64,000 nt of DNA, taken from assembly GCF_012912105.1 (NCBI RefSeq), contig NZ_QMEA01000047.1:1-64000 (forward strand). Direction: 5' to 3'. Shown here piece by piece: positions 1 to 64,000 of the stretch. Source of the DNA: Brasilonema sp. UFV-L1 (GTDB lineage Bacteria > Cyanobacteriota > Cyanobacteriia > Cyanobacteriales > Nostocaceae). Position numbers and translations under genes: made by a program. Each line of letters opens with the position of its first letter. Within the stretch, counting starts at the first letter, position 1. The notes under the pieces were generated by a model. It did not search any database, was not told the origin of the DNA, and was given only the letters and a program-made list of their open reading frames with translations.

Positions 1-27
1 CCCCATCTCCCCACCTCCCCATCTCCC
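1..27. repeat. G-rich tandem repeat inside recJ
   Basis: On the minus strand this reads as units of GGGAGAT/GGGGAGGT, the kind of short tandem repeat found between genes in filamentous cyanobacteria. Here it is in frame inside recJ. It continues past the window edge, so its full length is unknown. Confidence 0.6.
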
Positions 28-896
28 TGACTCATCTGCACTCCAGACATTTGAATCAAAGCTTGCACTCCAGGGAGATTAGATTTGGGTAACTGCTGCA
101 AACCGTGTTTCACCCAGTGGCGGTTTACCCCAGTCAAGGGAGCTAAATCTGCAATCGTTCCCAACGTAAACAGTTCCAGCATCGAAGCTAATATGTCATC
201 ATTCGCCTGTCCCAATTTTTGAGCAAGGGATATAGCTAAAACGTAGGCGACACCAACACCAGCAATACCTCGATAAGGAGAAGATTCTCGTATCAGTTTA
301 GGATTGAGAATGGCGTGCGCTGTTGGTAATTGTTGAGGAATGTCGTGGTGGTCGGTAATAATAACTTTTAGACCAAGTTCTCTAGCTCTAGCAATTGGTT
401 CAAAAGCTGAGATTCCATTATCTACAGTCAGAATTAATGCTACACCTTCGCTGTGGAATTCTTCAACAATGCGTTTATTAATACCATACCCTTCATGCAT
501 TCGACTAGGGATAGCATAATCGATTTGAGCACCCAACCAACGAAGAGCACGCAAAAGTAAAGCAGTGCTTGTCATCCCATCAGCATCGTAGTCACCACAG
601 ATCGCGATTTTTTCTTGAGTGGCGATCGCCGATTGTAATAACTCTAGACTCATTTCTAAATCAGGAAAGTCTTCTAAAGGCGAAGGCAAAATTAACTCTC
701 CTGAATTTAAAAAAACTTGTGCTTGTTCTGGTGTTTCAATACCCCGATTAATTAACAATTGATTGATTAAAGGCGGTAGATTCGTCGCTGACGCCATTTC
801 TCGCGCCAATTCTATTTTTTGAGAGTAAATTTGCCATCTTTGCTCAGGTAGTCGCTGACGAGGATGGGAAAATTCCGGCGTGAATTGTTCTGACAC
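1..896 (-). CDS. recJ: Single-stranded-DNA exonuclease RecJ, N-terminal part (runs off the window)
   Basis: RecJ is a 5'-to-3' single-strand exonuclease used in recombination and mismatch repair. The visible 298 codons contain the DHH-phosphoesterase signature: CGDYDADGMT (about residues 90-99) and the metal-binding ITDHHD about 70 residues later, followed by the AGVGVAY region. The start is a GTG at 896; an in-frame TGA lies four codons upstream, so no longer start is possible. The C-terminal DHHA1/OB part is outside the window. Odd: the last visible codons, from position 27 down, are a G-rich run (GDGEVGRWG) made of a short tandem repeat where the family has a short linker. Family assignment is firm; whether the full gene is intact cannot be seen. 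Confidence 0.95.
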   Translation of the reverse strand, partial: MSEQFTPEFSHPRQRLPEQRWQIYSQKIELAREMASATNLPPLINQLLINRGIETPEQAQVFLNSGELILPSPLEDFPDLEMSLELLQSAIATQEKIAICGDYDADGMTSTALLLRALRWLGAQIDYAIPSRMHEGYGINKRIVEEFHSEGVALILTVDNGISAFEPIARARELGLKVIITDHHDIPQQLPTAHAILNPKLIRESSPYRGIAGVGVAYVLAISLAQKLGQANDDILASMLELFTLGTIADLAPLTGVNRHWVKHGLQQLPKSNLPGVQALIQMSGVQMSQGDGEVGRW

Positions 897-1309
897 AGTT
901 CTGAATCAATGATTGTGTTGCAAAAACTTTATTTTCGCCTAAAAGTATACTTTCAGTCTATATTTAGAATGCAGTTACACTGATACTAATTTTCGATTGA
1001 TGTGTACTGAATGTTTATGAGACGAACCGCCAAGCGCGCAGCGTGGACAAGAGGACATAGACGAGCCAGCGCTGCAGGAGGGGAGCCAGTGCGTTGCGGT
1101 GAGACCAGTGCTGCAGGCGGGTTTCCCGCCGTAGGCATCTGGCGAACCCGAAGGGGGGTTCCCCCCGTTGAAGCACCTGGCGTTCTCCCACCGGGCTGCG
1201 TCTGGCGTCGCCTTCGCGTAGCGTGCCCGCAGGGCATAGAACGCCAAGAATGGAAGAGTAAGTATTGAGTGCAAGTGGACTCCAGAATTCGTATGAATCT
1301 CAAATTTCT
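897..1309. repeat. Intergenic region with GC-rich palindromic repeat cluster (about 1020-1255)
   Basis: No convincing gene is present. From about 1020 to 1255 the DNA is much more GC-rich than its surroundings and contains nested inverted repeats: GCGGGTTTCCCGCC (about 1117-1131), GGGGGGTTCCCCCC (about 1155-1168) and CAGCGCTGCAGGAGG. Related blocks occur near 20935-21040, 42045-42130 and 50233-50262 in this window, so this is a dispersed element. Short open frames on both strands inside it are low-complexity products of the repeat and are not called. The region separates recJ from the divergent glycosidase gene and must hold its promoter. Confidence 0.6.
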
Positions 1310-3772
1310 ATGAAAAAACAACAAACAATCAACTTCAAATTAGGTTTTAAGTACTTGAGTAGAAGTGCTCTTGCAATTTTTTTGTGCTTATTATTGAGTT
1401 TCAAAAGTGATGCACAATTACCTCCAAGATACACTGGATTAGCTCCCAACTCTCCTTTTGGTTTAGACTTTGGTTATACTGATCCAAAAATGATAGGTGA
1501 AATAGCTCAAGAGCTTGGAGTCAAATGGACTCGTGGTATACAAGTGGAGTTTGAGCCTTGGAATGGTGATCCTAAGATTCTTAGAGAGAGGATAAACGCT
1601 TTAAAAAAATATGGCGTATCTTCGTTACAAATTCCTTTTTATCCAACAGATTGGAAAGAGAAGGACAAATTAGGGCCTCCGAGAAATATGGATGCTTATG
1701 TACAAAAATTTTATGACTGGGTAGCGGCTACTCATGATTTAATGCCTTACTATGAACATTGGAATGAACCGTGGGTTGATGAGTGGGCATGGAATGGTGG
1801 TTCTGCTGAAGAATACAGAGATATGATTAAACGAATTTGGAATAAGGTAAAAGCTGATTTTCCAAATGTGAATTTAATTGGTGGAGGTTCTTTAGCCTAT
1901 AACAGAGATGTTATGTATGCAAAGGGAAACGACACAGGATATGTAGATGGTTCTGTAAACCATGCATATGCTTTTCCTAGTCCAAGTACTTTTCATAGTG
2001 CATTGATGCAATTAACATTGGATAAGAAATTTTCTAAAACGCAGGGTAAAGCAGGGGCTTGGCAAACAGAGTTTGGAACATTTCGTGATATGTTCTCCTC
2101 AAATCAAGATATATGGGTAGCCCGTACGATACCCTCCAGTTTCCTCCTACATATGTTAGCTGGTCATTATGCTCAACGACCTGTAAGAGCTTTTTGGTTT
2201 AACTGGAGTGGGCATGGAATGCACGATATCAAAAATAATAATGCTGCACAGGATGCATATAAAACGATGACTCGGATTTTGGAAGGAACCAAAATAGTGG
2301 ATGATGTCTTTCCTCGTTCCAAATCAATGTGGGGAATAGTTTTTGAAAACGATTATTCAGCAGATAATCGTGCTAGAGCAGCAGTATTTGTCAATGGTCC
2401 ATTTTATGGTGATATAGGTAATCCCTGGAATCCAAATGGAGGTAGTCAGGCTAAAAGTAATGTTCCTTCTGATGAATATTCTGGTACTCTATCTCTTGGT
2501 GGAGCAGGTATACAAGTCTACGACTACAGAGGAAATAAAATAAAAGATGTGAGTAAAATTCCTTTGAATCCCGTAGAAGTCGTATATATAGTAGCTGATA
2601 TGCCAGCTTCAAAATTAAAACAGATACTACAAAATGCTGACTTTCGATTAAAAAATGAAATAAAAGTTACTGCATTATCTTTATCAGGACCTATTAGACA
2701 AGGTAGAACAATTGAGTTCAAAGTAGAGAATGTCGTCAATAAACCTCGGAGCGGAACATTAACAATAACTCCTCCGAATGGATGGAAGTTATCTACAAAT
2801 AGTCTAAAATTTGAAAATTTACAACCTGGCGAACAGAAAATTATAAGCTTTCCTATTAATTCTTTCTCTACAAATAGCGATAATAATTATAACATTAGCT
2901 ACTCATTATCAATGAATGGGAAATCCTCACCCCAAACAGGTTCCTGGAAAATCCAATCAGCATATGCTCCAAAGAAAACAATAAATATAGATGGAAATTT
3001 GAACGACTGGTCTGATGTTATTGCGACAAGTATGGGTGATAGTGCATATAAGTTTAAAGTCGCATGGGATGCAAATAATTTATATTTTGCTGGCGAAATT
3101 GCTGATGATAATCACGCTCCATTTCCTCCATTTAATCCTAGTTTTGAATGGTTTAGAAAAAATAGAGTGGATGGTGCGAAAGGTGATGATAATAGAGATG
3201 GGCTATTCATTAATATTGATTGTACAAAAAATAATCCTGACGACTTGTTAAAAGGTCACTCACATTATGAAAAGGCTTTGGCTGCAGATGTAGATTATGA
3301 GTTTTTTGCGACATATAGCACGGAAAATAATAGTGAGTTGTGGAGATATCGTACACCTGGTACAAATCATCAGGGTTATTATCCAACCAATGCAACACAA
3401 AATCCACCTTTGATGAAAATGAATGCGAGTCCATCAGGCGGAGTAGAAGGTAAGATAAAGTTTTCTCGTTCTGGGAATAAGACGATTTATGAGGGAGCGA
3501 TTTCTTTAAGTGCAATTCCCGAATTAAAATCAGAATTAGCCAGACTAAAAGCAGGAGAATATTATTTCCCTAACCTTGCATGGCGTGTCAATGGAGGAAA
3601 TAAAGGTAAAAAATTCTGGACTATTGAGTCGGGACAATGGGAAGAAGGGGGGTATGGTTTTGTCCCACAATGGTTATCAGGAAATTTGGCGAATGGAGGA
3701 CGCGTGATTAGTCGTTGGGCTTTTGTGAATGGAGATGGAAATACATTACCAAATATTACGACTGCGTTGTAG
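1310..3772 (+). CDS. Secreted glycosidase-like protein: (beta/alpha)8 hydrolase domain plus C-terminal CBM9-like domain
   Basis: An 820-residue exported protein. Residues 1-35 form a signal peptide (MKKQ, hydrophobic FLCLLLSF, ending SDAQ). Residues about 40-350 resemble clan A glycoside hydrolases (GH39/GH5-like): YEHWNEPW carries the likely acid/base Glu153, and WQTEFGTF the likely nucleophile Glu254. A middle beta-rich segment (about 440-545) is followed by a CBM9/DOMON-like domain beginning INIDGNLNDW (about 555-820). Substrate unknown; a plant or bacterial polysaccharide is an inference. I chose ATG 1310 because it begins the signal peptide; an in-frame TTG at 1265 would add 15 unlikely residues. 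The gene is visibly more AT-rich than its neighbours, has no HIP1 octamer, and its 'DAQ' signal-peptide end resembles Bacteroidota secreted enzymes, all suggesting transfer. Confidence 0.75.
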   Translation: MKKQQTINFKLGFKYLSRSALAIFLCLLLSFKSDAQLPPRYTGLAPNSPFGLDFGYTDPKMIGEIAQELGVKWTRGIQVEFEPWNGDPKILRERINALKKYGVSSLQIPFYPTDWKEKDKLGPPRNMDAYVQKFYDWVAATHDLMPYYEHWNEPWVDEWAWNGGSAEEYRDMIKRIWNKVKADFPNVNLIGGGSLAYNRDVMYAKGNDTGYVDGSVNHAYAFPSPSTFHSALMQLTLDKKFSKTQGKAGAWQTEFGTFRDMFSSNQDIWVARTIPSSFLLHMLAGHYAQRPVRAFWFNWSGHGMHDIKNNNAAQDAYKTMTRILEGTKIVDDVFPRSKSMWGIVFENDYSADNRARAAVFVNGPFYGDIGNPWNPNGGSQAKSNVPSDEYSGTLSLGGAGIQVYDYRGNKIKDVSKIPLNPVEVVYIVADMPASKLKQILQNADFRLKNEIKVTALSLSGPIRQGRTIEFKVENVVNKPRSGTLTITPPNGWKLSTNSLKFENLQPGEQKIISFPINSFSTNSDNNYNISYSLSMNGKSSPQTGSWKIQSAYAPKKTINIDGNLNDWSDVIATSMGDSAYKFKVAWDANNLYFAGEIADDNHAPFPPFNPSFEWFRKNRVDGAKGDDNRDGLFINIDCTKNNPDDLLKGHSHYEKALAADVDYEFFATYSTENNSELWRYRTPGTNHQGYYPTNATQNPPLMKMNASPSGGVEGKIKFSRSGNKTIYEGAISLSAIPELKSELARLKAGEYYFPNLAWRVNGGNKGKKFWTIESGQWEEGGYGFVPQWLSGNLANGGRVISRWAFVNGDGNTLPNITTAL

Positions 3773-3824
3773 AAATAAATTGGAGTGAATTTAATACGGT
3801 TCGATTAAAGTAATTATTGCTCAG

Positions 3825-3858
3825 AGAAACCCGGTTTCGCAAAAGTTACCGGGTTTCT
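3825..3858. terminator. AAACCCGG-type inverted repeat, possible terminator
   Basis: AGAAACCCGG and CCGGGTTTCT form a 10-bp stem around a 14-base loop, 52 bases after the glycosidase stop. The same arms recur at 5781-5809 and 61493-61560, so it is also one member of a dispersed palindrome family. Confidence 0.5.
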
Positions 3859-4006
3859 GTCAAGTGTGCTGATCACCAAGCGTATTGGAAGTCAACGACC
3901 CAAGAGTTTTTGCGTAACTCCTAGAGTAAAAAGTGTGTGATACCAATTTTCTGTGATAGCTTGCCCCTAAAGTGCCATAGCTGCACATTATTTTAACCCC
4001 TCCAAA

Positions 4007-4027
4007 CCTCCCCTTAGTAAGGGGAGG
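4007..4027. repeat. CCTCCCCTTA/TAAGGGGAGG palindrome
   Basis: A perfect 10-bp stem with a one-base loop in the gap between the glycosidase and the convergent dehydrogenase. It resembles the palindrome at 13189-13213. Nothing else is seen in 3859-4082. Confidence 0.5.
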
Positions 4028-4082
4028 GCAGTTAACGGCGGTGGGGTTCTTTCTATGCATCTTCATATGAAAATTATATGAA

Positions 4083-4907
4083 CTATATCACTTTAGTTTT
4101 TACCTCATGCATGCTTCTGACTATTCTTGTCACAAGCTTTCTGGGTGTTAATCTTACTAATTCAGCCAATATCCTATTTTTCACACCCGGAATCACAACA
4201 GTTTTGTTTGCCATTAGACCACTATAGCCAATCTTGGCGACTATTTCTGCACTCATCATCTTCTTGTTTTTGAGCTGTTGAGAGTCAGCCATCCCGGTTG
4301 TTTCATGAAAAGCAGATTCTGTAGGTCCTGGACAAAGAACAGTGACAGTAACACCTGTATCTTTTAACTCATTAGCGAGTGCTTCTGAAAATAATAAGAC
4401 ATAGGCTTTAGTAGCAGAATAAACCGCCATCAAAGGTCCTGGTTGAAATGCAGCTGTTGAAGCAACATTTAATATTTTTCCGTGACCTCGGTTGACCATA
4501 TCCTTGAGGAATAATTTCGTTAAATGAGTGAGAGACACCAAATTGACCTGTAGCATTTTCAGTTCAGCAGTGAGGTTAGTTTCATAAAATAAGCCATGAT
4601 TACCAAATCCAGCATTATTCACCAATACATCAACCTTTATGGATGCTTGTTGCAAGTCTGTATAAATTTCTTCGGGAGCTGTTGGAATAGATAAATCCTT
4701 GACAATATTTTTGACAAAAAAACCGAATTTTTGTTGCAACTGAACCGCTACTTCAGAGAGCTTTTGTTCGTTTTTATCTACCAAGATGAGATGGTAATTA
4801 TCACGGGCAAAATTTTGTGCCAGTTCGTAACCAATTCCACTAGCTGCTCCTGTAATCAGAACAGTTTGTTTTTGCTGCTCTTGATATGTGGTTTTCATAC
4901 ACGACAT
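4083..4907 (-). CDS. Short-chain dehydrogenase/reductase, classical SDR
   Basis: An NAD(P)-dependent oxidoreductase of unknown substrate, cytosolic. The nucleotide-binding motif TGAASGIG is near residue 20, NNAGFG near residue 97, the active-site Ser in VASTAA, and the catalytic YSATK (Tyr-x-x-x-Lys) near residue 163, followed by LCPGPTES. The 274-residue length and the C-terminal tail rich in basic residues (PRKLVTRIVRSMHEVKTKVI) match cyanobacterial DltE-like SDRs. Translation may start at ATG 4907 or at ATG 4898 three codons later; neither has a strong ribosome-binding site. It stands alone, convergent with the glycosidase gene. Confidence 0.85.
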   Translation of the reverse strand: MSCMKTTYQEQQKQTVLITGAASGIGYELAQNFARDNYHLILVDKNEQKLSEVAVQLQQKFGFFVKNIVKDLSIPTAPEEIYTDLQQASIKVDVLVNNAGFGNHGLFYETNLTAELKMLQVNLVSLTHLTKLFLKDMVNRGHGKILNVASTAAFQPGPLMAVYSATKAYVLLFSEALANELKDTGVTVTVLCPGPTESAFHETTGMADSQQLKNKKMMSAEIVAKIGYSGLMANKTVVIPGVKNRILAELVRLTPRKLVTRIVRSMHEVKTKVI

Positions 4908-5114
4908 CCAATTGAAATTTTAAGAACTATCAATCTTTCCTACTTTAAGTTATAATTTTTGTAGGAAATGCTCAATTTAAGAGACGTAAATGATTGAAAA
5001 TGGTGTATGGAAACAAATGAAAATAGCGTAGAAAGGATAAAAAAAGGTTTCTTCTAGTAAAAAGCGAAGAAATCCTGTTTTTATAATCACAAACTAAATT
5101 TGAAAAATATACTG

Positions 5115-5705
5115 TTACAGGTAATACATTACAGTTGTAATCACTCGACTTTTCTTAACTCGTAAAGCGGTTTTTAAAAACAAAGTTGTTTGGTTGTGCA
5201 AAAGACCTTCCCACCAATTACGAGTCACAAAAACAGGAATAATCACTGTTGTGTAAGTATCACGATAACGCTCTTCAAACTGACTGACAAATTCGACAAT
5301 AGGAGAAATCACAGAACGGTAAGGCGATTCAAGAATGATCAAAGGAATATCTGTTTCCAATTGTTTCCATTGTTCTTTGAATTTTTCTCCTTCTGGAGAA
5401 CCAATATCTACGTGAAGCGCAACAATTTCATCAGCAATTGTGCGTACGTAATCTAAAGCCTCTACAACTCCCCGATTCAATTGTCCTACGACAACCACAG
5501 CAGGGTGAGTGACAACTTCCGGTTTTGGTCTGGGGTTATAATGGCGAGACAGTAATCCCTCAATACTCAGACGTTGGGCTACATATTGATAGTGACGGTG
5601 AATAGCTAGAAATATACTGACTGTTACTGTCAAAATATAGTCAATCATCAGCGAACCCCCTGCCACCAGCCCAGAGTATATACCAAGGTTTTCTCTGGCT
5701 GCAAT
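5115..5705 (-). pseudogene. Internally deleted copy of the neighbouring KimA-type transporter gene
   Basis: The C-terminal 165 residues (from AIHRHYQYVAQRL to the end) are close to the last part of the transporter at 5831-7666. They are joined directly to a short piece from its third membrane region (AARENLG, then VAGGSLMIDYILTVTVSI). About 310 internal residues, holding nearly all membrane helices, are missing. Homology begins near 5705 and is lost further upstream. The join falls in the tetranucleotide ATAT, which is present at both corresponding places of the intact gene, suggesting deletion at microhomology after duplication. The frame is open and a GTG at 5666 could start a 183-residue product, so expression of the soluble tail is possible but not shown. 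No transport function is possible. Confidence 0.85.
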
Positions 5706-5780
5706 TTTGCTAGAGACTTGTCAATTCATCTTAAATTTACACCAGAGTAGCTGAGCGTCTCTACCTCCCAAAAGTTAGAA

Positions 5781-5809
5781 AAACCCGGTTTCTTTGAGAA
5801 ACCGGGTTT
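5781..5809. terminator. Perfect AAACCCGGTTTCT palindrome, likely terminator
   Basis: A 13-bp perfect stem (AAACCCGGTTTCT / AGAAACCGGGTTT) with a TTG loop, 22 bases beyond the stop of the transporter gene on the minus strand and upstream of its degenerate copy. Same repeat family as 3825-3858 and 61493-61560. Confidence 0.6.
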
Positions 5810-5830
5810 CAGATTTCATTGAATTGTGAG

Positions 5831-7666
5831 TTACAAGTAATACCTCACAGTGCTCACAACTCGACTCTTCTTAGCACGTAAAGCTGTTTTTAAAAACAAA
5901 GTTGTTTGGTTGTGCAAAAAACTCTCCCACCAATTGCGAGTCACAAAAGCAGGAATAACAATAGTTGTGTAAGTACCCCGATGACGTTCTTCAAACTGAC
6001 TCACAAATTCGACAATTGGATTTATGACAGAGCGGTAGGGCGATTCGATAATGACTAAAGGAATATCTGCCTCTAATTGTCTCCATTGTTCTTTCAGTTT
6101 TTCTCCTTCTGTAGAACCAATATCTACGTGAACTGCAACAATTTCATCAGCAATTGTGCGTGCGTAGTCCAAAGCCTCTACAGTTCCCCGATTGAGTTGT
6201 CCTACTACAACCACAGCAGGGTGAGTGATAACTTCCGGCTTGACTCTTGGAGTATAACTGCGAGGTGGTAATCCTTCAATACTTAGACGTTGCGCGACGT
6301 ATTGATAGTGGCGGTGAATGGCTATAAATATCCAGACAACCACAGGAATTGCTACTACAACTAACCAAGCTCCACCCAGGAACTTCGTTGATATGATCAC
6401 CCCTAGAACTACAGCTGTAGCAATAGCTCCCAAACCATTCATTAAAGCACTAGCTTGCCAACCGGATGTGCGTTCATGGAACCACCGGCGTACCATTCCA
6501 GCTTGTGATAAGGTAAATGAAGTGAATACCCCCACCGCGTACAGGGGAATAACAGCATTTACACTTCCTTTGAAGATAATTACCAAGATAGCTGCACAGA
6601 TGCTGAGGAGAATAATGCCATTCGAGTAGACTAGGCGATCGCCCAATAATGCTAATTGTCGCGGCAAAAATCCGTCTCGTGCCAAAAAGTAACAAAGTCT
6701 GGGAAAATCAGCAAAGCTGGTATTTGCAGCTAAAAGTAAAATTAACAGTGTGACAACTTGGACAAAAAAGTAAAATGGTCCGTTACCTAAAATTTCGTGA
6801 CCTAACTGAGAAACCACAGTTTGTCCCTCTTCAGGAACAATATGATATACGTTAGATAGGTAAGTAATGCCGACAAACATAATACCCAGAATAATGCCCA
6901 AGTAGAGCAACGTGAGGCGGGCATTTTTCCACTCTGGTTCTTTAAAAGCCAGGACACCATCAGATATTGCTTCCACTCCTGTGAGTGCGGTACAACCAGC
7001 AGAAAAAGCTCTCAAAATGAAGAATAAACTCAGTCCTTCTTTGACAGGAATGCTAGGATATTCTGTCACAACTTGTCCTGTAGCTTGTTTAAATAAACCA
7101 AGGACAATGAGTACAAAAATACTAGCAAGAAAGGCATAAGTCGGAATCATAAATATATTACCTGATTCCTTCACACCTCGAAGATTTGCCAGGGTTAACA
7201 GAGCAATAAAAATCAAGCAAAGACTGACTGTGAATGGTTGTAGGACTGGAAATGCTGAGGTCAGGGCTGCTGTACCCGCAGATATACTGACGGTGACTGT
7301 CAAAATATAGTCAATCATCAGAGAACCTCCTGCCACCAGTCCTGGATATAGACCCAAGTTTTCCCTAGCAACAATATAGGAACCACCGCCTTTGGGATAA
7401 GCTCGAATAGTTTGTCGATAAGAAAGCACGACTATTGCTAGTAGAATAATAATTGCTACAGCAATAGGCAAAGACAAACCAAGAGTGCTACTTCCCGCTA
7501 CCACTAAAACCAGCAGAATTTCTTCTGTGGCGTAAGCAACCGAGGAAAGAGCATCCGATGAAAGCACTGCTAAAGCAGCAGCATTACTCAATCGTTCTTC
7601 AGCGTGAGCGCTTGTAGGTAATGTTTTACCGAGTAGAAACTGTTTTATCTGAGGGTAGAAGGACAT
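5831..7666 (-). CDS. kimA: APC-superfamily transporter, KimA-type potassium importer
   Basis: A 611-residue membrane protein with about 12 helices (residues 1-445) and a cytoplasmic C-terminal domain (about 450-611). The N-terminus (FLLGK, LAVLSSDALSSVAYATEEIL), AYPKGGGSYIVARENLG, GGSLMIDYILTVTVSISAGT, FSAGCTALTGVEAIS and the tail motif SPYRSVINPIVEFV match Bacillus KimA/YdaO, a high-affinity K+/H+ symporter controlled by cyclic di-AMP; the substrate here is by homology. ATG 7666 is chosen because GGTGG lies 7 bases upstream. No recognisable cyclic-di-AMP riboswitch fits in the 116-base leader. A degenerate duplicate lies immediately downstream. An amino-acid permease role cannot be excluded. 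Confidence 0.8.
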   Translation of the reverse strand: MSFYPQIKQFLLGKTLPTSAHAEERLSNAAALAVLSSDALSSVAYATEEILLVLVVAGSSTLGLSLPIAVAIIILLAIVVLSYRQTIRAYPKGGGSYIVARENLGLYPGLVAGGSLMIDYILTVTVSISAGTAALTSAFPVLQPFTVSLCLIFIALLTLANLRGVKESGNIFMIPTYAFLASIFVLIVLGLFKQATGQVVTEYPSIPVKEGLSLFFILRAFSAGCTALTGVEAISDGVLAFKEPEWKNARLTLLYLGIILGIMFVGITYLSNVYHIVPEEGQTVVSQLGHEILGNGPFYFFVQVVTLLILLLAANTSFADFPRLCYFLARDGFLPRQLALLGDRLVYSNGIILLSICAAILVIIFKGSVNAVIPLYAVGVFTSFTLSQAGMVRRWFHERTSGWQASALMNGLGAIATAVVLGVIISTKFLGGAWLVVVAIPVVVWIFIAIHRHYQYVAQRLSIEGLPPRSYTPRVKPEVITHPAVVVVGQLNRGTVEALDYARTIADEIVAVHVDIGSTEGEKLKEQWRQLEADIPLVIIESPYRSVINPIVEFVSQFEERHRGTYTTIVIPAFVTRNWWESFLHNQTTLFLKTALRAKKSRVVSTVRYYL

Positions 7667-7782
7667 ATACGGTCCACCTGGCAACTATTTTTTTGTCTCA
7701 CCACTCTGTGGAAAGAAAAATTAACCACTGAGCTTTTGAATATTGCAATTTTGCCAGATTATTTAGCAATCAATTTTAAATT

Positions 7783-9093
7783 TTACAGTAAAGGGACTTG
7801 AGTATCTCTACCGCCTACCGACAGATGATTTTGGGACTCTTGCTCATTTATTGTTCCTTCTAGCCATGTTTCTACATCATCCGCTAGCAACTTGTGCGCC
7901 GCTTCCAGCATCGATGCTGCTATGTCTTTGAGATCTTCGCGATTATTCAAGTAAGTTTTTAACGCTTCTATTGGATCGATACTATGACTTGCGCTTAATT
8001 CTGGAACACGGGGGCGAGCCAACTGACTAACCAATTCTGGTTGAATGGTGTAGGTATGCGCTGAACTTAAAGCATGATGCAGTGAAGCGCTATCAATAAA
8101 ATCTAACTGCTCTGAACGAAGTTTGTAAATCAGCCGCACGACAGCATCTTGAATGTGACGCTTAGCTAGAGCTTTCATAATCGCCGCCTGTGGATCGTCA
8201 ACCTTAGAGACATCCACCTCAATTGTATGGAAAGTCCGCGCTGGTAAAGGACAAAATTCCCACTGCACGCGACCTTTCTCCAGTTCTACCATGACGTAGC
8301 CTTTGTCTTCCTTTTCTTCGCTAAAATCCACTCGCTCAATACTTCCTGGATAAATCACTGGAGGATCATTAGATTTATTCAGGTTTTGATGGCGATGGAC
8401 ATGTCCTAAGCCTACGTAATCAAAGCAAGGTCGTGTTAACAAAGATAGAGGAAGCGTAAAGCCTTTACCAACTGCTAAAAAACGCTCCGCTCCCAAATTT
8501 GCATTATCCATCATCAAGTGACCCAAAAGAACAGTTGGCACATTTGGATCAAGGCGGCGAGTTTCTCCTTCTAGAACAACTCGCAGACGTTCAGTCAGTA
8601 ACTGATTGACTTCCACCATTGATAAACCCTCGGTTTCCTGGCGAGTCATCAGCGTCGAACGAGTTAGCCAGGGAAGGGTGATAACTTGTACACTTCCATT
8701 TTGGGTTTGGATGCGATGAGTCGTTAAGGTATCACCTACCACAACTTTTGGAACTCCTAAGGTGCGGTAAATACATAAACTGGCTCCACCCTGTCCTTGG
8801 GAATGTTGATCGTGGTTTCCCACCAACAATACTGTAGGGATATTTGCATCGACAAGGCGGCGAAACTGACCAGCAAAGGCTTCTTGTACGTATGGCGCTG
8901 GTGTCGCGTCGGGAAAAGCATCACCGCCAAATAAAACTAAATCTACTGGTTCTGCTAGCGCTCGGTCAATACATTGAGATAGGGTATTGACAAAATCCTC
9001 TAAGCGTGTATTGAGTCCTGTTTCAGGATTAATTCGTCCGTGGGAGAATCCGCTTCCCATGTGGATATCGGATAGGTGGAGGATTTTAATCAT
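7783..9093 (-). CDS. sbcD: Nuclease SbcCD subunit D / Mre11-type exonuclease
   Basis: SbcD is the Mn-dependent nuclease subunit of the SbcCD (Rad50-Mre11-like) complex that opens DNA hairpins and processes breaks. All calcineurin-type phosphoesterase motifs are present in order: LHLSDIHMG (residues 5-13), FGGDAFPD (about 55), VGNHDQHS (about 96), GHLMMD (about 195) and GLGHVHRHQ (about 230). The C-terminal capping/SbcC-binding region is about 290-436. Length 436 is normal. No sbcC is adjacent in the window. It is followed on the same strand, after 116 bases, by the KimA-type gene; co-transcription is possible but functionally unexplained. Confidence 0.9.
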   Translation of the reverse strand: MIKILHLSDIHMGSGFSHGRINPETGLNTRLEDFVNTLSQCIDRALAEPVDLVLFGGDAFPDATPAPYVQEAFAGQFRRLVDANIPTVLLVGNHDQHSQGQGGASLCIYRTLGVPKVVVGDTLTTHRIQTQNGSVQVITLPWLTRSTLMTRQETEGLSMVEVNQLLTERLRVVLEGETRRLDPNVPTVLLGHLMMDNANLGAERFLAVGKGFTLPLSLLTRPCFDYVGLGHVHRHQNLNKSNDPPVIYPGSIERVDFSEEKEDKGYVMVELEKGRVQWEFCPLPARTFHTIEVDVSKVDDPQAAIMKALAKRHIQDAVVRLIYKLRSEQLDFIDSASLHHALSSAHTYTIQPELVSQLARPRVPELSASHSIDPIEALKTYLNNREDLKDIAASMLEAAHKLLADDVETWLEGTINEQESQNHLSVGGRDTQVPLL

Positions 9094-9213
9094 ACGGTTA
9101 CGTTACACAATAAAATGAATTAAGCTTTTTTACCTTTGATTCATAAATAGCTTATCCAGACAAGGTTTTGCACGACTGCCAGTTTGCACTGCCCATTAAC
9201 CAACTACTACAAG

Positions 9214-10716
9214 ATGCCCGATACTCCTGACTCACCCGTAACCCGCAAGTCCAGTATAACTCAGCAGACGCTATCACTTGGCGAGCAGCAAATCCGCTAC
9301 ACTGCGATCGCCGAATGGCAAACCCTGTTTGAGCATGAAAAACCCATTGCCGAAATGTTTCATGTGGCTTATCTAACCGATGTCAAAGAAGCATCGCAAC
9401 GACCGCTGACTTTCGTCTTCAATGGCGGACCTGGAGGGGCTTCCGCTTATCTGCACATGGGAGGATTAGGTCCGAAGCGTGTTTATTTCGGGGCTTGTGG
9501 TAGTCTGCCCAAACCTCCAGTTCGGGTAGTGGACAATGTCGAAAGTTGGCTAAGCTTTACGGATCTGGTGTTCATTGATCCGATCGGCACAGGTTTTAGT
9601 CGTAGTTTACCTCAAGACAAAGATGACCGAGATAAACAGAGCGAGAAAGCCAATACTCTAGAGACCGACAAACCCAAAGAGATAGAATTCTGGGAAGTCG
9701 AGCGAGACTTAAAAGCACTGGGAGAATTCATCCAACGATTTCTCTCTCGTCATAAACGCTGGCTGTCCCCGATTTTCATTGCAGGAGAGAGTTACGGCGG
9801 CTTTCGGGTTGCCAGGTTAGCCCGCAAACTGCAACAGGAATTTGGCGTTGGTCTTTCCGGTGCTATTCTCATCTCTCCTGCTTTGGAGTACAGTGTGCTG
9901 GTGGGTAGTGATTACAGCCTCACATTTTGGGCAACCCTGATTCCTTCTTTTGCCGCTGTTGCTGCTCATCACAATCGTGTCCAATGGGCAGGGGAACCTG
10001 GGAATTTACAAGCTCACATAGCAGCTGCAGAACAATTTGCCCGCAAAACACTCATCCCACTTCTGGCGATGGGAGATGCCATGACATCCAATGAGCGCCA
10101 GATTGCCTATCAGCAGCTGGCAGGGTTAATCGGCTTACCTGTGACATTTGTTGAGAGAAAAGCAGGAAGGATAAGCATTGAAGACTTTGCCAGGGAACTG
10201 CTGCGAGACGAAGAGCGGATTGTGGGACTGTACGACGCTTCGATCACGGCGATCGATCCTTTTCCCGATCGCATGACTTATGAAGGCACTGATCCCACCC
10301 TTGATGGGTTGTATCGCCTGTTTACGGGGGCGATCAACAGTCACTTGCGGGACACGTTAGGCGTTGAAACCGACTTGTCTTACCATCTCATGAACTTAGA
10401 AACATTCAATGCTTGGAAATCTGATCTTAAAGGCGAGTTTAATAAGCAGGGCTTTCTAGGGTCGGTGGACGATCTGCGCGCGGGGATGGCTTTGAACCCT
10501 TATATGCAAGTTTACATCGCTCATGGATTGTTTGATTTGGTTACTCATTATTTTGCCTCAAAACATTTGGCAGATCTGATGAAATTAAATCCAGAGATTC
10601 GTCCCAATCTGACTGTGAAACATTTTCAAGGTGGGCATATGTTCTTCACTTGGGATGAATCGCGCTCTTTATGGTTGGCTCAGATGAAAGCTTTCTACCA
10701 GAAAGCGACAGTTTAA
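9214..10716 (+). CDS. S10-family serine carboxypeptidase-like protein
   Basis: A 500-residue alpha/beta-hydrolase peptidase. FNGGPGGAS (about residue 70) is the S10 oxyanion signature; GESYGG contains the nucleophile Ser193; Asp441 in HGLFDLVT and His475 in GGHMFF complete the triad. S10 enzymes release C-terminal amino acids, usually at acid pH. No signal peptide is visible, so it may act in the cytosol, unlike most characterised members. ATG 9214 is preferred; an in-frame TTG at 9184 would add ten residues, and neither start has a clear ribosome-binding site. It diverges from sbcD with a 120-base gap and is convergent with cysH. Confidence 0.85.
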   Translation: MPDTPDSPVTRKSSITQQTLSLGEQQIRYTAIAEWQTLFEHEKPIAEMFHVAYLTDVKEASQRPLTFVFNGGPGGASAYLHMGGLGPKRVYFGACGSLPKPPVRVVDNVESWLSFTDLVFIDPIGTGFSRSLPQDKDDRDKQSEKANTLETDKPKEIEFWEVERDLKALGEFIQRFLSRHKRWLSPIFIAGESYGGFRVARLARKLQQEFGVGLSGAILISPALEYSVLVGSDYSLTFWATLIPSFAAVAAHHNRVQWAGEPGNLQAHIAAAEQFARKTLIPLLAMGDAMTSNERQIAYQQLAGLIGLPVTFVERKAGRISIEDFARELLRDEERIVGLYDASITAIDPFPDRMTYEGTDPTLDGLYRLFTGAINSHLRDTLGVETDLSYHLMNLETFNAWKSDLKGEFNKQGFLGSVDDLRAGMALNPYMQVYIAHGLFDLVTHYFASKHLADLMKLNPEIRPNLTVKHFQGGHMFFTWDESRSLWLAQMKAFYQKATV

Positions 10717-10862
10717 CCACAACACTCGCTAAACTTACTGAAAAATTCTTTTTTCTAATCGCACCAGGTGTAGAGTAAGCAGAGGAGAAGAGAGGGCGAG
10801 GGGGAGAGTTAAGAGAAATTCTTCTTTTCCTCCATCTCCCATCACCTCGTCTTCCCATTTTG

Positions 10863-11588
10863 TTAAATATGAATACCGCACTCAGTCTTACCAGTACCCC
10901 GCCAACGTCCAGCACGTTCATCTTCGCCTTCACCGACTTTGGTCGTGATGGGTTCATCACCAATACTGGGATAACCTTGGTCGTGTAAGGGATTGTAGAT
11001 GACGCCGTGTTCAGCGACATACGCCCAGCTTTGTTTACGTGTCCAGTTCGCTAAAGGATTGACTTTTATGCGGTTGTTGCTGTCAAGTTCAAATATGGGC
11101 ATGTTACCACGAGTAACAGCTTGGTCGCGACGACGTCCGGTAATCCAAGCGACGGTTTGAAGTTCGGCTAAACCTCGTTGCAATGGTTCGATTTTTGTAA
11201 CTTCGTGGAATTTAGCAATATCTTTATCCCAAAGTGCTTCGCCGTATTTGGCCGCAAAGGCTTCGCGAGTGTCTACATCTGGAGTTTTGTAAACTTTCAA
11301 GTCTAAATTGTAAACTTCTTTGGCTTTAGCAACCAGTTCTAGAGTTTGGGGGAAGTGGTACAGCGTGTCGAGGAATATCACTGGGACTGGGTGCTTGAGT
11401 TCCAGATAAAGCATGTGCGTGATGATGATGTCATCTACATTAAAGGCACTGGTTTGCACGAGTCCAGTTGGAATATTCTCTACAGACCACGCCAGTATGT
11501 CTTTTGGATGAGCGGTTTCAAATTTCTGATTTAATAAATCTAGGTCAAAAGCAGCAGTTTGAGCTTTAGTTGCTGGCGAAACAGTCAT
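10863..11588 (-). CDS. cysH: Phosphoadenylyl-sulfate (PAPS) reductase
   Basis: Reduces PAPS to sulfite in assimilatory sulfate reduction, using thioredoxin or glutaredoxin. The 241-residue protein has the PP-loop-type fold with TSAFNVDDIIITHML and VIFLDTLYHFPQT, ITGRRRDQA, NPLANWT, and the C-terminal catalytic KTECGIHI. The paired CC motifs that bind a 4Fe-4S cluster in APS reductases are absent, which points to PAPS as substrate. ATG 11588 is preceded by GGAG at suitable spacing. It stands alone and convergent with the peptidase gene; no other sulfate genes are visible. Confidence 0.93.
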   Translation of the reverse strand: MTVSPATKAQTAAFDLDLLNQKFETAHPKDILAWSVENIPTGLVQTSAFNVDDIIITHMLYLELKHPVPVIFLDTLYHFPQTLELVAKAKEVYNLDLKVYKTPDVDTREAFAAKYGEALWDKDIAKFHEVTKIEPLQRGLAELQTVAWITGRRRDQAVTRGNMPIFELDSNNRIKVNPLANWTRKQSWAYVAEHGVIYNPLHDQGYPSIGDEPITTKVGEGEDERAGRWRGTGKTECGIHI

Positions 11589-11854
11589 TAATTATCTCCA
11601 GTCCAATGGTTTTTTTACTTTATTAAATCAATATTAACATCACAAAGACACATATATCGGTCGGATTTTTGTAGATAGCATATTCGGTAATTTTTGCCAA
11701 GAGGCAGTAGGTATGAATCTTGAGTTAAGTGATAACTACTGTATTTGTTAAGATAAATGAAGCTTATTTAAGTTTTACTATGTTTCCATTTCTATATGTG
11801 GCAATACTGATATTGTTAATGGAATATTTAAGATGAGATTAAAGGATTCTACAG

Positions 11855-11959
11855 ATGAACGATTCCAAGACTCCAAACGCACTTAGCCAGTCTTTAGTTA
11901 TGGGAGCGTTGGTCATGCTGACCAGCGCTGGTGTGATTACTATCATGAATCTTTTCTAA
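11855..11959 (+). CDS. 34-residue single-pass membrane peptide
   Basis: A short frame starting at ATG 11855, with AAAGGAT about 8 bases upstream and a perfect hairpin terminator 35 bases after its stop. The peptide has a hydrophilic start (MNDSKTPNALSQ) and one hydrophobic helix (LVMGALVMLTSAGVITIM). The site, stop and terminator make it look like a real small gene. It does not match any photosystem or cytochrome b6f small subunit that I can recall; the function is unknown. An unnoticed NDH-1 or photosystem accessory peptide is one possibility. Confidence 0.55.
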   Translation: MNDSKTPNALSQSLVMGALVMLTSAGVITIMNLF

Positions 11960-11993
11960 GGCAACAGCTCTCATTTTTAGTAAAATAACTATA

Positions 11994-12025
11994 CAAAACC
12001 CATCTCAGAATTGAGATGGGTTTTG
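11994..12025. terminator. Perfect 14-bp hairpin terminator
   Basis: CAAAACCCATCTCA and TGAGATGGGTTTTG pair perfectly around a GAAT loop; the TTTTG arm supplies a short T-run. It follows the 34-residue membrane peptide gene and lies just before mutY. Confidence 0.8.
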
Positions 12026-12066
12026 ACATTGCTAGGATTTATCTTGGAGTGAACAAAGGTTGGACA

Positions 12067-13161
12067 GTGAATCAATGTGCGAAGAAACTCCTTGAGTGGT
12101 ACGATCGCCATTGCAGACCATTGCCTTGGCGTCAGAAAATCAACATCTATCACACTTGGGTGTGTGAGGTCATGAGTCAACAAACAACTCTGGCTGTGGT
12201 AGTACCAAAATTCTCAGAATTTGTTAAGCACCTTCCCACGATTCACGATCTTGCTGCTTGTGATGAACAGACACTGCGTCAACTTTGGTCAGGATTAGGC
12301 TACTATGCTCGTGCTCGTAACTTAAACAAAGGTGCAAAGTTTATTGTTGAGCAGCTTAAAGGTCGTTTTCCGAAATCATACCATGAATGGCTGAAGATTC
12401 CTGGTTGTGGACCTTACACGGCGTCTGTGATTGCGAGTGTTTGTTTCAACGAAAAAGTCGCTTGTGTTGATGGTAATGTTGTGCGAGTGGTGAGTCGTTT
12501 GCTTGCTTTATCTGAGGATGTGTGGAGTTCTTCTGGGAAAGCAGCGATTCAAACTCATGTTGATCAAATGATTCCTGAGGAACGTCCTGGTGACTTTAAC
12601 CAAGCAATAATGGAATTGGGAGCGACTGTTTGTCGTAAATCAAAACCTCTGTGCCTTTTGTGTCCAATACAGCAAGAGTGTTTGGCTTTTGCAGACAATT
12701 GTGTTGAAATTTGTCCTCCCAAAAAACCACGACGTGATACCGTGGATGTGGAGTTATTTGCTTTGGTGTTTTGGAGGAAGGCGACAGATACGGTGGCGAT
12801 CGCCTACAGAACAAAAGGATTTCTCTCAAACACTGTTGGGTTTCCATTAATTCCTGCTACTGAAGCTTCAGAAATCAAGAGAGTTATTCAGTCTCTAGAA
12901 CATCTTCAACTGTTAGAACTCTCTAGCAGGTTTTCACACAGTATCACCCATCATCGTATTTCTGGAAACATTCTCGTCGCCCAAGAGTTAGAAAACCCAA
13001 GCATCAACACAGAGAGTGTTCCTTGGTTGAAACTTGGTTTGCCGAAATCTTTTGACTGGGTTCCAAGAACTGTTGTTGTTTCAAAACTCTCTAGTGCATT
13101 GGACAACAAAGTTTTTAAGCTTTTTGAGAACTATATATTAGGTTATATCAAGTCCGCTTAA
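12067..13161 (+). CDS. mutY: A/G-specific adenine DNA glycosylase MutY
   Basis: Removes adenine mispaired with 8-oxoguanine or guanine. Visible motifs: EVMSQQT with the catalytic Glu, the helix-hairpin-helix LKIPGCGPYTAS, VDGNVVRV with the catalytic Asp, and the 4Fe-4S loop with spacing C-x6-C-x2-C-x5-C (CRKSKPLCLLCPIQQEC). The C-terminal half (about 225-364) corresponds to the MutT-like recognition domain. An ATG at 12016 is in frame but sits inside the preceding terminator hairpin. GTG 12067, with AAAGG 7 bases upstream and immediately before QCAKKLLEWYD, matches where MutY proteins normally begin. Confidence 0.88.
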   Translation: MNQCAKKLLEWYDRHCRPLPWRQKINIYHTWVCEVMSQQTTLAVVVPKFSEFVKHLPTIHDLAACDEQTLRQLWSGLGYYARARNLNKGAKFIVEQLKGRFPKSYHEWLKIPGCGPYTASVIASVCFNEKVACVDGNVVRVVSRLLALSEDVWSSSGKAAIQTHVDQMIPEERPGDFNQAIMELGATVCRKSKPLCLLCPIQQECLAFADNCVEICPPKKPRRDTVDVELFALVFWRKATDTVAIAYRTKGFLSNTVGFPLIPATEASEIKRVIQSLEHLQLLELSSRFSHSITHHRISGNILVAQELENPSINTESVPWLKLGLPKSFDWVPRTVVVSKLSSALDNKVFKLFENYILGYIKSA

Positions 13162-13176
13162 TTACTTACACAAAGA

Positions 13177-13218
13177 CCTCACCCCCCGCCCCTCTCCTTA
13201 TTAAGGAGAGGGGTGAGG
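13177..13218. terminator. CCTCACCCC...GGGGTGAGG palindrome, bidirectional terminator
   Basis: A perfect inner stem, CCCCTCTCCTTA / TAAGGAGAGGGG around one T (13189-13213), with outer CCTCACC/GGTGAGG arms. It lies between the convergent mutY and Uma2 genes. This type of palindrome is repeated elsewhere (4007-4027). Confidence 0.6.
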
Positions 13219-13255
13219 TTCTTCGTTTTTTATAAGTGTTCATCCGGACATGATA

Positions 13256-14104
13256 TTAACCGGCTAATTCCTGTACTTGAGAAATATCTAAACCCGTTAA
13301 CTTAGCAACCTGTTCCACCGTCATCCCCGTCTGAAGTAAATTTCGTACTGTTTGCTGCAACTGCGACTGCACTTGTTCAGCCCGTTGACGTTCTTGTTCA
13401 GCAAGTTGACGTTCTTGTTCGGCGCGTTGGCGTTCTTGTTCAGCCCGTTGACGTTCTTGTTCAGCAAGTTGATGTTCCTGTTGTGCAATTTCCATACCTG
13501 TGGGTAGTAATTCGCCATCTAATGTCGCCCAGCGTAACCAAACGGTATCCACTCCTCTATACTTACCTTGCCATTTCTGTAATCCTAACCCTAATGACTG
13601 ACTCACCAACTGATTTTGTTGATTCGGAACCAAGGGCTGGTAAACTCCTTGTTGGATAGAGAAACCCGCCCAATCGTCAGGATGAAATGGATCAAACCAG
13701 AAATATTCTGGCACGCGCATTTGATTTTGATAAATCAGCTTTTTCTCATTCTTGTCTGCTGCGGCGGTACTCTCAGAAAGCAACTCAATGACTACATCCG
13801 GGGCTTTCCCTTCTTCCCAAACAACCCAACTACGGCGTTCTCCTTTTGGAACACCCAACACGACAAAAAAATCTGGTCCTTTAAAATCTTTGTTCCGCAC
13901 CTGCGCCAGACTGTAGTAGACAAACATATTACCGCTTACATATCCATCCTCGCGCTGTGCTAGCCAGAACTCAAGGGTTTCAATCAGCAAGTCCATCTGG
14001 TATTTGTGGCGTTGAGTTTCCATTGGGATTCCATCATCACAGGGAAGTTCTGCCTGGGTTGGCGGTAGTGTGAGGTAGGGTGCAGCTAGGATAGTTTCTG
14101 ACAT
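13256..14104 (-). CDS. Uma2-family (DUF820) putative nuclease with coiled-coil tail
   Basis: Uma2 proteins have a PD-(D/E)xK restriction-endonuclease fold and are strongly expanded in cyanobacteria; a cellular role is not established. Here the core spans about residues 30-190, with PDFFVVLG and PDVVIELLSEST giving the acidic active-site positions and VPEYFWFDP near the end. Residues about 208-255 are a heptad repeat built on AEQERQR, encoded by 21-base tandem repeats, and should form a coiled coil. The last 25 residues (LLQTGMTVEQVAKLTGLDI) look like a short helix-turn-helix-like segment common to this subfamily. Intact, in contrast to the two other Uma2 genes in the window. Confidence 0.85.
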   Translation of the reverse strand: MSETILAAPYLTLPPTQAELPCDDGIPMETQRHKYQMDLLIETLEFWLAQREDGYVSGNMFVYYSLAQVRNKDFKGPDFFVVLGVPKGERRSWVVWEEGKAPDVVIELLSESTAAADKNEKKLIYQNQMRVPEYFWFDPFHPDDWAGFSIQQGVYQPLVPNQQNQLVSQSLGLGLQKWQGKYRGVDTVWLRWATLDGELLPTGMEIAQQEHQLAEQERQRAEQERQRAEQERQLAEQERQRAEQVQSQLQQTVRNLLQTGMTVEQVAKLTGLDISQVQELAG

Positions 14105-14179
14105 AGCTTTTCACCTGGTGCGTAGCCATTGCGGACTCTTTTATGTTAGTTGATTGCAGGAATGGAGTGCGATGTGGCG

Positions 14180-15814
14180 CTATATTTGTGTTGTCACTAC
14201 AGGCAATATGATTTGTGATGAACTTTCACCACCGCAACTCACCATCAAGGTGATAATTTCAGCATCTATACCTGAGGCTGAATTATTCCCAGGATTCATT
14301 GCATACGCTGGGAAACAAGAAGCACTCAAACTCAAACGTAACGCATTCTTTCTAGAAATTTTCGCACAAGTCGCCTGTAGGTGAATTGTTCTTTTGACGC
14401 GATGCTTCCCATTTTGGCAACGCAAATAACCTTGAGTCAAATTGTACACTCTTCCGTCAGGGTAAACCTCTGACAGCACTGCACACAAATCATAACTCTC
14501 CTTATCAGATAAACAGAAGACTTCAACTACAACATCACCCGCCAAATACAAATCTGTCTCTAAAGTCTCAGTTGTGTAAGTTAAGACATCTGAACGGCAA
14601 TCGATATGTGTTCTTTCAAAACAACCAGCCCCAATTGCAGCATGACCACCTAATGATGGGACAGGTCGCCAAGGGTCATGAACGATTACATCGTCGGTAC
14701 AAGTTTCGGGACAAGTTGTGGCGAGAATACCTTCCCCTTCCCTGATGCTGGCAAGTCCGGTGGTTGACAAAAAGTACGATTGCTGGTTTGAGCTTAATAA
14801 GCTAGGATAACCGTGCCATATATTACTTCCGATTTCAAATAGCCAAACAGGCAACTCGTTCAGTAATCCTGTTTCAATGCCTTTGAGAAACTGGTCAAAC
14901 CAGCATAGCTGCATTCTATCTATAGGACTTCCTGCATCTGGACCAAAATCAACCGCACCCACTTTACGACTCCAAGGCAAATGTGCCCAAGGTCCAATTA
15001 ACAGTTCTTGTCGATATGCACTTCTAGCAGCAATATCTTTATATAGATTTAGAGTGCCGCGCAAGTACGTATCAAACCATCCTCCTATGTGGAACATGGG
15101 TAAGTCAACATCTTTGAGATATGTTTTTGGGGAAAGTTTTTCCCAATATTCATCAGGTTGAGAATGTGCCAACCACTCGTGATAAAAAGAATCTGGAGCA
15201 AAGTTTTTTAAAACTTCTCCAGAAGTGAGATTTGAGCCGTATAAAGGTAAATGACGCGAAGCTTCAAACAGCGCTTGGTAAGCTTTTTCATCTTTTTTTA
15301 TCCGGGCAGTTTCTGTCGCTAATTGAATTGCCCAAGCGAGATTGCTTTGTAAACAGAATGCGCCTCCTTCATAAGCCCAATCTGTGTACAAATCATAGCC
15401 AATCATAGCAGGGCAAATTGTTTTTAGGGCGCTTGGTTTGGCAGCAGCAGCGTAAAGTTGAGTCATTCCTTGGTAGGAAAAGCCATACATCCCCACCTCA
15501 CCCGTACTACCACGTAAATTTGCTGCCCAGTTAACTGTATCTTCTCCATCTTCAATTTCATGAGTAAAGAGTTGGAAGTTTCCTTGTGATGTACCGCGTC
15601 CCCGGACATCTTGAATGACTACAATGTAGCCGTGGGAAGCGTACCAGGTAGGATGAGCGTAGACAACAGTGGAGGCGATCGCCCTACCATAGGGTTGTCG
15701 CATTAATAACACAGGAAACTCTCCATCAGTATCAGGGCGGTAGATGTCTGCATCCAAGCGCACACCATCACGTGTGAGCATGGATACAGTTTGTTTAGGA
15801 AGGACTTTGAGCAT
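14180..15814 (-). CDS. CocE/NonD-family hydrolase (X-Pro dipeptidyl-peptidase S15-like)
   Basis: A 544-residue alpha/beta hydrolase. RDGVRLDADIYRP starts the S15 domain; GFSYQG contains the nucleophile Ser113; IGPWAH near residue 290 holds the likely catalytic His, with the acid in DFGPDAG or the preceding loop. A C-terminal jelly-roll domain (about 360-530) is usual for cocaine-esterase, glutaryl-7-ACA acylase and X-Pro peptidase members. No signal peptide is seen. The substrate cannot be told from sequence; ester and amide hydrolysis are both known in the family. It is upstream of the Uma2 gene on the same strand but 75 bases apart. Confidence 0.85.
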   Translation of the reverse strand: MLKVLPKQTVSMLTRDGVRLDADIYRPDTDGEFPVLLMRQPYGRAIASTVVYAHPTWYASHGYIVVIQDVRGRGTSQGNFQLFTHEIEDGEDTVNWAANLRGSTGEVGMYGFSYQGMTQLYAAAAKPSALKTICPAMIGYDLYTDWAYEGGAFCLQSNLAWAIQLATETARIKKDEKAYQALFEASRHLPLYGSNLTSGEVLKNFAPDSFYHEWLAHSQPDEYWEKLSPKTYLKDVDLPMFHIGGWFDTYLRGTLNLYKDIAARSAYRQELLIGPWAHLPWSRKVGAVDFGPDAGSPIDRMQLCWFDQFLKGIETGLLNELPVWLFEIGSNIWHGYPSLLSSNQQSYFLSTTGLASIREGEGILATTCPETCTDDVIVHDPWRPVPSLGGHAAIGAGCFERTHIDCRSDVLTYTTETLETDLYLAGDVVVEVFCLSDKESYDLCAVLSEVYPDGRVYNLTQGYLRCQNGKHRVKRTIHLQATCAKISRKNALRLSLSASCFPAYAMNPGNNSASGIDAEIITLMVSCGGESSSQIILPVVTTQI

Positions 15815-16115
15815 GAATTATGATGCAGGAATTAAAATTCGCTTTTTTGTGTCAGTTTGTGTTAGTTGCTGTTTTGGCGATCGCCAAAACAGCACAACAA
15901 CTCCTCCCACTCTATCAACAGATATTAAAGAATGCGTTCAAACTTATCATTCAAAAACTGACTACTTCGACGCGTCTACACTGCGTTACGTATGCCCTCC
16001 CTTGCCCGCTACGGGCAAACACATTTTTTTTGCATGCATTGGGATGCTCCTCTCCTGTTGTGATTTGAGTACGGAAAATTAAGGTTTTAAAACAGTACAC
16101 AGTAAACAGTGAACA

Positions 16116-16195
16116 GTGAAGGAGTCAGGAGCGGAGCCGGAGCCGCTCCGCCTCCGTGAAGGAGTCAGGAGCGGAGCCGGAGCCGCTCCGCCTCC
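16116..16195. repeat. Two exact tandem copies of a 40-bp GC-rich unit
   Basis: The unit beginning GTGAAGGAGTCAGGAGCGGA occurs at 16116-16155 and again at 16156-16195 without visible change. Each unit contains a self-complementary core (GGAGCGG ... CCGCTCC), so each copy can fold into a hairpin. Confidence 0.85.
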
Positions 16196-16346
16196 GGTCA
16201 GAAGTCGGAAGTCGAAAAACTCAATTCTTTATTTCTTCCTTCTGAATCAAGAATTGCACCAATTGCTGAATTCTTCTTCAAACTGATAACTGATAACTGG
16301 TAACTGTTAAAGTGTCGTCATTCTCAAGAAACGCGATTTTTGACCA

Positions 16347-16399
16347 ATTAATTATCAATTATCAATTTGATAATTGCTAATTGATAATTGATAATTAAT
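16347..16399. repeat. AT-rich palindrome, 19-bp perfect arms
   Basis: ATTAATTATCAATTATCAA and its exact complement flank a 15-base spacer. It lies 24 bases past the stop of the large repeat protein and could serve as terminator. Sister elements built from TTATCAATTATCA are at 23190-23224 and 31221-31262. Confidence 0.75.
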
Positions 16400-16423
16400 G
16401 TTGACCCTGGTGCAAGATATAAC

Positions 16424-19400
16424 TTAAGCAATACTCAAATTCACTCTGACAGTCATATCGTTGTAATCCTTATCACCCCCACTTGGTAAATCCTCAAAGC
16501 CAAAGGTGTTATTCCCCAATAAGCGAATATGGTCAACTTTATCTGAGTTAGCTCCTAAGAAGGAAAAATACACTGCGGGATCGTTATTTGGATTTCCATC
16601 TAAAATTGCTTCCGGTCTGTTATTAGCAATCATGAATGGTGCCAAGATAGAACCAGGGCTAAGATTAGCTGTGAATGTGGCAGTACTTTGATTGCCCACT
16701 GTCAAGTCAATTCCTGCAACACGTCGCTGCACTGCAGCTTGAGTATAACCTGCATCACCAGGACGCAAATCTACTGTCCCGTTACCATCGATATCAATAC
16801 CACCATTTGCATCAGCCACTTGATAGAAGCCGACGAAATTGTCATTTCTTGCTTCTCTGTTTAAAACAAAGTCTGCTTTGATCTGCTGAGTTGACACATT
16901 GCGCAAATCAATCAGTTCTCCAAAAGAATTTCCCTGAAGACTAGCGCCCAGAGGTAATGATTGATTTGTAGCCTTAATCTTCACTACCAGATTCTGGAAG
17001 TCAGAAGTATTGCTATTTGATGCATCATTCAAAGCCAATGTAAACTCACCATTCCCCAAGTCTGTCACTTTTTGCGTTAAGGAGTTGGAAAAGATGAGGT
17101 CTTTGGTAGAAGTTGAACCAGCTTGCACAGCGTCAATACTATTATTGTTGACCAAAAAGAATTGCAAACGTGCTCCTGAATTAAATTCAAGTAGACGTGT
17201 TAAGTCAGTATTAAACCCATTAGGAACTTTAGTAATGACCGAGAAAATGGTGCTAGCTCTTGAAAGTGCAGCTTGAGCATAATTTTCTGTACCAGGAGCA
17301 ATACCATTAATTCTTCCTTGCTCATCATCAACAACAAACACTCCCAGTTCATTCACCTGCTTAGAACTTGCTCCGGTGAGAGTGACTTCAAGTTTTGGTT
17401 TGCCGCTATCAGAAATGCCTTCTAACTGGAAGATATTGTTAGACGCTAGTTTCAGGGTAGGAGCAGCTTTGCTGCCACCAGGAGTGTTAACAGTATCAAT
17501 GCTAATTGCAGCAGTGTCAGTTGCACTGCTAAAGGCAGTTGCGCCACCATTAACGGTTGTATCTGCAAGACTACCGTTAGTACCAGTGCTTTGGTCCCAC
17601 GCACGGAAAGTCAAAACATTGTTGATGTTGCCATTAAAGTTGGCGTTGGGTTGGAAGTAAATCCGGGTGTTGGGATTAGCTGCCAAGAGGCGAGCATTGG
17701 CATTGGATACAGATCCCAAGGATGTCCAGTTATTGCCGTTGTCAGTGCTGTAGAAGAAGGTGCCATTGGTAGTATCAGCATTTGTGATGGCAATACCTGT
17801 GAGTGCATCTTTATCTGAGTCAATAACGTTACCTCCAAGACTGACTAAGGAGGAAACAAGGGTACCAACTGCCCCTACTGGTGTACCTGCATCTTTTTTA
17901 ATTGCAGTTAAGGTGACGTCAGTATCACGGAGAGTAGGAGCATTGTTGACAATACCAACGCTAATTGCAGCAGTGTCAGTCGCACTACTAAAAGCAGTTG
18001 CGCCACCGTTGACGGTAGTGTCCGTAGTGCTGCCGTTGCTACCACTGGTTTGGTCCCATGCACGGAAGGTCAAAGCATCGCTGATGATGCCATTAAAGTT
18101 GGCGTTGGGCTGGAAGTAAATCCGGGTGTTTGCATCAGCTGCCAATAGACGGGCGTTAGTGTCGGATACAGAACCCAAAGCTGCCCAATTACTACCGTTG
18201 TCGGTACTGTAGAAGAAAGTGCCGTTGGTAATCTCAGCATTTGTGATGGCAATACCTGTCAGGGGATTGCTGTCTGGGTCGGTGACGTTACCATTAGTAC
18301 CCAAACTTACCAACGAAGAAACAAGCGTACCAACTGCCCCTATGGGTGTACCTGCATTTTTGTCAATAGCAGTTAAAGTGACGTTGGTATCACGGAGGAT
18401 AGGAGCATCATTGACGGCATCAATGGTAATTGCAAGAGTGTCAGTCGCAATACTAAAAGCAGTAGTGCCACCGTTGAGGGTGGTGTTTGCAGTGCTGCCG
18501 TTAGTACCACTGGTTTGATCCCATGCACGGAAGGTCAGAGCATTGCTGATAGAGCCATTGAAGTTAGCGTTGGGCTGGAAGTAAATACGAGTGGTTGTAT
18601 CAGCCGCTAGCACACGGGCGTTAGCGTCAGATACAGCTCCTAAAGCTGTCCAGGTACTGCCATCGTCGGTACTGTAGAACCAACTGCCGTTGGTAGTGTT
18701 AGCGTTTGTGATGGCAATACCTGTAAGTGCATTATTTGTAAGTGGATCGTTGTCTGGGTCGGTGACGTTAACACCAAGGCTAACTAACGAAGAAACAAGG
18801 GTACCAACTGCTCCTGTGGGTGGACCTGGATCTTCAACTATATTCAGGAAGAGGTTGGTATCACTGAGGATAGGAGCATCATTGACGGCGTTGATAGTAA
18901 TTGTGCTAGTGTTAATCCCAGTACTAAAGGCAGTCGTGTCACCGTTGAGGGTGGTATCTGCGGTGCTGCCGTTGGTACCACTGGTTTGGTCCCATGCACG
19001 GAAAGTCAGAGCATTATCAATGGTGCCATTAAAGTTGACGTTGGGCTGGAAGTAAATCCGGGTACTTGCATTAGCCGCCAGTAGGCGAGCATTGGTATCA
19101 GATAAAATTCCTACAGGTATCCAGCTGCTGCCGTTGTTGGTGCTGTAGAACCAATTGCCGTTGATATTGTCAACATTTGTGATCGCAATACCTGTGAGTG
19201 CATTGCTGTCGGGGTCGGTGACGTTATCACCAAGACGGACTAAGGAGGAAACAAGGGTACCAACTGCTCCTACGGGTGTACCTAGATTTTCGTTAATCGC
19301 AGTTAGGGTGATATTACCTTCACGCAGAGTAGGAGCATCATTGACAGAATTGATGGTAATTGCGGCAGTGCCAGTTGTACTGCTAAAGGCAGTTGTACCA

Positions 19401-20791
19401 CCACTAATGGTGGTGTTCGCAATGCCTGCGTTGGTACCACTACTTTGGTCCCACGCACGGAAAGTCAGAGCATTGTTGATGGTGCCATTAAAGTTGGCTT
19501 TGGGCTGGAAGTAAATGCGAGTCACTTCATCAGCCGCCAATAAGCGAGCGTTTGTATTAGATACCAACTCTAAAGCTTCCCAGGTGTTGCCATCGTCAGT
19601 GCTGTAGAAGAAGCTACCGTTGGTAGTGTCTGCATTTGTGATGGCAATACCTGTAAGTTCACTGCTGTCTGGATCGATGACGTTATCACCAAGACGCACT
19701 AACGAGGAAATAAGGGTACCAACTGCTCCTGTGGGTGTATCTGCGTCTTCGTTAATCGCAGTTAGACTGACGTTGGTGTTTTTTAGAGTAGGAGCATCAT
19801 TAACGGCATTGACGGTAATTGCAGCAGTGTCAGTCTCAGCACTAAAGGCAGTTGCGCCACCGTTAGCGCTTGCATCCCCAGTGCTACCGTTAGTACCAGT
19901 GGTTTGGTCCCAGGCACGGAAGGTCAGAGCATCGATAATAGAACTAGAACTACTGAAGTTGAGATTGGGCTGGAAGTAAACGCGGGTGCTTGCATCAGCC
20001 GCCAAGAGGCGCGCGTTGCTATCGGATACAGATCCTAAGGATGCCCAGTTGCTGCCATTGTTGATGGTGTAAAACCAATTGCCGTTGATAGTGTCAGCAT
20101 TTGTGATGGCAATACCTGTGAGTGCGTCGCGATCAGAGTCAATAACGTTACCACCAAGAGTCACTAAGGAGAAAACTGGGGTACCAACTGCTCCTGTGGG
20201 TGTACCTGCATTTTCGTTAACGGCACTCAGGATGACGTCAGTATCATTAAGGATAGGAGCATTATTGAGCACAGATGGATACGCTGCCATAACCTCAGAA
20301 GGGAATGCCAGTGGTTGATTAGAAATGTTGCCAATGTTGACTTCTAGGTTCCAATCACCCCCCAAAATAGCATTACCAGTGAGGTTGGCGGAGGCAGCAA
20401 CATTTGCTTTCGTCAGTTTGTGTAGTTTGGTGATGAATTCTACCCCAGCATCACCTGCAGCGACATTGCAACCGTAGATGAGAAGGGAGGGAACTTGAGA
20501 GAACCGAGGGTGAGAATCTGGAGAGAACCAATGCTTGAGTTGGTTAGTGTAGAGTTCTAGGCTGTTGAGGCTGAGTTCACTATTACCTAAGTAAAGCGTT
20601 CCCGAAGAGCCGTGAGAAACTATGTGGACATTTTCCACTCCACGGTATTGAGATAGTACCTGGGTAATTTGTATGACTCCATCTTGCTCGGGGTCAAGAA
20701 CAATAGTCTTGATATCTGCTACAACACTTTTCAGTAAAATTTCGTACTGGTTGACAGATGGATCAACGAAAAGAATGCTTGTAATCTTCAT
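16424..20791 (-). CDS. Large surface-type protein: DUF4347 domain, six long tandem repeats, DUF4114 domain
   Basis: A 1455-residue protein. Residues 1-170 are a DUF4347 domain (ILFVDPSV start; HIVSHGSSG with His60; LLIYGCNVAAG with Cys108). The His and Cys context looks like a clan-CD peptidase dyad, but that is my inference. From about 176 to 1120 come six repeats of about 155 residues, each beginning N(D/N)AP and containing TGAVGT, LTGIAITNA, NARLLAA, RIYFQPNANFNG and LTFRAWDQ, predicted beta-rich adhesin-like modules. A DUF4114 domain (FGFEDLPSGGDKDYND) closes the protein. No classical signal peptide is present, which suits type I export or a cell-surface route typical of such cyanobacterial proteins. 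Adhesion or a matrix role is likely but unproven. Confidence 0.85.
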   Translation of the reverse strand: MKITSILFVDPSVNQYEILLKSVVADIKTIVLDPEQDGVIQITQVLSQYRGVENVHIVSHGSSGTLYLGNSELSLNSLELYTNQLKHWFSPDSHPRFSQVPSLLIYGCNVAAGDAGVEFITKLHKLTKANVAASANLTGNAILGGDWNLEVNIGNISNQPLAFPSEVMAAYPSVLNNAPILNDTDVILSAVNENAGTPTGAVGTPVFSLVTLGGNVIDSDRDALTGIAITNADTINGNWFYTINNGSNWASLGSVSDSNARLLAADASTRVYFQPNLNFSSSSSIIDALTFRAWDQTTGTNGSTGDASANGGATAFSAETDTAAITVNAVNDAPTLKNTNVSLTAINEDADTPTGAVGTLISSLVRLGDNVIDPDSSELTGIAITNADTTNGSFFYSTDDGNTWEALELVSNTNARLLAADEVTRIYFQPKANFNGTINNALTFRAWDQSSGTNAGIANTTISGGTTAFSSTTGTAAITINSVNDAPTLREGNITLTAINENLGTPVGAVGTLVSSLVRLGDNVTDPDSNALTGIAITNVDNINGNWFYSTNNGSSWIPVGILSDTNARLLAANASTRIYFQPNVNFNGTIDNALTFRAWDQTSGTNGSTADTTLNGDTTAFSTGINTSTITINAVNDAPILSDTNLFLNIVEDPGPPTGAVGTLVSSLVSLGVNVTDPDNDPLTNNALTGIAITNANTTNGSWFYSTDDGSTWTALGAVSDANARVLAADTTTRIYFQPNANFNGSISNALTFRAWDQTSGTNGSTANTTLNGGTTAFSIATDTLAITIDAVNDAPILRDTNVTLTAIDKNAGTPIGAVGTLVSSLVSLGTNGNVTDPDSNPLTGIAITNAEITNGTFFYSTDNGSNWAALGSVSDTNARLLAADANTRIYFQPNANFNGIISDALTFRAWDQTSGSNGSTTDTTVNGGATAFSSATDTAAISVGIVNNAPTLRDTDVTLTAIKKDAGTPVGAVGTLVSSLVSLGGNVIDSDKDALTGIAITNADTTNGTFFYSTDNGNNWTSLGSVSNANARLLAANPNTRIYFQPNANFNGNINNVLTFRAWDQSTGTNGSLADTTVNGGATAFSSATDTAAISIDTVNTPGGSKAAPTLKLASNNIFQLEGISDSGKPKLEVTLTGASSKQVNELGVFVVDDEQGRINGIAPGTENYAQAALSRASTIFSVITKVPNGFNTDLTRLLEFNSGARLQFFLVNNNSIDAVQAGSTSTKDLIFSNSLTQKVTDLGNGEFTLALNDASNSNTSDFQNLVVKIKATNQSLPLGASLQGNSFGELIDLRNVSTQQIKADFVLNREARNDNFVGFYQVADANGGIDIDGNGTVDLRPGDAGYTQAAVQRRVAGIDLTVGNQSTATFTANLSPGSILAPFMIANNRPEAILDGNPNNDPAVYFSFLGANSDKVDHIRLLGNNTFGFEDLPSGGDKDYNDMTVRVNLSIA

Positions 20792-21509
20792 TTGATGGCT
20801 TATATAACAATATAACGTTTTAAAACTGATGACTAACCGTTCATTAATAGGAAACTAAAGGATGTAGAGAGTTCTAAGTATTTGTCAATCTTTCTAAAGT
20901 AGCCACTAGTACCGCTCCCAAGTCAGTCAAAATGGACCGGAGGCTGCGCGGTGAAGCAGCGCTGCGGGAGGGTTTCCCTCCGCAGGCGACTGTGAACCCG
21001 AAGGGCGCAGGCGCAGCTGCGTCCCGCTGCGCTAACAAAATGCTCATGATGTAAGCTTTTCGTTGATTTTGTAGACAAGGGAGCGGCTTCGGGCAGGGTA
21101 TGGGTGCTTTATTTTGGCCACAGTGTACTAGCCATGAGAATTTCGATTGGCAACACTAAGTTAATACTCTGTGTCTAGGTATTTTTATTGCTTTGTCTTT
21201 TTATACAAAGTTGGTAGAAGCACTCAAACCAAAATTTGTTAATACCTGTTCAACACTACTTTGCTGACTTTCGTGTTTCCGTATAAATCATCAGTATTTT
21301 CAAAACTTTTATACTAATATTTAGTTCTAATGAAGCTGTAAAAATTTTGGTAAAAGTATTTTTCTTTTAGTGTATAGTTGACAAAATTTACTCAAAATAT
21401 GGGCAATAGACAAGTATCGTATTGGACTCAAACCAGTTATTTGTCATATTTGGGTTGATGAATTAGCAGTACCGATGACAAATATTATTTTCTGGAAGTT
21501 TCTTAATAT
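20792..21509. other. Intergenic region with a GC-rich palindromic element at 20935-21040
   Basis: From 20935 to 21040 the sequence is GC-rich with AGCGCTGCGGGAGGGTTTCC and CCGCAGGCGAC, a match to the family seen near 1075-1170 and 42045-42130. The remaining part, 21041-21509, is AT-rich with no gene that I can support and leads into the group II intron remnant. Confidence 0.55.
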
Positions 21510-21512
21510 TTA

Positions 21513-22323
21513 GCACATACGCTGCATCCACATCTAAGTGAAGATGGTCAAGCAGGATTTGATTTTCTGGGACACCATATTCAGCATAAAAAAGTGGGTA
21601 AATACCGAGAAAATAAAAATAGTTCTGGTACCCGTCTTGGTTTCATTACTCTCATTACCCCTTCAAAAAAGGCGATTGATGCTCACAAAAAAGATATGAA
21701 AAGCATCATCACAAAATGCAAGTCTCGTTCCCAAGCGGAACTAATTAAAGACCTTAACCCTATTATTAGGGGATGGGCTGCATATTATAGAGTCTCAGAC
21801 GCCGGAACTGCTGGGGATTTTGCCCGGTTAGATAGAATAACCTATCTTCGATTGAGAAGATGGGCTAAAAGACAAACTGGAAGCATTAATCAGGGTCATC
21901 AAAAATATTGGCATACCATAGGCGACAACCATTGGGTATTCACCACTAGACCGGATAGTAATGGATTAAAGTTACTATCACATATCGAATTTCACAAAGC
22001 GTGTTAACGACTATGTCAAGGTTAGAGGTGATAAAAGTCCTTATGATGGTGACACTATCTACTGGAGTTTAAGGTTAAGCAATCATCCCGATTTACCTAC
22101 TACTAAAAGGAACCTACTTAAGCAACAAAAAGGTAAGTGTCTGGGATGTGGCTTAAATTTTCTTGAAGGTGATTTGTTGGAGATTGACCACATCAAACCC
22201 CTAAGTTGTGGAGGTAAAAAGGAATGGAACAATCTTCAATTACTGCACCGTCATTGCCACGATGTCAAAACTACTACTGATGGTAGTCAGAAGTCCCGTA
22301 ATGACAATAGGGAATCACATTGA
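21513..22323 (+). pseudogene. Group II intron maturase-HNH protein fragment, frameshifted
   Basis: Frame 1 (21513-22007) encodes the end of the reverse transcriptase and maturase domain: AHTLHPHLSEDG, GFDFLGHHIQH, VGKYRENKNSS, and LNPIIRGWAAYYRVSDAG, the signature of domain X. Near 21990-22000 the frame shifts by one base and continues as RVNDYVKVRGDKSPYDG, then a complete HNH motif (CLGCGLNF ... EIDHIKPLSCGG ... LLHRHCHD) to TGA 22321. Without the palm and finger regions and with the shift it is non-functional as a maturase. The HNH segment alone still has all its metal-binding residues. Confidence 0.8.
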
Positions 22324-22402
22324 GTAGCCGTGTGAAGGGACAACTTTCATGCACGGTTTCGGATGGGAGGGGTGGAACAGTAATGTTCCCCTCGACCCTA
22401 AC
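22322..22402 (+). ncRNA. Group II intron RNA domains V and VI
   Basis: Domain V: AGCCGTGTGAAGGG-ACAA-CTTTCATGCACGGTTT folds as the conserved catalytic hairpin. Domain VI follows as GAGGGG ... CCCCTC around an A-containing loop, and the 3' end is CTCGACCCTAAC. These are the typical final elements of bacterial group II introns. Confidence 0.75.
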
Positions 22403-22538
22403 AATGGGACACCTTGTAAAGTAAAGAAAGCACTAATTTAATTACGTAAGAATCAAAATATATGTAATAAATCTACACACTTAGATTGATGTAGCTGGGA
22501 GAAGTATAGAATGTTAATTTCCTAAAAATTATCAAACT

Positions 22539-23069
22539 ATGCAATTTCAGCAGAAAAATAAATTAGCAAGATTGATTCTGACAATTTCTCTTTACTGTTT
22601 ACCCTTATTAGCTTGTAACCAGCCACAACCAATCATTCCAAACAATCAAACACCAAAAGCCACAGAAACCCCAGCAATCCCTACAGCGAAACCTCTATCT
22701 CTACAAACATCATTACCACCAGATAAAAATTATTTTCTCGATAATCAAATCTGGGGCAACCCTGGAGATAAACAAAATTTAATTCAAGCCATTGACAATA
22801 GTTTAAATTATCTAAAAACTTCAGAAGCCAAAACAGCTTATGAGAACTATACTCCTCCCGAAATTACCAAGAAAAGAGTAGAAAAAAGCCTGAAAATATT
22901 TCGAGAATTAGTCAGTAATTCCCAAAATTCCCAAGAATTACAAGCCAGTGTCAACAAAGAATTTGTCTTTTACAAATCTATTGGTACCGATAACCAAGGA
23001 ACTATTGTTTTCACAGGTAGGGGTGTGACTGAGAAGGTAAAACTTCCCAGCGTTCGTTCCCAGGCTTAG
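22539..23069 (+). pseudogene. mltA: MltA-type lytic transglycosylase, truncated after its N-terminal region
   Basis: The 176 codons begin with a lipoprotein signal (LPLLAC, lipobox Cys at residue 26), a proline/threonine-rich linker and then the cyanobacterial MltA N-terminal region (DNQIWGNPGDKQNLIQAIDNS, ITKKRVEKSL, ELQASVNKEFVFYKSIG, GTIVFTG). Intact MltA continues from FTG into the double-psi-beta-barrel catalytic domain (FTGYYEP...). Here the homology stops exactly at FTG, and the remaining residues end in a TAG that lies at the centre of a palindromic repeat (23054-23080). The catalytic Asp region is absent, so no murein-cleaving activity is expected. Confidence 0.8.
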
Positions 23070-23080
23070 CCTGGGAACGA
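23054..23080. repeat. Perfect 13-bp palindrome TCGTTCCCAGGCT / AGCCTGGGAACGA
   Basis: Loop of one base. It supplies the stop codon of the truncated mltA frame. This type of TTCCCAGGCT/AGCCTGGGAA palindrome is a familiar dispersed cyanobacterial repeat; its position at the truncation point suggests it took part in the rearrangement. Confidence 0.75.
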
Positions 23081-23189
23081 GAAATTGAGCCTCTGGTTCT
23101 TAGTCAAGCAATAAATCAAACTATAGCAATCCTATTTGATTTGTGAGAATTGAAAGCCACAGATTCCCGAGCGAGCAATTGTCAATTAT

Positions 23190-23224
23190 CAGTTATCAAT
23201 TATCAAATCGATAATTGATAACTG
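23190..23224. repeat. AT-rich palindrome, 15-bp arms
   Basis: CAGTTATCAATTATC and GATAATTGATAACTG pair perfectly around AAATC. Followed by TGTTCATTGTTCATTGTTC direct repeats. It belongs to the same family as 16347-16399 and 31221-31262. Confidence 0.7.
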
Positions 23225-23359
23225 TTCATTGTTCATTGTTCGTTGATTCCTGACAAATTTTACGAAGTCGGGAATCAAGTTTGCTCACGAATTATTTAGG
23301 ATTGCTATGTAGATCACACAAAGAAGAAATCTGTGTATATTTGTGGTTGAATCTATGTT

Positions 23360-23815
23360 TTAATATGGCATTAAGCTATCTACTCTCCCCAACACTGCCA
23401 TATCTTCTTCATCTAACTCCACTGGCGTACCACTACGAATTAATTCCGCAAAATCTTCATTAGGAACCATAATAGTCAGCGTATATAAGCGACCATAACC
23501 TATATTTTCAATCAAATGAGTGCCAGTGGGAGGAACTAACAAACTATCTCCTGCTCTAATTCGGACTCTTTTGCCATCACAACTAGCGATTCCTTCTCCT
23601 TTGAGGACAAAAAACATTTCCACCGCCCATTGATGACGATTAGGCGGTGTTTTGCCACCAACATCAAAAATTTCTACGCAACAAGTCAAAGAAGTATTCG
23701 CACTTGCTGTGTCGAAGATGATTGCTAAGCGATTTGAGTCATGGGGAGTGATGCGATATGCTTGGTAATCTTTGGGAGATTTGACAACAGGAATAACACA
23801 ACTAGCGACGGACAT
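23360..23815 (-). CDS. Cupin-domain protein
   Basis: A 151-residue single-domain cupin. The first motif is around PPNRHQWAVEMFFVLKGEG (His and Glu ligands) and the second is around VPPTGTHLIENIG (His ligand), so a metal site is likely. ATG 23815 follows AAGGAG at ideal spacing. Small cupins of this type act as isomerases, dioxygenases or binding proteins; the function here is unknown. The neighbouring cysteine hydrolase and amidohydrolase genes suggest it may belong to a small-molecule degradation pathway, but it is separated from them by about 600 bases of remnants. Confidence 0.75.
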   Translation of the reverse strand: MSVASCVIPVVKSPKDYQAYRITPHDSNRLAIIFDTASANTSLTCCVEIFDVGGKTPPNRHQWAVEMFFVLKGEGIASCDGKRVRIRAGDSLLVPPTGTHLIENIGYGRLYTLTIMVPNEDFAELIRSGTPVELDEEDMAVLGRVDSLMPY

Positions 23816-24009
23816 GATTCATCTCCTTTATATTTATCAAAGGGTATATGACAACTTGAGTTTTGAGTTTTAATATGTCATTAATTTCGTCTATCTTGTG
23901 TAGTTCAATACTAACTAACAAAATAACTATTCAACTCTTTCAACAGTCAAATTTATGAAAATTAAACAACAGATGAATTATAGATGCATGCAGAGAAATT
24001 ATCTGTCCC

Positions 24010-24096
24010 TACCCTCCGGGCGTCTATGCTTCCCCTTCGCATCGCCAGCGGGCTATGTCTAGAGGACATGCTATGCGCTTCGGTTCACGGAGGGTA
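24010..24096. repeat. Hairpin element with TACCCTCCG / CGGAGGGTA ends
   Basis: The 9-bp terminal arms enclose about 69 bases that themselves contain GC-rich pairs (GCATCGCCAGCGGGC). It looks like a mobile palindromic repeat unit in the otherwise AT-rich gap 23816-24182, where nothing else is recognised. Confidence 0.5.
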
Positions 24097-24182
24097 AGGT
24101 TAATCGATATACATCTGTCGGTGATTCTAAACACCCATTCATCATACTTTTGTAAGAAGTCTATTCAAGACTTAGCACTTAT

Positions 24183-24320
24183 AACTCAACACTTTGTTAA
24201 AGTGCTGTTACAGTTGTTTGTAAATCAGTAACAAAGCTAAAGCACTGGTTGAGGTTGTAAAGTGTCGCTAACCAACAATACTCAACAAAAGTTGTGGCGC
24301 AAGGAATCACACAACCAGTC
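24183..24320 (-). pseudogene. Leftover 3' end of an isochorismatase-family gene paralogue
   Basis: This intergenic stretch aligns base by base with the 3' end of the intact gene at 24435-25217: both share blocks such as TGTAAAGTGT(C/T)GCTAACCAACA, and translate to EYCWLATLYN, then QCF and FV. It retains about 40 codons with substitutions and has lost everything upstream. It points to an earlier tandem copy of the gene, now decayed. Confidence 0.75.
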
Positions 24321-24434
24321 ATGTACATAATTTATTTCCTTGATGGTTATCTGGGTTGTAAAAAGTCCTAAGTTTTGAAGTGGTGTTCATATCTGTATGG
24401 TTATATGGTCAAATAGAAAAAGCCCAATCACTAT

Positions 24435-25217
24435 TCAACGCTCAACGCTTTGTTGAAGTGCGCTTAAGATTGCTTGCGAATCACTCACAAAGCCAAAGCA
24501 CTGCTTAACGTTGTAAAGTGTTGCTAACCAACAATACTCAGGAGAAGTTGTAGCAGTACAATCTTTGACTAAGATGCAGTCGTATCCTAAGAAGTTGGCA
24601 TCTTGTAAGCTAGCCATTACACATTGATCTGCATTAACTCCTGCAAACAAGAGTGTCGTTGTGCCCAAGTTCCGCAAGATACTATCTAAAGGAGTATCCC
24701 AAAAACCACTCATACGGTATTTGTCCACACGAATATCTTGGGGTAATTGTTCTAGTTCATCGACTACCGCCGCCGCCCAACTACCTGACATGAGTACCTT
24801 AGCACCATTACTAGGTAACGGATCACCTAATCCCACGCCTTCGCCTGTGGGGTTGTAGACGTGAAGCACATTGGCACTAATATTAAGTAAGTCGGGACGG
24901 TTTCCCCAATTCACCCAGATTACGGGTACACTCTTGTCCCGAAGTTGAGGTAATAAGATTTGTAAAGGTTGAATGGGTTGCCGTGCTTTTGTGATATCTA
25001 CACCGATATGCGCTAACCAGCCATCAGAGTGGCAGAAGTCGTTTTGCATGTCAATGACGAGAATGGCAGTTTTTGCCAAGTCAAAGCGCAGAGTTTTAGT
25101 TTCTGTTGATAAGATAACCGGTTGTGGGATCTGGGGAGGACGAGTGATATCTGCAAACTTATCGTTTACAGCCCATGCATTTGGTGCAATTCCTAAATTC
25201 CGAAGAGGTATATTCAT
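24435..25217 (-). CDS. Isochorismatase-like cysteine hydrolase
   Basis: A 260-residue amide/ester hydrolase of the isochorismatase superfamily. The catalytic triad is visible: Asp56 in VIDMQND, Lys166 in VDKYRMSGF and the nucleophile Cys199 in GVNADQCV, with the usual cis-peptide region before it. Family members include ureidoacrylate and N-carbamoyl amidohydrolases, biuret hydrolase and nicotinamidase. The adjacent divergent amidohydrolase suggests degradation of an N-heterocycle or ureide; the exact substrate is not determinable. It starts at ATG 25217, 77 bases from the divergent gene, so one regulatory region probably serves both. A decayed duplicate of its tail lies downstream. Confidence 0.85.
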   Translation of the reverse strand: MNIPLRNLGIAPNAWAVNDKFADITRPPQIPQPVILSTETKTLRFDLAKTAILVIDMQNDFCHSDGWLAHIGVDITKARQPIQPLQILLPQLRDKSVPVIWVNWGNRPDLLNISANVLHVYNPTGEGVGLGDPLPSNGAKVLMSGSWAAAVVDELEQLPQDIRVDKYRMSGFWDTPLDSILRNLGTTTLLFAGVNADQCVMASLQDANFLGYDCILVKDCTATTSPEYCWLATLYNVKQCFGFVSDSQAILSALQQSVER

Positions 25218-25294
25218 ATTCCAAAACCCAACACCATTCCTTTTTTAGCTTGAAAATCTCCTAAAGGTGTCATTACTTAATCAAGGTTAAAATC

Positions 25295-26692
25295 GTGAAT
25301 TTTACTATCCAAAATGTTTTGATTGCGACTGTTGATGATTATGCAACTGTGGATGTGCAAGTTGTAGATGGGGCGATCGCCTCTATTGCACCGAGTCTAG
25401 AGGTTATCGGTACAGCGATTAACGGTGAAAATAAACTCCTCCTACCAGGATTTTTCAACGCTCACACCCACTCCTCTGAAATATGGCAACGAGGTATAAT
25501 ACCACCGTTACCTCTAGAATTATGGTTAGCACAACTTTACGACTTTGCCCCTCTTGATACAGAAAAAGTTTACCTTAGTGCTTTGGGAACAGCAGTAGAA
25601 ACTCTACTTTCTGGTGGTACAAGTGTCGTAGATCATCTCATCCTCATTCCTGGAAAAGAGTTGGAAACAATTGCAACCGCTGTTCGGGCTTATAAGGAAG
25701 TTGGTATCCGCGCCTTTGTCTCGCCTCTGATTCAAGATGAATCCCTCAGTGCTGGTATCCCATCCGGAGAAACTGAGCAAAATCACGAACCTTTTTTTCG
25801 CTCAACTCAGGCGACACTAGAATTGATAGAAGAAGCTGTCAGACAGTTTCATCGCCCAGATGAAGGTGTAAGTCTTTTAGTTGCGCCTACAGGAATACAA
25901 TTATGTTCTGATGCTTTGTTCCAAGGATGTATTGAGTTAAGCAATAAGTACAATCTTTGTCGTCACTCTCATTTACTGGAAACCAAGGCGCAAGAGAAAC
26001 TCGCGCAACAAAAGTACGGTTGTACTGCGGTTGAACATTTGAAAAGGATTGGTTATTTAGGCGATCGCACGTCCCTTGCCCATTGTATTCACTTAAGGGA
26101 CACTGATATTACCATTCTTGCCGAAACCCAATCTACAGTTGTACACAATCCCTTAAGTAACTTGCGTCTAGGCAGTGGTATCGCGCCGATTTTGAAATAT
26201 CGTCAAGCTGGAGTCAACGTGACTTTTGGTTGCGATGGTGCATCTAGCAATGATTCCCAAGACTTACTAGAAGCCATCAAAATAGGTTCCATACTGCACA
26301 ACGTCACAGATTTAGATTATCAGCACTGGATAACACCTCGTCAAGCAGTGGAAATGGCATCTAGTGGAGGTGCAAAAGGACTCAACATGGTTGATCAACT
26401 TGGTTCCCTCACCGTCGGCAAAAAAGCTGATTTCGTGCTGTATGACCTCACCAGTTTATCACTCTTACCACGTACAGACCCCATTGGTTTATTAACTCTC
26501 GGTCGTCCCACCAATGCTGTTGAGAGTGTGTGGGTAAATGGCAGGCAGATAGTCGCTAATGGTAAAGTAACTACCATTGATGTAGATGATTTGCGTCAAC
26601 AACTCTTTCAACACAGTCACTGGGATACAAAGCGCAAGTCTGAAACTGTGGCTCAACTTGAAGCTCACTATCGCACAGTCATGAGTTTGTAA
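25295..26692 (+). CDS. Amidohydrolase of the TrzA/AtzB/cytosine-guanine deaminase type
   Basis: A 465-residue metal-dependent hydrolase/deaminase. PGFFNAHTHS gives the metal ligands His57 and His59; CRHSHLLETKAQE and LAHCIHL supply the next histidines; GCDGASSND contains the catalytic Asp; the C-terminal KKADFVLYDL and VWVNGRQIVANGKV complete the outer beta-domain typical of the family. Such enzymes deaminate or dechlorinate purines, pyrimidines, triazines or S-adenosylhomocysteine. Together with the divergent cysteine hydrolase (77 bases away) it suggests a two-step ring-deamination and amide-cleavage pathway, which is inference. It is convergent with the next gene. Confidence 0.85.
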   Translation: MNFTIQNVLIATVDDYATVDVQVVDGAIASIAPSLEVIGTAINGENKLLLPGFFNAHTHSSEIWQRGIIPPLPLELWLAQLYDFAPLDTEKVYLSALGTAVETLLSGGTSVVDHLILIPGKELETIATAVRAYKEVGIRAFVSPLIQDESLSAGIPSGETEQNHEPFFRSTQATLELIEEAVRQFHRPDEGVSLLVAPTGIQLCSDALFQGCIELSNKYNLCRHSHLLETKAQEKLAQQKYGCTAVEHLKRIGYLGDRTSLAHCIHLRDTDITILAETQSTVVHNPLSNLRLGSGIAPILKYRQAGVNVTFGCDGASSNDSQDLLEAIKIGSILHNVTDLDYQHWITPRQAVEMASSGGAKGLNMVDQLGSLTVGKKADFVLYDLTSLSLLPRTDPIGLLTLGRPTNAVESVWVNGRQIVANGKVTTIDVDDLRQQLFQHSHWDTKRKSETVAQLEAHYRTVMSL

Positions 26693-26712
26693 AAACTAAG
26701 AGAGTGGGTTCA

Positions 26713-27183
26713 TCATCTTTTTTCTTCAATCTTTGTATAACCCACTCTCCAATTACGTGGATCCTTCAACTCATCTTTCTTACCTTGTGCAATAAGTCCA
26801 ACAGCAATCCGAGTCTTAAATAATGCCTTCATTAAGTAATGTCCTGGTTTAGCATAAACGCCATCAGCAACAGTCGTACCAGCAAAATTAAATACTCCAC
26901 AAAAAGTCCCAGCACCTTTTATTGTGACTGTGAAAAACTTATCATTAAGATATCCACCGGGGATCATAAAAATCGCGTAAACATGATGCTCACCTCGCCA
27001 AGGCTCAACGATAACTTTGTCAGGATGTGTATAGTGTCTTTCACTTCCTGTTGCTTGAACAACATTTGATTGCTGACAAGTTAGGGCGTTTGGTAGTTTT
27101 GAGATAGTCGTCCAGCTAAGGACGAGAATTAAGGTTAATGCAAATAAAAAGTAAGTAATTTTACTTTTGTACATTTGTGACAT
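26713..27183 (-). CDS. Exported protein of unknown function
   Basis: A 156-residue protein with an N-terminal signal or anchor segment (ITYFLFALTLILVLSW, about residues 9-24). The rest is probably extracytoplasmic and beta-rich (VYAIFMIPGGYLN, FFTVTIKGAGTFCGVFNF), with two cysteines (about residues 36 and 94) that could form a disulfide. I do not recognise the family. ATG 27183 or the in-frame ATG four codons later may be the start. It is convergent with the amidohydrolase gene, 20 bases between stops. Confidence 0.6.
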   Translation of the reverse strand: MSQMYKSKITYFLFALTLILVLSWTTISKLPNALTCQQSNVVQATGSERHYTHPDKVIVEPWRGEHHVYAIFMIPGGYLNDKFFTVTIKGAGTFCGVFNFAGTTVADGVYAKPGHYLMKALFKTRIAVGLIAQGKKDELKDPRNWRVGYTKIEEKR

Positions 27184-27329
27184 GTAGCACTACAGATTAT
27201 AGGGTAACGCATTCTATATTGTTGTGGAGGAATCACGCGTGTGCTTCATATAGTTAACTACAATTGAGGATATGCAAGGTAAACTCACACTCCTCACCTT
27301 GTATGCTATTGTTACGCATTCATCCACCT

Positions 27330-27883
27330 ATGACTTCCACTGAAATAGTTCGTTGGACAGTTGCTGATCTAGAACTCCTACCTGATGACGGTAGACATTA
27401 TGAGATTATTGACGGAGAGCTATTTGTGACCAGAGCACCTCACTGGAAGCACCAAAATGTTACTATTAGAATTGGCACGGCACTGACCATTTGGTCAAAT
27501 GAAAATGGCTTAGGCGAGCAATTAACCCTGGTTTAGTATTCTCCGAAGCTGATAGCGTCATTCCTGATGTGGTTTGGGCTAGCTATGAGCGATTAGCAAC
27601 TATGCTTGATGATACTGGACATCTTATTGCTGCTCCGGAACTAGTGATTGAGGTGCTGTCTCCAGGCGAAAAGAACGAGCGCCGTGATCGAGAATCTAAG
27701 CTGAAATTGTATTCAACTTACGGAGTTTTAGAATATTGGATTGTCGATCATCAGCTACGCAAATTGGAAGTATATAGACGCGATAACGCCATTTTAAAGT
27801 TAGCAGTAACACTCTATGCAGAGGATGAATTAACGAGTCCCATCTTGCCAGAATTTCGTACTATGGTTAAGCAATTTTTCTGA
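27330..27883 (+). pseudogene. Uma2-family (DUF820) gene broken by one frameshift
   Basis: The first part starts at ATG 27330 (MTSTEIVRWTVADLELLPDDG, YEIIDGELFVTRAPHWKHQ) and runs into an early TAG at 27534. The second part, in another frame, continues the same protein: RAINPGLVFSEADSVIPDVVW, APELVIEVLSPGE, YGVLEYWIVD. The shift is near 27510 in GGCTTAGGCGAGCAATTAACC. All family motifs are otherwise kept, so the damage is recent, or a sequencing error. Confidence 0.8.
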
Positions 27884-27963
27884 TTTGAGGTGTTCTTTTC
27901 AAAAGAAGTCAGGATGAAGTCAGAATAATGTAGATTGTCCTGGCATAATTTTATCAAGTTTAA

Positions 27964-28479
27964 TCAACTTTTGCTTTCCTCTTCTACACTTCTACGTAAC
28001 TCGATAAATTGCTTACCATCATCTGTGACTATGACATAATCTGAAAGGTTATTATCTTTATAAGGAATGTCACGAATTCTACCAACCTCTACATATCCTA
28101 TATCTTTCAGGTGATAAAGTTCTCTTTCCAGAGCATCACTCATTTCATAAGAACCAAAGCTTCCCGCAGCCAGTTTTTTCAGAGTTTCAAACATTGATTT
28201 AGGTATAGATAACAAAATTAGCTTGTCTGTTCTTGTTTTAGTCGTAGAGATTTTTTTCCCGATTGAGTTGATTTTACTGTCTAGCTTTCCTCTATCAAAA
28301 GTCAATGCAATAACCTCATCAAGCTGAGGAATAAAAAACAGAAGAAATGCAATAGCAATGATTGCTACAAAAAGGAGTGGAGTTGGTTGTCTTGAAAATA
28401 ATAAAATGAGCAACACTGCTTCGATACATATAATACAGATAAACGCTGCCCACCATTTTGCTGAATAATCTTGAGTCAC
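27964..28479 (-). CDS. Membrane protein with two helices and a C-terminal winged-helix-like domain
   Basis: About 171 residues from GTG 28479, chosen because AGGAGA lies 7 bases upstream; a longer TTG start at 28509 lacks such a site. Two adjacent hydrophobic helices (about residues 10-28 and 35-52) are followed by a charged linker and a domain (about 95-160) whose pattern SMFETLKKLAAGSFGSYEMSDALERELYHLKDIGYVEV resembles a winged helix, as in small membrane-anchored regulators. No family is recognised. It stands alone between a broken Uma2 gene and the divergent small-peptide/GH57 region. Confidence 0.6.
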   Translation of the reverse strand: MTQDYSAKWWAAFICIICIEAVLLILLFSRQPTPLLFVAIIAIAFLLFFIPQLDEVIALTFDRGKLDSKINSIGKKISTTKTRTDKLILLSIPKSMFETLKKLAAGSFGSYEMSDALERELYHLKDIGYVEVGRIRDIPYKDNNLSDYVIVTDDGKQFIELRRSVEEESKS

Positions 28480-28837
28480 AATCTTTCTCCTGACAACTCT
28501 CAATCTCAATGATTTTGGTTGAATGAATTTAATTATAATTGCTTTTTCACTAAAGGGTTTCTATCTTCATCATATAAAGTGTTGATGGATGAGCAAGTCG
28601 TTTTCGCTTAACAACAGAATTAAATCTGACGATTGACTTCAGAGAATGATTTTGACTTCTTCTAGTCGCCTTCTTGAATAGTTTCTCTCGAGTCTAAAAT
28701 TTTCCTGTCCTGATTTCTATGACAAAAAAGTAAATCAGTAGAAATCAAGTACACTAGTGAGAGTAGGTGCAAAAAGATGTGAATAACTCAGCATCTTACA
28801 ATCGTTTGCAGTGCCTGATTCTTAAAGAAGGTGTAAA
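28480..28837. other. Intergenic region, no gene seen
   Basis: AT-rich spacer between divergent transcription units. It should hold promoters for both sides, but no operator, repeat or RNA gene stands out. Confidence 0.4.
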
Positions 28838-28936
28838 ATGCGCGATCCACAGATTAAGATTGATCCGGGAACTCTTGTCTTAATTTTTTCTCTCCTTTTG
28901 CTCTTACCTCTTTTGCTGACTGGTTTCTTTTTTTAA
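28838..28936 (+). CDS. 32-residue single-helix membrane peptide
   Basis: ATG 28838 is preceded by AAGAAGG with a 6-base spacer. The peptide has a short charged start (MRDPQIKIDPG) and an uninterrupted hydrophobic helix (TLVLIFSLLLLLPLLLTGFFF without charge). It lies 28 bases before the GH57 gene, on the same strand, and may be co-transcribed with it. The function is unknown, and it is too short for confident family assignment. Confidence 0.5.
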   Translation: MRDPQIKIDPGTLVLIFSLLLLLPLLLTGFFF

Positions 28937-28964
28937 AAGTTATTGAAAAATTGGAATAGTAACT

Positions 28965-30467
28965 ATGACGACAACACAATCCTTTACTAATCTGCCTATT
29001 TTGGAAGAATTCAAAACAGGATTACCCAATATTTGCGGTTGGGAAGCAGAAATTCGTTCTGTGGTTCAACAAAATAAACCCGTATTTTTAAAAACTACAA
29101 ATCTCCACTTAGAAAATATCACTGCTGGATTTGCTTGTGCTCTTCATATGCATCAACCCAGTATTCCTGCAGGTGCTAACGGGGAACTTATCAGCAATCT
29201 TCAGTATATGTTTGAACATCCTCATCAAGGAGATAACCACAACGCAGAACCTTTTGCCTGGTGCTATAGCCGCATGGGAGATTTTATTCCCCAACTCATA
29301 TCTGAAGGTTGCAATCCTCGGATTATGCTCGATTATTCAGGTAATTTGTTGTGGGGGTTGCAACAGATGGGACGAGAAGATATTATCAATAATCTCAAAC
29401 GTATGACTTGTGACTCCCAATATCAGCCTTACGTCGAGTGGTTAGGAACAATGTGGAGTCATGCAGTGATTCCTTCCACACCAATTCCTGACATTAAACT
29501 CCACATTCAAGCTTGGCAACATTATTTTGCAGCCATTTTTGGCTATACTGCCTTAGAGCGAGTCAAGGGTTTTTCTCCCCCAGAAATGCACTTACCTAAC
29601 CATCCAGATACTTTGTTTGAATATATCAAAGCTCTCAAAGAATGTGGATATCGTTGGCTCATGGTGCAGGAACATTCAGTAGAACGTCTGGATGGTTCGG
29701 GCTTACGTCATGATGATAAATATATTCCAAATAAATTAGTTGCCCGAAATTCTAAAGGTGAAACTGTCAGCATTACAGCATTAATAAAAACTCAAGGTTC
29801 TGATACAAAATTAGTGGCTCAGATGCAGCCTTATTTTGAAGCCAAAGGAAGAAGTCAGCAGCAAATTGGTAATGTTACAGTTCCCTCTTTAGTCACTCAA
29901 ATTGCGGATGGGGAAAACGGTGGCGTCATGATGAACGAATATCCCCGCGATTTGTTTAGAGTATATCATGAAATTCGTGATTCAGGAAACAATCACTCAG
30001 GAATTGTTGCACTCAATGGTACTGAATATTTGGAATTAATCGAAGCTGCAGGAGTAAATCCAGATGAATATCCAATTTGTCAAGCTGTACAGCAACACAA
30101 AATTTGGCAGCGAGTAGAACCAGAAAATGCAACACCCGAAGCCGTGGAAAAAGCAATTTCAGAATTAAAAGAAACAGACCATCAATTTCATATGGATGGT
30201 GCTTCTTGGACAAATTCTTTAAGTTGGATCAAAGGTTACGAAAATGTCTTAGATCCGATGAAGAAACTCAGCGCTTTGTTTCACGAAAAATATGACTCAT
30301 TAGTTCAACAAGATTCTTCAGTCACACAGAGTTCCGACTATCAAAAAGCATTACTGTACAACTTATTATTGCAAACAAGTTGTTTCCGATATTGGGGACA
30401 AGGAATGTGGACTGATTACGCTCGCGAACTTTATCAACGAGGTGAAGCGCTACTGGAAGTAAGCTAG
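28965..30467 (+). CDS. Glycoside hydrolase family 57-like protein
   Basis: A 500-residue protein with GH57 hallmarks: the N-terminal ALHMHQPSIPAG, MLDYSGNLLWGL, FSPPEMHLP with the probable catalytic Glu region, GYRWLMVQEHSVERLDG, and DGENGGVMMNEYPRD. GH57 enzymes are alpha-amylases, branching enzymes and 4-alpha-glucanotransferases, so a role in glycogen metabolism in the cytosol is likely. It has no signal peptide. It may form an operon with the small peptide just upstream and is followed by a broken Uma2 gene after 32 bases. Confidence 0.85.
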   Translation: MTTTQSFTNLPILEEFKTGLPNICGWEAEIRSVVQQNKPVFLKTTNLHLENITAGFACALHMHQPSIPAGANGELISNLQYMFEHPHQGDNHNAEPFAWCYSRMGDFIPQLISEGCNPRIMLDYSGNLLWGLQQMGREDIINNLKRMTCDSQYQPYVEWLGTMWSHAVIPSTPIPDIKLHIQAWQHYFAAIFGYTALERVKGFSPPEMHLPNHPDTLFEYIKALKECGYRWLMVQEHSVERLDGSGLRHDDKYIPNKLVARNSKGETVSITALIKTQGSDTKLVAQMQPYFEAKGRSQQQIGNVTVPSLVTQIADGENGGVMMNEYPRDLFRVYHEIRDSGNNHSGIVALNGTEYLELIEAAGVNPDEYPICQAVQQHKIWQRVEPENATPEAVEKAISELKETDHQFHMDGASWTNSLSWIKGYENVLDPMKKLSALFHEKYDSLVQQDSSVTQSSDYQKALLYNLLLQTSCFRYWGQGMWTDYARELYQRGEALLEVS

Positions 30468-30499
30468 GCTAAATACTAGAAACACTGGAGGTTCACGCT

Positions 30500-31150
30500 A
30501 TGGTTAATCCCCTCCCCATCATAGATACTGTTCCAACTGATATCTGGGTTGACGCGACTTGGGAAGAATTTCTGACTTTTGCAGATGATCCCAGCTTAGA
30601 AAGTGGTAGATTTTATTACGACCAAGGCTACATGAGAATTGAGATGGCTGCACTAGGTTCTGCACATGGTTATGATAATTCAATTGTTTCAACTGTGATT
30701 GTATTGTATGCAGCAATCAAAAATATTTCAATTAAAGAGCTCACAAATACAACTTTTAAAAAAGCTAAAGTTCGCGGTGCTCAACCTGATATTGCTTTTT
30801 ATATTGGAGAAAATTTGAGGCTTCCTCCCCGAAATAATTCCTCTGTCAATCTCAATGAGTCAGATACACCTACTTTAGTTGTTGAAATTGCAGCTTCATC
30901 TTTATAAGATGATACAGAACGCAAACAAAAACTTTACCAACGTTTAGGAGTTCAAGAATATTGGGTCGTTGATGTTAATGCTAGCAAAGTCATTGCTTCT
31001 TCTTTATCTGAAACACAAAGTCACCTGATTCGTGAATCTCAAGTCTTACCGGGATTAGAAATTGCACTAGTTGAAGAAGCTCTCAAGCGCTCTCAAACAG
31101 AAGATGATGGAGCGATCAGTCGTTGGTTACTCGCAACATTTCATCAATGA
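30500..31150 (+). pseudogene. Uma2-family (DUF820) gene with one in-frame stop
   Basis: A single frame encodes a full-length Uma2 protein (VDATWEEFLTFADDPSLE, GRFYYDQGYMRIEM, RGAQPDIAFYIGEN, PTLVVEIAASSL ... DDTERKQKLYQRLGVQEYWVVD), interrupted only by TAA at 30905-30907 between the last two blocks. The reading frame resumes immediately and ends at TGA 31148. A single base change (for example GAA to TAA) explains it. The N-terminal 135 residues could still be made, but they lack the last strand and helix of the nuclease fold. Confidence 0.8.
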
Positions 31151-31220
31151 GGATAATAAGTAAGGAAGCATCCTTTTGTCAATTATCAATTTCCGAGATG
31201 ACTGCCCGAAATTTAATTAT

Positions 31221-31262
31221 CAGTTATCAGTTATCAATTATCAAATTGATAACTGATAACTG
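31221..31262. repeat. AT-rich palindrome, 17-bp arms
   Basis: CAGTTATCAGTTATCAA and TTGATAACTGATAACTG pair perfectly around an 8-base loop; then TGTTCATTGCTCATTG. Same family as 16347-16399 and 23190-23224. It lies between a broken Uma2 gene and the convergent transpeptidase gene. Confidence 0.7.
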
Positions 31263-31302
31263 TTCATTGCTCATTGATTCTTGACCCTATTTGCTTCCAC
31301 TA

Positions 31303-31938
31303 TTACCCTTCGTAAACAATAAAATGAGTTGGTTTGTAAGCGCGAATAAACTTTGTCATAGTGTCTTTTTCCTCAACAGTTGGTGTGGCAAAACAACCTG
31401 CTGTACCACTGTTAGCATTTTGCAGCAAAGCTGACGGATCGTAGTGAATACCTATTTCTGAGCGTCCTGTGTTGAAAGTAGGTGTCACTGGAGACCAAAC
31501 ACCACCAAATTCTCCTCCTTTAAATTCTACTATTCCTGGATAGTTGAAAGTGTAAATTCCAAAAGGTAAAGGCGTTTGAGAACCAGCAATATCAGATGGA
31601 GTTTGTTTGTTAACTCGACCAGAAATACCTCGCACTGTATTCACAACCTGATTTCTGCTATCAATAAGTCGAGTCTCGTATACTCTCAAACCACCACCGA
31701 TGGTTTTTGATGAGCGATTAGCAACTACTCTCGCTCCTTTGATGATTGTCAGAAACTCATTCGCTACCCAACGATTCGTTCCAATTTGTACCCAATTCCT
31801 GTTTCCTGCATAGACAGGTTCGCTGTTTACGTTCACTTCAGTACCATTGATTAAAGAATCTATTTTTTCCCCGTTTGGAAGCTTGCGAACTGCGAGGGAG
31901 TCACCATCTTTTGTTGAAACGTAAGCAATATAACCCAT
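31303..31938 (-). CDS. SH3-like plus L,D-transpeptidase-like protein
   Basis: A 211-residue protein. Residues 1-65 form a bacterial SH3-type domain (LAVRKLPNGEKI, WVQIGTNRWV). Residues about 80-211 resemble the YkuD L,D-transpeptidase fold: TPLPFGIYTF, then IGIHYDP and, after a short loop, GTAGCFATP, matching the family's His ... GC pattern with the catalytic Cys in AGC. L,D-transpeptidases cross-link peptidoglycan or attach proteins. No signal peptide is seen, so either the start is further upstream or the protein is exported differently. It is not part of an obvious operon. Confidence 0.75.
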   Translation of the reverse strand: MGYIAYVSTKDGDSLAVRKLPNGEKIDSLINGTEVNVNSEPVYAGNRNWVQIGTNRWVANEFLTIIKGARVVANRSSKTIGGGLRVYETRLIDSRNQVVNTVRGISGRVNKQTPSDIAGSQTPLPFGIYTFNYPGIVEFKGGEFGGVWSPVTPTFNTGRSEIGIHYDPSALLQNANSGTAGCFATPTVEEKDTMTKFIRAYKPTHFIVYEG

Positions 31939-32467
31939 TTACTTATACCATTAGCTAGTTAAAAATATTAGATCAAGGAGTTGTTTTTGCACTCCCCTTA
32001 AACTTCAACTCGTCCTTAGAAGATTACGGATATTTTGCGGTTTCACTTCTGTCTACAAAGCCTCTAATTCTTATTTTTCATCCAAAATTGATGTAAGCCT
32101 CATCGAAAAGCTAATTTTTGAGACTAACTTACTCCCGAACCGCTATAAGATTACCTAACCTTCGTTTTTTCTTTCTACCCGAAGACTGCGCGAAGCTTGT
32201 AAATCCCAAGGGGACACGCCTAAGGAACGCGGTATGCCCTCCCTTGCCCGCTAGGCTAACGTTAAATTCGGTATTCTTCGGGCGATTTAGGAGTAGTACT
32301 GCGTTTCATAAATTCGTGGCGTTGTTTGTCATACTGCACAAACGCCAACAAAATAACATACATAATCTGACGAACTTGTGTCATCCTATACTTAGTCAAC
32401 TAACACTTGCAAAGTCGTACTCATCATGAGTATGATTTATCAGGAGATTTATTCAGGAGCTAAGCAT
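31939..32467. other. Intergenic region with GC-rich repeat fragments, no gene
   Basis: Between 32180 and 32260 lies a mixture of repeat pieces, including TGCCCTCCCTTGCCCGCTA, which recurs near 15991. A 103-codon open frame from 32118 has no family features and spans the repeats, so it is not called. The last part must contain the promoter of the peroxiredoxin gene. Confidence 0.4.
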
Positions 32468-33202
32468 ATGTTGCCTAATCGAGAAGGACAAAAAGTTCCC
32501 AATGTTACCTTTCGTGCGCGTCTGGATCATAAGTGGGTAGATATGAACACTAATGACCTATTCGCAGGTAAAACTGTAGTCGTCTTTTCCCTACCGGGAG
32601 CGTTTACTCCGACTTGCTCATCAACTCATGTTCCTGGGTACAACCATTTGGCAAGAGTTTTCAAAGAAAATGGCGTGGATGATATCGTCTGTGTCTCCGT
32701 CAATGATGCTTTTGTCATGAATGAATGGGCGAAAGAGCAACAAGCACAAAACATCACTTTTATACCTGATGGGAATGGTGAATTCACAGAAGGTATGGGA
32801 ATGCTTGTAGATAAATCTGACTTAGGGTTTGGCAAACGCTCTTGGCGCTATTCTATGTTAGTGAAAGATGGGGTGATTGAAAAGATGTTTGTTGAGCCTG
32901 AGGAACCAGGCGACCCCTTTAAAGTGTCTGATGCAGAGACAATGCTGCGATATATCAACCCTCAAGCAGTTAAACCTCAATTGGTTTCTCTGTTTACAAG
33001 AGTTGGTTGTCCCTATTGCGCTCGTGCTAAATCTATGCTATCTGAACGTGGCATTGATTATGAAGAAATTGTTTTGGGTAAAGATGTTACACCTAGAACG
33101 TTACAAGCTGTCACAGGTGCATCCACTGTTCCCCAAGTGTTTGTGAATGGCAAACTTATTGGTGGTTCTGAAGCATTAGAAGCTTACCTAAGCGCTAGTT
33201 AG
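32468..33202 (+). CDS. Peroxiredoxin-glutaredoxin fusion protein
   Basis: A 244-residue hybrid antioxidant enzyme. Residues 1-165 are a Prx5-type peroxiredoxin (PGAFTPTC with the peroxidatic Cys50; [20 protein letters not shown]). Residues 172-244 are a glutaredoxin (TRVGCPYC with Cys181/Cys184; [17 protein letters not shown]). Such fusions reduce peroxides using glutathione directly, without a separate glutaredoxin. ATG 32468 has AGGAG 8 bases upstream and begins [11 protein letters not shown] as in the family; an earlier in-frame ATG at 32426 would add 14 unrelated residues. Cytosolic, monocistronic. Confidence 0.92.
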
Positions 33203-33220
33203 CGTTGTAGGCTTTTAAAT

Positions 33221-33270
33221 AGCATACTTGAGGTGCATGACTTTGTTGAATAGTACACCTCAAGTATGCT
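33221..33270. terminator. 15-bp perfect inverted repeat between convergent genes
   Basis: AGCATACTTGAGGTG and CACCTCAAGTATGCT flank a 20-base loop, 18 bases after the peroxiredoxin stop and 10 bases from the stop of the convergent protease gene. Probably a bidirectional terminator. Confidence 0.65.
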
Positions 33271-33279
33271 AATAACTGT

Positions 33280-34476
33280 TTACGATTGAACCGATTTTGC
33301 AATGACTCCCAATTGCAAACCAGGCGGATAACTTTTTTCCTCTTTGATACGCTTAATCTCAGCTTCAGTGATTCGCAAATTTAACTTTTGTGCTAACTCC
33401 CGCACAATATCTCCTCGATCAATTACACCAGCAACAGCACCCGCAGGAGAAAGCACGGTAATGCGGGGCAATTGTTCATTTTCCAGTTTGTTAATCACCT
33501 CTACTATGGAAGTTGACTCGGCAACAGTAGGAATTTCTGTCAGAGGATGTACAATACTTTGAACAGGTAAGGTTTCCCACTGACTTCTTTCCACAAGGCG
33601 TAAATCGTCTATGGAAACTATGCCTCGGTAACGTCCATCAGACTCAGCAAAATAAACTTCAACCGTACTGGCGTCCAACAGGTAAGAGTCGGCAAAAGAA
33701 CGCAAAGTCTGATTAGCATCAACTACCCGAAAGTCACGAGTCATAGCATTGGCGGCAACCAGATTGAGCAAGGTTTCTTGTAATATTGTGATGCGGTCAT
33801 AGCTGTTGGCATTGCGGATACCAAACCAACCTAACAAGGCTATCCACAAACCAGTGACTAGTTCCCCTGTTAAATAATCTACTAACATCCCTAGGGCGAT
33901 CGCCCCGTAACCTAAAATTTGCCCCGCTTTTGCTGCTAACCGTACCGCTTGAAAACGGTTACCTGTTGCTTTCCAAAGTGCTGCTTTTAAAACTTGTCCA
34001 CCATCTAAGGGTAAACCAGGAATCAGGTTGAACAGCGCCAAAACTAAGTTGATTCTCGCTAAATCTCCAACCATGACGCTGGCAGGACTGTTATCAGGCA
34101 AAATATTTACTAGCACTCTGAGGATGGCAAATAAGAAAACACTCACTGCTGGTCCGGCAATTGCCACTTGAAAAGCTTTTCCTGGGGTTTTAGACTCTTC
34201 TTCAATAGAAGCAATGCCACCAAAGAGAAATAAAGTAATCGAATTGACTCTTATACCTTGCGATCGCGCTACTAAACTGTGACCCAATTCGTGCAATAAT
34301 ACTGAACCAAAGAGTAGCAATGCCATTACCACTCCAGCACTCCAAGCGAGAACTGTTCCCCACGCTTGGTAAGCTACCCCAAAGTTAAGGGTTGCCAACC
34401 CTAAAATGACAAACCACAGAGGGTCTAAAAACAGTGGTATTCCGAATAAAGACCCGATTTTCCAATTTGTTTGCAT
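33280..34476 (-). CDS. Site-2-type membrane metalloprotease (M50) with C-terminal CBS-like region
   Basis: A 398-residue integral membrane protease. HELGH (residues 62-66) binds zinc; NLIPGLPLDGGQ (about 150) supplies the third ligand Asp. Six hydrophobic segments occupy residues 10-220. The C-terminal part (about 245-370) has two CBS-like repeats (VVDANQTLRSFADSYLL, PTVAESTSIVEVINKLEN, PRITVLSPAGAVAGVIDRGD), which in this subfamily may sense nucleotides. Family members cut transmembrane segments of anti-sigma factors or other membrane proteins; the target here is unknown. Confidence 0.88.
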   Translation of the reverse strand: MQTNWKIGSLFGIPLFLDPLWFVILGLATLNFGVAYQAWGTVLAWSAGVVMALLLFGSVLLHELGHSLVARSQGIRVNSITLFLFGGIASIEEESKTPGKAFQVAIAGPAVSVFLFAILRVLVNILPDNSPASVMVGDLARINLVLALFNLIPGLPLDGGQVLKAALWKATGNRFQAVRLAAKAGQILGYGAIALGMLVDYLTGELVTGLWIALLGWFGIRNANSYDRITILQETLLNLVAANAMTRDFRVVDANQTLRSFADSYLLDASTVEVYFAESDGRYRGIVSIDDLRLVERSQWETLPVQSIVHPLTEIPTVAESTSIVEVINKLENEQLPRITVLSPAGAVAGVIDRGDIVRELAQKLNLRITEAEIKRIKEEKSYPPGLQLGVIAKSVQS

Positions 34477-34785
34477 TACATTTTCCTAAAACTAGATATT
34501 TTCAATTGTCCACAGGTCTGTTTCATATGTTGTTTTTTACACATATATAATTTTCCCGTATTAACTGTCGCTTGCTGAGATTTGGAAAATCAGCAATGGC
34601 TGCTGAATACGCTCCAATTTCTAGAATAGACAATTCCTGCTAGCAAACAAAACTCAAACTAGAAGCGCAGTCATTTCAGAATTAAAAACAGAAGCGGTAG
34701 GACCATTACCTTCAAAATGTGCCTTGAAGGGAAAAAGACCTGCCGCCTCTTGTGCTTAAAATGTAGTATTTATGTAATCTAAAAC
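34477..34785. other. Intergenic region, no gene seen
   Basis: Lies between psaK copy 1 and the protease gene, both on the minus strand. It contains CCTTCAAAATGTGCCTTGAAGG (about 34709), a short hairpin that may terminate psaK transcription. Nothing else is recognised. Confidence 0.35.
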
Positions 34786-35064
34786 CTAGATAATACCGAG
34801 ATTGGTCAAGCCCAAAACCGCACCAATACCAACAAGGTGACCAGTACTCATCGCGGCGAGAAATGCACCAACGCTAGGATTATTAAATATTGAAGGAAAA
34901 GGTAGTGGCATTTTAGGACCAACGTGGGGGTAGCGAATCACCCGAGGAATAATCAAAACAGCTAATATGCAGCTGACAGTGATAATTAGAAATCTGTTGA
35001 AGTTAAATTCAGCGCCAGTATTGGGAACGGTAGCTTGAATTGCCAATAACACTGATGAAATCAC
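34786..35064 (-). CDS. psaK: Photosystem I subunit PsaK-like, copy 1
   Basis: A thylakoid membrane subunit at the periphery of photosystem I. The protein is 92 residues from GTG 35064, selected because GAGGAGGA lies 6 bases upstream; an ATG at 35094 lacks a site. Two hydrophobic segments (about 22-40 and 66-88) and the C-terminal family signature [16 protein letters not shown] are present. It differs from copy 2 in the loop ([22 protein letters not shown]), so the two are not a recent duplication. In other cyanobacteria alternative PsaK isoforms are used under high light and for state changes; that role here is inferred. Confidence 0.85.
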
Positions 35065-35101
35065 GATTCTTCCTCCTCGCATGAATAAATTCATTTATCT
35101 G

Positions 35102-35132
35102 TGTAGAGACGCGAGATTGGTGCGTCTCTACA
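35102..35132. repeat. TGTAGAGACGC / GCGTCTCTACA hairpin
   Basis: An 11-bp perfect stem with a 9-base loop in the leader between the two psaK genes (about 38 bases upstream of the copy-1 start). This GTAGAGACG palindrome is a common dispersed cyanobacterial repeat; it could also terminate or attenuate transcription from copy 2 into copy 1. Confidence 0.6.
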
Positions 35133-35273
35133 GTCATGTTTATCGTCTGCTAATGAATTAGCAGAATCCTCTTTCTTAGGGAGGTGTTAATCTCTCCCAA
35201 GAGTCATAACTAGATAGAGCGAGAAAGAATGTGATGAGGGATACAGAGATATTGTTGTGGCACGTCTCAAAAT

Positions 35274-35531
35274 TTAGAGTCCACCGATATTTGTCAGCCC
35301 CAGAACGATGCCAATCCCGACAATATGCCCAAAACACATAGCACCAATGAATGCTGGAATAGTTACGGGAAGTATAGGCAGTTTAGGACCGACTTTGGGA
35401 GATTTAGTAAAGGATGTCAGTAAAAGAGCTACTAAGCAGCTGACGCTGATGATGATTCCTATAGTGGGATTCCACTGAGGTGTTGCGGGAACAGTGGTGG
35501 CGGCAGCTGCTAGTAAGATTGATGAAATCAA
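35274..35531 (-). CDS. psaK: Photosystem I subunit PsaK, copy 2
   Basis: An 85-residue PsaK with the usual pattern: short N-terminus (MISSILLAAAATT), first helix (TIGIIISVSCLVALLL), a stromal loop with KSPKVGPKLPILP, and second helix ending GHIVGIGIVLGLTNIGG. The start is TTG 35531 with AGGAG 8 bases upstream; there is no ATG alternative. It is upstream of copy 1 on the same strand with about 210 bases between, including a hairpin. Confidence 0.88.
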   Translation of the reverse strand: MISSILLAAAATTVPATPQWNPTIGIIISVSCLVALLLTSFTKSPKVGPKLPILPVTIPAFIGAMCFGHIVGIGIVLGLTNIGGL

Positions 35532-35710
35532 GCTTTTTTCTCCTAAATAAAAACATTGACAACTGGTCAGTCATTAGCATTAAGCTTAGCGAAATGCTGA
35601 CTGCTGATTGCGTGAACTATAAAAATTATAGAATTTTAAAGGAAAGAACTTGAAATTGTTTATACAACTTCGGTTTGTTGTAACTATTACTACTCTTATC
35701 AAAAATATTT

Positions 35711-36343
35711 ATGCGGATAAAGATTTGCGGTATTACTCAAGCACAACAGGGTCAGGCGATCGCCTCTTTTGGAGCAACAGCATTGGGATTTATTTGTGTT
35801 CCTGCTTCACCCCGTTATATCAACGCAGGGCAAATTCGGGCAGTCGTGGAACAACTGCCCGAAAAAATTGACACAATTGGAGTTTTTGCCAATGCTACCA
35901 CTTCTGAGATTACTCAGACTGTGGTTAATTCTGGTTTAACTGGCGTTCAACTGCACGGAGATGAATCCCCGGAATTTTGCCAGCAGTTGCGTGAATTGCT
36001 ACCAAATGTAGAGATTATTAAAGCTCTGAGAATCCGTAGTTTTGAGGATGTTGAAAAAACGGCAACTTATACTTCAAACGCAGATACGCTGTTACTTGAT
36101 GCTTACCATCCACAGCAACTAGGTGGCACAGGCACAACTCTAGACTGGAAGATGTTACAGCAATTCAGTCCTAGCTGTCCTTGGTTTTTGGCTGGGGGAC
36201 TGACTCCAGATAATATTTTAGAAGCTTTGACTCAGATTACCCCCAGTGGCATTGACTTATCAAGTGGTGTAGAACGTGCCCCTGGAGATAAGGATTTAGA
36301 CAAGGTCGCTAAATTATTTGAGAGGCTGCGTTCAAAGTCGTGA
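35711..36343 (+). CDS. trpF: Phosphoribosylanthranilate isomerase
   Basis: Third committed step of tryptophan synthesis: the Amadori rearrangement of phosphoribosylanthranilate. The 210-residue (beta/alpha)8 protein shows MRIKICGIT with the catalytic Cys7, [28 protein letters not shown] with the catalytic Asp, LAGGLTPDN, and GIDLSSGVE, all in order. It starts at ATG 35711. No other trp genes are adjacent, as is usual in cyanobacteria. A HIP1 octamer lies within the gene near 35757. Confidence 0.95.
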
Positions 36344-36405
36344 GTTGTGATCAACACTCCCACTTATCTGTTGCTTGATAACTGATCACTGATAACTGAT
36401 AGCTG

Positions 36406-37116
36406 TTAAAAGAACGCTGATTGGTGACGAATTAAGTTGAAGAATTCTTCACGAATTTTATGCTCTTCTTGAAACACGCCCAGCATTGCGCTAGTCACAG
36501 TCCAGGAACCAGGTTTTTGTACACCTCGCATAACCATGCACATATGTGTAGCTTCCATCACAACGGCAACTCCCTGCGGTTCTAGAATTGTCTGAACTGC
36601 TTCGGCAATTTGACGAGTGAGTCTTTCTTGCACTTGCAAACGGCGGGAATACATCTCAACAATGCGGGCAAGTTTACTCAATCCCACAACTTTTTGATTA
36701 GGGATATAGGCAACATGAGCTTTGCCCATAAAAGGCAACATATGGTGTTCGCACATGCTAAAAACATTGATGTCCCGTACTAACACCATCTCATTATGAC
36801 CTTCATCAAAGATGGCACCGTTGACGATTTCTTCTAAGGATTGGTTGTAGCCACTGGTGAGAAACCGCATTGCCTCTGCAACTCGCTTGGGTGTTTTCAG
36901 CAATCCCTCGCGTTCAGGATCTTCTCCAATCCCCACTAGAAGAGTTCGTACGGCTTCCGTCATCTGCTCGATCTGCTCCTCTGTTTGCGGGTGCAAATCA
37001 GCTTCCCGTCCGTTGTGAGTGTTGCGATCTGGTCTTGTGGTGATGGTTTCTGTTAAGTCTGAAATGAGAGGAAATTGTTGAGAGCGGTTACTACCGTTGG
37101 AACGAGCAATAGTCAT
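36406..37116 (-). CDS. folE: GTP cyclohydrolase I
   Basis: Converts GTP to dihydroneopterin triphosphate, the entry to folate and pterin synthesis. The 236-residue protein has [20 protein letters not shown], the zinc site Cys-Glu-His-His in [35 protein letters not shown], and the C-terminal [13 protein letters not shown] with the second zinc Cys. The N-terminal 45 residues are an unconserved extension. It forms a homodecamer in studied species. The adjacent short-chain dehydrogenase on the same strand, 108 bases upstream, could be a pterin reductase or an unrelated neighbour. Confidence 0.95.
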
Positions 37117-37224
37117 GATGTCGAATCTTGGTTAAAGTTTCTGTAGTTTAAGTAGAGTCATTTCGCCAAATGCCGAGTATTGAAGTGAGAATAACTTTGC
37201 ACTTCAATCCTCAAAATTCAGCAC

Positions 37225-37950
37225 TTATAAAGCGCCAGCTCTTGGCGTGATAGTCAACTCATCAATAACTGCTTGTTGTGGTAGCAAGGCAGCATGGAGA
37301 ATTGACTGAGCAATAATTTCTGGAGTTAGCATTTTTGAGCGGTCAAAGTTCGCATGAACAGTTTCTGTGTCCCAGAGTTCTGTATTAACCGCACCAGGAC
37401 AGATAGCAGTAATACGAATACCGTGAGCACGTTCTTCTTGTGCAAAAGTTTGAGAAAGAGCCATCAAACCAGCTTTGCTGACGCTGTAAGCTCCCCAATC
37501 AGGAAATGCTTGTTTTCCCGCTATTGAGGTAATGTTGATAATTGTGCCTGTGCCGCGCTCTCGCATTCTGGGTAAAATTCCTAAAATGCACTGAAACACG
37601 CTGGTGAGATTTAAATCTATCACTCGCTGCCAGTCAGCTAAGGGAGTTTCACTCAAAGCGGCGGTATAACCCATCCCAGCATTGTTGACTAAAATATCTA
37701 TGTCTCCAAAGTCAAGAGTGATTGCTTGTATTTTTTCTTGCACTTGAGTGAGGCAAGCTAAATCGACTTCATAAGCTTTCGCTTCGACCCCTGTATGTGA
37801 TACAGCTTCACACACTGCCCTCAGCTTATCCACTGAACGACTCACCAGGGCAACATCTATCCCAGCCTTCGCAAATGCTAAAGCCGTTGCTTTCCCAATT
37901 CCACTACTTGCCCCAGTAATTAGGGCACGTCGTTTCTGCTCAACACTCAT
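37225..37950 (-). CDS. Short-chain dehydrogenase/reductase (3-ketoacyl reductase-like)
   Basis: A 241-residue classical SDR: TGASSGIG (cofactor binding), NNAGMGY, the active-site INITSIAG and YSVSKAG, and ICPGAVNT. It resembles FabG and sepiapterin reductases; the substrate is unsure. ATG 37950 has GGGAGA just upstream; a TTG twelve bases further back is less likely. It is upstream of folE on the same strand. Confidence 0.85.
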   Translation of the reverse strand: MSVEQKRRALITGASSGIGKATALAFAKAGIDVALVSRSVDKLRAVCEAVSHTGVEAKAYEVDLACLTQVQEKIQAITLDFGDIDILVNNAGMGYTAALSETPLADWQRVIDLNLTSVFQCILGILPRMRERGTGTIINITSIAGKQAFPDWGAYSVSKAGLMALSQTFAQEERAHGIRITAICPGAVNTELWDTETVHANFDRSKMLTPEIIAQSILHAALLPQQAVIDELTITPRAGAL

Positions 37951-38371
37951 GCTATCTCCCAATTTTTTAGCGGTTTGATAACCGCGTCGCTACCCTGTTA
38001 TATGGTATGAGTCTCGTGATCTTGACAGATTAAATAAATCTAAAAATCTCATTAACTTTCTTCGACAACTGCTATGATGCATTGCGAAGAAGATCGTAGC
38101 TCATATTGTATATTCCGTAGGGTGACCGTGTATTTGACCCAGGGAACCTTGTACTACCCTGAATGTTGATTGACTAGTCATAAGTAAATATCATACAGTC
38201 GCGAGTTCATAGTCAAAACATTTATGACTCATGACTCGATGACTCATAACTAATAACAAATGACTGATGACTAGAAATAGAAATGGCTATGGAACTTAAA
38301 GATTGTTAAAAATCTTTAAGTTCCATAGGAAATTATAGCACTGCCACTATACTAATCAAGTTGCTGAAGTT
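37951..38371. other. Intergenic region with TGACTCATGACT repeats
   Basis: Contains clustered short direct and inverted repeats built from GACTCATGACT/TGACTAGTCAT (about 38168-38275) and the terminator at 38287-38328. No gene or RNA is recognised. Confidence 0.45.
38287..38328. terminator. 18-bp perfect hairpin downstream of accA
   Basis: CTATGGAACTTAAAGATT and AATCTTTAAGTTCCATAG form a perfect stem with a 6-base loop, 44 bases after the accA stop on the minus strand. A likely terminator for the ado-aar-accA group. Confidence 0.7.
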
Positions 38372-39355
38372 TCATGAGTGAGAAACTTCAGTGAAAACAC
38401 CTATTTTCCGGAATTTATCGTAGCGCATTTGGCGTCGTTCAGTACTCGTGAAGTTGTTGAGTTCCTCAAGATTGTCCAAGAGAGCTTGTTTGAGAGTGGT
38501 GACTGCTGCCAGAGGATCAGAATGAGCACCGCCGATGGGTTCAGGTAATATTTGGTCGATGATTCCGAAGTTATTCAAATCCTGTGCTGTCATTTTCAAG
38601 ACAGCGGCAGCTTGAGGGGCTTTGGCAGCATCTTTCCACAAAATAGCAGCGCAGGCTTCAGGAGTAATGACAGTGTAAACGGCATGTTCAAACATCAAGA
38701 GGCGATCGCCAACACTGATACCCAATGCACCTCCAGAAAAAGCTTCACCAATGACGGCACAGACTATTGGCACATCTAAGCAAAACATTTCACGTAGATT
38801 GTATGCAATGGCTTCTCCAGCACCTTGTTGTTCGGCGACGACCGTGGGTAAAGCTCCTGGCGTGTCGATAAAAGTTAAAATTGGCATGCCAAACCTGTTG
38901 GCGTGTTCCATCAACCGCATTGCCTTACGATAGCCACCAGGGGAAGCCATACCGAAGTTACGGGCAATATTGTCTTTTGTGTCGCGCCCTTTTTGATTAC
39001 CTAACATAACCACGGGTTGTCCGCCTAAACGAGCCACGCCACCAACTAAAGCGGGATCATCAGAACCACAGCGATCGCCGTGCAACTCCATCCATTCGTC
39101 ACTGATTGCTTGAATATAATCAAGGGTACTGGGGCGGCGGGGATGACGAGCGACTTGTAGTCGCTGAGACGGCGACAGACTACTGAAAATTTCTTCACGC
39201 AGTTGCATAGCGCGTGCTTCTAGCTGACGAATTTGACCAGAAACATCGACGCCATTTTCTTCTGCAAGTTGCCGAATTTGTTCAATTCTAGTTGCCAGTT
39301 CTGCGAGCGGCTTTTCAAAATCCAACAGTAGCGGTTTACGCTCAGTAGTAGCCAT
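38372..39355 (-). CDS. accA: Acetyl-CoA carboxylase carboxyltransferase subunit alpha
   Basis: Forms the carboxyltransferase half of acetyl-CoA carboxylase with AccD, transferring CO2 from carboxybiotin to acetyl-CoA to make malonyl-CoA. The 327-residue protein begins [17 protein letters not shown] and has [56 protein letters not shown] and the oxyanion-type [15 protein letters not shown] 39355 is chosen; upstream in-frame codons to 39418 are not family-like. It is 100 bases downstream of the acyl-ACP reductase gene on the same strand, an arrangement often seen in cyanobacteria and sensible because both use the fatty-acid pool. Confidence 0.95.
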
Positions 39356-39412
39356 TTTTTGATGTGACAAGTGAAGAGTGAAAATTGGGATCTGGGTAAT
39401 GAGAATTTTTAT

Positions 39413-39444
39413 AGTCATAAGTCAGTAGCTCATGACTTATGACT
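39413..39444. repeat. AGTCATAAGTCA / TGACTTATGACT hairpin between aar and accA
   Basis: A 12-bp perfect stem with an 8-base loop, 12 bases after the aar stop. It could reduce read-through from aar into accA. The same TGACTTATGACT words occur in the region after accA (about 38168-38275). Confidence 0.6.
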
Positions 39445-39455
39445 CATGACTAAGA

Positions 39456-40475
39456 CTAAACCAACAGTGGTCTAAATCCGTGCTTTTTCGAGACGTTACC
39501 GATTTGCTCCATTTTTTCTACAGTAATCCGATTGCGCCCCCAAGAGAAGTTAGTGTATAACTTCTCAAATTCCAGTAGCATTGATTCTGCAAAACAAGCA
39601 AATAACTGGCGTCCGGGAACATCCATATTGACGGTATTCATAATTTTCCAATCAATATCTAGGGAATGTTCTACAATGCCGCCATTTAGAACATACACAC
39701 CCGGATGCTGAATTTTGCTTGCTAAGTTTTTTGGATAGCCGCCATCAATCAGCAAACAAGGTTGCTTTAACACTTTGGGGTCGATTTCCATCCCTTTTGG
39801 CATACTAGCAACCCAAACGACAATATCCGCTTGGGGAAGTGCTTCTTCCGTAGACAAGATTTTTCCACGCCCCAGTTCGTCTTGCAGCTGCTGTAGTCGT
39901 TCTTGGTTACGTGCTATCAGCAAAAGTTCCTTAACATCTGTTTTGGCATCTAACCAACGACAAACAGCGCTACCAATATCCCCTGTTGCTCCACAAACAG
40001 CAACAGTTGCTTTTGATAGTTCAATGCCTACTTGTTTTGACGCTTTTTCTACTTGTTGGCAAATGATGTATGCCGTATGAGTGTTACCTGTCGTAAAGCG
40101 TTCAAACTCTAATTTAATATTGCGGACTTGTTTGAATTGCTCTAAATTAAAGTTTTCAAAAATGATTGAAGAAAACCCGCCTAAAGCTGTGATGTTTATC
40201 CCGTGCTTTTGAGCGTGAGCCATAGCATTGAGGATTTTGCGTGTTGCAGCTTTGATGTGACGAGCTGCCAACATTTCTGGCAAAAAGCATGACTCTACAT
40301 ATTGTCCTTCAATTTTTTGCCCGGTAACACTGGTAACTGTAATGTTATCGGCAATGAAGGGCGGAGCGCTGCACCAAAAATCTAGCCCTTCGTTGGCTAA
40401 TTCTGGGAAGCCTAATTCTTTGGCTGCCGCTTGCGCGTGTTCTAAAGTGGTAAGATGTCCGATTAGACCAAACAT
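39456..40475 (-). CDS. aar: Long-chain acyl-[acyl-carrier-protein] reductase
   Basis: Reduces fatty acyl-ACP (or CoA) to fatty aldehyde with NADPH, the first step of cyanobacterial alkane/alkene synthesis. The 339-residue protein begins [14 protein letters not shown] and shows [42 protein letters not shown], the Rossmann motif [26 protein letters not shown] and LIDGGYPKN. It starts at ATG 40475. The aldehyde-consuming partner ado is immediately upstream on the same strand, about 205 bases away. Confidence 0.95.
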
Positions 40476-40680
40476 GAACGATTTTGTTAAGGGTGTCCTT
40501 CGTTAAAAGGGTGGAATAGGCGGGTAAGATACAACTAACCCTTAAAATACTACATACAAAGTGACGGAGAACCAGAAGCGACTCATACAGGAGTCACGCA
40601 GGAAAACAGGGACACGGAGACGTTTTTCTCTCCGAATCCTCTTTGCTTTCCACGTCGGTGTGTCTTGTTCTCTTCCTTGT

Positions 40681-41376
40681 TTATGCTGCTTTGATTCCGT
40701 AGGCAGAAAGACGCATGATGTCGCGAGTGGAAAAACCGATGTTACTCAGGGCTTCTCCGTACTGTATCATAAAATCTTCTACTAAAGCTTCCTTTTCCAT
40801 CGCTAACTTACGGGCATCGTCCGCAACAGAGTTAAGCATTTTCCAGACAATTGGGAGGTTTTGGCGATTTGCTTGTTCTAATTCAGCTTTGGATTCTTCA
40901 AAGTGTTCTTTTAACCATACTTCTCCAAAGTTGAGATGACTATATTCATCTTTGACTACACCTTCAGTGATTTTACGAGCAAAATCATCTGCAACTGGGA
41001 TGTAAATGTTGTATGCGGCGATCGCAAAACATTCAATAATCAAAGATTGAATCAGCAAGCAAGTCACGACTTTCCCTTCAGCCGCTGCTTGTTGAAAATT
41101 TTGATGCAATTCGGCAAAAAATTCTTGAGCGAACTGCATATCCGGCGTCACCTGAAGATTGCGTCCACAGGCTTCAAATCCTTTCTTGTGACGGCTTTCC
41201 ATCTTAGCAAGACGATTGAGTTCATCTTGATGTTCGCTCAGCAGTTGTGCGAGTTTGATGTAATTTGCATGAGCTTCTTGTTCGCCTTCTATGACAATCG
41301 CATTAATGCGGCTGTAGGCGTCTTTGTATATTTCGCTGTGGAAGTCAATTTCAGATTGATTGACAAGCTGCTGCAT
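40681..41376 (-). CDS. ado: Aldehyde-deformylating oxygenase
   Basis: A di-iron, ferritin-like enzyme that converts fatty aldehydes (Cn) to alkanes (Cn-1) and formate. The 231-residue protein begins [20 protein letters not shown] and has the metal-ligand helices [24 protein letters not shown] (E-x-x-H), [14 protein letters not shown] and [13 protein letters not shown] (E-x-x-H). The start ATG 41376 matches the family's N-terminus; further in-frame codons upstream to 41475 are not conserved. It forms a pathway pair with aar downstream. Confidence 0.95.
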
Positions 41377-41770
41377 GATGCGTTCACTCCCGTGCTGTGA
41401 ATCATGTGATACCAAAATAAAGTTAACCTCATAAACCGAGGACAACATTAACTGTGGTTTAATTTTACTTAACAAGTCTCTATGTTATAGATTAGCTTTT
41501 GCTGGCGGCATTAGTTCAAGCTAATTCATCAGGAAAAGCAGGAAACGAGGAAACAGACGACAGATGGATAGATGATCAATCCAAAAGCCGAAATGCGTTG
41601 CAAGAGCGTGTACGTTGCGCTAGAGCTTTCTCGCGCATACACCTCCACCACCAGAGGTAACCTTGTGGGTAGCCCAGAATCTACGTTGAAATTTTCCGGC
41701 GTCCTAAAAGTTCCATGACTGGGTGCTGTTACTGTCTTGTGACCTTTAGTTGTGGTCTTGTTGACATCCT
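41377..41770. other. Intergenic region, no gene seen
   Basis: Holds the promoter side of ado. The part at 41580-41670 has repeat-like GC-rich words (GCGTTGCAAGAGCG, CTCGCGCATAC). It leads into the permease fragment. Confidence 0.35.
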
Positions 41771-42005
41771 TTGCACCTCCTGGAACAGTTCAAGCATGCT
41801 TTACCTAAAAATGGCTGTGTTAGTGTCAATTATCGGTATGCCTGGGAGCGAGGTAAATTTTTACTTGCTTTCGCTAATTCTAGCTTAGTAGCGATCGTTG
41901 TTACCGCCTTTGCTAATTATACTTCGGCAGTTGCTGTATACGCCTTGGTACGGCTGAAATTTCGAGGAAGGCAAGTGCTACTACTTTGCAGTGTTAGCAC
42001 AAATT
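41771..42005 (+). pseudogene. Fragment of a carbohydrate ABC transporter permease (MalG/UgpE type)
   Basis: The frame encodes NYRYAWERGKFLLAFANSSL, VAIVVTAFANYTSAVAVYAL and VRLKFRGRQVLLLCSVST, a close match to the N-terminal third of sugar-transporter permeases (NYRYVWE..., NSL.VALVVT, AYALARL.F.GR). After about 42005 homology stops, and a GC-rich repeat block follows. The conserved EAA loop and later helices are absent and the region upstream of 41780 is not family-like, so this is a decayed remnant, even though the frame is open for 120 codons. Confidence 0.7.
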
Positions 42006-42044
42006 CGCGTAATATCAAATCCGTTTGTATCGGAATTATTTCTC

Positions 42045-42131
42045 CTTCTTCTCCACGCCAGTCGCCTCTGTCGGGAAACCCTCCTGCAGCGCTGGCTCCT
42101 CTGCGTCCTCTCTTGCCTCGTGCGGTTTTTT
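42045..42131. repeat. GC-rich palindromic repeat, member of the AGCGCTGCAGGAGGGTTTCCC family
   Basis: On the minus strand it reads CCAGCGCTGCAGGAGGGTTT then CCCGACAGAGGCGAC, matching the elements near 1075-1130 and 20950-20995. It lies between the permease fragment and the 3' end of the first large STAND receptor gene. Confidence 0.65.
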
Positions 42132-42170
42132 AATTATTCAGATGCTACCGGATTTGATATAACAATTCAG

Positions 42171-45100
42171 TTATCTTCGCTCTTTAACCAGTTCAAACTT
42201 ACCTCCAACAACCTTAACAAGAACAGGTTTAGTTTGACTTTGCCCCTCTGAATCAAACTGTAAAATCTCTCCAGAAGTTTCGCTAGCTGTAATTTTTACA
42301 TCTTGGAGTTTTCTTATAACTGTTGAGCGGGAGGCATCAGGAGACAAAGCTTTAATCAAAGCCTGAGTTGCATCAAAACTAGCAGCTGTGCGCCAGCTAA
42401 TCTGTCCTCCCCATTGCTTCGCTGCTGCTTGTGCAAAGTTTTTTGATTGTGGTGCTTCCCTAAACCAGGGTATAGCTATAACCATACCTTCAACATCATT
42501 ACCACCTTTTTGCAAGGTTGTATTGCTATATAAAGCGTCCCCACCTAACAACATTAGTTTTTGTTTGTTGGAGTTTTTGAATCTAGCATTCCTCTTGGAA
42601 ACAATTGCAGCAACTTTGATCGCAATAGGAGTGCTTTGTGCGTCTGGAAATAACACAGCACCCTGTGTCTGGTAGCGATAGAAACTCTTTTCGACTTCTG
42701 TTTCTATATCCAATTGTGAATTTGTCAAATCAATCTTTTGAACAACTTGACCTTTTATTTCTTCAAATTTATTTGTAAATTCCTCTCTCAAACTACTGCT
42801 ATGGCTGCTATCAGGATTATAGAAAATAATAACATTGTTGATACCAAGAGACTTTTTGGCATACACTGCTAACTTCTCTCCAATAACAGCGTCAGAAGGT
42901 ACTGTCCGAAAGAAAACACCATTGTCTTTGTTATTCAACAATTTACTGGTACTAGTAGGAGAGATAATGGCTAAGTTAGCTTTTTTGTATGTATCTAATG
43001 CCGCTTTGGTAGCATCGCTAGTATTATGTCCAATCACTGCTAGTACAGCTTTGTCTTTCACCAATTCCTCAGCCACTTTTTGAGCTGTATCTGGTTTATT
43101 ATCATCACTGGCGATCGCAATTTCCAATAATCGACTATTTAATCCGCTTTTCTCATTAAACTGATTTTGTGCCTGAGCCACACCTCGCAATATTTCTTGA
43201 GCCATGTTTGTGTTGTCTGCTGGCACAACCACTGCTAGCGTGAAAGGATTACCCTGTTGCTTGGCACGGGCATTGTTGTAGTAAATCAGTACTTCTGGAT
43301 CACTGCGATTAGCGGTTGTAGCTGTTTTAAAATATCCTGCCGCATCAAAGTATTTGCCTTGTTGAAAAGCTTGAATACTCTGTTCTCGAGCAGAGTTTTT
43401 CAGCTTAGGGAAAAAGGTGCATTCACCACGACTAATCTTTTTTTCATCTGGTTTGCAACCAACATCAAATACCTTCTGTTGATCTACAGAATATCGCGGT
43501 GACACCTGATAAACACTAATACCAACAAGGGATAATATTCCTGTTGCTACCGCTATTGCAGCTATAGGAAATAATTGACTGTAAGACTTGTGGCTGTACT
43601 GACTACTATTACCTATCCTAGCCAATGCTCTGTTAGAGACAGTAGTTGAAATTGCGGATAAAAAGTTACTTTGTGGATTTCTTGTTGTAGATTCTGTTTC
43701 CCCTAAAATAATTTCTTGCAGTTTCTCCAATGCGATTGGGCTTTCATTGTCAATTTCCAAAATTTGCTTAAACTGCTCCTTTGCCTGTGTTAAATCTTGT
43801 TGCGCAAGCAAATTTTCTCCGTAAGTAGCAAGCGCACACAACAATCCATCTTTATAGCGTGCGGGATCAGCTTGGTAGACTCGTGTATATAGTTTTACGG
43901 CTTTGTCGAACTCATCTATCTCAAAGTACCCTTGAGCTAAAGCCACAACTGTACTGAAGTGATTGGGATTGAGCTTCAAAATCTGCTCATAAACAGCTAG
44001 TGCATTTTGTGTTTTGCCCTGTTCATACAATAGTCTTGCTTCTTGCAAGAGGAAATTAACTTTTTCTTCCTCTAAGTTCTGTAGTTGCCATATTACCTGC
44101 CGCAGAGGGTAACGTTTGACTAACCAACGGCGGATTAATTCAACTTTGACTTTATGTCCTGTACTGTCCAAAAAACCGTCTTTGGTTAACTGTTCTAGCG
44201 CTTGAACTAGTTGTTCTGTTTGGATAACTCCATAGCTTTTAAGCAGCATTAATGCTTCTTCTGAATCCTGCTGATCTAGCGCCGCTTTTTCTTGAGTCTG
44301 CGCCACAGCTGAAAACACTACCTGTTCTGGGATAGACAGTCCGTTCCAAAACCATGCCAGCCCCGCCTCGGCAAGCTCAATTGCTTTATTTACAATGCCC
44401 TCAACATCTTTGCGGTTGATACTCCAGTTTTGTAGTTCTCGCGCTCTTCCAAAAAGAGCAAAGCAAATGACTTGTGTAAAGTATGGATGTCCTGCAGACA
44501 GTTCTAAAATTGCTCGTATCGCATCTGGCTCGTATTCGAGCACACCTTGAGCGAGTTTAGTAATTAGCCGTTTAGCACTTGGCTCATCAAGCAAACCTAT
44601 TTCTTGGATAGGTGCTTCCTTAAATACTTCAAGTATAGTTGGCAGTTCTTCTGGTTTCTGTCCTACAAGTAGAATGATAAAGAGATTATTTGGTAAAGTG
44701 ATATTGCGTAGATAAGGGAAAATATTTTTAACTAATGACTTAGATTCTTCTGTTGTTAAACTATCAAATTCATCTAGTAATAATACTAGTTTCTTGTCTT
44801 GTAATTCTTTAAAAACTTGAGGTAAAAATTGGCTAGAAAAAATATATGGTTCTGTTTCTAAATCTGTAGTTAAAGGTAGCTTTATATTATCTTCATCTAG
44901 TTCAAGGTAGTCTAATATCTCTGTCGCGAGTGCCACTAAGATATTACTGAGAGATTTACCACTTTGGTCTTGTAAATCGAAGGGAACAAAGACAAAGCTA
45001 TCTGGTGCAACAAAGTTAGGAATATTACGAAGTACAGAGGACTTGCCAATGCGTCGTTGACCGTGTAACAAGATAACCTTGACATTTTGTCTTAGGTTGT

Positions 45101-45215
45101 CTTCAATAAAACCGAACAGAGCTTCTCGTCCAAATATCAATTCCGGTTCATCGATTGGGCGACCAATGATGTAAGGATTGCGCCGAGTCGTTGAATAGGT
45201 CATAATAGTTCCCAA
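42171..45215 (-). CDS. Transmembrane STAND-type NTPase receptor with periplasmic LivJ-like ligand-binding domain, copy 2
   Basis: A 1014-residue protein with an unusual architecture. Residues about 12-380: STAND-type NTPase (NPYIIGRPIDE, FGRE; Walker A GQRRIGKS at 52-59; Walker B KLVLLLDEFD at 142-151; GHPYFTQVICFAL; then a winged-helix part). About 385-510: TPR-like repeats (AVYEQILKLNPNHFSTVVAL). About 545-570: one transmembrane helix (IAAIAVATGILSLVGISVY). About 575-650: a cysteine-containing linker with one more TPR-like hairpin. About 655-1014: a type I periplasmic-binding fold like LivJ/receptor family (LAVVVPADNTNMAQEILRGV, AVIGHNTSDATKAALD, AIISPTSTS, FFRTVPSD, GMVIAIPWF). N-in/C-out topology would place the ligand domain outside. 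No transporter genes are near, so signalling is more likely than uptake. The start may be ATG 45215 or ATG 45203. Confidence 0.85.
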   Translation of the reverse strand: MGTIMTYSTTRRNPYIIGRPIDEPELIFGREALFGFIEDNLRQNVKVILLHGQRRIGKSSVLRNIPNFVAPDSFVFVPFDLQDQSGKSLSNILVALATEILDYLELDEDNIKLPLTTDLETEPYIFSSQFLPQVFKELQDKKLVLLLDEFDSLTTEESKSLVKNIFPYLRNITLPNNLFIILLVGQKPEELPTILEVFKEAPIQEIGLLDEPSAKRLITKLAQGVLEYEPDAIRAILELSAGHPYFTQVICFALFGRARELQNWSINRKDVEGIVNKAIELAEAGLAWFWNGLSIPEQVVFSAVAQTQEKAALDQQDSEEALMLLKSYGVIQTEQLVQALEQLTKDGFLDSTGHKVKVELIRRWLVKRYPLRQVIWQLQNLEEEKVNFLLQEARLLYEQGKTQNALAVYEQILKLNPNHFSTVVALAQGYFEIDEFDKAVKLYTRVYQADPARYKDGLLCALATYGENLLAQQDLTQAKEQFKQILEIDNESPIALEKLQEIILGETESTTRNPQSNFLSAISTTVSNRALARIGNSSQYSHKSYSQLFPIAAIAVATGILSLVGISVYQVSPRYSVDQQKVFDVGCKPDEKKISRGECTFFPKLKNSAREQSIQAFQQGKYFDAAGYFKTATTANRSDPEVLIYYNNARAKQQGNPFTLAVVVPADNTNMAQEILRGVAQAQNQFNEKSGLNSRLLEIAIASDDNKPDTAQKVAEELVKDKAVLAVIGHNTSDATKAALDTYKKANLAIISPTSTSKLLNNKDNGVFFRTVPSDAVIGEKLAVYAKKSLGINNVIIFYNPDSSHSSSLREEFTNKFEEIKGQVVQKIDLTNSQLDIETEVEKSFYRYQTQGAVLFPDAQSTPIAIKVAAIVSKRNARFKNSNKQKLMLLGGDALYSNTTLQKGGNDVEGMVIAIPWFREAPQSKNFAQAAAKQWGGQISWRTAASFDATQALIKALSPDASRSTVIRKLQDVKITASETSGEILQFDSEGQSQTKPVLVKVVGGKFELVKERR

Positions 45216-45275
45216 TTTACTAAGCTACTGGTCGTCTTATAGTAAAGAACAGTTTCAGATCATCCTGGTTCATCT

Positions 45276-48200
45276 TTACTCTTGCACTAATTTAAATTTA
45301 CCTCCAAAAACCTTAACAAGGACAGGTTTATTTTGCCTTTCTCCTTCTGAATCAAACTGTAAAGTTTCTCCAGAAGTTTCGCTAGCTTTAACTGTTAGAT
45401 CTTGATTTTTTAGATTTATCATAACTGTTGACCTATTGGCACTGGGACGTAAAGCTTTAATCAAAGCCTGAGTAGCATCAAAACTAGTAGCTGTGCGCCA
45501 GCTAACTGGTCCTCCCCATTGCTTCTGTGCTGCTTGTGCAAAGTTTTTTGATTGTGGTGCTTCCCTAAACCAGGGAACTGCTAGAATCAAGCCTTCAATA
45601 GATTTTTCGCCTTGTTGCAAATTTTTATCACTATATAGGGCATCCCCACCCAACAACTTTAGCTCTTTTCGCCCTTGGTTGTTAGTTCGGTTTTTAAGTT
45701 TAGTATTGATCTCGGCAACAAGTGAGGCAAACTCGAGTGCCTTAGAAGTGCTTTCCGTGCCTGGAAATAACACAGCGGCTTGTGCGTTGTCTTGTTGATA
45801 CACACTGTTTTCAAGTTCATCTTTCCACTCATTTAGTTTTGAGTGCTTTAAATCAATTTTCTTAACAACTCTATTCCTTAATGGCTCTTCAAATTTCTTT
45901 GTAAATTCCTCTCTCAAACTGTTGCTATAGCTGTTACCGGAATTATAGAAAATGACAACATTGTTGATACCAAGGGACTTTTTAGCATACGTGGCTAACT
46001 TCTCTCCAGTAGCAGCATCAGAAGGTACCGTCCGAAAGAAAACACCATTGTCGCTGTCATTCAATAATGTGCTGGTACTAGTGGGAGAGATGATGGCTAA
46101 GTTAGCGTTTCTGTATGTATCTAATGCCTCTTTGGTAGCATCGCTAGTGTTATGTCCAATCACTGCCAGTACAGAAGAGTCTGAGTATTTTACCAATTTC
46201 TCAGCCACTTTTTTAGCTATATCTTGTGTGTTATCATCATCACTGGCGATCGCAATTTCCAATAATTGACCATTTAATCCCCCTTTCTCATTGAATTGAT
46301 TTTGTGCCTGCGCCACACCTCGCAATATTTCTTGAGCCTGATCTTCTTGTTTTGCTGGCACAACCACTGCTAGTGTGAAAGGATTACCCTGTTGCTTAGC
46401 ACGGGCATTGTTGTAGTAAATTAGTACTTCTGGATCTTTAGGTTGACTAGGCTGAACCGTCAAAGCTCTTTTAAAGAATTCTTCAGCTTTAGAGTATTTG
46501 GCTTCTTGGAAAGCTTGAAGACCCTGGTCACGAGCAGGGTTTTTAATATTAATAAAGAAGGTGCGTTCACCACGACTAATCTTTCTTTCATCTAGTTTGC
46601 AACCAACATAAAATACCTTCTGTTGACCTGCAGAACATGGCGTTGACACCCGATAAACACCAATACCAGCAAGAGCAATTATTCCGATCACTGCTGCTGT
46701 ACTCCGTATCGGAATTCGCCAACGCAAATGTGGAACAATCCACTCGCTTGGTAGGGCTGGCTGTAGTGATCCTTGAGTTGCAGCACTAGCTTCAATATGA
46801 GAGATTTCTTGCAGCTTCTTTTGTGCTAATTGGTGTCCAGGCTCAATTTTCAAGACTCGATTAAACTGCTCCTTTGCTTGTGTTAAATCTCGTTGTGCGA
46901 ACAAATTTTCTCCGTAGGTAGTGAGCGCACGCAACAGCCCATCTTTGTTACGTGCGGGATCAACTTGGAAAGCTCGCGTGTATAGTTCCACGGCTTTGTC
47001 GATCTCTTTCACCTCCAAGTATCCTTGAGCCAGATTCGCTACTGTACTGAAGTGATTAGGATTGAGCGTCAAAATTTGCTCATACACACCCAGTGCATTT
47101 TGTGTTTCGCCCCTTTGACGCAGTGCCTTTGCTTCTTCTAAAAGGCGATTAATTTCTTCTTGCTCAAGAGTCTCCAATTCCAATATCGCTTGCCGCAAAG
47201 GATGACGTTTGATTAACCAACGGCGAACTAATTCAACTTTGACTCTACGCCCCGTATCATCCAAGAAACTATTGTTCTTGTTGGCACCACTTAGTTGGTT
47301 AGCTGCTTGATTTAAGGACTCTGTTTGGACTCCATAGCTTTTGAGCAGCACTAAAGGGTCTTCTGGAAGCCTCTGGCTGTTGGCGATCGCTATGCTTTGC
47401 GCTTGCGCCACAGCAGAAAAAACGACTTGCTCTTGGGTAGGCAGTCCTTTCCAATACCAGTCCAACCCACCTTCAGCACTCTCAATTGCTTTAGTTACAA
47501 TATTATTTACATCGTTGGGAGTGACATGCGATTTGTTTTCATCTCTTGCTTGCTGGAAAACAGCATGACATATGACTTGAGTAAAATAGGGATGTCCTGC
47601 TGATAGATCTAGAATTGCTTTTATTGCATCCTGGTCGTATTCGAGCTGATCCCGAGCTGGTTTAGAAATGAGCCGTTTAGCACTGAGTTCTTCGAGCAAA
47701 CCAATTTCGTTGACTGGTGCATGTCCAAACAAATGAAGCAGCTTTGGCATATCATTCAGACTCCGTCCCACTACTGGAATGATGAATAATTTTTCGTGCT
47801 GCTCAATCAGTTCTTTTAGATACGCAAAGAAATGCATATCTGCTTGCCGCTCTTCTCCTTGAGTGTGGACATCATCACTTAAAACATCAAATTCATCCAG
47901 TAATAACACCAGATTTTTCTCACGCAATTCCTGATGCACTCGTGCTAAGAAGTTCTGAGAAAAGATGTTTGCTTCTAACTCTGTAGCTGAGAGCAAGAGT
48001 AGCACACTATTTTCAGTATTTAAGTGCTCCAGGCATTCGAGGTCGAGGATTTCTGTTGCAAGTGAGTGCAAAATCTGACTGAGGGAGAGCGAAGCTTTAT
48101 CTTGAAGGTCAAAGTTTACAAAAACAAACTCATTGAACTCCCTCTGCTGAAAAAATAAGGGAATTTGTCTTAGTACAGATGACTTACCGATACGCCGTTG

Positions 48201-48347
48201 ACCGTGTAGTAAGATAACCTTGACATTTTGTACCAGATTGTCCTCAATGAAACCGAATAGACCTTCCCGCCCGAAGAAAAATTCTTCTTCATCGATTGGA
48301 CGACCAATGATATAAGGATTTCTTTGTTGATTTCTCCCACTCATCAC
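45276..48347 (-). CDS. Transmembrane STAND-type NTPase receptor with periplasmic LivJ-like ligand-binding domain, copy 1
   Basis: A 1023-residue paralogue of the downstream gene with the same order: NTPase (Walker A GQRRIGKS at 49-56, Walker B NLVLLLDEFD about 145-154, GHPYFTQVICHAVF), TPR-like repeats (about 390-515), one transmembrane helix (about 543-565, AAVIGIIALAGIGVY), short TPR-like linker, and the LivJ-like binding domain (about 652-1023). The binding domains of both copies are nearly identical in long blocks (RGVAQAQNQFNEK, PWFREAPQSKNFAQAA), while NTPase loops and the membrane-proximal region differ more. It is 18 bases downstream of the soluble STAND gene and 60 bases upstream of copy 2, so the three are probably one transcript. 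The ligand could be an amino acid, small amide or unknown; that is inference. Confidence 0.85.
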   Translation of the reverse strand: MMSGRNQQRNPYIIGRPIDEEEFFFGREGLFGFIEDNLVQNVKVILLHGQRRIGKSSVLRQIPLFFQQREFNEFVFVNFDLQDKASLSLSQILHSLATEILDLECLEHLNTENSVLLLLSATELEANIFSQNFLARVHQELREKNLVLLLDEFDVLSDDVHTQGEERQADMHFFAYLKELIEQHEKLFIIPVVGRSLNDMPKLLHLFGHAPVNEIGLLEELSAKRLISKPARDQLEYDQDAIKAILDLSAGHPYFTQVICHAVFQQARDENKSHVTPNDVNNIVTKAIESAEGGLDWYWKGLPTQEQVVFSAVAQAQSIAIANSQRLPEDPLVLLKSYGVQTESLNQAANQLSGANKNNSFLDDTGRRVKVELVRRWLIKRHPLRQAILELETLEQEEINRLLEEAKALRQRGETQNALGVYEQILTLNPNHFSTVANLAQGYLEVKEIDKAVELYTRAFQVDPARNKDGLLRALTTYGENLFAQRDLTQAKEQFNRVLKIEPGHQLAQKKLQEISHIEASAATQGSLQPALPSEWIVPHLRWRIPIRSTAAVIGIIALAGIGVYRVSTPCSAGQQKVFYVGCKLDERKISRGERTFFINIKNPARDQGLQAFQEAKYSKAEEFFKRALTVQPSQPKDPEVLIYYNNARAKQQGNPFTLAVVVPAKQEDQAQEILRGVAQAQNQFNEKGGLNGQLLEIAIASDDDNTQDIAKKVAEKLVKYSDSSVLAVIGHNTSDATKEALDTYRNANLAIISPTSTSTLLNDSDNGVFFRTVPSDAATGEKLATYAKKSLGINNVVIFYNSGNSYSNSLREEFTKKFEEPLRNRVVKKIDLKHSKLNEWKDELENSVYQQDNAQAAVLFPGTESTSKALEFASLVAEINTKLKNRTNNQGRKELKLLGGDALYSDKNLQQGEKSIEGLILAVPWFREAPQSKNFAQAAQKQWGGPVSWRTATSFDATQALIKALRPSANRSTVMINLKNQDLTVKASETSGETLQFDSEGERQNKPVLVKVFGGKFKLVQE

Positions 48348-48365
48348 ACTTTTCTTCCTTTGTCC

Positions 48366-49751
48366 TTACATCCAGTTAAACAAGCCTTGAATGGCTCCTT
48401 TCGGAAAAGCAGCTGATAACTTACCAAACAATTCAAGGGCAGAGGATATCTCTTGTGTATGGTTCCACAACCAGCGAATTGCTTGTGTGACGTTCTTAGT
48501 TTGTTCGTGACTCATCAAGTTGAGAAACACCTTTCGCCGTTTTTCGAGTGATTCATTATTTGTATTCCTCAGTTCTTGAATCACCCACTCCTCCATAAGT
48601 GATGATGTGAAAGAGAGTATCTTTTTATTTCCTTGTTCTGTACGGATACCCACGCGTTTTTCGTGTATATTTGTCACCTTTCCTTGTTCTACTAATTCTG
48701 TACGCGTGATTACGCCCTGTTCTTCTAAATTCGTCAATTCTCGCTCTTTTTGGCTGAAGATGATGTCAAGATCGCTTAAGTCATAGCTTTCCTCATTCAA
48801 ACGACCTTTCAAACCATATAAAGCTATCAGCATCAATAAACTTTGCTCTTCTTCACTGCACCTGTCCCAAATGTTTTGAAAAATCTGTCTCGTATCGCTT
48901 TTAAATTCTCTGGCAAAAGCTGTGGCAAAGGCTTGAGCATCCATTGCTGTCCCTTGTGCAGTTCGTAGCTTTCTGTACAAGAGAGAACCAGCATTTTGTA
49001 GCAGAGCTGGATGTCCACCTGCAATTTCTCGAATGATGTCCCGTAGTGGTTGTGATTCAGGTGTCTGTGGTGCTATGCCAAGTAGTTGCTCAGCTTCTTG
49101 CTCAGTAAGTAGTTTCAATGACTGGAAGAGATAATGGTTATACCACGGAGAACTGGCTGGACTCAGGGGAGGACCAAGTTCATTGAGGCGCATGAGCGAG
49201 GTAACAATCATTGAGAGATTTCTCTCCTTAGAGTGGTAAGCCAAGTTACGGCACTCGCTTAAGAATGTCACCATATCGGCTTCCGTGTATTGCTTATTTT
49301 CCTGGAGAGCTGCATCATAGTCATCTACTAGCAGCACTAAGGATTTTCCTTTCCTTCCTAGCTTCCGCAGTATTTGGCGCAAACAATCTTTCGTTGTTAG
49401 TCCTTGTGCCAACAATGTCTCAATCTCAGTCTGCAAGTCGGGTTCAATATCCAACTGATCCCTCATACCACTCAAAACTTCTCTCCAAAAACCAGAGGGA
49501 GTGAAAGGATTAATGCTCTGACAACTAAAAAGAACAATCACTATCTTCGATAAATCTTCTCCACGTTCTTCCCAAACTTGGGGTGAAGCTAGTTTCTCCA
49601 AAAAAGAGGACTTACCCATTCCAGCCCCACCCCAAATTGCTAAGTGACTGCGATTGAAAATTTGATCAAATGCAGCATCAATTTCAGATTTCCGTCCTAC
49701 AAAACTTTCTGGAGGAACTGGCTGTCCTACGATAAAAGGATTTTTTCCCAT
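48366..49751 (-). CDS. Soluble STAND-type NTPase, first gene of the receptor cluster
   Basis: A 461-residue NTPase with the same N-terminal signature as its neighbours (NPFIVGQPVPPESFVGRK), Walker A GGAGMGKSS (41-49), Walker B SLVLLVDDYD (about 139-148), a sensor-like SMIVTSLMRL, and GGHPALLQNAGSLLYRKL (about 250). A winged-helix region follows (about 290-400), and the last 60 residues form a helical tail ending in AFPKGAIQGLFNWM that I do not recognise as a known effector. No TPR, membrane helix or ligand domain is present. It may be a signalling partner of the two membrane receptors, through mixed STAND oligomers, but this is inference from operon position and shared N-terminal motif. Confidence 0.8.
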   Translation of the reverse strand: MGKNPFIVGQPVPPESFVGRKSEIDAAFDQIFNRSHLAIWGGAGMGKSSFLEKLASPQVWEERGEDLSKIVIVLFSCQSINPFTPSGFWREVLSGMRDQLDIEPDLQTEIETLLAQGLTTKDCLRQILRKLGRKGKSLVLLVDDYDAALQENKQYTEADMVTFLSECRNLAYHSKERNLSMIVTSLMRLNELGPPLSPASSPWYNHYLFQSLKLLTEQEAEQLLGIAPQTPESQPLRDIIREIAGGHPALLQNAGSLLYRKLRTAQGTAMDAQAFATAFAREFKSDTRQIFQNIWDRCSEEEQSLLMLIALYGLKGRLNEESYDLSDLDIIFSQKERELTNLEEQGVITRTELVEQGKVTNIHEKRVGIRTEQGNKKILSFTSSLMEEWVIQELRNTNNESLEKRRKVFLNLMSHEQTKNVTQAIRWLWNHTQEISSALELFGKLSAAFPKGAIQGLFNWM

Positions 49752-49839
49752 TACAGATATCCAAGCTTTTATATAAATTGCGATTATTGTTAATGTTAAA
49801 GCTTATACGGAAGTTAAGCTACAACAAGAGTTTTTCTTC

Positions 49840-49947
49840 TAAGTAGTTCAACTTAATTAAACGTAAAATGTCATTACGAGTGAAACGCAGTGGAGCGAAG
49901 TAATCGCAAAGACTCTATATTTACGCTTTTCAATGTTGATCTACTTA
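49840..49947. mobile_element. MITE-like element, copy A (108 bp)
   Basis: Terminal inverted repeats TAAGTAGTTCAAC and GTTGATCTACTTA (one mismatch) bound a 108-base unit with a central palindrome (CATTACG ... CGAAGTAAT). No coding capacity. Copy B at 50200-50331 shares the ends and most of the interior. It lies upstream of the STAND cluster. Confidence 0.75.
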
Positions 49948-50199
49948 TATTCTTGGTAGGTGTGAGCAAAATCAACTTATGCACTTCTGGGATAGAAATA
50001 GAAAAGAATCTTAACAAACCGTTTATATGGTAAACCAAAGGCTCAGCAAATAGCTAAAGCACGCAAGGCATAGCCAAGCCATTTCAAACAATGACTACCT
50101 GCTTGTAAAGGTACGTATTTTATATAAATTAAGGAATAAAATTAAATTATTATTTTGCTTTTCTATGAAAGGAGGTCACCGTAATTTTATCCTTCCTAC

Positions 50200-50331
50200 T
50201 AAGTAGCTCAACTTAATTAAACGTGAAATGTCATTACGTTAGCGCGCAGCGTGCCCGGAGGGCAGCGGAACGCAGTGAAGCGAAGTAATCGCAAAGACTC
50301 TATTTTATGTTTTTCAATGTTGACCTACTTA
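50200..50331. mobile_element. MITE-like element, copy B (132 bp) with a nested GC-rich insertion
   Basis: Ends TAAGTAGCTCAAC and GTTGACCTACTTA match copy A. The interior is the same except that after CATTACG an extra stretch with GCGCGCAGCGTGCCCGGAGG (about 50239-50258) replaces five bases, making the copy 24 bases longer. The insert belongs to the GC-rich repeat family seen near 1030 and 1217. Between the two copies (49948-50199), and from 50332 to 50459, I see no gene. Confidence 0.75.
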
Positions 50332-50459
50332 TTTCCCGCTATCCAAAAACCTTACTTGTTTAATAAAAATTTGCGCGAAGCAAGTGAGCAGAAACACACT
50401 AGACACTTAGATATGGAGAAGTTATCAAAAATACTCTCTCCTTCTCCACATCTGACTCT

Positions 50460-51491
50460 TTAACTAGTTTCCTGAATGTGCAAGCGAACCGTGTGCCCAG
50501 TTGCACCACTCAGTTGTAATTCCATCACTTCACCACCAAGCGGTTCCAAACATTCCAGGAGTTCTCTTAAACGCGGCGTACTTGCACCCGTATCCACATA
50601 CAAACGATCTGATAGATTACCAATTTTCTTCCAACTCATGTATAACTTGGCAATCATTTGCTCTAATTGGGATGCTTGATTCACTAAGTCCGCAGCGATG
50701 CTAAGACAGCCAACTCTTTGAGCTTCTATGAGAGCTGTTTCGATGTCAACTTCTTGAGCGTTCAGCGCTTGGACTTGAACTGCGGCTTTGAGATATTTTG
50801 CCAGATTACGCGCTTCTGTGGTGACTTGTTTGATGGTATCTAAGTCAGGATTTTGAGATATTTCCTTTTGAATTGCGTTTTGGTGAGACTCTGGTAATTT
50901 TTCCATCTCCTTTACCAGTGGCGCGATGTAACGCGGAGGAAGAGAATTTTCTGCTGCTTTTACCTTGACTGGTTCGGGTAGCAACTCAGAAGACATTGCT
51001 GTCCATTCGTCGTTGATTTGACGCACTTCTCGTCTGGTGATGCGATCGCCTTTTTGCGCTGCTTCACCGATCATCTGTTGAACTTCTGGGGCTGCTTTGG
51101 CGGTTTCGACAAATGCCCGTTTGCTGAAGTTATTGATGGCTGAGGGTTCTAATCTTCCCTCTTCTAAAAGAGTATCAGCACTGTTCGCCAGTTGAATCAG
51201 AGCATAAGCCTGACTTTTGCCAATTTCTCGTTCTTTGAGCCATTTGAGAAAGCCAGCACCTCGTCCCTCACCACCTATTTTCTCTCTGTCACGCACAGCG
51301 CGTAAAATTCGTCCTCGCCAAATGTCGGTTTGCAAATCAAAGCGATCGCACACCTGCCAAGCGACATCTAGCTGCTTTTGAAATTCTGGTTCAGGAATTT
51401 CCTCATCTTCCGGATCAGGCAGTTGAAATTCAAAATCAGCCGGCTGTTGTAGAAGTGCAGCCAACTCATCAATAGATTCGTTATATTGCAC
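50460..51491 (-). CDS. Conserved cyanobacterial protein, ParB-like DNA-binding features
   Basis: A 343-residue protein without a named family that I can assign. An acidic N-terminus (residues 15-37) is followed by a helical, ParB/DUF3102-like section: FLKWLKEREIGKSQAYALIQ (about 80-100) resembles a helix-turn-helix that gates sampling of 'stations', and RITRREVRQINDEW (about 150) a second one. The C-terminal half (about 210-343) is mostly helical and ends in a small beta unit (VMELQLSGATGHTVRLHI). No Walker motifs are present. Probably a nucleic-acid-binding protein, on weak grounds. Intact and monocistronic; its promoter region has been invaded by an IS-like remnant. Confidence 0.6.
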   Translation of the reverse strand: MQYNESIDELAALLQQPADFEFQLPDPEDEEIPEPEFQKQLDVAWQVCDRFDLQTDIWRGRILRAVRDREKIGGEGRGAGFLKWLKEREIGKSQAYALIQLANSADTLLEEGRLEPSAINNFSKRAFVETAKAAPEVQQMIGEAAQKGDRITRREVRQINDEWTAMSSELLPEPVKVKAAENSLPPRYIAPLVKEMEKLPESHQNAIQKEISQNPDLDTIKQVTTEARNLAKYLKAAVQVQALNAQEVDIETALIEAQRVGCLSIAADLVNQASQLEQMIAKLYMSWKKIGNLSDRLYVDTGASTPRLRELLECLEPLGGEVMELQLSGATGHTVRLHIQETS

Positions 51492-51547
51492 AATTTATAG
51501 TTTATTAGTTTATTACTGTATGCGCGGTTTATTATCACATATTCCGC

Positions 51548-51851
51548 TTGACACTCCCACTTCTGGTGGCAGTGAGATTCTTGGTTCACCGAACGCACTT
51601 ACCATAAATCAGTTGCCCAACTTACAACAGAGGTGCATTTCTCCTTAAGCGTTGAGGGCATAGTAACCCAGGTTTCGCAGTGCCCCTGCGTACCGTAGAG
51701 AGCCAAATCAGTGGGTTCTCTGTACTTGGTGCTTGAGCATTTTACCCAACCAAGCCTTTCCGGTTGGAACCGCTTACACTCAGTTTTCAAGGTGCAATGG
51801 CATCTTGAGATGCTCTGGCTGTTTAGGGAGTTTTCGCCACCTCCTGTGAAC
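51548..51851 (-). mobile_element. Remnant of an IS200/IS605-like element: structured 3' end without transposase
   Basis: On the minus strand this stretch has several stable hairpins: GCATCTCAAGATGC (about 51801-51814), CCAACCGGAAAGGCTTGGTTGG (about 51746-51767), and GAGAACCCA...TGGCTCTC. It ends with GGTGAACCAAGAATCTCACT...GTGGGAGTGTCAA, which is like the right end of cyanobacterial IS200/IS605 elements. No intact tnpA or tnpB is present. The folded region resembles the guide-RNA-bearing 3' part of tnpB loci. The identification rests on recall of the end sequence and should be treated as tentative. The rest of the gap, 51852-51979, shows no feature apart from the helicase promoter side. Confidence 0.45.
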
Positions 51852-51979
51852 AATCGTACCAGAGCTTAGCAGCGCTTCAAAGTGCCCGTATCGGCAAAGA
51901 TTTAACATACAGCTTTTACGTTATTAATATTTAAAAGTGAGACACATCTGACATTTTAAAAAAGCCAGGAAAAGCAAAA

Positions 51980-53515
51980 ATGGCTCGCACGCCCACACTA
52001 ACCTTTGATCGTGGCACATTAATTTTGCATCCACCACCACGCGGTAGGGCTTGGATGGATTTTGCTACATGGGATGATAGAGTAGAAAAATTCCGCATTC
52101 CGGCTATTCATTACCGTGCTTTGGTGGAAGCAATGCAAGCGGAAGATACGAACTTTGTTGATGAAGCTAAGGGGTTTTATCCGATAGAGTTGGTTCCTAG
52201 CCTAGAAATGGAACCTTACCCTCATCAAAGTGAGGCGTTAGCAGCTTGGAAACTCGCGGGAAGACAAGGAGTCGTGGTGCTTCCCACCGCAGCCGGAAAG
52301 ACGTATCTAGCACAAATGGCGATGCAAGCGACGCCACGCACAACACTGATTGTTGTTCCAACACTGGATTTAATGCATCAGTGGTATGCTCATTTGAAGG
52401 CGGCTTTTCCTGATGCTGAGGTTGGTTTGCTGGGTGGTGGTTCGCGAGATAGAACACCTGTACTTGTTGCCACTTACGATAGTGCGGCTATCCATGCAGA
52501 AAGTTTGGGAAATCTGTATGCTTTGTTAATTTTTGATGAATGTCATCATTTGCCAACAGATTTTAGTCGCGTGATTGCAGAATATGCGATCGCACCCTAT
52601 CGTCTAGGACTTTCCGCTACACCAGAACGAACTGATGGTAAACACGCTGACTTGAATATTTTAATAGGGAAAGAAGTTTACCGTAAAAGGGCTGAAGATT
52701 TAGCGGGGAAGGCGCTAGCAGAACATGAAGTTGTGCAAATTAAGGTGAAATTATCACAACATGAACGGGAGAAATACACTCAATTGATTCAAGTTCGCAA
52801 CGACTTTTTGAAGGAATCAAAGATTTCTTTGGGGAGTCTTCAAGGGTGGCAGAGATTTGTGCAAATGAGTGCGCGATCGCAAGCCGGGCGTAGAGCTATG
52901 TTAGCGCACCGGTCAGCGAAAGAAATTGCTTTGGGTACTGATGGGAAGATAAGAGTTCTTGCTGATATATTAACAGAACATTATCCAGAAAGAGTTTTGA
53001 TTTTTACTGCTGATAATGCAACAGTTTACCGTATTTCTCAAGAGTTTCTTGTTCCAGCTATTACCCATCAAACTCCTGTAAAGGAACGACATGAGATATT
53101 AACAAAGTTTCGGGAGGGAGAGTTTAAAACTTTGGTTGCTTCTCATGTGTTGAATGAAGGTGTTGATGTTCCTGCGGCTTCTGTCGCGATTATTTTATCT
53201 GGTACTGGTTCGACACGGGAGTATATTCAAAGATTGGGCAGGGTTTTAAGAAAGGGTAAGGATAATAAGAAGCAGGCGATTTTGTACGAGGTGGTGGCGG
53301 AGGATACGAGTGAGGAGGGGACTTCGGCGAGGAGAAGAGGTGTGGAGAGAAACGAACCGCAAAGACGCGAAGGACACGAAGGAAAGAGGGAGAAGAAAGG
53401 GAATTTACAGGTTATTTATGGGAGTGGGAAGGAAAGGAGTCTTAAGGCTGCTGAACAGTTGGAGATAAATTATAAAGTTCAAAAGAAACCACCGATAAAT
53501 ACGGATGAAAGCTGA
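51980..53515 (+). CDS. XPB/Rad25-type superfamily 2 DNA helicase
   Basis: A 511-residue SF2 helicase of the XPB type that acts in DNA repair with Bax1-like nucleases. Motifs: an N-terminal damage-recognition-like part (1-70), then PYPHQSEALAAW (Q-like), Walker A PTAAGKT (about 100), DECHH (motif II, about 180), LSATPERTDGKH (motif III), a thumb-like insertion (about 235-300), VLIFTADN (IV), LVASHVLNEGVDVPAAS (V), and QRLGRVLRKGK (VI). Start ATG 51980. Near 53350-53390 the C-terminal tail (RRRGVERNEPQRREGHEG) is encoded by an intergenic-type repeat, so the protein end is altered in this lineage. The nuclease partner follows at 53741. Confidence 0.9.
   Translation: MARTPTLTFDRGTLILHPPPRGRAWMDFATWDDRVEKFRIPAIHYRALVEAMQAEDTNFVDEAKGFYPIELVPSLEMEPYPHQSEALAAWKLAGRQGVVVLPTAAGKTYLAQMAMQATPRTTLIVVPTLDLMHQWYAHLKAAFPDAEVGLLGGGSRDRTPVLVATYDSAAIHAESLGNLYALLIFDECHHLPTDFSRVIAEYAIAPYRLGLSATPERTDGKHADLNILIGKEVYRKRAEDLAGKALAEHEVVQIKVKLSQHEREKYTQLIQVRNDFLKESKISLGSLQGWQRFVQMSARSQAGRRAMLAHRSAKEIALGTDGKIRVLADILTEHYPERVLIFTADNATVYRISQEFLVPAITHQTPVKERHEILTKFREGEFKTLVASHVLNEGVDVPAASVAIILSGTGSTREYIQRLGRVLRKGKDNKKQAILYEVVAEDTSEEGTSARRRGVERNEPQRREGHEGKREKKGNLQVIYGSGKERSLKAAEQLEINYKVQKKPPINTDES
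53350..53390. repeat. AACCGCAAAGACGCGAAGGAC-type repeat inside the helicase gene
   Basis: This is the type of sequence seen between genes in filamentous cyanobacteria; the complementary form CCTTTGCGCTCTTTGCGTCC lies only 250 bases further on (about 53598-53633) in the gap before the nuclease gene. Here it is read in frame as a charged tail of the helicase. Confidence 0.6.
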
Positions 53516-53597
53516 TAATATTGCAATAATTATAGGAACATCCCAATGCATGTAAAAATTCCAGGACTTACTCAAAAACTCTTTTAAACTCTCTTAC

Positions 53598-53633
53598 CTT
53601 TGCGCTCTTTGCGTCCTTTGCGGTTTATTATTT
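53598..53633. repeat. CTTTGCG-type repeat between helicase and nuclease genes
   Basis: CCTTTGCGCTCTTTGCGTCC followed by TTTGCGGTTTATTA contains three TTTGCG words. It is the opposite orientation of the repeat within the helicase gene. Confidence 0.55.
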
Positions 53634-53740
53634 TATTCTCCTGCTCCCGTCTCAATACAAGATAACAGTAAACTTGTACACTTGGAATGTTTTCATGATT
53701 ATCTATATTTATCTGCGTTGTTCTGCGGTTCAAAATTTCA

Positions 53741-54955
53741 ATGTTACCAACAGAGTTACTAAGTCATAGGCAAAATGGGGAAGAGATTATCCCGAAGAGA
53801 TTGAAGATTGATGATAAGAATTTGGCGACGGCGACTGAGTTAACAACGACTTTTCAGAAAGCGGTAGGTGAGACTCAGGGTTCGCTTGAACGTCAGTTGT
53901 CGGAGTTGGAGGGAGATACTCCGGATTATAGGGAGAAGCGGGGTTTGGCTTATATCCTTAAAAGCAGTTTCTGTACGTTTGAGGTGGTGAGTCCTTTGGA
54001 ACCTCAAATGTTACGAGAAAGGGTTTTTGCTTTGGCGGCTAAGTCTCCTCCGAGTCGGGAGTTGACAGAAATGACTTTAACAAAGGTTGCTGATGAATTG
54101 AGTCATGAACTTGAGCGCGAAGTTTTACCGAAACAAGTTCGTGAGGGGTTATATGCGGATTTGTCTGAAAATAAAATTTTAACTGCTTTTGATGCACCAG
54201 CGGCTCATGAATTATTGCATCGATACAATTTATCTCAGGTGCAGGGGGTGTTTTATAAGGCGAGTCAGTTGGTGATCAATGCTCATCGCAATGTTCCTGG
54301 ACAATATAAGCTTTTGTTTCGCTATCTCAAGTTGTTTCAATTAATGTCTTATATTGAGGGAGATGCTGACCACGGGTTTACAATTACGATTGATGGTCCG
54401 ACGAGTTTGTTTACTCCTAGTACGCGGTATGGTTTGGCTATAGCTAAGCTGATTCCAGCTTTACTTCATGTCACCAAATGGAGTCTTTCTACAACGTTGC
54501 AAATTCGTGATACGTACACAAATACATGGAAAACTGGAAGGTTTACTCTCAATTCTGAATGCGGTTTGGTGTCTCATTATTCAACGGGTAAGCCATACGA
54601 TAGTATGTTGGAAGAGTCTTTTGCTGATAAGTGGGAGTCGATGAAAACGGATTGGGTGTTAGAGCGAGAAGTTGACTTAATTCCCATTCCTGGAAGTGTA
54701 ATGATTCCCGATTTTAGATTAGTTCATCCTGATGGACGAACATTTTTATTAGAAATAGTTGGTTATTGGCGACCAGAATATTTACAAAAGAAGTTTTCAC
54801 AAGTGCGGCGTGCTGAATGTCAGAACTTAATTTTGGCGATTTCTGAGCGATTGAATTTGGATAAAGCAGGAGTGAAATTAAATGATGTGCCTGCTCGAAT
54901 TGTTTGGTTTAAAGATAAATTGTTGCCGAAAGCAGTATTAGCAGTCATGGAATAA
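53741..54955 (+). CDS. Bax1-like DUF790 nuclease, partner of XPB helicase
   Basis: A 404-residue DUF790 protein. In archaea Bax1 binds XPB and cuts DNA near bubbles. The N-terminal part (MLPTELLSHRQNGEEIIPKRL) and central helical domain are typical; the C-terminal PD-(D/E)xK core is visible as VMIPDFRLVHPDGRTFLLEIVGYW with the expected Asp and Glu, followed by RPEYLQKKF. Its position 225 bases downstream of the helicase on the same strand supports joint function; bacterial pairs are usually adjacent. Start ATG 53741; no strong ribosome-binding site is visible. Confidence 0.88.
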   Translation: MLPTELLSHRQNGEEIIPKRLKIDDKNLATATELTTTFQKAVGETQGSLERQLSELEGDTPDYREKRGLAYILKSSFCTFEVVSPLEPQMLRERVFALAAKSPPSRELTEMTLTKVADELSHELEREVLPKQVREGLYADLSENKILTAFDAPAAHELLHRYNLSQVQGVFYKASQLVINAHRNVPGQYKLLFRYLKLFQLMSYIEGDADHGFTITIDGPTSLFTPSTRYGLAIAKLIPALLHVTKWSLSTTLQIRDTYTNTWKTGRFTLNSECGLVSHYSTGKPYDSMLEESFADKWESMKTDWVLEREVDLIPIPGSVMIPDFRLVHPDGRTFLLEIVGYWRPEYLQKKFSQVRRAECQNLILAISERLNLDKAGVKLNDVPARIVWFKDKLLPKAVLAVME

Positions 54956-54969
54956 AAGGGAGGAATCAT

Positions 54970-55179
54970 ATAAAGACTATTGATACAATTGCCACTGTCA
55001 CAGCAGATGGCAAAATGACAGTACAGTTACCACCAGATATCCCAGGTGGTGAACATAGAATTTTGGTAGTTTTTGATGAAAACCCTTTGGTAGAGAAATC
55101 ACAGAAAAAGGAAAAGCGTTCGCCTTTAAACTTCCCTGTAGATAATTATAGTCCCTGGGAATTGTGGGTGTGCCCATAA
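54970..55179 (+). pseudogene. Remnant of a small antitoxin-like gene
   Basis: 69 codons read KTIDTIATVTADGKMTVQLP, then PPDIPGGEHRILVVFDE and SPLNFPVDNYSPWELW, like the short cyanobacterial antitoxin-type proteins that start MKTIDTIATVT. The expected ATG is ATA (54970), placed 6 bases after GGAGGAAT, and the C-terminus ends early (WVCP, stop 55177) where relatives continue to an acidic tail. No toxin (PIN) gene follows. Loss of both ends suggests decay. Confidence 0.55.
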
Positions 55180-55566
55180 AGTGAAAAGCGAAGGCTTTGA
55201 TTGCCAACTGAGCTTTTGTCATAAGCTGAGTCACCAAGCTCCCACAACAATTTAGTTAGTCACAACGGTTTTTACGGTTGCAAGTGCAGGAATAGTGACA
55301 GCTAGGATAAGAACTTGAGTTCCATCTTGGGTAATGTAAATGTTATTAACGATGTTTAACTTTTCCTGAATGATAACTTTTCATAAATATTTCCTATTCC
55401 ATTAGAAAGATGCAATGACCTTTACTATGTATTAATCTATATCGCGAGAACTCATTTAAAGCTGCTGTTGAAATAAGCACAGAAAGTCTATTCTTTAACT
55501 TCTCAAGCTCTACAAAACCGAACTTCTATCAAGCCTTTTCAAATCAAAAATTAAAGGAAAAATGCC
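55180..55566. other. Intergenic region, possible coding remnant on minus strand
   Basis: From about 55380 down to 55252 the minus strand is open and reads VIIQEKLNIVNNIYITQ, then DGTQVLILAVTIPALA and a stop, without a start codon. It may be the 3' end of a lost gene. The rest, up to the dehydrogenase start, is AT-rich and contains its promoter. Confidence 0.3.
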
Positions 55567-56805
55567 GTGAAAGCAAAAAGCTTATTCATTGGTTGTGCTT
55601 TGCTGCTGAGTATGACCTTTCCAAGCAAAGCACAACAACCGCCGGATGGGGAACAGCTACAACAACTTAATCAACAACTGAATATAGAGCGAGTAGAGGG
55701 TTACATAGTACAGCCTCAACGCCTGGAATTTGATGAATCGCTCTTGCAACAGCTGAAAATACCTGAGGGGTTTCGTATCACCGTGTTTGCCAAAGACTTA
55801 GGCAATCCCCGGAATTTGGCAGTTGGTTCCGATGGTACAGTTTATGTGACCCGCCGTGAACAAGGTGATGTGTTGGCGTTACGCGATCGCAATGGTGATG
55901 GGCGTGCAGATCAGACAGTAACTGTTGCCAAAGATGTTCCCTATGTCAATGGCATTACGATTTATAAAAATCGTCTTTACTATGTTACAGACACAAAACT
56001 TTACGCTACAGATTTGGAAAGGGACGGGAAAGTAGGTAGACCGGAGGTGTTAATAAATAACATACCTGATGCAGGACAACACCCCAATCGCACTATTGGC
56101 TTTGGTCCTGATGGAATGCTCTACTTGTCAGTGGGTAGCACATGTAACGCCTGCGATGAGCCAAACGAAGAACACGCTACTTTGCTGCAAGCACAACCCG
56201 ATGGGAAAAATCGCAAAATTTATGCAAGGGGCTTACGCAATACTATCGGTTTTGCTTGGCATCCAGAAACGAAGGAATTGTGGGGGATGGATCATGGTTC
56301 TGACTGGCGTGGTGATCAGCAACCCCCGGAAGAACTGAATCTCATTCAGCAGGAACGTCATTATGGTTGGCCTTTTTGTTGGGGCGATCGCCGTCCGGAT
56401 CTGTACCTACCAGCAAACCCAGATGGCATGACAAAACAGGAGTTTTGCTCTAAGACAGAACCGCCTGTGCTCACTTACACAGCACACAGTGCGCCCCTGG
56501 ATTTGCTCTTTTACACGGCATCTCAGTTTCCTCAAGAATACCGTAACGATGCTTTTGTCACTATGCGCGGTTCCTGGAATCGTAAACCGCCCGCAGGTTA
56601 CAAGCTTGTGCGGGTACGTTATCAAAACGGTAAACCAGTGGCATTTGAGGACTTCATCACAGGGTTTTTGAATGCAGAAGGAACAGCACAGTTCGGTAGA
56701 CCCGTGGGACTTGCCATTGCACCTGATGGTTCACTGTTGTTTACAGATGATACCAACGGCGTGATTTATCGGGTATCGTACGTAGGTAAAGGTGGAGGTC
56801 AGTAG
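55567..56805 (+). CDS. Exported PQQ-glucose/sorbosone dehydrogenase-like beta-propeller
   Basis: A 412-residue protein with a signal peptide (MKAKSLFIGCALLLSMTFPSKAQ). Residues about 65-405 form a six-bladed propeller of the glucose/sorbosone dehydrogenase family: GNPRNLAVGSDGTVYVTRR, TIGFGPDGMLYLSVGS, ARGLRNTIGFAWHP, MDHGSDWRGD and GRPVGLAIAPDGSLLFTDD. The family binds PQQ and calcium and oxidises sugars; several cyanobacterial members have no known activity. A Cys pair (STCNACDE) may form a disulfide or bind haem-like partners. Start is GTG 55567 with AAAGGAAA upstream. Likely periplasmic. Confidence 0.85.
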   Translation: MKAKSLFIGCALLLSMTFPSKAQQPPDGEQLQQLNQQLNIERVEGYIVQPQRLEFDESLLQQLKIPEGFRITVFAKDLGNPRNLAVGSDGTVYVTRREQGDVLALRDRNGDGRADQTVTVAKDVPYVNGITIYKNRLYYVTDTKLYATDLERDGKVGRPEVLINNIPDAGQHPNRTIGFGPDGMLYLSVGSTCNACDEPNEEHATLLQAQPDGKNRKIYARGLRNTIGFAWHPETKELWGMDHGSDWRGDQQPPEELNLIQQERHYGWPFCWGDRRPDLYLPANPDGMTKQEFCSKTEPPVLTYTAHSAPLDLLFYTASQFPQEYRNDAFVTMRGSWNRKPPAGYKLVRVRYQNGKPVAFEDFITGFLNAEGTAQFGRPVGLAIAPDGSLLFTDDTNGVIYRVSYVGKGGGQ

Positions 56806-56947
56806 CACAAGATTGGGAGAAACAGACGCGGAGAATGTCTGCGCGTCTGGTGCATTCTCGTTACCGTCACTTTCTCTTCACATTTTTCGTTAATACTAAG
56901 AATATGAACCCCTCAACTTTAATCAAAATCTAGGAGAAGTGTTTCTT

Positions 56948-57298
56948 ATGACTGGTCTAATTCTTACGTGGTTAGTCACCGCTGTCAGTTTTTTGATTAT
57001 TGCTAAATTACCAATAGGAGTAGAAATTGATAGCTTTGGTAAAGCATTAATATCTGCTGCTGTGTTTGGAATTTTAAATGCTATTTTACTCCCCATTTTA
57101 ACCTTTTTTACCTTCCCATTCATCATCGTTACATTGGGTTTATTCTTCTTTATTTTGAATGCCATTATCTTTGGCTTAGCTGCTTATCTAGTCCCCGGAT
57201 TTCGTTTAATTTGGGGCTTCTGGAGTGCTTTGCTGGGTTCACTTGCTTTGGCAATCATTAATTCTATTCTCTTGAGATTAGTAGCACAAATCAGTTAG
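56948..57298 (+). CDS. Small membrane protein of the phage_holin_4_2 (PF04020-like) family
   Basis: A 116-residue protein with four hydrophobic segments (about 3-22, 32-50, 56-80, 88-113) and motifs NAILLPILTFFTFPFIIVTLGLF and FILNAIIFGLAAYLVPGF (given in two parts because of length), typical of the widespread four-helix family called YvlD/phage holin-like. In bacteria these proteins are probably envelope proteins and not phage lysis proteins. ATG 56948 is chosen since AGGAGA is 10 bases upstream; a GTG three codons before overlaps that site. Confidence 0.8.
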   Translation: MTGLILTWLVTAVSFLIIAKLPIGVEIDSFGKALISAAVFGILNAILLPILTFFTFPFIIVTLGLFFFILNAIIFGLAAYLVPGFRLIWGFWSALLGSLALAIINSILLRLVAQIS

Positions 57299-57387
57299 TA
57301 AATCAAGTTTTTCCAGATATGATTTTCTGATAGCTAAACACATAATTTCTACAACATATCAATTTGAATGTAAGAGGTGATGATTTT

Positions 57388-58194
57388 TTGCGACACAAAA
57401 TTAGCTATTTTCTAATGGGAATCGCTCTATTTATCCTGTTAGCTTCTTGTCAACTAACACCAGTAGCAGAGTCACCATCTCCCACAGAGACTCCCACAGC
57501 GATACCTGTAGTGACACAAACCCCTGCGACTTCTTCCCCTGTAGCTTATGTTGACAAGGAATTAAGCGCTAATCCTGCACAGCTTCCGCCATTACCTTAC
57601 GACTATGGCGCATTAGAAAAAGCTATTGATGCAGAAACAATGAAACTGCATCATGATAGACATCATGCAACGTATGTCAACAACCTCAACGACGCTTTGA
57701 CAAAGCATCCTGAACAGCAAAATAGAAGTGTAGAAGCTTTGCTGGGCGACTTGGACAGTGTACCTGAAGATATTCGGACAACGGTACGCAACAACGCTGG
57801 TGGACACCTCAACCATACAGTTTTTTGGCAAATTATGAGTCCTCAAGGTGGCGGAGAACCGACTGGTCAGATAGCGCAAGAAATCAACCAAACTTTTGGC
57901 AGTTTTGATGCATTTAGGAAACAGTTTAACGAAGCAGGTGGTGATCGCTTCGGTAGTGGTTGGGTTTGGTTAGTGCGTAATCCTCAAGGACAACTGCAAA
58001 TCACAACGACACCAAATCAAGACAGCCCAATAATGGAAGGATTGTATCCAATTATGGGTAATGACGTATGGGAACACGCATATTACCTCAGATACCAGAA
58101 CCAGCGCGCCAAGTATTTAGAGAATTGGTGGAATGTTGTGAATTGGTCGGAAATCAATAGGAGAGCGCAAGTTTCATCACAACGGCAAAGTTAG
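57388..58194 (+). CDS. sodA: Manganese superoxide dismutase as a lipoprotein
   Basis: Converts superoxide to hydrogen peroxide and oxygen. The protein begins with a lipoprotein signal whose lipobox LLASC places the lipidated Cys at residue 21. A Ser/Pro/Thr linker (about 22-60) leads to the SOD domain (about 66-255): [31 protein letters not shown] with the first His, [13 protein letters not shown] with the second, and DVWEHAYY with the Asp and third His. The GGH pattern, instead of Gln, favours manganese. TTG 57388 is taken as start because AGAGGTG lies 7-8 bases upstream; an earlier TTG at 57364 is possible. Membrane anchoring outside the cytosol would target extracytoplasmic superoxide. Confidence 0.9.
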
Positions 58195-58283
58195 GAGGTA
58201 CGCGCCTGTGAAAAGTCTGTTAATTAAAAATCCTGTGGTCAAGTGGGGTTATGGATTCAATTTCTAGTGAAGATTTCTGGCAC

Positions 58284-59777
58284 TTATTGACTACTAACTT
58301 CCAAAGGAAGGAAAATCGTTAAAACTTCTCCATGACGCGGACGTTCGCGCACAATAAGTTTACCCCCAATCGCTTGAAATAAATGCTTAGTTGCGTTAAG
58401 ATTTAGGCTTATGGTGCCTGTTTCTGGCTGGAACATGAGTAGTTGACCCAAGGCTTTACGAATTGGTGGTGTGTATTGAGAACCTAACGCTTTTTCACTA
58501 CCTGCTACTTGGGTTAAAGGCAATAATTGTAATTTTAATTGATCTCCTGCAGGGATAACTCGCACTTGAATATGGCTACCAGCTGGCAAACTACGGGTAA
58601 AATTCTCCATTAAACCCATCAGAACTCGATCCAACATAGCAGGATGACTAACCACGGTTGGTAACTGCTGAGGTAAAACCACATCCAAAGTCAAATTCCG
58701 TCGATTGGCTGCTTGTTGCCAACGTGGAATACTCTGCTGTAACACTTGCTCAAGAGACATTGCTGTAAGTTGAGTATGAGGATTTGTGGATTTTACAATC
58801 GCAGATGTTTCTAGTTCTGCTGCTCTAAAAAGCAACTCCATACGATCTATTTGCTCAGTACATTCGCGATCAATAAGTTCTAAACGCTTGATCACATTTG
58901 TTGACAAATCACGCTGTTTCAGCAGTAAACGAGTGATGGTGCGAATCGTTGTTAAAGGAGTGCGAATTTCGTGAGCAAAAGCTTGCAGCAGTTCTACGTC
59001 GGGACGAGTATGTGTTTGTGATGACGCACACAAAGACGGACGCGACGACACAGGAACTGTTTCTACAAACTCTGGACGTCCCCGTGTCCCCAAATCTTCG
59101 TGTTTCGTGATTTCTGTGTCTTGTTGTTGTTCTGGAAATTGCGTCAACAACAAACGACTAAACTCCATCACTATACGATAATCTGGAGTGACTGGACAAT
59201 ACTTATGTACTAAATCTTCTAAATCGGCAAATAGATCTGGGTTGCTGACGACAACTCTTGCTCCTAGCGATCGCCATGCTAACTCAACAACCTCTGGCTC
59301 AAAAGAAAATGAAAAACTCTTATCACCATTGGTGTCTTCTGATAAAACCAGCACTAATCTAAATTGCTTGGTGAAAACTAAACAAAACTGTTCTGTTGCT
59401 AACGGATCTGTTTTCAATACAGGTAAAACCGACTCACCAGGAGCAAATGCATCTGCCATTGGCACACCAGGAGGCATTTGAAATGGCATAAGTGCCAAGG
59501 GGTTAAATGGCTTTGCCGTAAAACTGACAGTCTGCAAGCTTCCAGCCAGTCTTGGTTCGCTGAAAACAGGTGCTGGCGCAGCTAAAACTAATCCTTGTGT
59601 CGCTTCACCTTGTGTGGCTTCACCTAAAGCTGGTGCTAAAGTCTTTAACAACAGTTGCTCTGTCGCTGCTATGCTTACGCGCCACTGTTGTTCTGCTTTG
59701 GCAGATGAACATTCAGCCACTGTTGATTGACTATTTGTTAAAACTTCCTTCAAACTTGGCAATATCCATTTGTACAC
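58284..59777 (-). CDS. Sensor-type histidine kinase, soluble
   Basis: A 497-residue protein without membrane helices. The N-terminal sensory part (about 60-210) is not a named domain that I recognise and resembles the cyanobacterial DICT/GAF-like inputs. The dimerisation box is AFAHEIRTPLTTIRTI with the phosphorylated His at about residue 269; helices follow. The ATP-binding region is weak: an N-box-like LMENFTRSL and a terminal VLTIFLPL are seen, but the clear G-boxes are missing. Between about 240 and 262 an insertion (TKHEDLGTRGRPEFVETVPV) is made of intergenic-type repeat DNA. A small exact duplication (GEATQ twice) occurs near residue 55. No response regulator is adjacent. Confidence 0.75.
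   Translation of the reverse strand: MYKWILPSLKEVLTNSQSTVAECSSAKAEQQWRVSIAATEQLLLKTLAPALGEATQGEATQGLVLAAPAPVFSEPRLAGSLQTVSFTAKPFNPLALMPFQMPPGVPMADAFAPGESVLPVLKTDPLATEQFCLVFTKQFRLVLVLSEDTNGDKSFSFSFEPEVVELAWRSLGARVVVSNPDLFADLEDLVHKYCPVTPDYRIVMEFSRLLLTQFPEQQQDTEITKHEDLGTRGRPEFVETVPVSSRPSLCASSQTHTRPDVELLQAFAHEIRTPLTTIRTITRLLLKQRDLSTNVIKRLELIDRECTEQIDRMELLFRAAELETSAIVKSTNPHTQLTAMSLEQVLQQSIPRWQQAANRRNLTLDVVLPQQLPTVVSHPAMLDRVLMGLMENFTRSLPAGSHIQVRVIPAGDQLKLQLLPLTQVAGSEKALGSQYTPPIRKALGQLLMFQPETGTISLNLNATKHLFQAIGGKLIVRERPRHGEVLTIFLPLEVSSQ
59030..59112. repeat. GGACGTCCCCGTGTCCCC-type repeat inside the kinase gene
   Basis: ACTCTGGACGTCCCCGTGTC and neighbouring words resemble the GGGACACGGAGACG type repeat found between genes (for example near 40608). 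In frame it codes for a charged, low-complexity stretch of the kinase just before the His box. Confidence 0.5.
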
Positions 59778-60123
59778 AAGTTCTCACCCCTGAATAAAGA
59801 GCGACTGACAGTGTTTTTGGCAGGCATTCACTACTATCTATGAGGTTATAAGTATTTCTGTGTTAATGAAAGTCGTATAACCGAACCATAAAAGTGAAAT
59901 TTCCCCTGTTGGGGGCTAAAGTCATGAAAGGATGTTATGATTCCCAAGTTTTTGAGTAAATAACCAATCTATTGATAGATATCTAGCATAACTTGCGGAC
60001 GATGAAAGTTAAAGCAAAACAAGGCAAAACTGTAATAGAAGTACGAAACACATTAGAAACTATATGTTTTTGTGCTTGTTACATGTTTTTGTGCTTTTTT
60101 TAGCTATTTAATGGAGGAGTAAA
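59778..60123. other. Intergenic region, no gene seen
   Basis: Between the divergent kinase and stress-protein genes. AT-rich; a strong GGAGGAG ribosome site precedes ATG 60124. No repeat or RNA gene is recognised. Confidence 0.4.
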
Positions 60124-60759
60124 ATGGCTTTGGGTAAACACAAGCGCGCAGTCGGCGTGTTTCCTAGCCGTCGTGAAGCCGAGTATGCACTCACCGAACT
60201 CAGAGATGCTGGCTTTTCAATGAATAAGGTTTCTATCATTGCTAAAGATGCTGAGCGCAACGGTGAAATTGCTGGTGTCGAAACCCAAGAACGTATTGGT
60301 AACAAAGCTGATGAAGGAGCCGCAACCGGAGCAGTTACAGGGGCAACATTAGGAGGCATTACTGGCTTACTTGTAGGTTTAGGAACGTTGGCGATTCCTG
60401 GTGTCGGTCCTATATTACTCGCAGGCGAAATAGCGACAACTCTAGCGACAGCCGCAGCTGGCGCCGGAATTGGTGCAGCTGCTGGTGGATTACTAGGTGC
60501 GCTCATTGGTTTGGGAATTCCTGAAGAACGAGCCAGAGTATACAACGAACGAGTATCTCGTGGTGAATATCTGGTGATAGTAGACGGGACAGAGGACGAA
60601 ATTCGCCGTGCTGAAACTGTTTTGACAAACCAAGGTATTCAGGAGTTCGGAATCTATAATGCACCTGATGTTGCAGACACTCGCGTAAATAACACTGATC
60701 GCATTGTAAACAATCAGCCTCAAGTAACTATTGTTGACCGTCGGGATACAACTGTTTAG
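60124..60759 (+). CDS. General-stress/low-temperature-induced-type protein with glycine-rich hydrophobic core
   Basis: A 211-residue protein of a family widespread in cyanobacteria and annotated as general stress or low-temperature-induced protein. The N-terminal domain (MALGKHKRAVGVFPSRREAE, GFSMNKVSIIAKDAE) resembles the YflT/GSP17M fold. The middle (about 65-135) is a Gly/Ala-rich, possibly membrane-inserted stretch (GAATGAVTGATLGGITGLL, PGVGPILLAG). Then RARVYNERVSRGEYLVIVDG follows, and a polar tail that ends NNQPQVTIVDRRDTTV. Preceded by GGAGGAG at good spacing. Stress control is inferred from the family, not seen in the sequence. The next gene, 219 bases on, is also stress-type. Confidence 0.8.
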   Translation: MALGKHKRAVGVFPSRREAEYALTELRDAGFSMNKVSIIAKDAERNGEIAGVETQERIGNKADEGAATGAVTGATLGGITGLLVGLGTLAIPGVGPILLAGEIATTLATAAAGAGIGAAAGGLLGALIGLGIPEERARVYNERVSRGEYLVIVDGTEDEIRRAETVLTNQGIQEFGIYNAPDVADTRVNNTDRIVNNQPQVTIVDRRDTTV

Positions 60760-60978
60760 TTAGTCATGAATTAAAACGGTCAGCAGTTTGCCCTGCTGAC
60801 AATACACAGTAAACAGTGACCAGTTATCAGTAAGACCAGTGCTCTAGGAAAGTCTCCAACGCGAGAACGCGAGAGCCAGTTCCTTAAGTTGGAATACCCT
60901 TGTGTTGACTGCTGATCTTATCCAAATGCTCTACTTGTCTTGTGAAACCTTTTAAAACATTAAAGTTGGAGAGAGAAA

Positions 60979-61455
60979 ATGAACAAGTTTATTCCATTGA
61001 TCATTAGCGGTGTCATCGCTATTGGTGCGGTTGGTTGCGAGGCTCCTTCAAGAACGAGTGCTGATGCTCCCTCAGGAACAAATGAAAACGTTAATCCTCC
61101 TGCACAAGACACTGCTCAGAAAACTCAAGAGGATGCCACTAGCCAAGTTCGTAAAGACCAAATAGAGTCTGATATCAGATCACGCGAACAACGTAATGAT
61201 GCGACTGGTGGTGATGCTCAAAGAGACGATGATGATTTAGAGAGCGAAGTTCGCGGTAAATTAGAGGCAAATTTACCAGCCAGTCAATTAACAATTGACG
61301 CGGAAGAAGGTGCTGTAACAGTAGCAGGAACAGTTCCAACACAAGAACAACTCAATAAAATCCCCACTTTGGCACAAGAGATTAAAGGTGTCAAAAGTGT
61401 GAAGGTGAATGCAAAAGTTGCTCCAGCACAACCTGAATCAAAAACAAATAACTAA
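60979..61455 (+). CDS. BON-domain lipoprotein
   Basis: A 158-residue protein starting with a lipoprotein signal (LIISGVIAIGAVGCEAP; lipobox Cys at about residue 20). The middle (25-85) is a polar, Gln/Asp-rich low-complexity linker. Residues about 86-150 form a BON domain: DDDLESEVRGKLEANLP, ASQLTIDAEEGAVTVAGTV and EIKGVKSVKVNAKV. BON proteins such as OsmY bind phospholipid membranes or support envelope stability under stress. GGAGAGAG precedes ATG 60979. Confidence 0.85.
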   Translation: MNKFIPLIISGVIAIGAVGCEAPSRTSADAPSGTNENVNPPAQDTAQKTQEDATSQVRKDQIESDIRSREQRNDATGGDAQRDDDDLESEVRGKLEANLPASQLTIDAEEGAVTVAGTVPTQEQLNKIPTLAQEIKGVKSVKVNAKVAPAQPESKTNN

Positions 61456-61492
61456 GCTCAGTAGTGAGTTTTGTCAAATCTTGCATGAAGTG

Positions 61493-61560
61493 AAAAACCG
61501 GGTTTCTTGAGAATACCTGCTTGTGTAAACCTTAATTTTTGGTTCAGAAACCCGGTTTTT
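61493..61560. terminator. AAAAACCGGGTTTCT ... AGAAACCCGGTTTTT inverted repeat
   Basis: 15-base perfect arms, with a 38-base loop and a T-run in the downstream arm, 38 bases after the BON gene stop. Third member of the AAACCCGG family. Confidence 0.65.
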
Positions 61561-61671
61561 TGAGTCTTGTTAAGAATGCTGCAAGATATCAGTTTTGTCA
61601 CTTATACCGATTTGAAAAAAGAATGCGACAGATACACATTCCCAAACCCAAGTTTCGTCTCGGCTTTCTTT

Positions 61672-61699
61672 ATTTTGAATTTTGAATTTTGAATTTTGA
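61672..61699. repeat. Four copies of the heptamer ATTTTGA
   Basis: An exact tandem array, of the short tandemly repeated repetitive type typical of heterocystous cyanobacteria. Confidence 0.85.
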
Positions 61700-62110
61700 A
61701 TTGGTATTATGGGGTTGTATGCAGCATATTGCAAGCTTTGTAAATGACAAAGAGCAAGCTCTAAAAACCAGACTGTAAGCCCTTTTGATTTCTGCCGGCA
61801 AAGCTTTGGAGTAGGCATAGTTATTCAGCTTTAAGTATCTACCAACTGAAAAATGAACGCTCGCATTTTTATAGAAAATAAAGGAATGCGAGCGCTCCTC
61901 ATATGTTGGAAGTCTTAATAGCTGGTAGAGTCAGCTTTTAAAAATTCCGAAATCTAAGTACTACATTTCATAAATTCGTATCACAACGTCGGGCTTGTAG
62001 TTGTGCTTAAGCGCTCAAGCGCAACGCCTGAACTATTACGCTACAAACTTGTGCAATGTTGTACTAAACAAGATTTGCTGAAGTACTTTCTGGGTATAGA
62101 AAGGCTAAAT

Positions 62111-63424
62111 TTAGGCTCGCTTTTGCATACGCCACTGCTTCTGAGTGAGTATGTAAAGGGCAATGATGAGTAACACAAAAGGCGTTATTGTTGTTGGCTC
62201 CGGTACCTTCTTGACTTCCTGTCCAGGTACAGGCCCACCAGAAGGAGTAGACGGTACTTCTATGATTTGACTGTTGTCACCAGGAGAACCGCCGCCTGAA
62301 GGAGGAAGAGACTCACCACCAGAGGGAGGTGTAGCAACAACAGGTGATGTATTTGGGACAATAGTCGATGCTTGAGCAGATGAGCTATCTCCACCACCAC
62401 CACCAAAGGCAAGTAGAAGTAATAGTAAAGCCACCACGCCACCACCAGCAAGCCAGCCCGTCGGAAAAGAACTCCCATTCCCTTGTGGAACGACAGCAAC
62501 TTCAGCCAGGATGGGAGAAAGCTCGACGTTCATTGCATCTGGCTCTAACGCTGTAGCTTCCAACGAAATAACATCTCCAGCAATAGCTTCTGCAGTAAAC
62601 CAATTATCTGGATAAGCAGCAAAATCCGTTGGAGGAATACCAACATTTGGACGTCCGAACTTTGCTGTTTCTGGTGAATAAGGTATCGAGAGGTCTGTGA
62701 GAATCGTCTCTTTGAGAGACTCTTCATTTCCAGACTTCAACACACGCATCGAATCGGAAAATTTCTGGGAGTAAAACTTGGTTAACTCTGGCGCTAAACC
62801 TAAAGATTCAATCTGCTGCTGAGCATTGGGAATTTTTGCCACCTCCTCAAGTAACAGACGCCCATAAGCGTATTTCAAATCTAGTAGGCCATGACGTCCA
62901 TCAAGTGAGTTTCCACTACCTTCTGGTTTCCAGTAAAAGTTTTGGGTCACCTGTCCCAAGCCTTCTTGTGGAGTCTGACTGACTGTTTGCTCAAGAAGAT
63001 AGCGATACCCATCCACGATATCGGGGTTGCCGTTCTGCCAGAATGAGGCGTAGGGTATTTCAGCCAGATTAGGATCGTTCCCGTAAAAGGCAGCAAAATT
63101 CTGGTAGTTTTCTTCCCCCCCAGCTGCTTTCATCAGCAACTGCTGACGGCTCGGTCCACCATTTGACTCAAGTAATTTCTCAAAGACTGCGCCTGCTTTG
63201 TTACAAGCGGCACCAAATCCCACACTACATGCAGGAATAGCTCGCATTTGATTTAAAGGACGCCCCGATACTTGATACCGAAGATAGTTTTGCTCCAGTC
63301 CTGGTTGGATTCCATGCTTTCCAACGTTCAACTGAGCAGAAGCAGATTCAGATGTATTGAGTACAGTTGCAAAAGACGATAAGGATGATAAAGTAACCGC
63401 GATCGTCTTAACTTTTGACTTCAA
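62111..63424 (-). CDS. Exported PEP-CTERM-type protein
   Basis: A 437-residue protein with a signal peptide (MKSKVKTIAVTLSSLSS ... SASAQ) and a C-terminal PEP-CTERM sorting signal: VPEPTTITPFVLLIIALYIL and a basic end (RMQKRA). A second hydrophobic helix (GGGVVALLLLLLAF, about residues 335-350) precedes a Gly/Ser/Pro-rich linker. The mature part (about 40-300) is helical and has CNKAGAVFEKLLESNGG and FWQNGNPDIVDGYRYLLEQ; I recognise no enzyme family. TTG 63424 is taken as start because GGAGGT lies 7 bases upstream; ATG 63460 has no such site but would start 2 bases after the upstream stop. The protein is likely delivered to the outer surface or matrix by exosortase. Confidence 0.75.
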   Translation of the reverse strand: MKSKVKTIAVTLSSLSSFATVLNTSESASAQLNVGKHGIQPGLEQNYLRYQVSGRPLNQMRAIPACSVGFGAACNKAGAVFEKLLESNGGPSRQQLLMKAAGGEENYQNFAAFYGNDPNLAEIPYASFWQNGNPDIVDGYRYLLEQTVSQTPQEGLGQVTQNFYWKPEGSGNSLDGRHGLLDLKYAYGRLLLEEVAKIPNAQQQIESLGLAPELTKFYSQKFSDSMRVLKSGNEESLKETILTDLSIPYSPETAKFGRPNVGIPPTDFAAYPDNWFTAEAIAGDVISLEATALEPDAMNVELSPILAEVAVVPQGNGSSFPTGWLAGGGVVALLLLLLAFGGGGGDSSSAQASTIVPNTSPVVATPPSGGESLPPSGGGSPGDNSQIIEVPSTPSGGPVPGQEVKKVPEPTTITPFVLLIIALYILTQKQWRMQKRA

Positions 63425-63462
63425 GGGATTGACCTCCAACAAGTAATTTTGAATGCGCATTA

Positions 63463-63954
63463 TCAGACAGCAGAAGACGATAAATTCTGAGGTGAATTAA
63501 TGTTAATCGTGATTGCTGTCCCCTTTAGTTTTCCACCTGTGACAGGATGGTACACAACAACTCCACCGCTTGGTTGATCAAAAAGATAACCACGATTAGA
63601 GAGTTGTATCTTACCTTGCTTCACAAGCGAAAAGAACGCTTCCAGATATCTGCGTATACTTTCACGGTTCCCTTGATTTGTCTTGGTATGCTTCTCTATG
63701 AGCATCATGAACAAGTCTAAACTGCGGTTGGTTTGCCCTTCAACGAGAATACCGCCCTCCAGGAAAGAGCTAGCCACAAGCTTTCCATTTATTTGTTGGA
63801 CTTTAAAGAGGGTGTAATAACGTCCTTGCTTCCTAGAATCATTTCCATAACAAGTCCACGAACCATCTGGGTTCGGTGTAAAACCTTGCTGTCCTAAATA
63901 AGAAAGTGGAGAGCTACTTTGCTCACTAACCGGCGGAGGCAACAAATTTTCCAC
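63463..63954 (-). CDS. Protein of unknown function, coupled to the PEP-CTERM gene
   Basis: At least 163 residues, translated from a GTG at 63954; the frame remains open to the window edge, so the true start may be outside. It shows a proline/serine-rich N-terminus, then GFTPNPDGSWTCYGNDSRKQGRYYTLFKVQQING and a helical region, and finally YLFDQPSGGVVVYHPVTGGKLKGTAITI (split here only for description; about residues 120-150). No known family recognised. It ends with TGA at 63463, two bases before an in-frame ATG of the next gene (TGATAATG), so the two are very probably co-expressed and may function together at the cell surface. Confidence 0.55.
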   Translation of the reverse strand: MENLLPPPVSEQSSSPLSYLGQQGFTPNPDGSWTCYGNDSRKQGRYYTLFKVQQINGKLVASSFLEGGILVEGQTNRSLDLFMMLIEKHTKTNQGNRESIRRYLEAFFSLVKQGKIQLSNRGYLFDQPSGGVVVYHPVTGGKLKGTAITININSPQNLSSSAV

Positions 63955-64000
63955 TGTATCAGAAGAGCAAATTCTCTGTGCCGTTTCTTGTTGGGGAACT

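What the first reader, a model, noticed from the sequence alone, without database searches (positions are those of the whole stretch)
42171..49751. Three-gene cluster of STAND NTPases, two fused through a membrane helix to periplasmic ligand-binding domains
Seen: three same-strand genes with 18- and 60-base gaps, all with the same N-terminal NP(F/Y)I(V/I)G motif and Walker A/B boxes. Two carry TPR repeats, one transmembrane helix and a LivJ-like periplasmic-binding domain. Known: STAND ATPases are signal switches in immunity and regulation; LivJ-like domains bind small ligands outside the cell and occur in transporters and receptors. Inference: an external small molecule is sensed directly by a STAND machine, with a soluble STAND NTPase as partner. 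That is a one-piece sensor that I do not know as a described system. No ABC transporter gene is nearby, arguing against uptake.
Basis: partly seen in the sequence, partly recalled or inferred. Interest (0 to 1): 0.8.

Follow-up and report, generated by a model that had tools for sequence, protein, structure and literature searches.

The report
Paired cyanobacterial receptors driving STAND ATPases
Some cyanobacteria appear to carry a three-gene receptor: two membrane proteins that hold an amino-acid-binding-type domain outside the cell are joined to ATP-powered signalling switches inside it, next to the gene of a partner ATPase, and in most cases their outer domains have been kept alike while their inner parts drifted apart.

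Summary
Three same-strand genes (gaps 60 and 18 bases) encode a soluble STAND-type ATPase (P3) and two paralogues with STAND NTPase (CORE), TPR repeats, one hydrophobic segment and a LivJ-like domain. They are not neighbours by chance: of 79 cyanobacterial loci found with P3, 74 have CORE within 700 bases downstream, and 38 hold CORE fused to the binding domain. P3 is sometimes fused to CORE. The outer module also sits on Ser/Thr kinases, a caspase, a CHAT protease and AAA_35 ATPases, so it behaves as a plug-in receptor half.

New result: in 25 three-gene loci the two NTPases are mostly old, distinct paralogues, but the two outer domains of a locus tend to be homogenised (22 of 25 at synonymous sites; AU tests show different histories). 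The distal copy decays more: Walker A lysine lost in 4 of 25 (proximal 0), all four pocket residues intact in 10 of 25 (proximal 21), and in five further loci the third gene keeps a membrane segment but no binding domain.

Best reading: a ligand-gated, asymmetric membrane receptor that switches a STAND/P3 ATPase machine. Ligand, topology, output and complex formation are untested.

The parts
48366..49751 (-). P3: soluble STAND/ORC-type ATPase (461 aa), partner gene, first of the three
   Evidence: AF2 model pLDDT 88.0; Foldseek top hits 2qen (archaeal Walker-type ATPase, TMt 0.61) and 2fna, then ORC/Cdc6 chains
45276..48347 (-). proximal receptor subunit (p2, 1023 aa): CORE STAND NTPase + TPR + TM + linker + LivJ-like ectodomain; starts with GTG
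47193..48347 (-). p2 NTPase and following helical (probably winged-helix) region, residues 1-385
   Evidence: motifs; model
46788..47162 (-). p2 TPR repeats, residues 396-520
   Evidence: Pfam; helices
46647..46715 (-). p2 predicted transmembrane segment, residues about 545-567
   Evidence: hydropathy; modelled with pLDDT under 50 and without a helix
46383..46646 (-). p2 post-membrane Cys pair (C571, C583) and TPR-like linker with the DPExxIYYNN motif, residues 568-655
   Evidence: conservation; hairpin and three helices
45279..46382 (-). p2 LivJ-like Venus-flytrap domain, residues 656-1023
   Evidence: Pfam; Foldseek 4q6b TMt 0.91; pocket residues
42171..45215 (-). distal receptor subunit (p1, 1014 aa), same architecture; starts with TTG; pocket Tyr replaced by His, first post-membrane Cys replaced by Tyr (its two ectodomain Cys are residues 587 and 599)
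44067..45215 (-). p1 NTPase and following helical region (approximate)
43746..44057 (-). p1 TPR repeats (approximate)
43518..43574 (-). p1 predicted transmembrane segment, residues 548-566
42174..43205 (-). p1 LivJ-like domain, residues 671-1014

Best explanation
The operon encodes an asymmetric membrane receptor. Each large protein is anchored by one helix, with its STAND NTPase and TPR repeats in the cytoplasm and a LivJ-type Venus-flytrap domain in the periplasm. A small, probably amino-acid-like ligand closes the flytrap, mainly in the proximal subunit. The change passes through the TPR-like linker and the helix and releases the STAND NTPase from its resting state. The activated proximal and distal NTPases and the soluble ATPase P3 then form the signalling assembly. 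The two ectodomains act together (matched pair or dimer) and are therefore kept alike, while the NTPases have separate roles: the proximal one catalytic and ligand-responsive, the distal one accessory. Shown by computation: architecture, linkage with P3, modular reuse of the receptor half, separate histories of the two halves in most loci, and asymmetric decay. Inferred: membrane topology, ligand class, heteromer, switch mechanism. Unknown: the output; no dedicated effector gene was found beside the receptor-type loci.
For: CORE starts within 700 bases after P3 in 74 of 79 loci (the other five: one without CORE, one contig end, three without a stand-alone P3), median gap 34 bases, 61 of 74 at most 100; both junctions overlap by 4 bases in L097. 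P3 is fused behind CORE in nine loci. In 58 relatives (59 genomes with the own one), 9 have P3 near full length, in one or two ORFs, each beside CORE; in the reverse search with p2, the listed matches that reach into the first 300 residues at E under 1e-30 come from these 9 and the own genome. The linker and binding module is fused to kinase, caspase, CHAT and AAA_35 domains, so CORE stands where enzymes stand elsewhere. The ectodomain is as conserved as the NTPase (mean pairwise identity 0.53 against 0.50). Pocket equivalents over 40 proteins: S735 38, T758 as T or S 36, Y807 36, D902 29; Cys after the membrane segment 37 and 38. CORE tree: proximal/distal label needs 4 changes against 17.0 shuffled; ectodomain tree 17 against 17.0. 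AU p 9.5e-5, 3.4e-4 and 0.0021. Fourfold-site identity within loci 0.50 (NTPase) against 0.70 (ectodomain), between loci 0.43 and 0.45; Wilcoxon p 1.8e-5, p 0.014 and 9 of 11 when grouped. Longest identical DNA run is in the ectodomain in 21 of 25 loci, up to 600, 476 and 243 bases. Distal decay.
Against: The TM region is modelled with pLDDT under 50 and no helix. K/R bias fits N-inside in 34 of 63 proteins, ties in 18, opposes in 11; both window proteins tie. No complex was predicted. Homogenisation is not seen in L118, L120 and L127; in L127 the NTPases are the more alike, in L117 both halves are about equally alike. By plain identity the closest ectodomain is the same-locus one in only 18 of 50 (NTPase 5 of 50). 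36 of the 74 adjacent loci have no intact CORE-PBP gene, so the ectodomain is optional to the P3/CORE pair. The pocket mapping of D902 rests on a very weak alignment. p1 and p2 barely pass one Pfam NTPase cut-off. The loci were found with P3, so linkage is tested from the P3 side except.
Confidence: 0.58

Rival explanations
1. Paired receptors rather than one heteromer: p1 and p2 form separate homomers that see the same ligand and send different signals, as paired immune receptors of mammals do; ectodomains are kept alike so that both see the same ligand.
For: Same tree and synonymous-site results. Gene conversion around ligand-binding regions joined to different signalling parts is described for mammalian paired receptors (PMC2832619, passages).
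Against: In five loci the third gene keeps a TM but has no binding domain, and distal pockets are less often intact (10 against 21 of 25; loci not independent), which suits a dependent subunit better than an independent receptor.
Confidence: 0.18
2. A conflict or cell-death system: the ectodomain detects a danger or invader cue and the STAND/P3 machine triggers suicide or defence.
For: The same ectodomain is fused to caspase and CHAT (caspase-annotated matches on plasmids). One CORE carries NNH3 and pentapeptide repeats. Sparse distribution: 13 of 292 genomes, own included. Related themes in PMC7159879 (passages and two sections).
Against: PADLOC gave nothing strong for the three proteins (best 1.3e-4). 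No vWA, MoxR, nuclease, TIR or pore family is listed for the three genes (lists of p1 and p2 capped at 25 families). No relative of P3 on plasmids or viral contigs.
Confidence: 0.17
3. Neutral explanation of the matched ectodomains: tandem repeats convert by chance, and conversion hits the most similar part most, with no meaning for function.
For: The linker and binding domain are the most conserved parts, which favours conversion; some loci show long identical runs (600, 476 and 243 bases).
Against: NTPase halves lie equally close and are 38-80% identical, yet are rarely homogenised; the two NTPase types stay apart in 21 of 25 loci.
Confidence: 0.12
4. Orphan transport or scavenging: the fused binding domain serves uptake with an ABC permease encoded elsewhere.
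For: Best structural matches are ABC transporter binding proteins.
Against: No ABC gene among 27 scanned window ORFs. The domain is tethered to an NTPase in one protein, and the same module sits on kinases and proteases.
Confidence: 0.04

Closest known systems
Ser/Thr kinases with ANF-receptor/periplasmic-binding domain (Nostoc sp. PCC 7120; PMC1262709, passages)
   Same: Signalling enzyme plus LivJ/ANF-type binding domain in one protein; the same outer module is found on kinases here
   Different: Kinase instead of STAND NTPase; no partner ATPase mentioned in the passages read
Metacaspase with ANF-receptor domain (Nostoc punctiforme in PMC2853523; also listed among cyanobacterial architectures in PMC3501461; passages)
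   Same: Protease plus the same type of ectodomain; a caspase-PBP relative is seen here (L036)
   Different: Protease instead of STAND NTPase; no paired paralogue mentioned in the passages read
EACC1 two-gene system ('System 4', PMC7159879, section read)
   Same: Two-gene membrane system with instances of TM plus PBP domain in the variable position, and STAND NTPases among other variants
   Different: Defined by the EACC1 gene and an N-terminal caspase (or cNMP cyclase), prevalent in actinobacteria; no caspase or cyclase in the three genes here
Class C receptor Venus-flytrap domains (mGlu, CaSR)
   Same: Fold of the ectodomain (mGlu8, mGlu5 and CaSR chains among the Foldseek hits); dimeric receptors with non-equivalent subunits exist (recalled)
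   Different: Seven-helix membrane part and G-protein coupling (recalled); here one predicted helix and a STAND NTPase
XssQ, STAND transcription activator of Synechocystis (PMC8205485, passages)
   Same: STAND signalling in a cyanobacterium
   Different: Carries a DNA-binding domain and is fed by XssS/XssR; no ectodomain mentioned

Membership tests
STAND NTPases | hhGRExE-type motif before Walker A (definition recalled) | tested here: inconclusive
   G26 39, R27 40, E28 30 of 40, but no E at the last place; FFGREGLF in p2
STAND NTPases | Walker A and Walker B | tested here: met
   K55 37 of 40, D151 and E152 40 of 40; all three window genes intact
STAND NTPases | GxP motif after the NTPase (definition recalled) | tested here: met
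   G251 39, H252 40, P253 40 of 40; GGHP in P3
STAND NTPases | Winged-helix domain after the NTPase | tested here: inconclusive
   CORE: helices at 284-393 in the model, not searched alone. P3: whole-chain matches to 2qen, 2fna and ORC/Cdc6 with modest TM-scores, 0.48 or less by query
STAND NTPases | C-terminal superstructure repeats | tested here: met
   TPR in p1 and p2; none found in P3
LivJ-type (HAAT) binding proteins | Sequence family and fold | tested here: met
   Peripla_BP_6 above cut-off; 4q6b TMt 0.91
LivJ-type (HAAT) binding proteins | Partner ABC permease and ATPase genes nearby | tested here: not met
   None in 27 of 47 window ORFs scanned
EACC1 System 4 | N-terminal caspase or cyclase | tested here: not met
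   none listed for the three genes
EACC1 System 4 | EACC1 gene upstream | not tested
   no EACC1 model at hand
MoxR-vWA ternary conflict systems | MoxR ATPase plus vWA protein | tested here: not met
   No vWA or MoxR family listed for the cluster, the gene after it or the three genes before it
Known anti-phage systems (PADLOC) | Strong match to a model | tested here: not met
   Best E 1.3e-4 over residues 39-99 of p2; none for p1; 0.0025 for P3
PBP-ectodomain receptor enzymes of cyanobacteria | Linker and binding module homologous to that on kinases or caspases | tested here: met
   p2 matches from about residue 584-607 to 1016 in kinase, caspase, CHAT and AAA_35 fusions
Ligand-gated receptor | Binds an extracellular ligand and changes NTPase state | not testable with these tools
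   needs purified protein

The most novel reading that the evidence does not exclude
A bacterial receptor class in which two Venus-flytrap subunits, kept matched by gene conversion of their outer domains, feed one asymmetric STAND/P3 ATPase assembly across the membrane: an NLR-like switch fitted with a class-C-receptor-like ectodomain, reading amino-acid-like signals in the periplasm of filamentous cyanobacteria.
Probability: 0.35. Interest if true: 0.85.

Novelty: new variant of a known kind. Interest (0 to 1): 0.66.

Why it matters
STAND switches are known mainly as cytosolic sensors (recalled). A direct, one-protein link from a periplasmic ligand domain to a STAND NTPase, with a dedicated partner ATPase, would give an experimentally handy system in which the trigger can be added from outside. 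Homogenised ectodomains on diverged NTPases point to a subunit interaction or shared ligand that can be tested at the bench. The receptor half is shared with caspase, CHAT and kinase proteins, so one ligand screen could shed light on a whole set of uncharacterised cyanobacterial receptors, some of which may control cell death.

Tried and rejected
Chance neighbours: rejected. Transporter: unlikely. Member of the EACC1 or MoxR-vWA systems: caspase, vWA and MoxR not listed. Known defence system: PADLOC weak. Mobile-element cargo: P3 gave no match at E 1e-10 in 72,556 plasmid records; of 18 pattern matches in viral contigs none was a relative; p2 matched 5 plasmid records, by its outer part only. 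Conserved effector neighbour: 531 flanking ORFs were clustered and the 14 widest clusters looked at. The two widest (18 and 17 loci) look like MetF and TrpS (recalled) and lie beside loci whose CORE has no binding domain; the others span 5 to 9 loci. One of 7 loci, four of them receptor-type, looks like a Ser/Thr kinase (recalled) and was not followed up. Promoter scan: 13 sites against 18.7 in shuffles, not informative. Split receptor kinases: 4 of 13 stand-alone binding proteins tested showed a kinase-motif ORF just upstream, within short flanks. Identical runs were cut short by gaps against the window sequence; one search replaces them.

Print searches for a STAND-TM-PBP system: (open-licence library only); none described it in what was listed or read. 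One search looked for conversion in bacterial receptors. I read passages of PMC7159879 (and its sections 20 and 33), PMC2853523, PMC8195603, PMC1262709, PMC3501461, PMC8205485, PMC10907252 and PMC2832619; the rest only as listings.
Full report
OBSERVATION. The two large proteins carry TPR repeats and a Peripla_BP_6 domain well above Pfam's cut-off, but only just pass one NTPase family (AAA_22, 27.1 against 27 bits); the small one matches AAA_22 and just passes NACHT. The STAND-like motifs are strongly conserved: over 40 aligned large proteins Walker A K 37, Walker B D and E 40 each, GxP (GHP) 39-40, GR of the N-terminal motif 39 and 40. The window lies in an 8.3 Mb genome in 337 contigs. The same-genus genome G006 holds a 5429-base contig with the same ORF set as the 5429-base record of Scytonema sp. 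RU_4_4, so a Scytonema-like cyanobacterium is likely; this is an inference.

STRUCTURE. An AlphaFold2 model of p2 from 40 sequences has mean pLDDT 85.5; residues 526-568, which hold most of the predicted membrane segment, are under 50 and not helical. Foldseek puts the C-terminal domain with leucine-type binding proteins (4q6b, complex with Leu, TMt 0.91) and then with mGlu and CaSR ectodomains. The P3 model (pLDDT 88.0) matches two archaeal ATPases (2qen, 2fna), ORC/Cdc6 chains and an entry on regulation of the maltose system (8bob), with modest TM-scores. Between membrane and binding domain lies a small hairpin with two conserved cysteines and a three-helix, TPR-like linker with the motif DPExxIYYNN, invariant at P639, E640, I643, Y644, N646 and N647 in 40 of 40. 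Hydropathy supports a segment before the linker in 61 of 63 proteins; charge bias fits N-inside in 34, ties in 18 (both window proteins included), opposes in 11.

LIGAND POCKET. By the alignments, p2 S735 and T758 correspond to LivJ S79 and T102 (their ligand roles are recalled). Y807 aligns with the Tyr of an SYGNGL stretch in 4mlc; its equivalence to LivJ Y150 is recalled. D902 lies in a GGD stretch that aligns with 4gnr, in a segment of no significance by itself. Conservation over 40: S735 38, T758 as T or S 36, Y807 36, D902 29. This suggests an amino-acid-like ligand; it is an inference.

LINKAGE. Of 59 genomes searched (own and 58 relatives), 58 have some match to p2; most of the listed matches cover only its outer part, and the list was cut. 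P3 matches in 20 of 59 at E 0.001, own included. Nine relatives (G001, G004, G006, G007, G008, G009, G023, G028, G029) have it near full length, all with CORE beside it; in G001, G004 and G006 P3 is split into two ORFs. Fragments of P3 beside receptor fragments occur in G023 (second locus) and G026. A scan of one genome for each of 84,980 species with the P3 alignment gave 124 pattern matches, 84 relatives, 80 kept, 79 loci, all assigned to Cyanobacteriota. Of the 79: 74 have CORE within 700 bases downstream (median gap 34, 61 at most 100, 4 overlapping), 1 has none (L138), 1 ends (L100), 3 lack a stand-alone P3 (L119, L155, L165). 38 contain CORE-PBP; 25 are P3, CORE-PBP, CORE-PBP, some with a shortened last domain. 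P3 was found in 13 of 292 genomes drawn over the phylum at E 1e-30, own included, so the set is sporadic.

MODULARITY. With P3 in front, CORE carries different C-termini: PBP; another P3; Ser/Thr kinase (L112, L126); two GAF (L161); a KAP-like P-loop domain (L142, L145, and L073, the same contig as L163 by length); NNH3 with a weakly matched second NTPase and pentapeptides (L078, the same contig as L166 by length); or short helical tails. I scanned representatives, not all 30 loci with CORE only. Conversely the linker and binding module is fused to AAA_35 (L003, L017, L020), kinases (L007, L021, L024, L034), a caspase (L036) and, in the window's own genome, a CHAT protease with two binding domains (L083). 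So CORE sits where other proteins carry an enzyme with a signalling role. This is the main argument that the ectodomain feeds CORE.

SEPARATE HISTORIES. For 24 loci with exactly two complete CORE-PBP genes above stricter cut-offs, plus the window, I built trees of the NTPase part and of the linker plus binding part. NTPase: the proximal/distal label needs 4 changes (shuffled mean 17.0; 0 of 500 as low); 21 of 25 distal rows form one supported clade, the exceptions being L101, L117, L127 and L129. Ectodomain: 17 changes, as in shuffles (17.0); the window's own two ectodomains are sisters at 100/100. AU tests: the ectodomain data reject the 21 distal rows as one clade (p 9.5e-5; group taken from the CORE tree), the NTPase data reject the window pair (3.4e-4) and the L132 pair (0.0021) as clades. 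At fourfold sites under identical residues, identity within loci is 0.50 (NTPase) and 0.70 (ectodomain), higher in 22 of 25 (not in L118, L120, L127), Wilcoxon p 1.8e-5; between loci it is 0.43 and 0.45, so codon constraint does not explain it. In the window: 47 of 87 against 102 of 127, Fisher p 7.0e-5. Grouped into 11 lineages: 9 of 11, p 0.014. The longest identical DNA run is in the ectodomain in 21 of 25 loci; L099, L132 and L105 reach 600, 476 and 243 bases there against 25, 14 and 26 in the NTPase, the window 48 against 21. The simplest reading is repeated gene conversion limited to the outer half. Against: by plain identity the closest ectodomain is the same-locus one in only 18 of 50 rows (NTPase 5 of 50), so in many loci the homogenisation is old or partial, and L127 shows the reverse pattern.

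ASYMMETRY. Walker A lysine: proximal 25 of 25, distal 21 of 25 (lost in L101, L117, L127, L129). All four pocket residues intact: proximal 21, distal 10 of 25 (Fisher p 0.003, loci not independent). In the window p1 has H for Y807 and Y for C571; its Walker A is intact. In L102, L147, L154, L162 and L171 the third gene keeps a TM but has no binding domain; L162 still shows cysteines after the membrane segment and the start of the linker, so there it looks like loss. This is what one expects of a dependent subunit, but paired homomers remain possible.

MECHANISM AND LIMITS. I propose that ligand closure in the matched outer domains changes their packing and releases the STAND NTPases to assemble with P3. 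The output is unknown. In heterocyst-forming species the periplasm is thought to be continuous along the filament (recalled), so amino-acid signals from neighbouring cells are an attractive but untested input.

KNOWN AND NEW. Kinase and metacaspase proteins with this kind of ectodomain are in print (PMC1262709, PMC2853523, PMC3501461; passages), and TM plus PBP occurs in the EACC1 caspase system (PMC7159879, section 33). I found no description of the STAND version, its P3 partner, or matched ectodomains in bacteria in the searches named under Tried and rejected; the library lacks most subscription papers. Matched ectodomains by conversion are known for mammalian paired receptors (PMC2832619, passages). 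Hence a new variant of a known kind.

Noticed in passing
window 51980-54955 (+): XPB-type helicase with XPB_DRD domain next to a DUF790 protein that resembles endonuclease Bax1 below NCBIfam's cut-off: a helicase-nuclease repair pair known from archaea (recalled), here in a cyanobacterium.
   Followed up: no
L083 1962-5681 (-), own genome contig C326: CHAT protease + TM + two linker/binding modules in one 1239-aa protein, next to a DUF1822 gene (TM seen by eye).
   Followed up: partly
L036 1444-4083 (-); plasmid hits H2 and H5: Caspase fused to the same outer module in a same-genus genome; caspase-annotated matches to the outer module on cyanobacterial plasmids.
   Followed up: no
L068 11348-12672, L069 4505-5827, L070 3912-5267: P3 split into two ORFs (about 265 and 173 aa) at the same place in three same-genus genomes, with gaps of 2, 3 and 36 bases; could be decay or a real two-chain form.
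   Followed up: partly
L098, L109, L119, L125, L140, L141, L155, L160, L173: CORE-P3 fusion proteins; seven of the nine lie directly behind a stand-alone P3.
   Followed up: partly
L082, L090, L091, L093, L094, L095: Distant (about 25% identical) P3-like gene before a 790-866-aa protein with a CORE-like NTPase at its C-terminus (P3-like gene in two pieces in L091): the two-ATPase pairing may be much wider.
   Followed up: no
L146, L150, L151, L074: CORE without TM, with a helical tail that ends in an LPxxxxL-rich sequence; L146, L150 and L151 share a gene context.
   Followed up: no
flanks of L098, L117, L133, L146, L148, L167, L173: A cluster of related ORFs that look like Ser/Thr kinases (recalled) lies near seven P3 loci; possible output partner or chance.
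   Followed up: no
window 40681-41475 (-): Long-chain fatty aldehyde decarbonylase gene downstream of the operon on the same strand.
   Followed up: no
L078 4155-8423 (+): CORE joined to NNH3, a second NTPase-like stretch and pentapeptide repeats in one 1422-aa protein.
   Followed up: no
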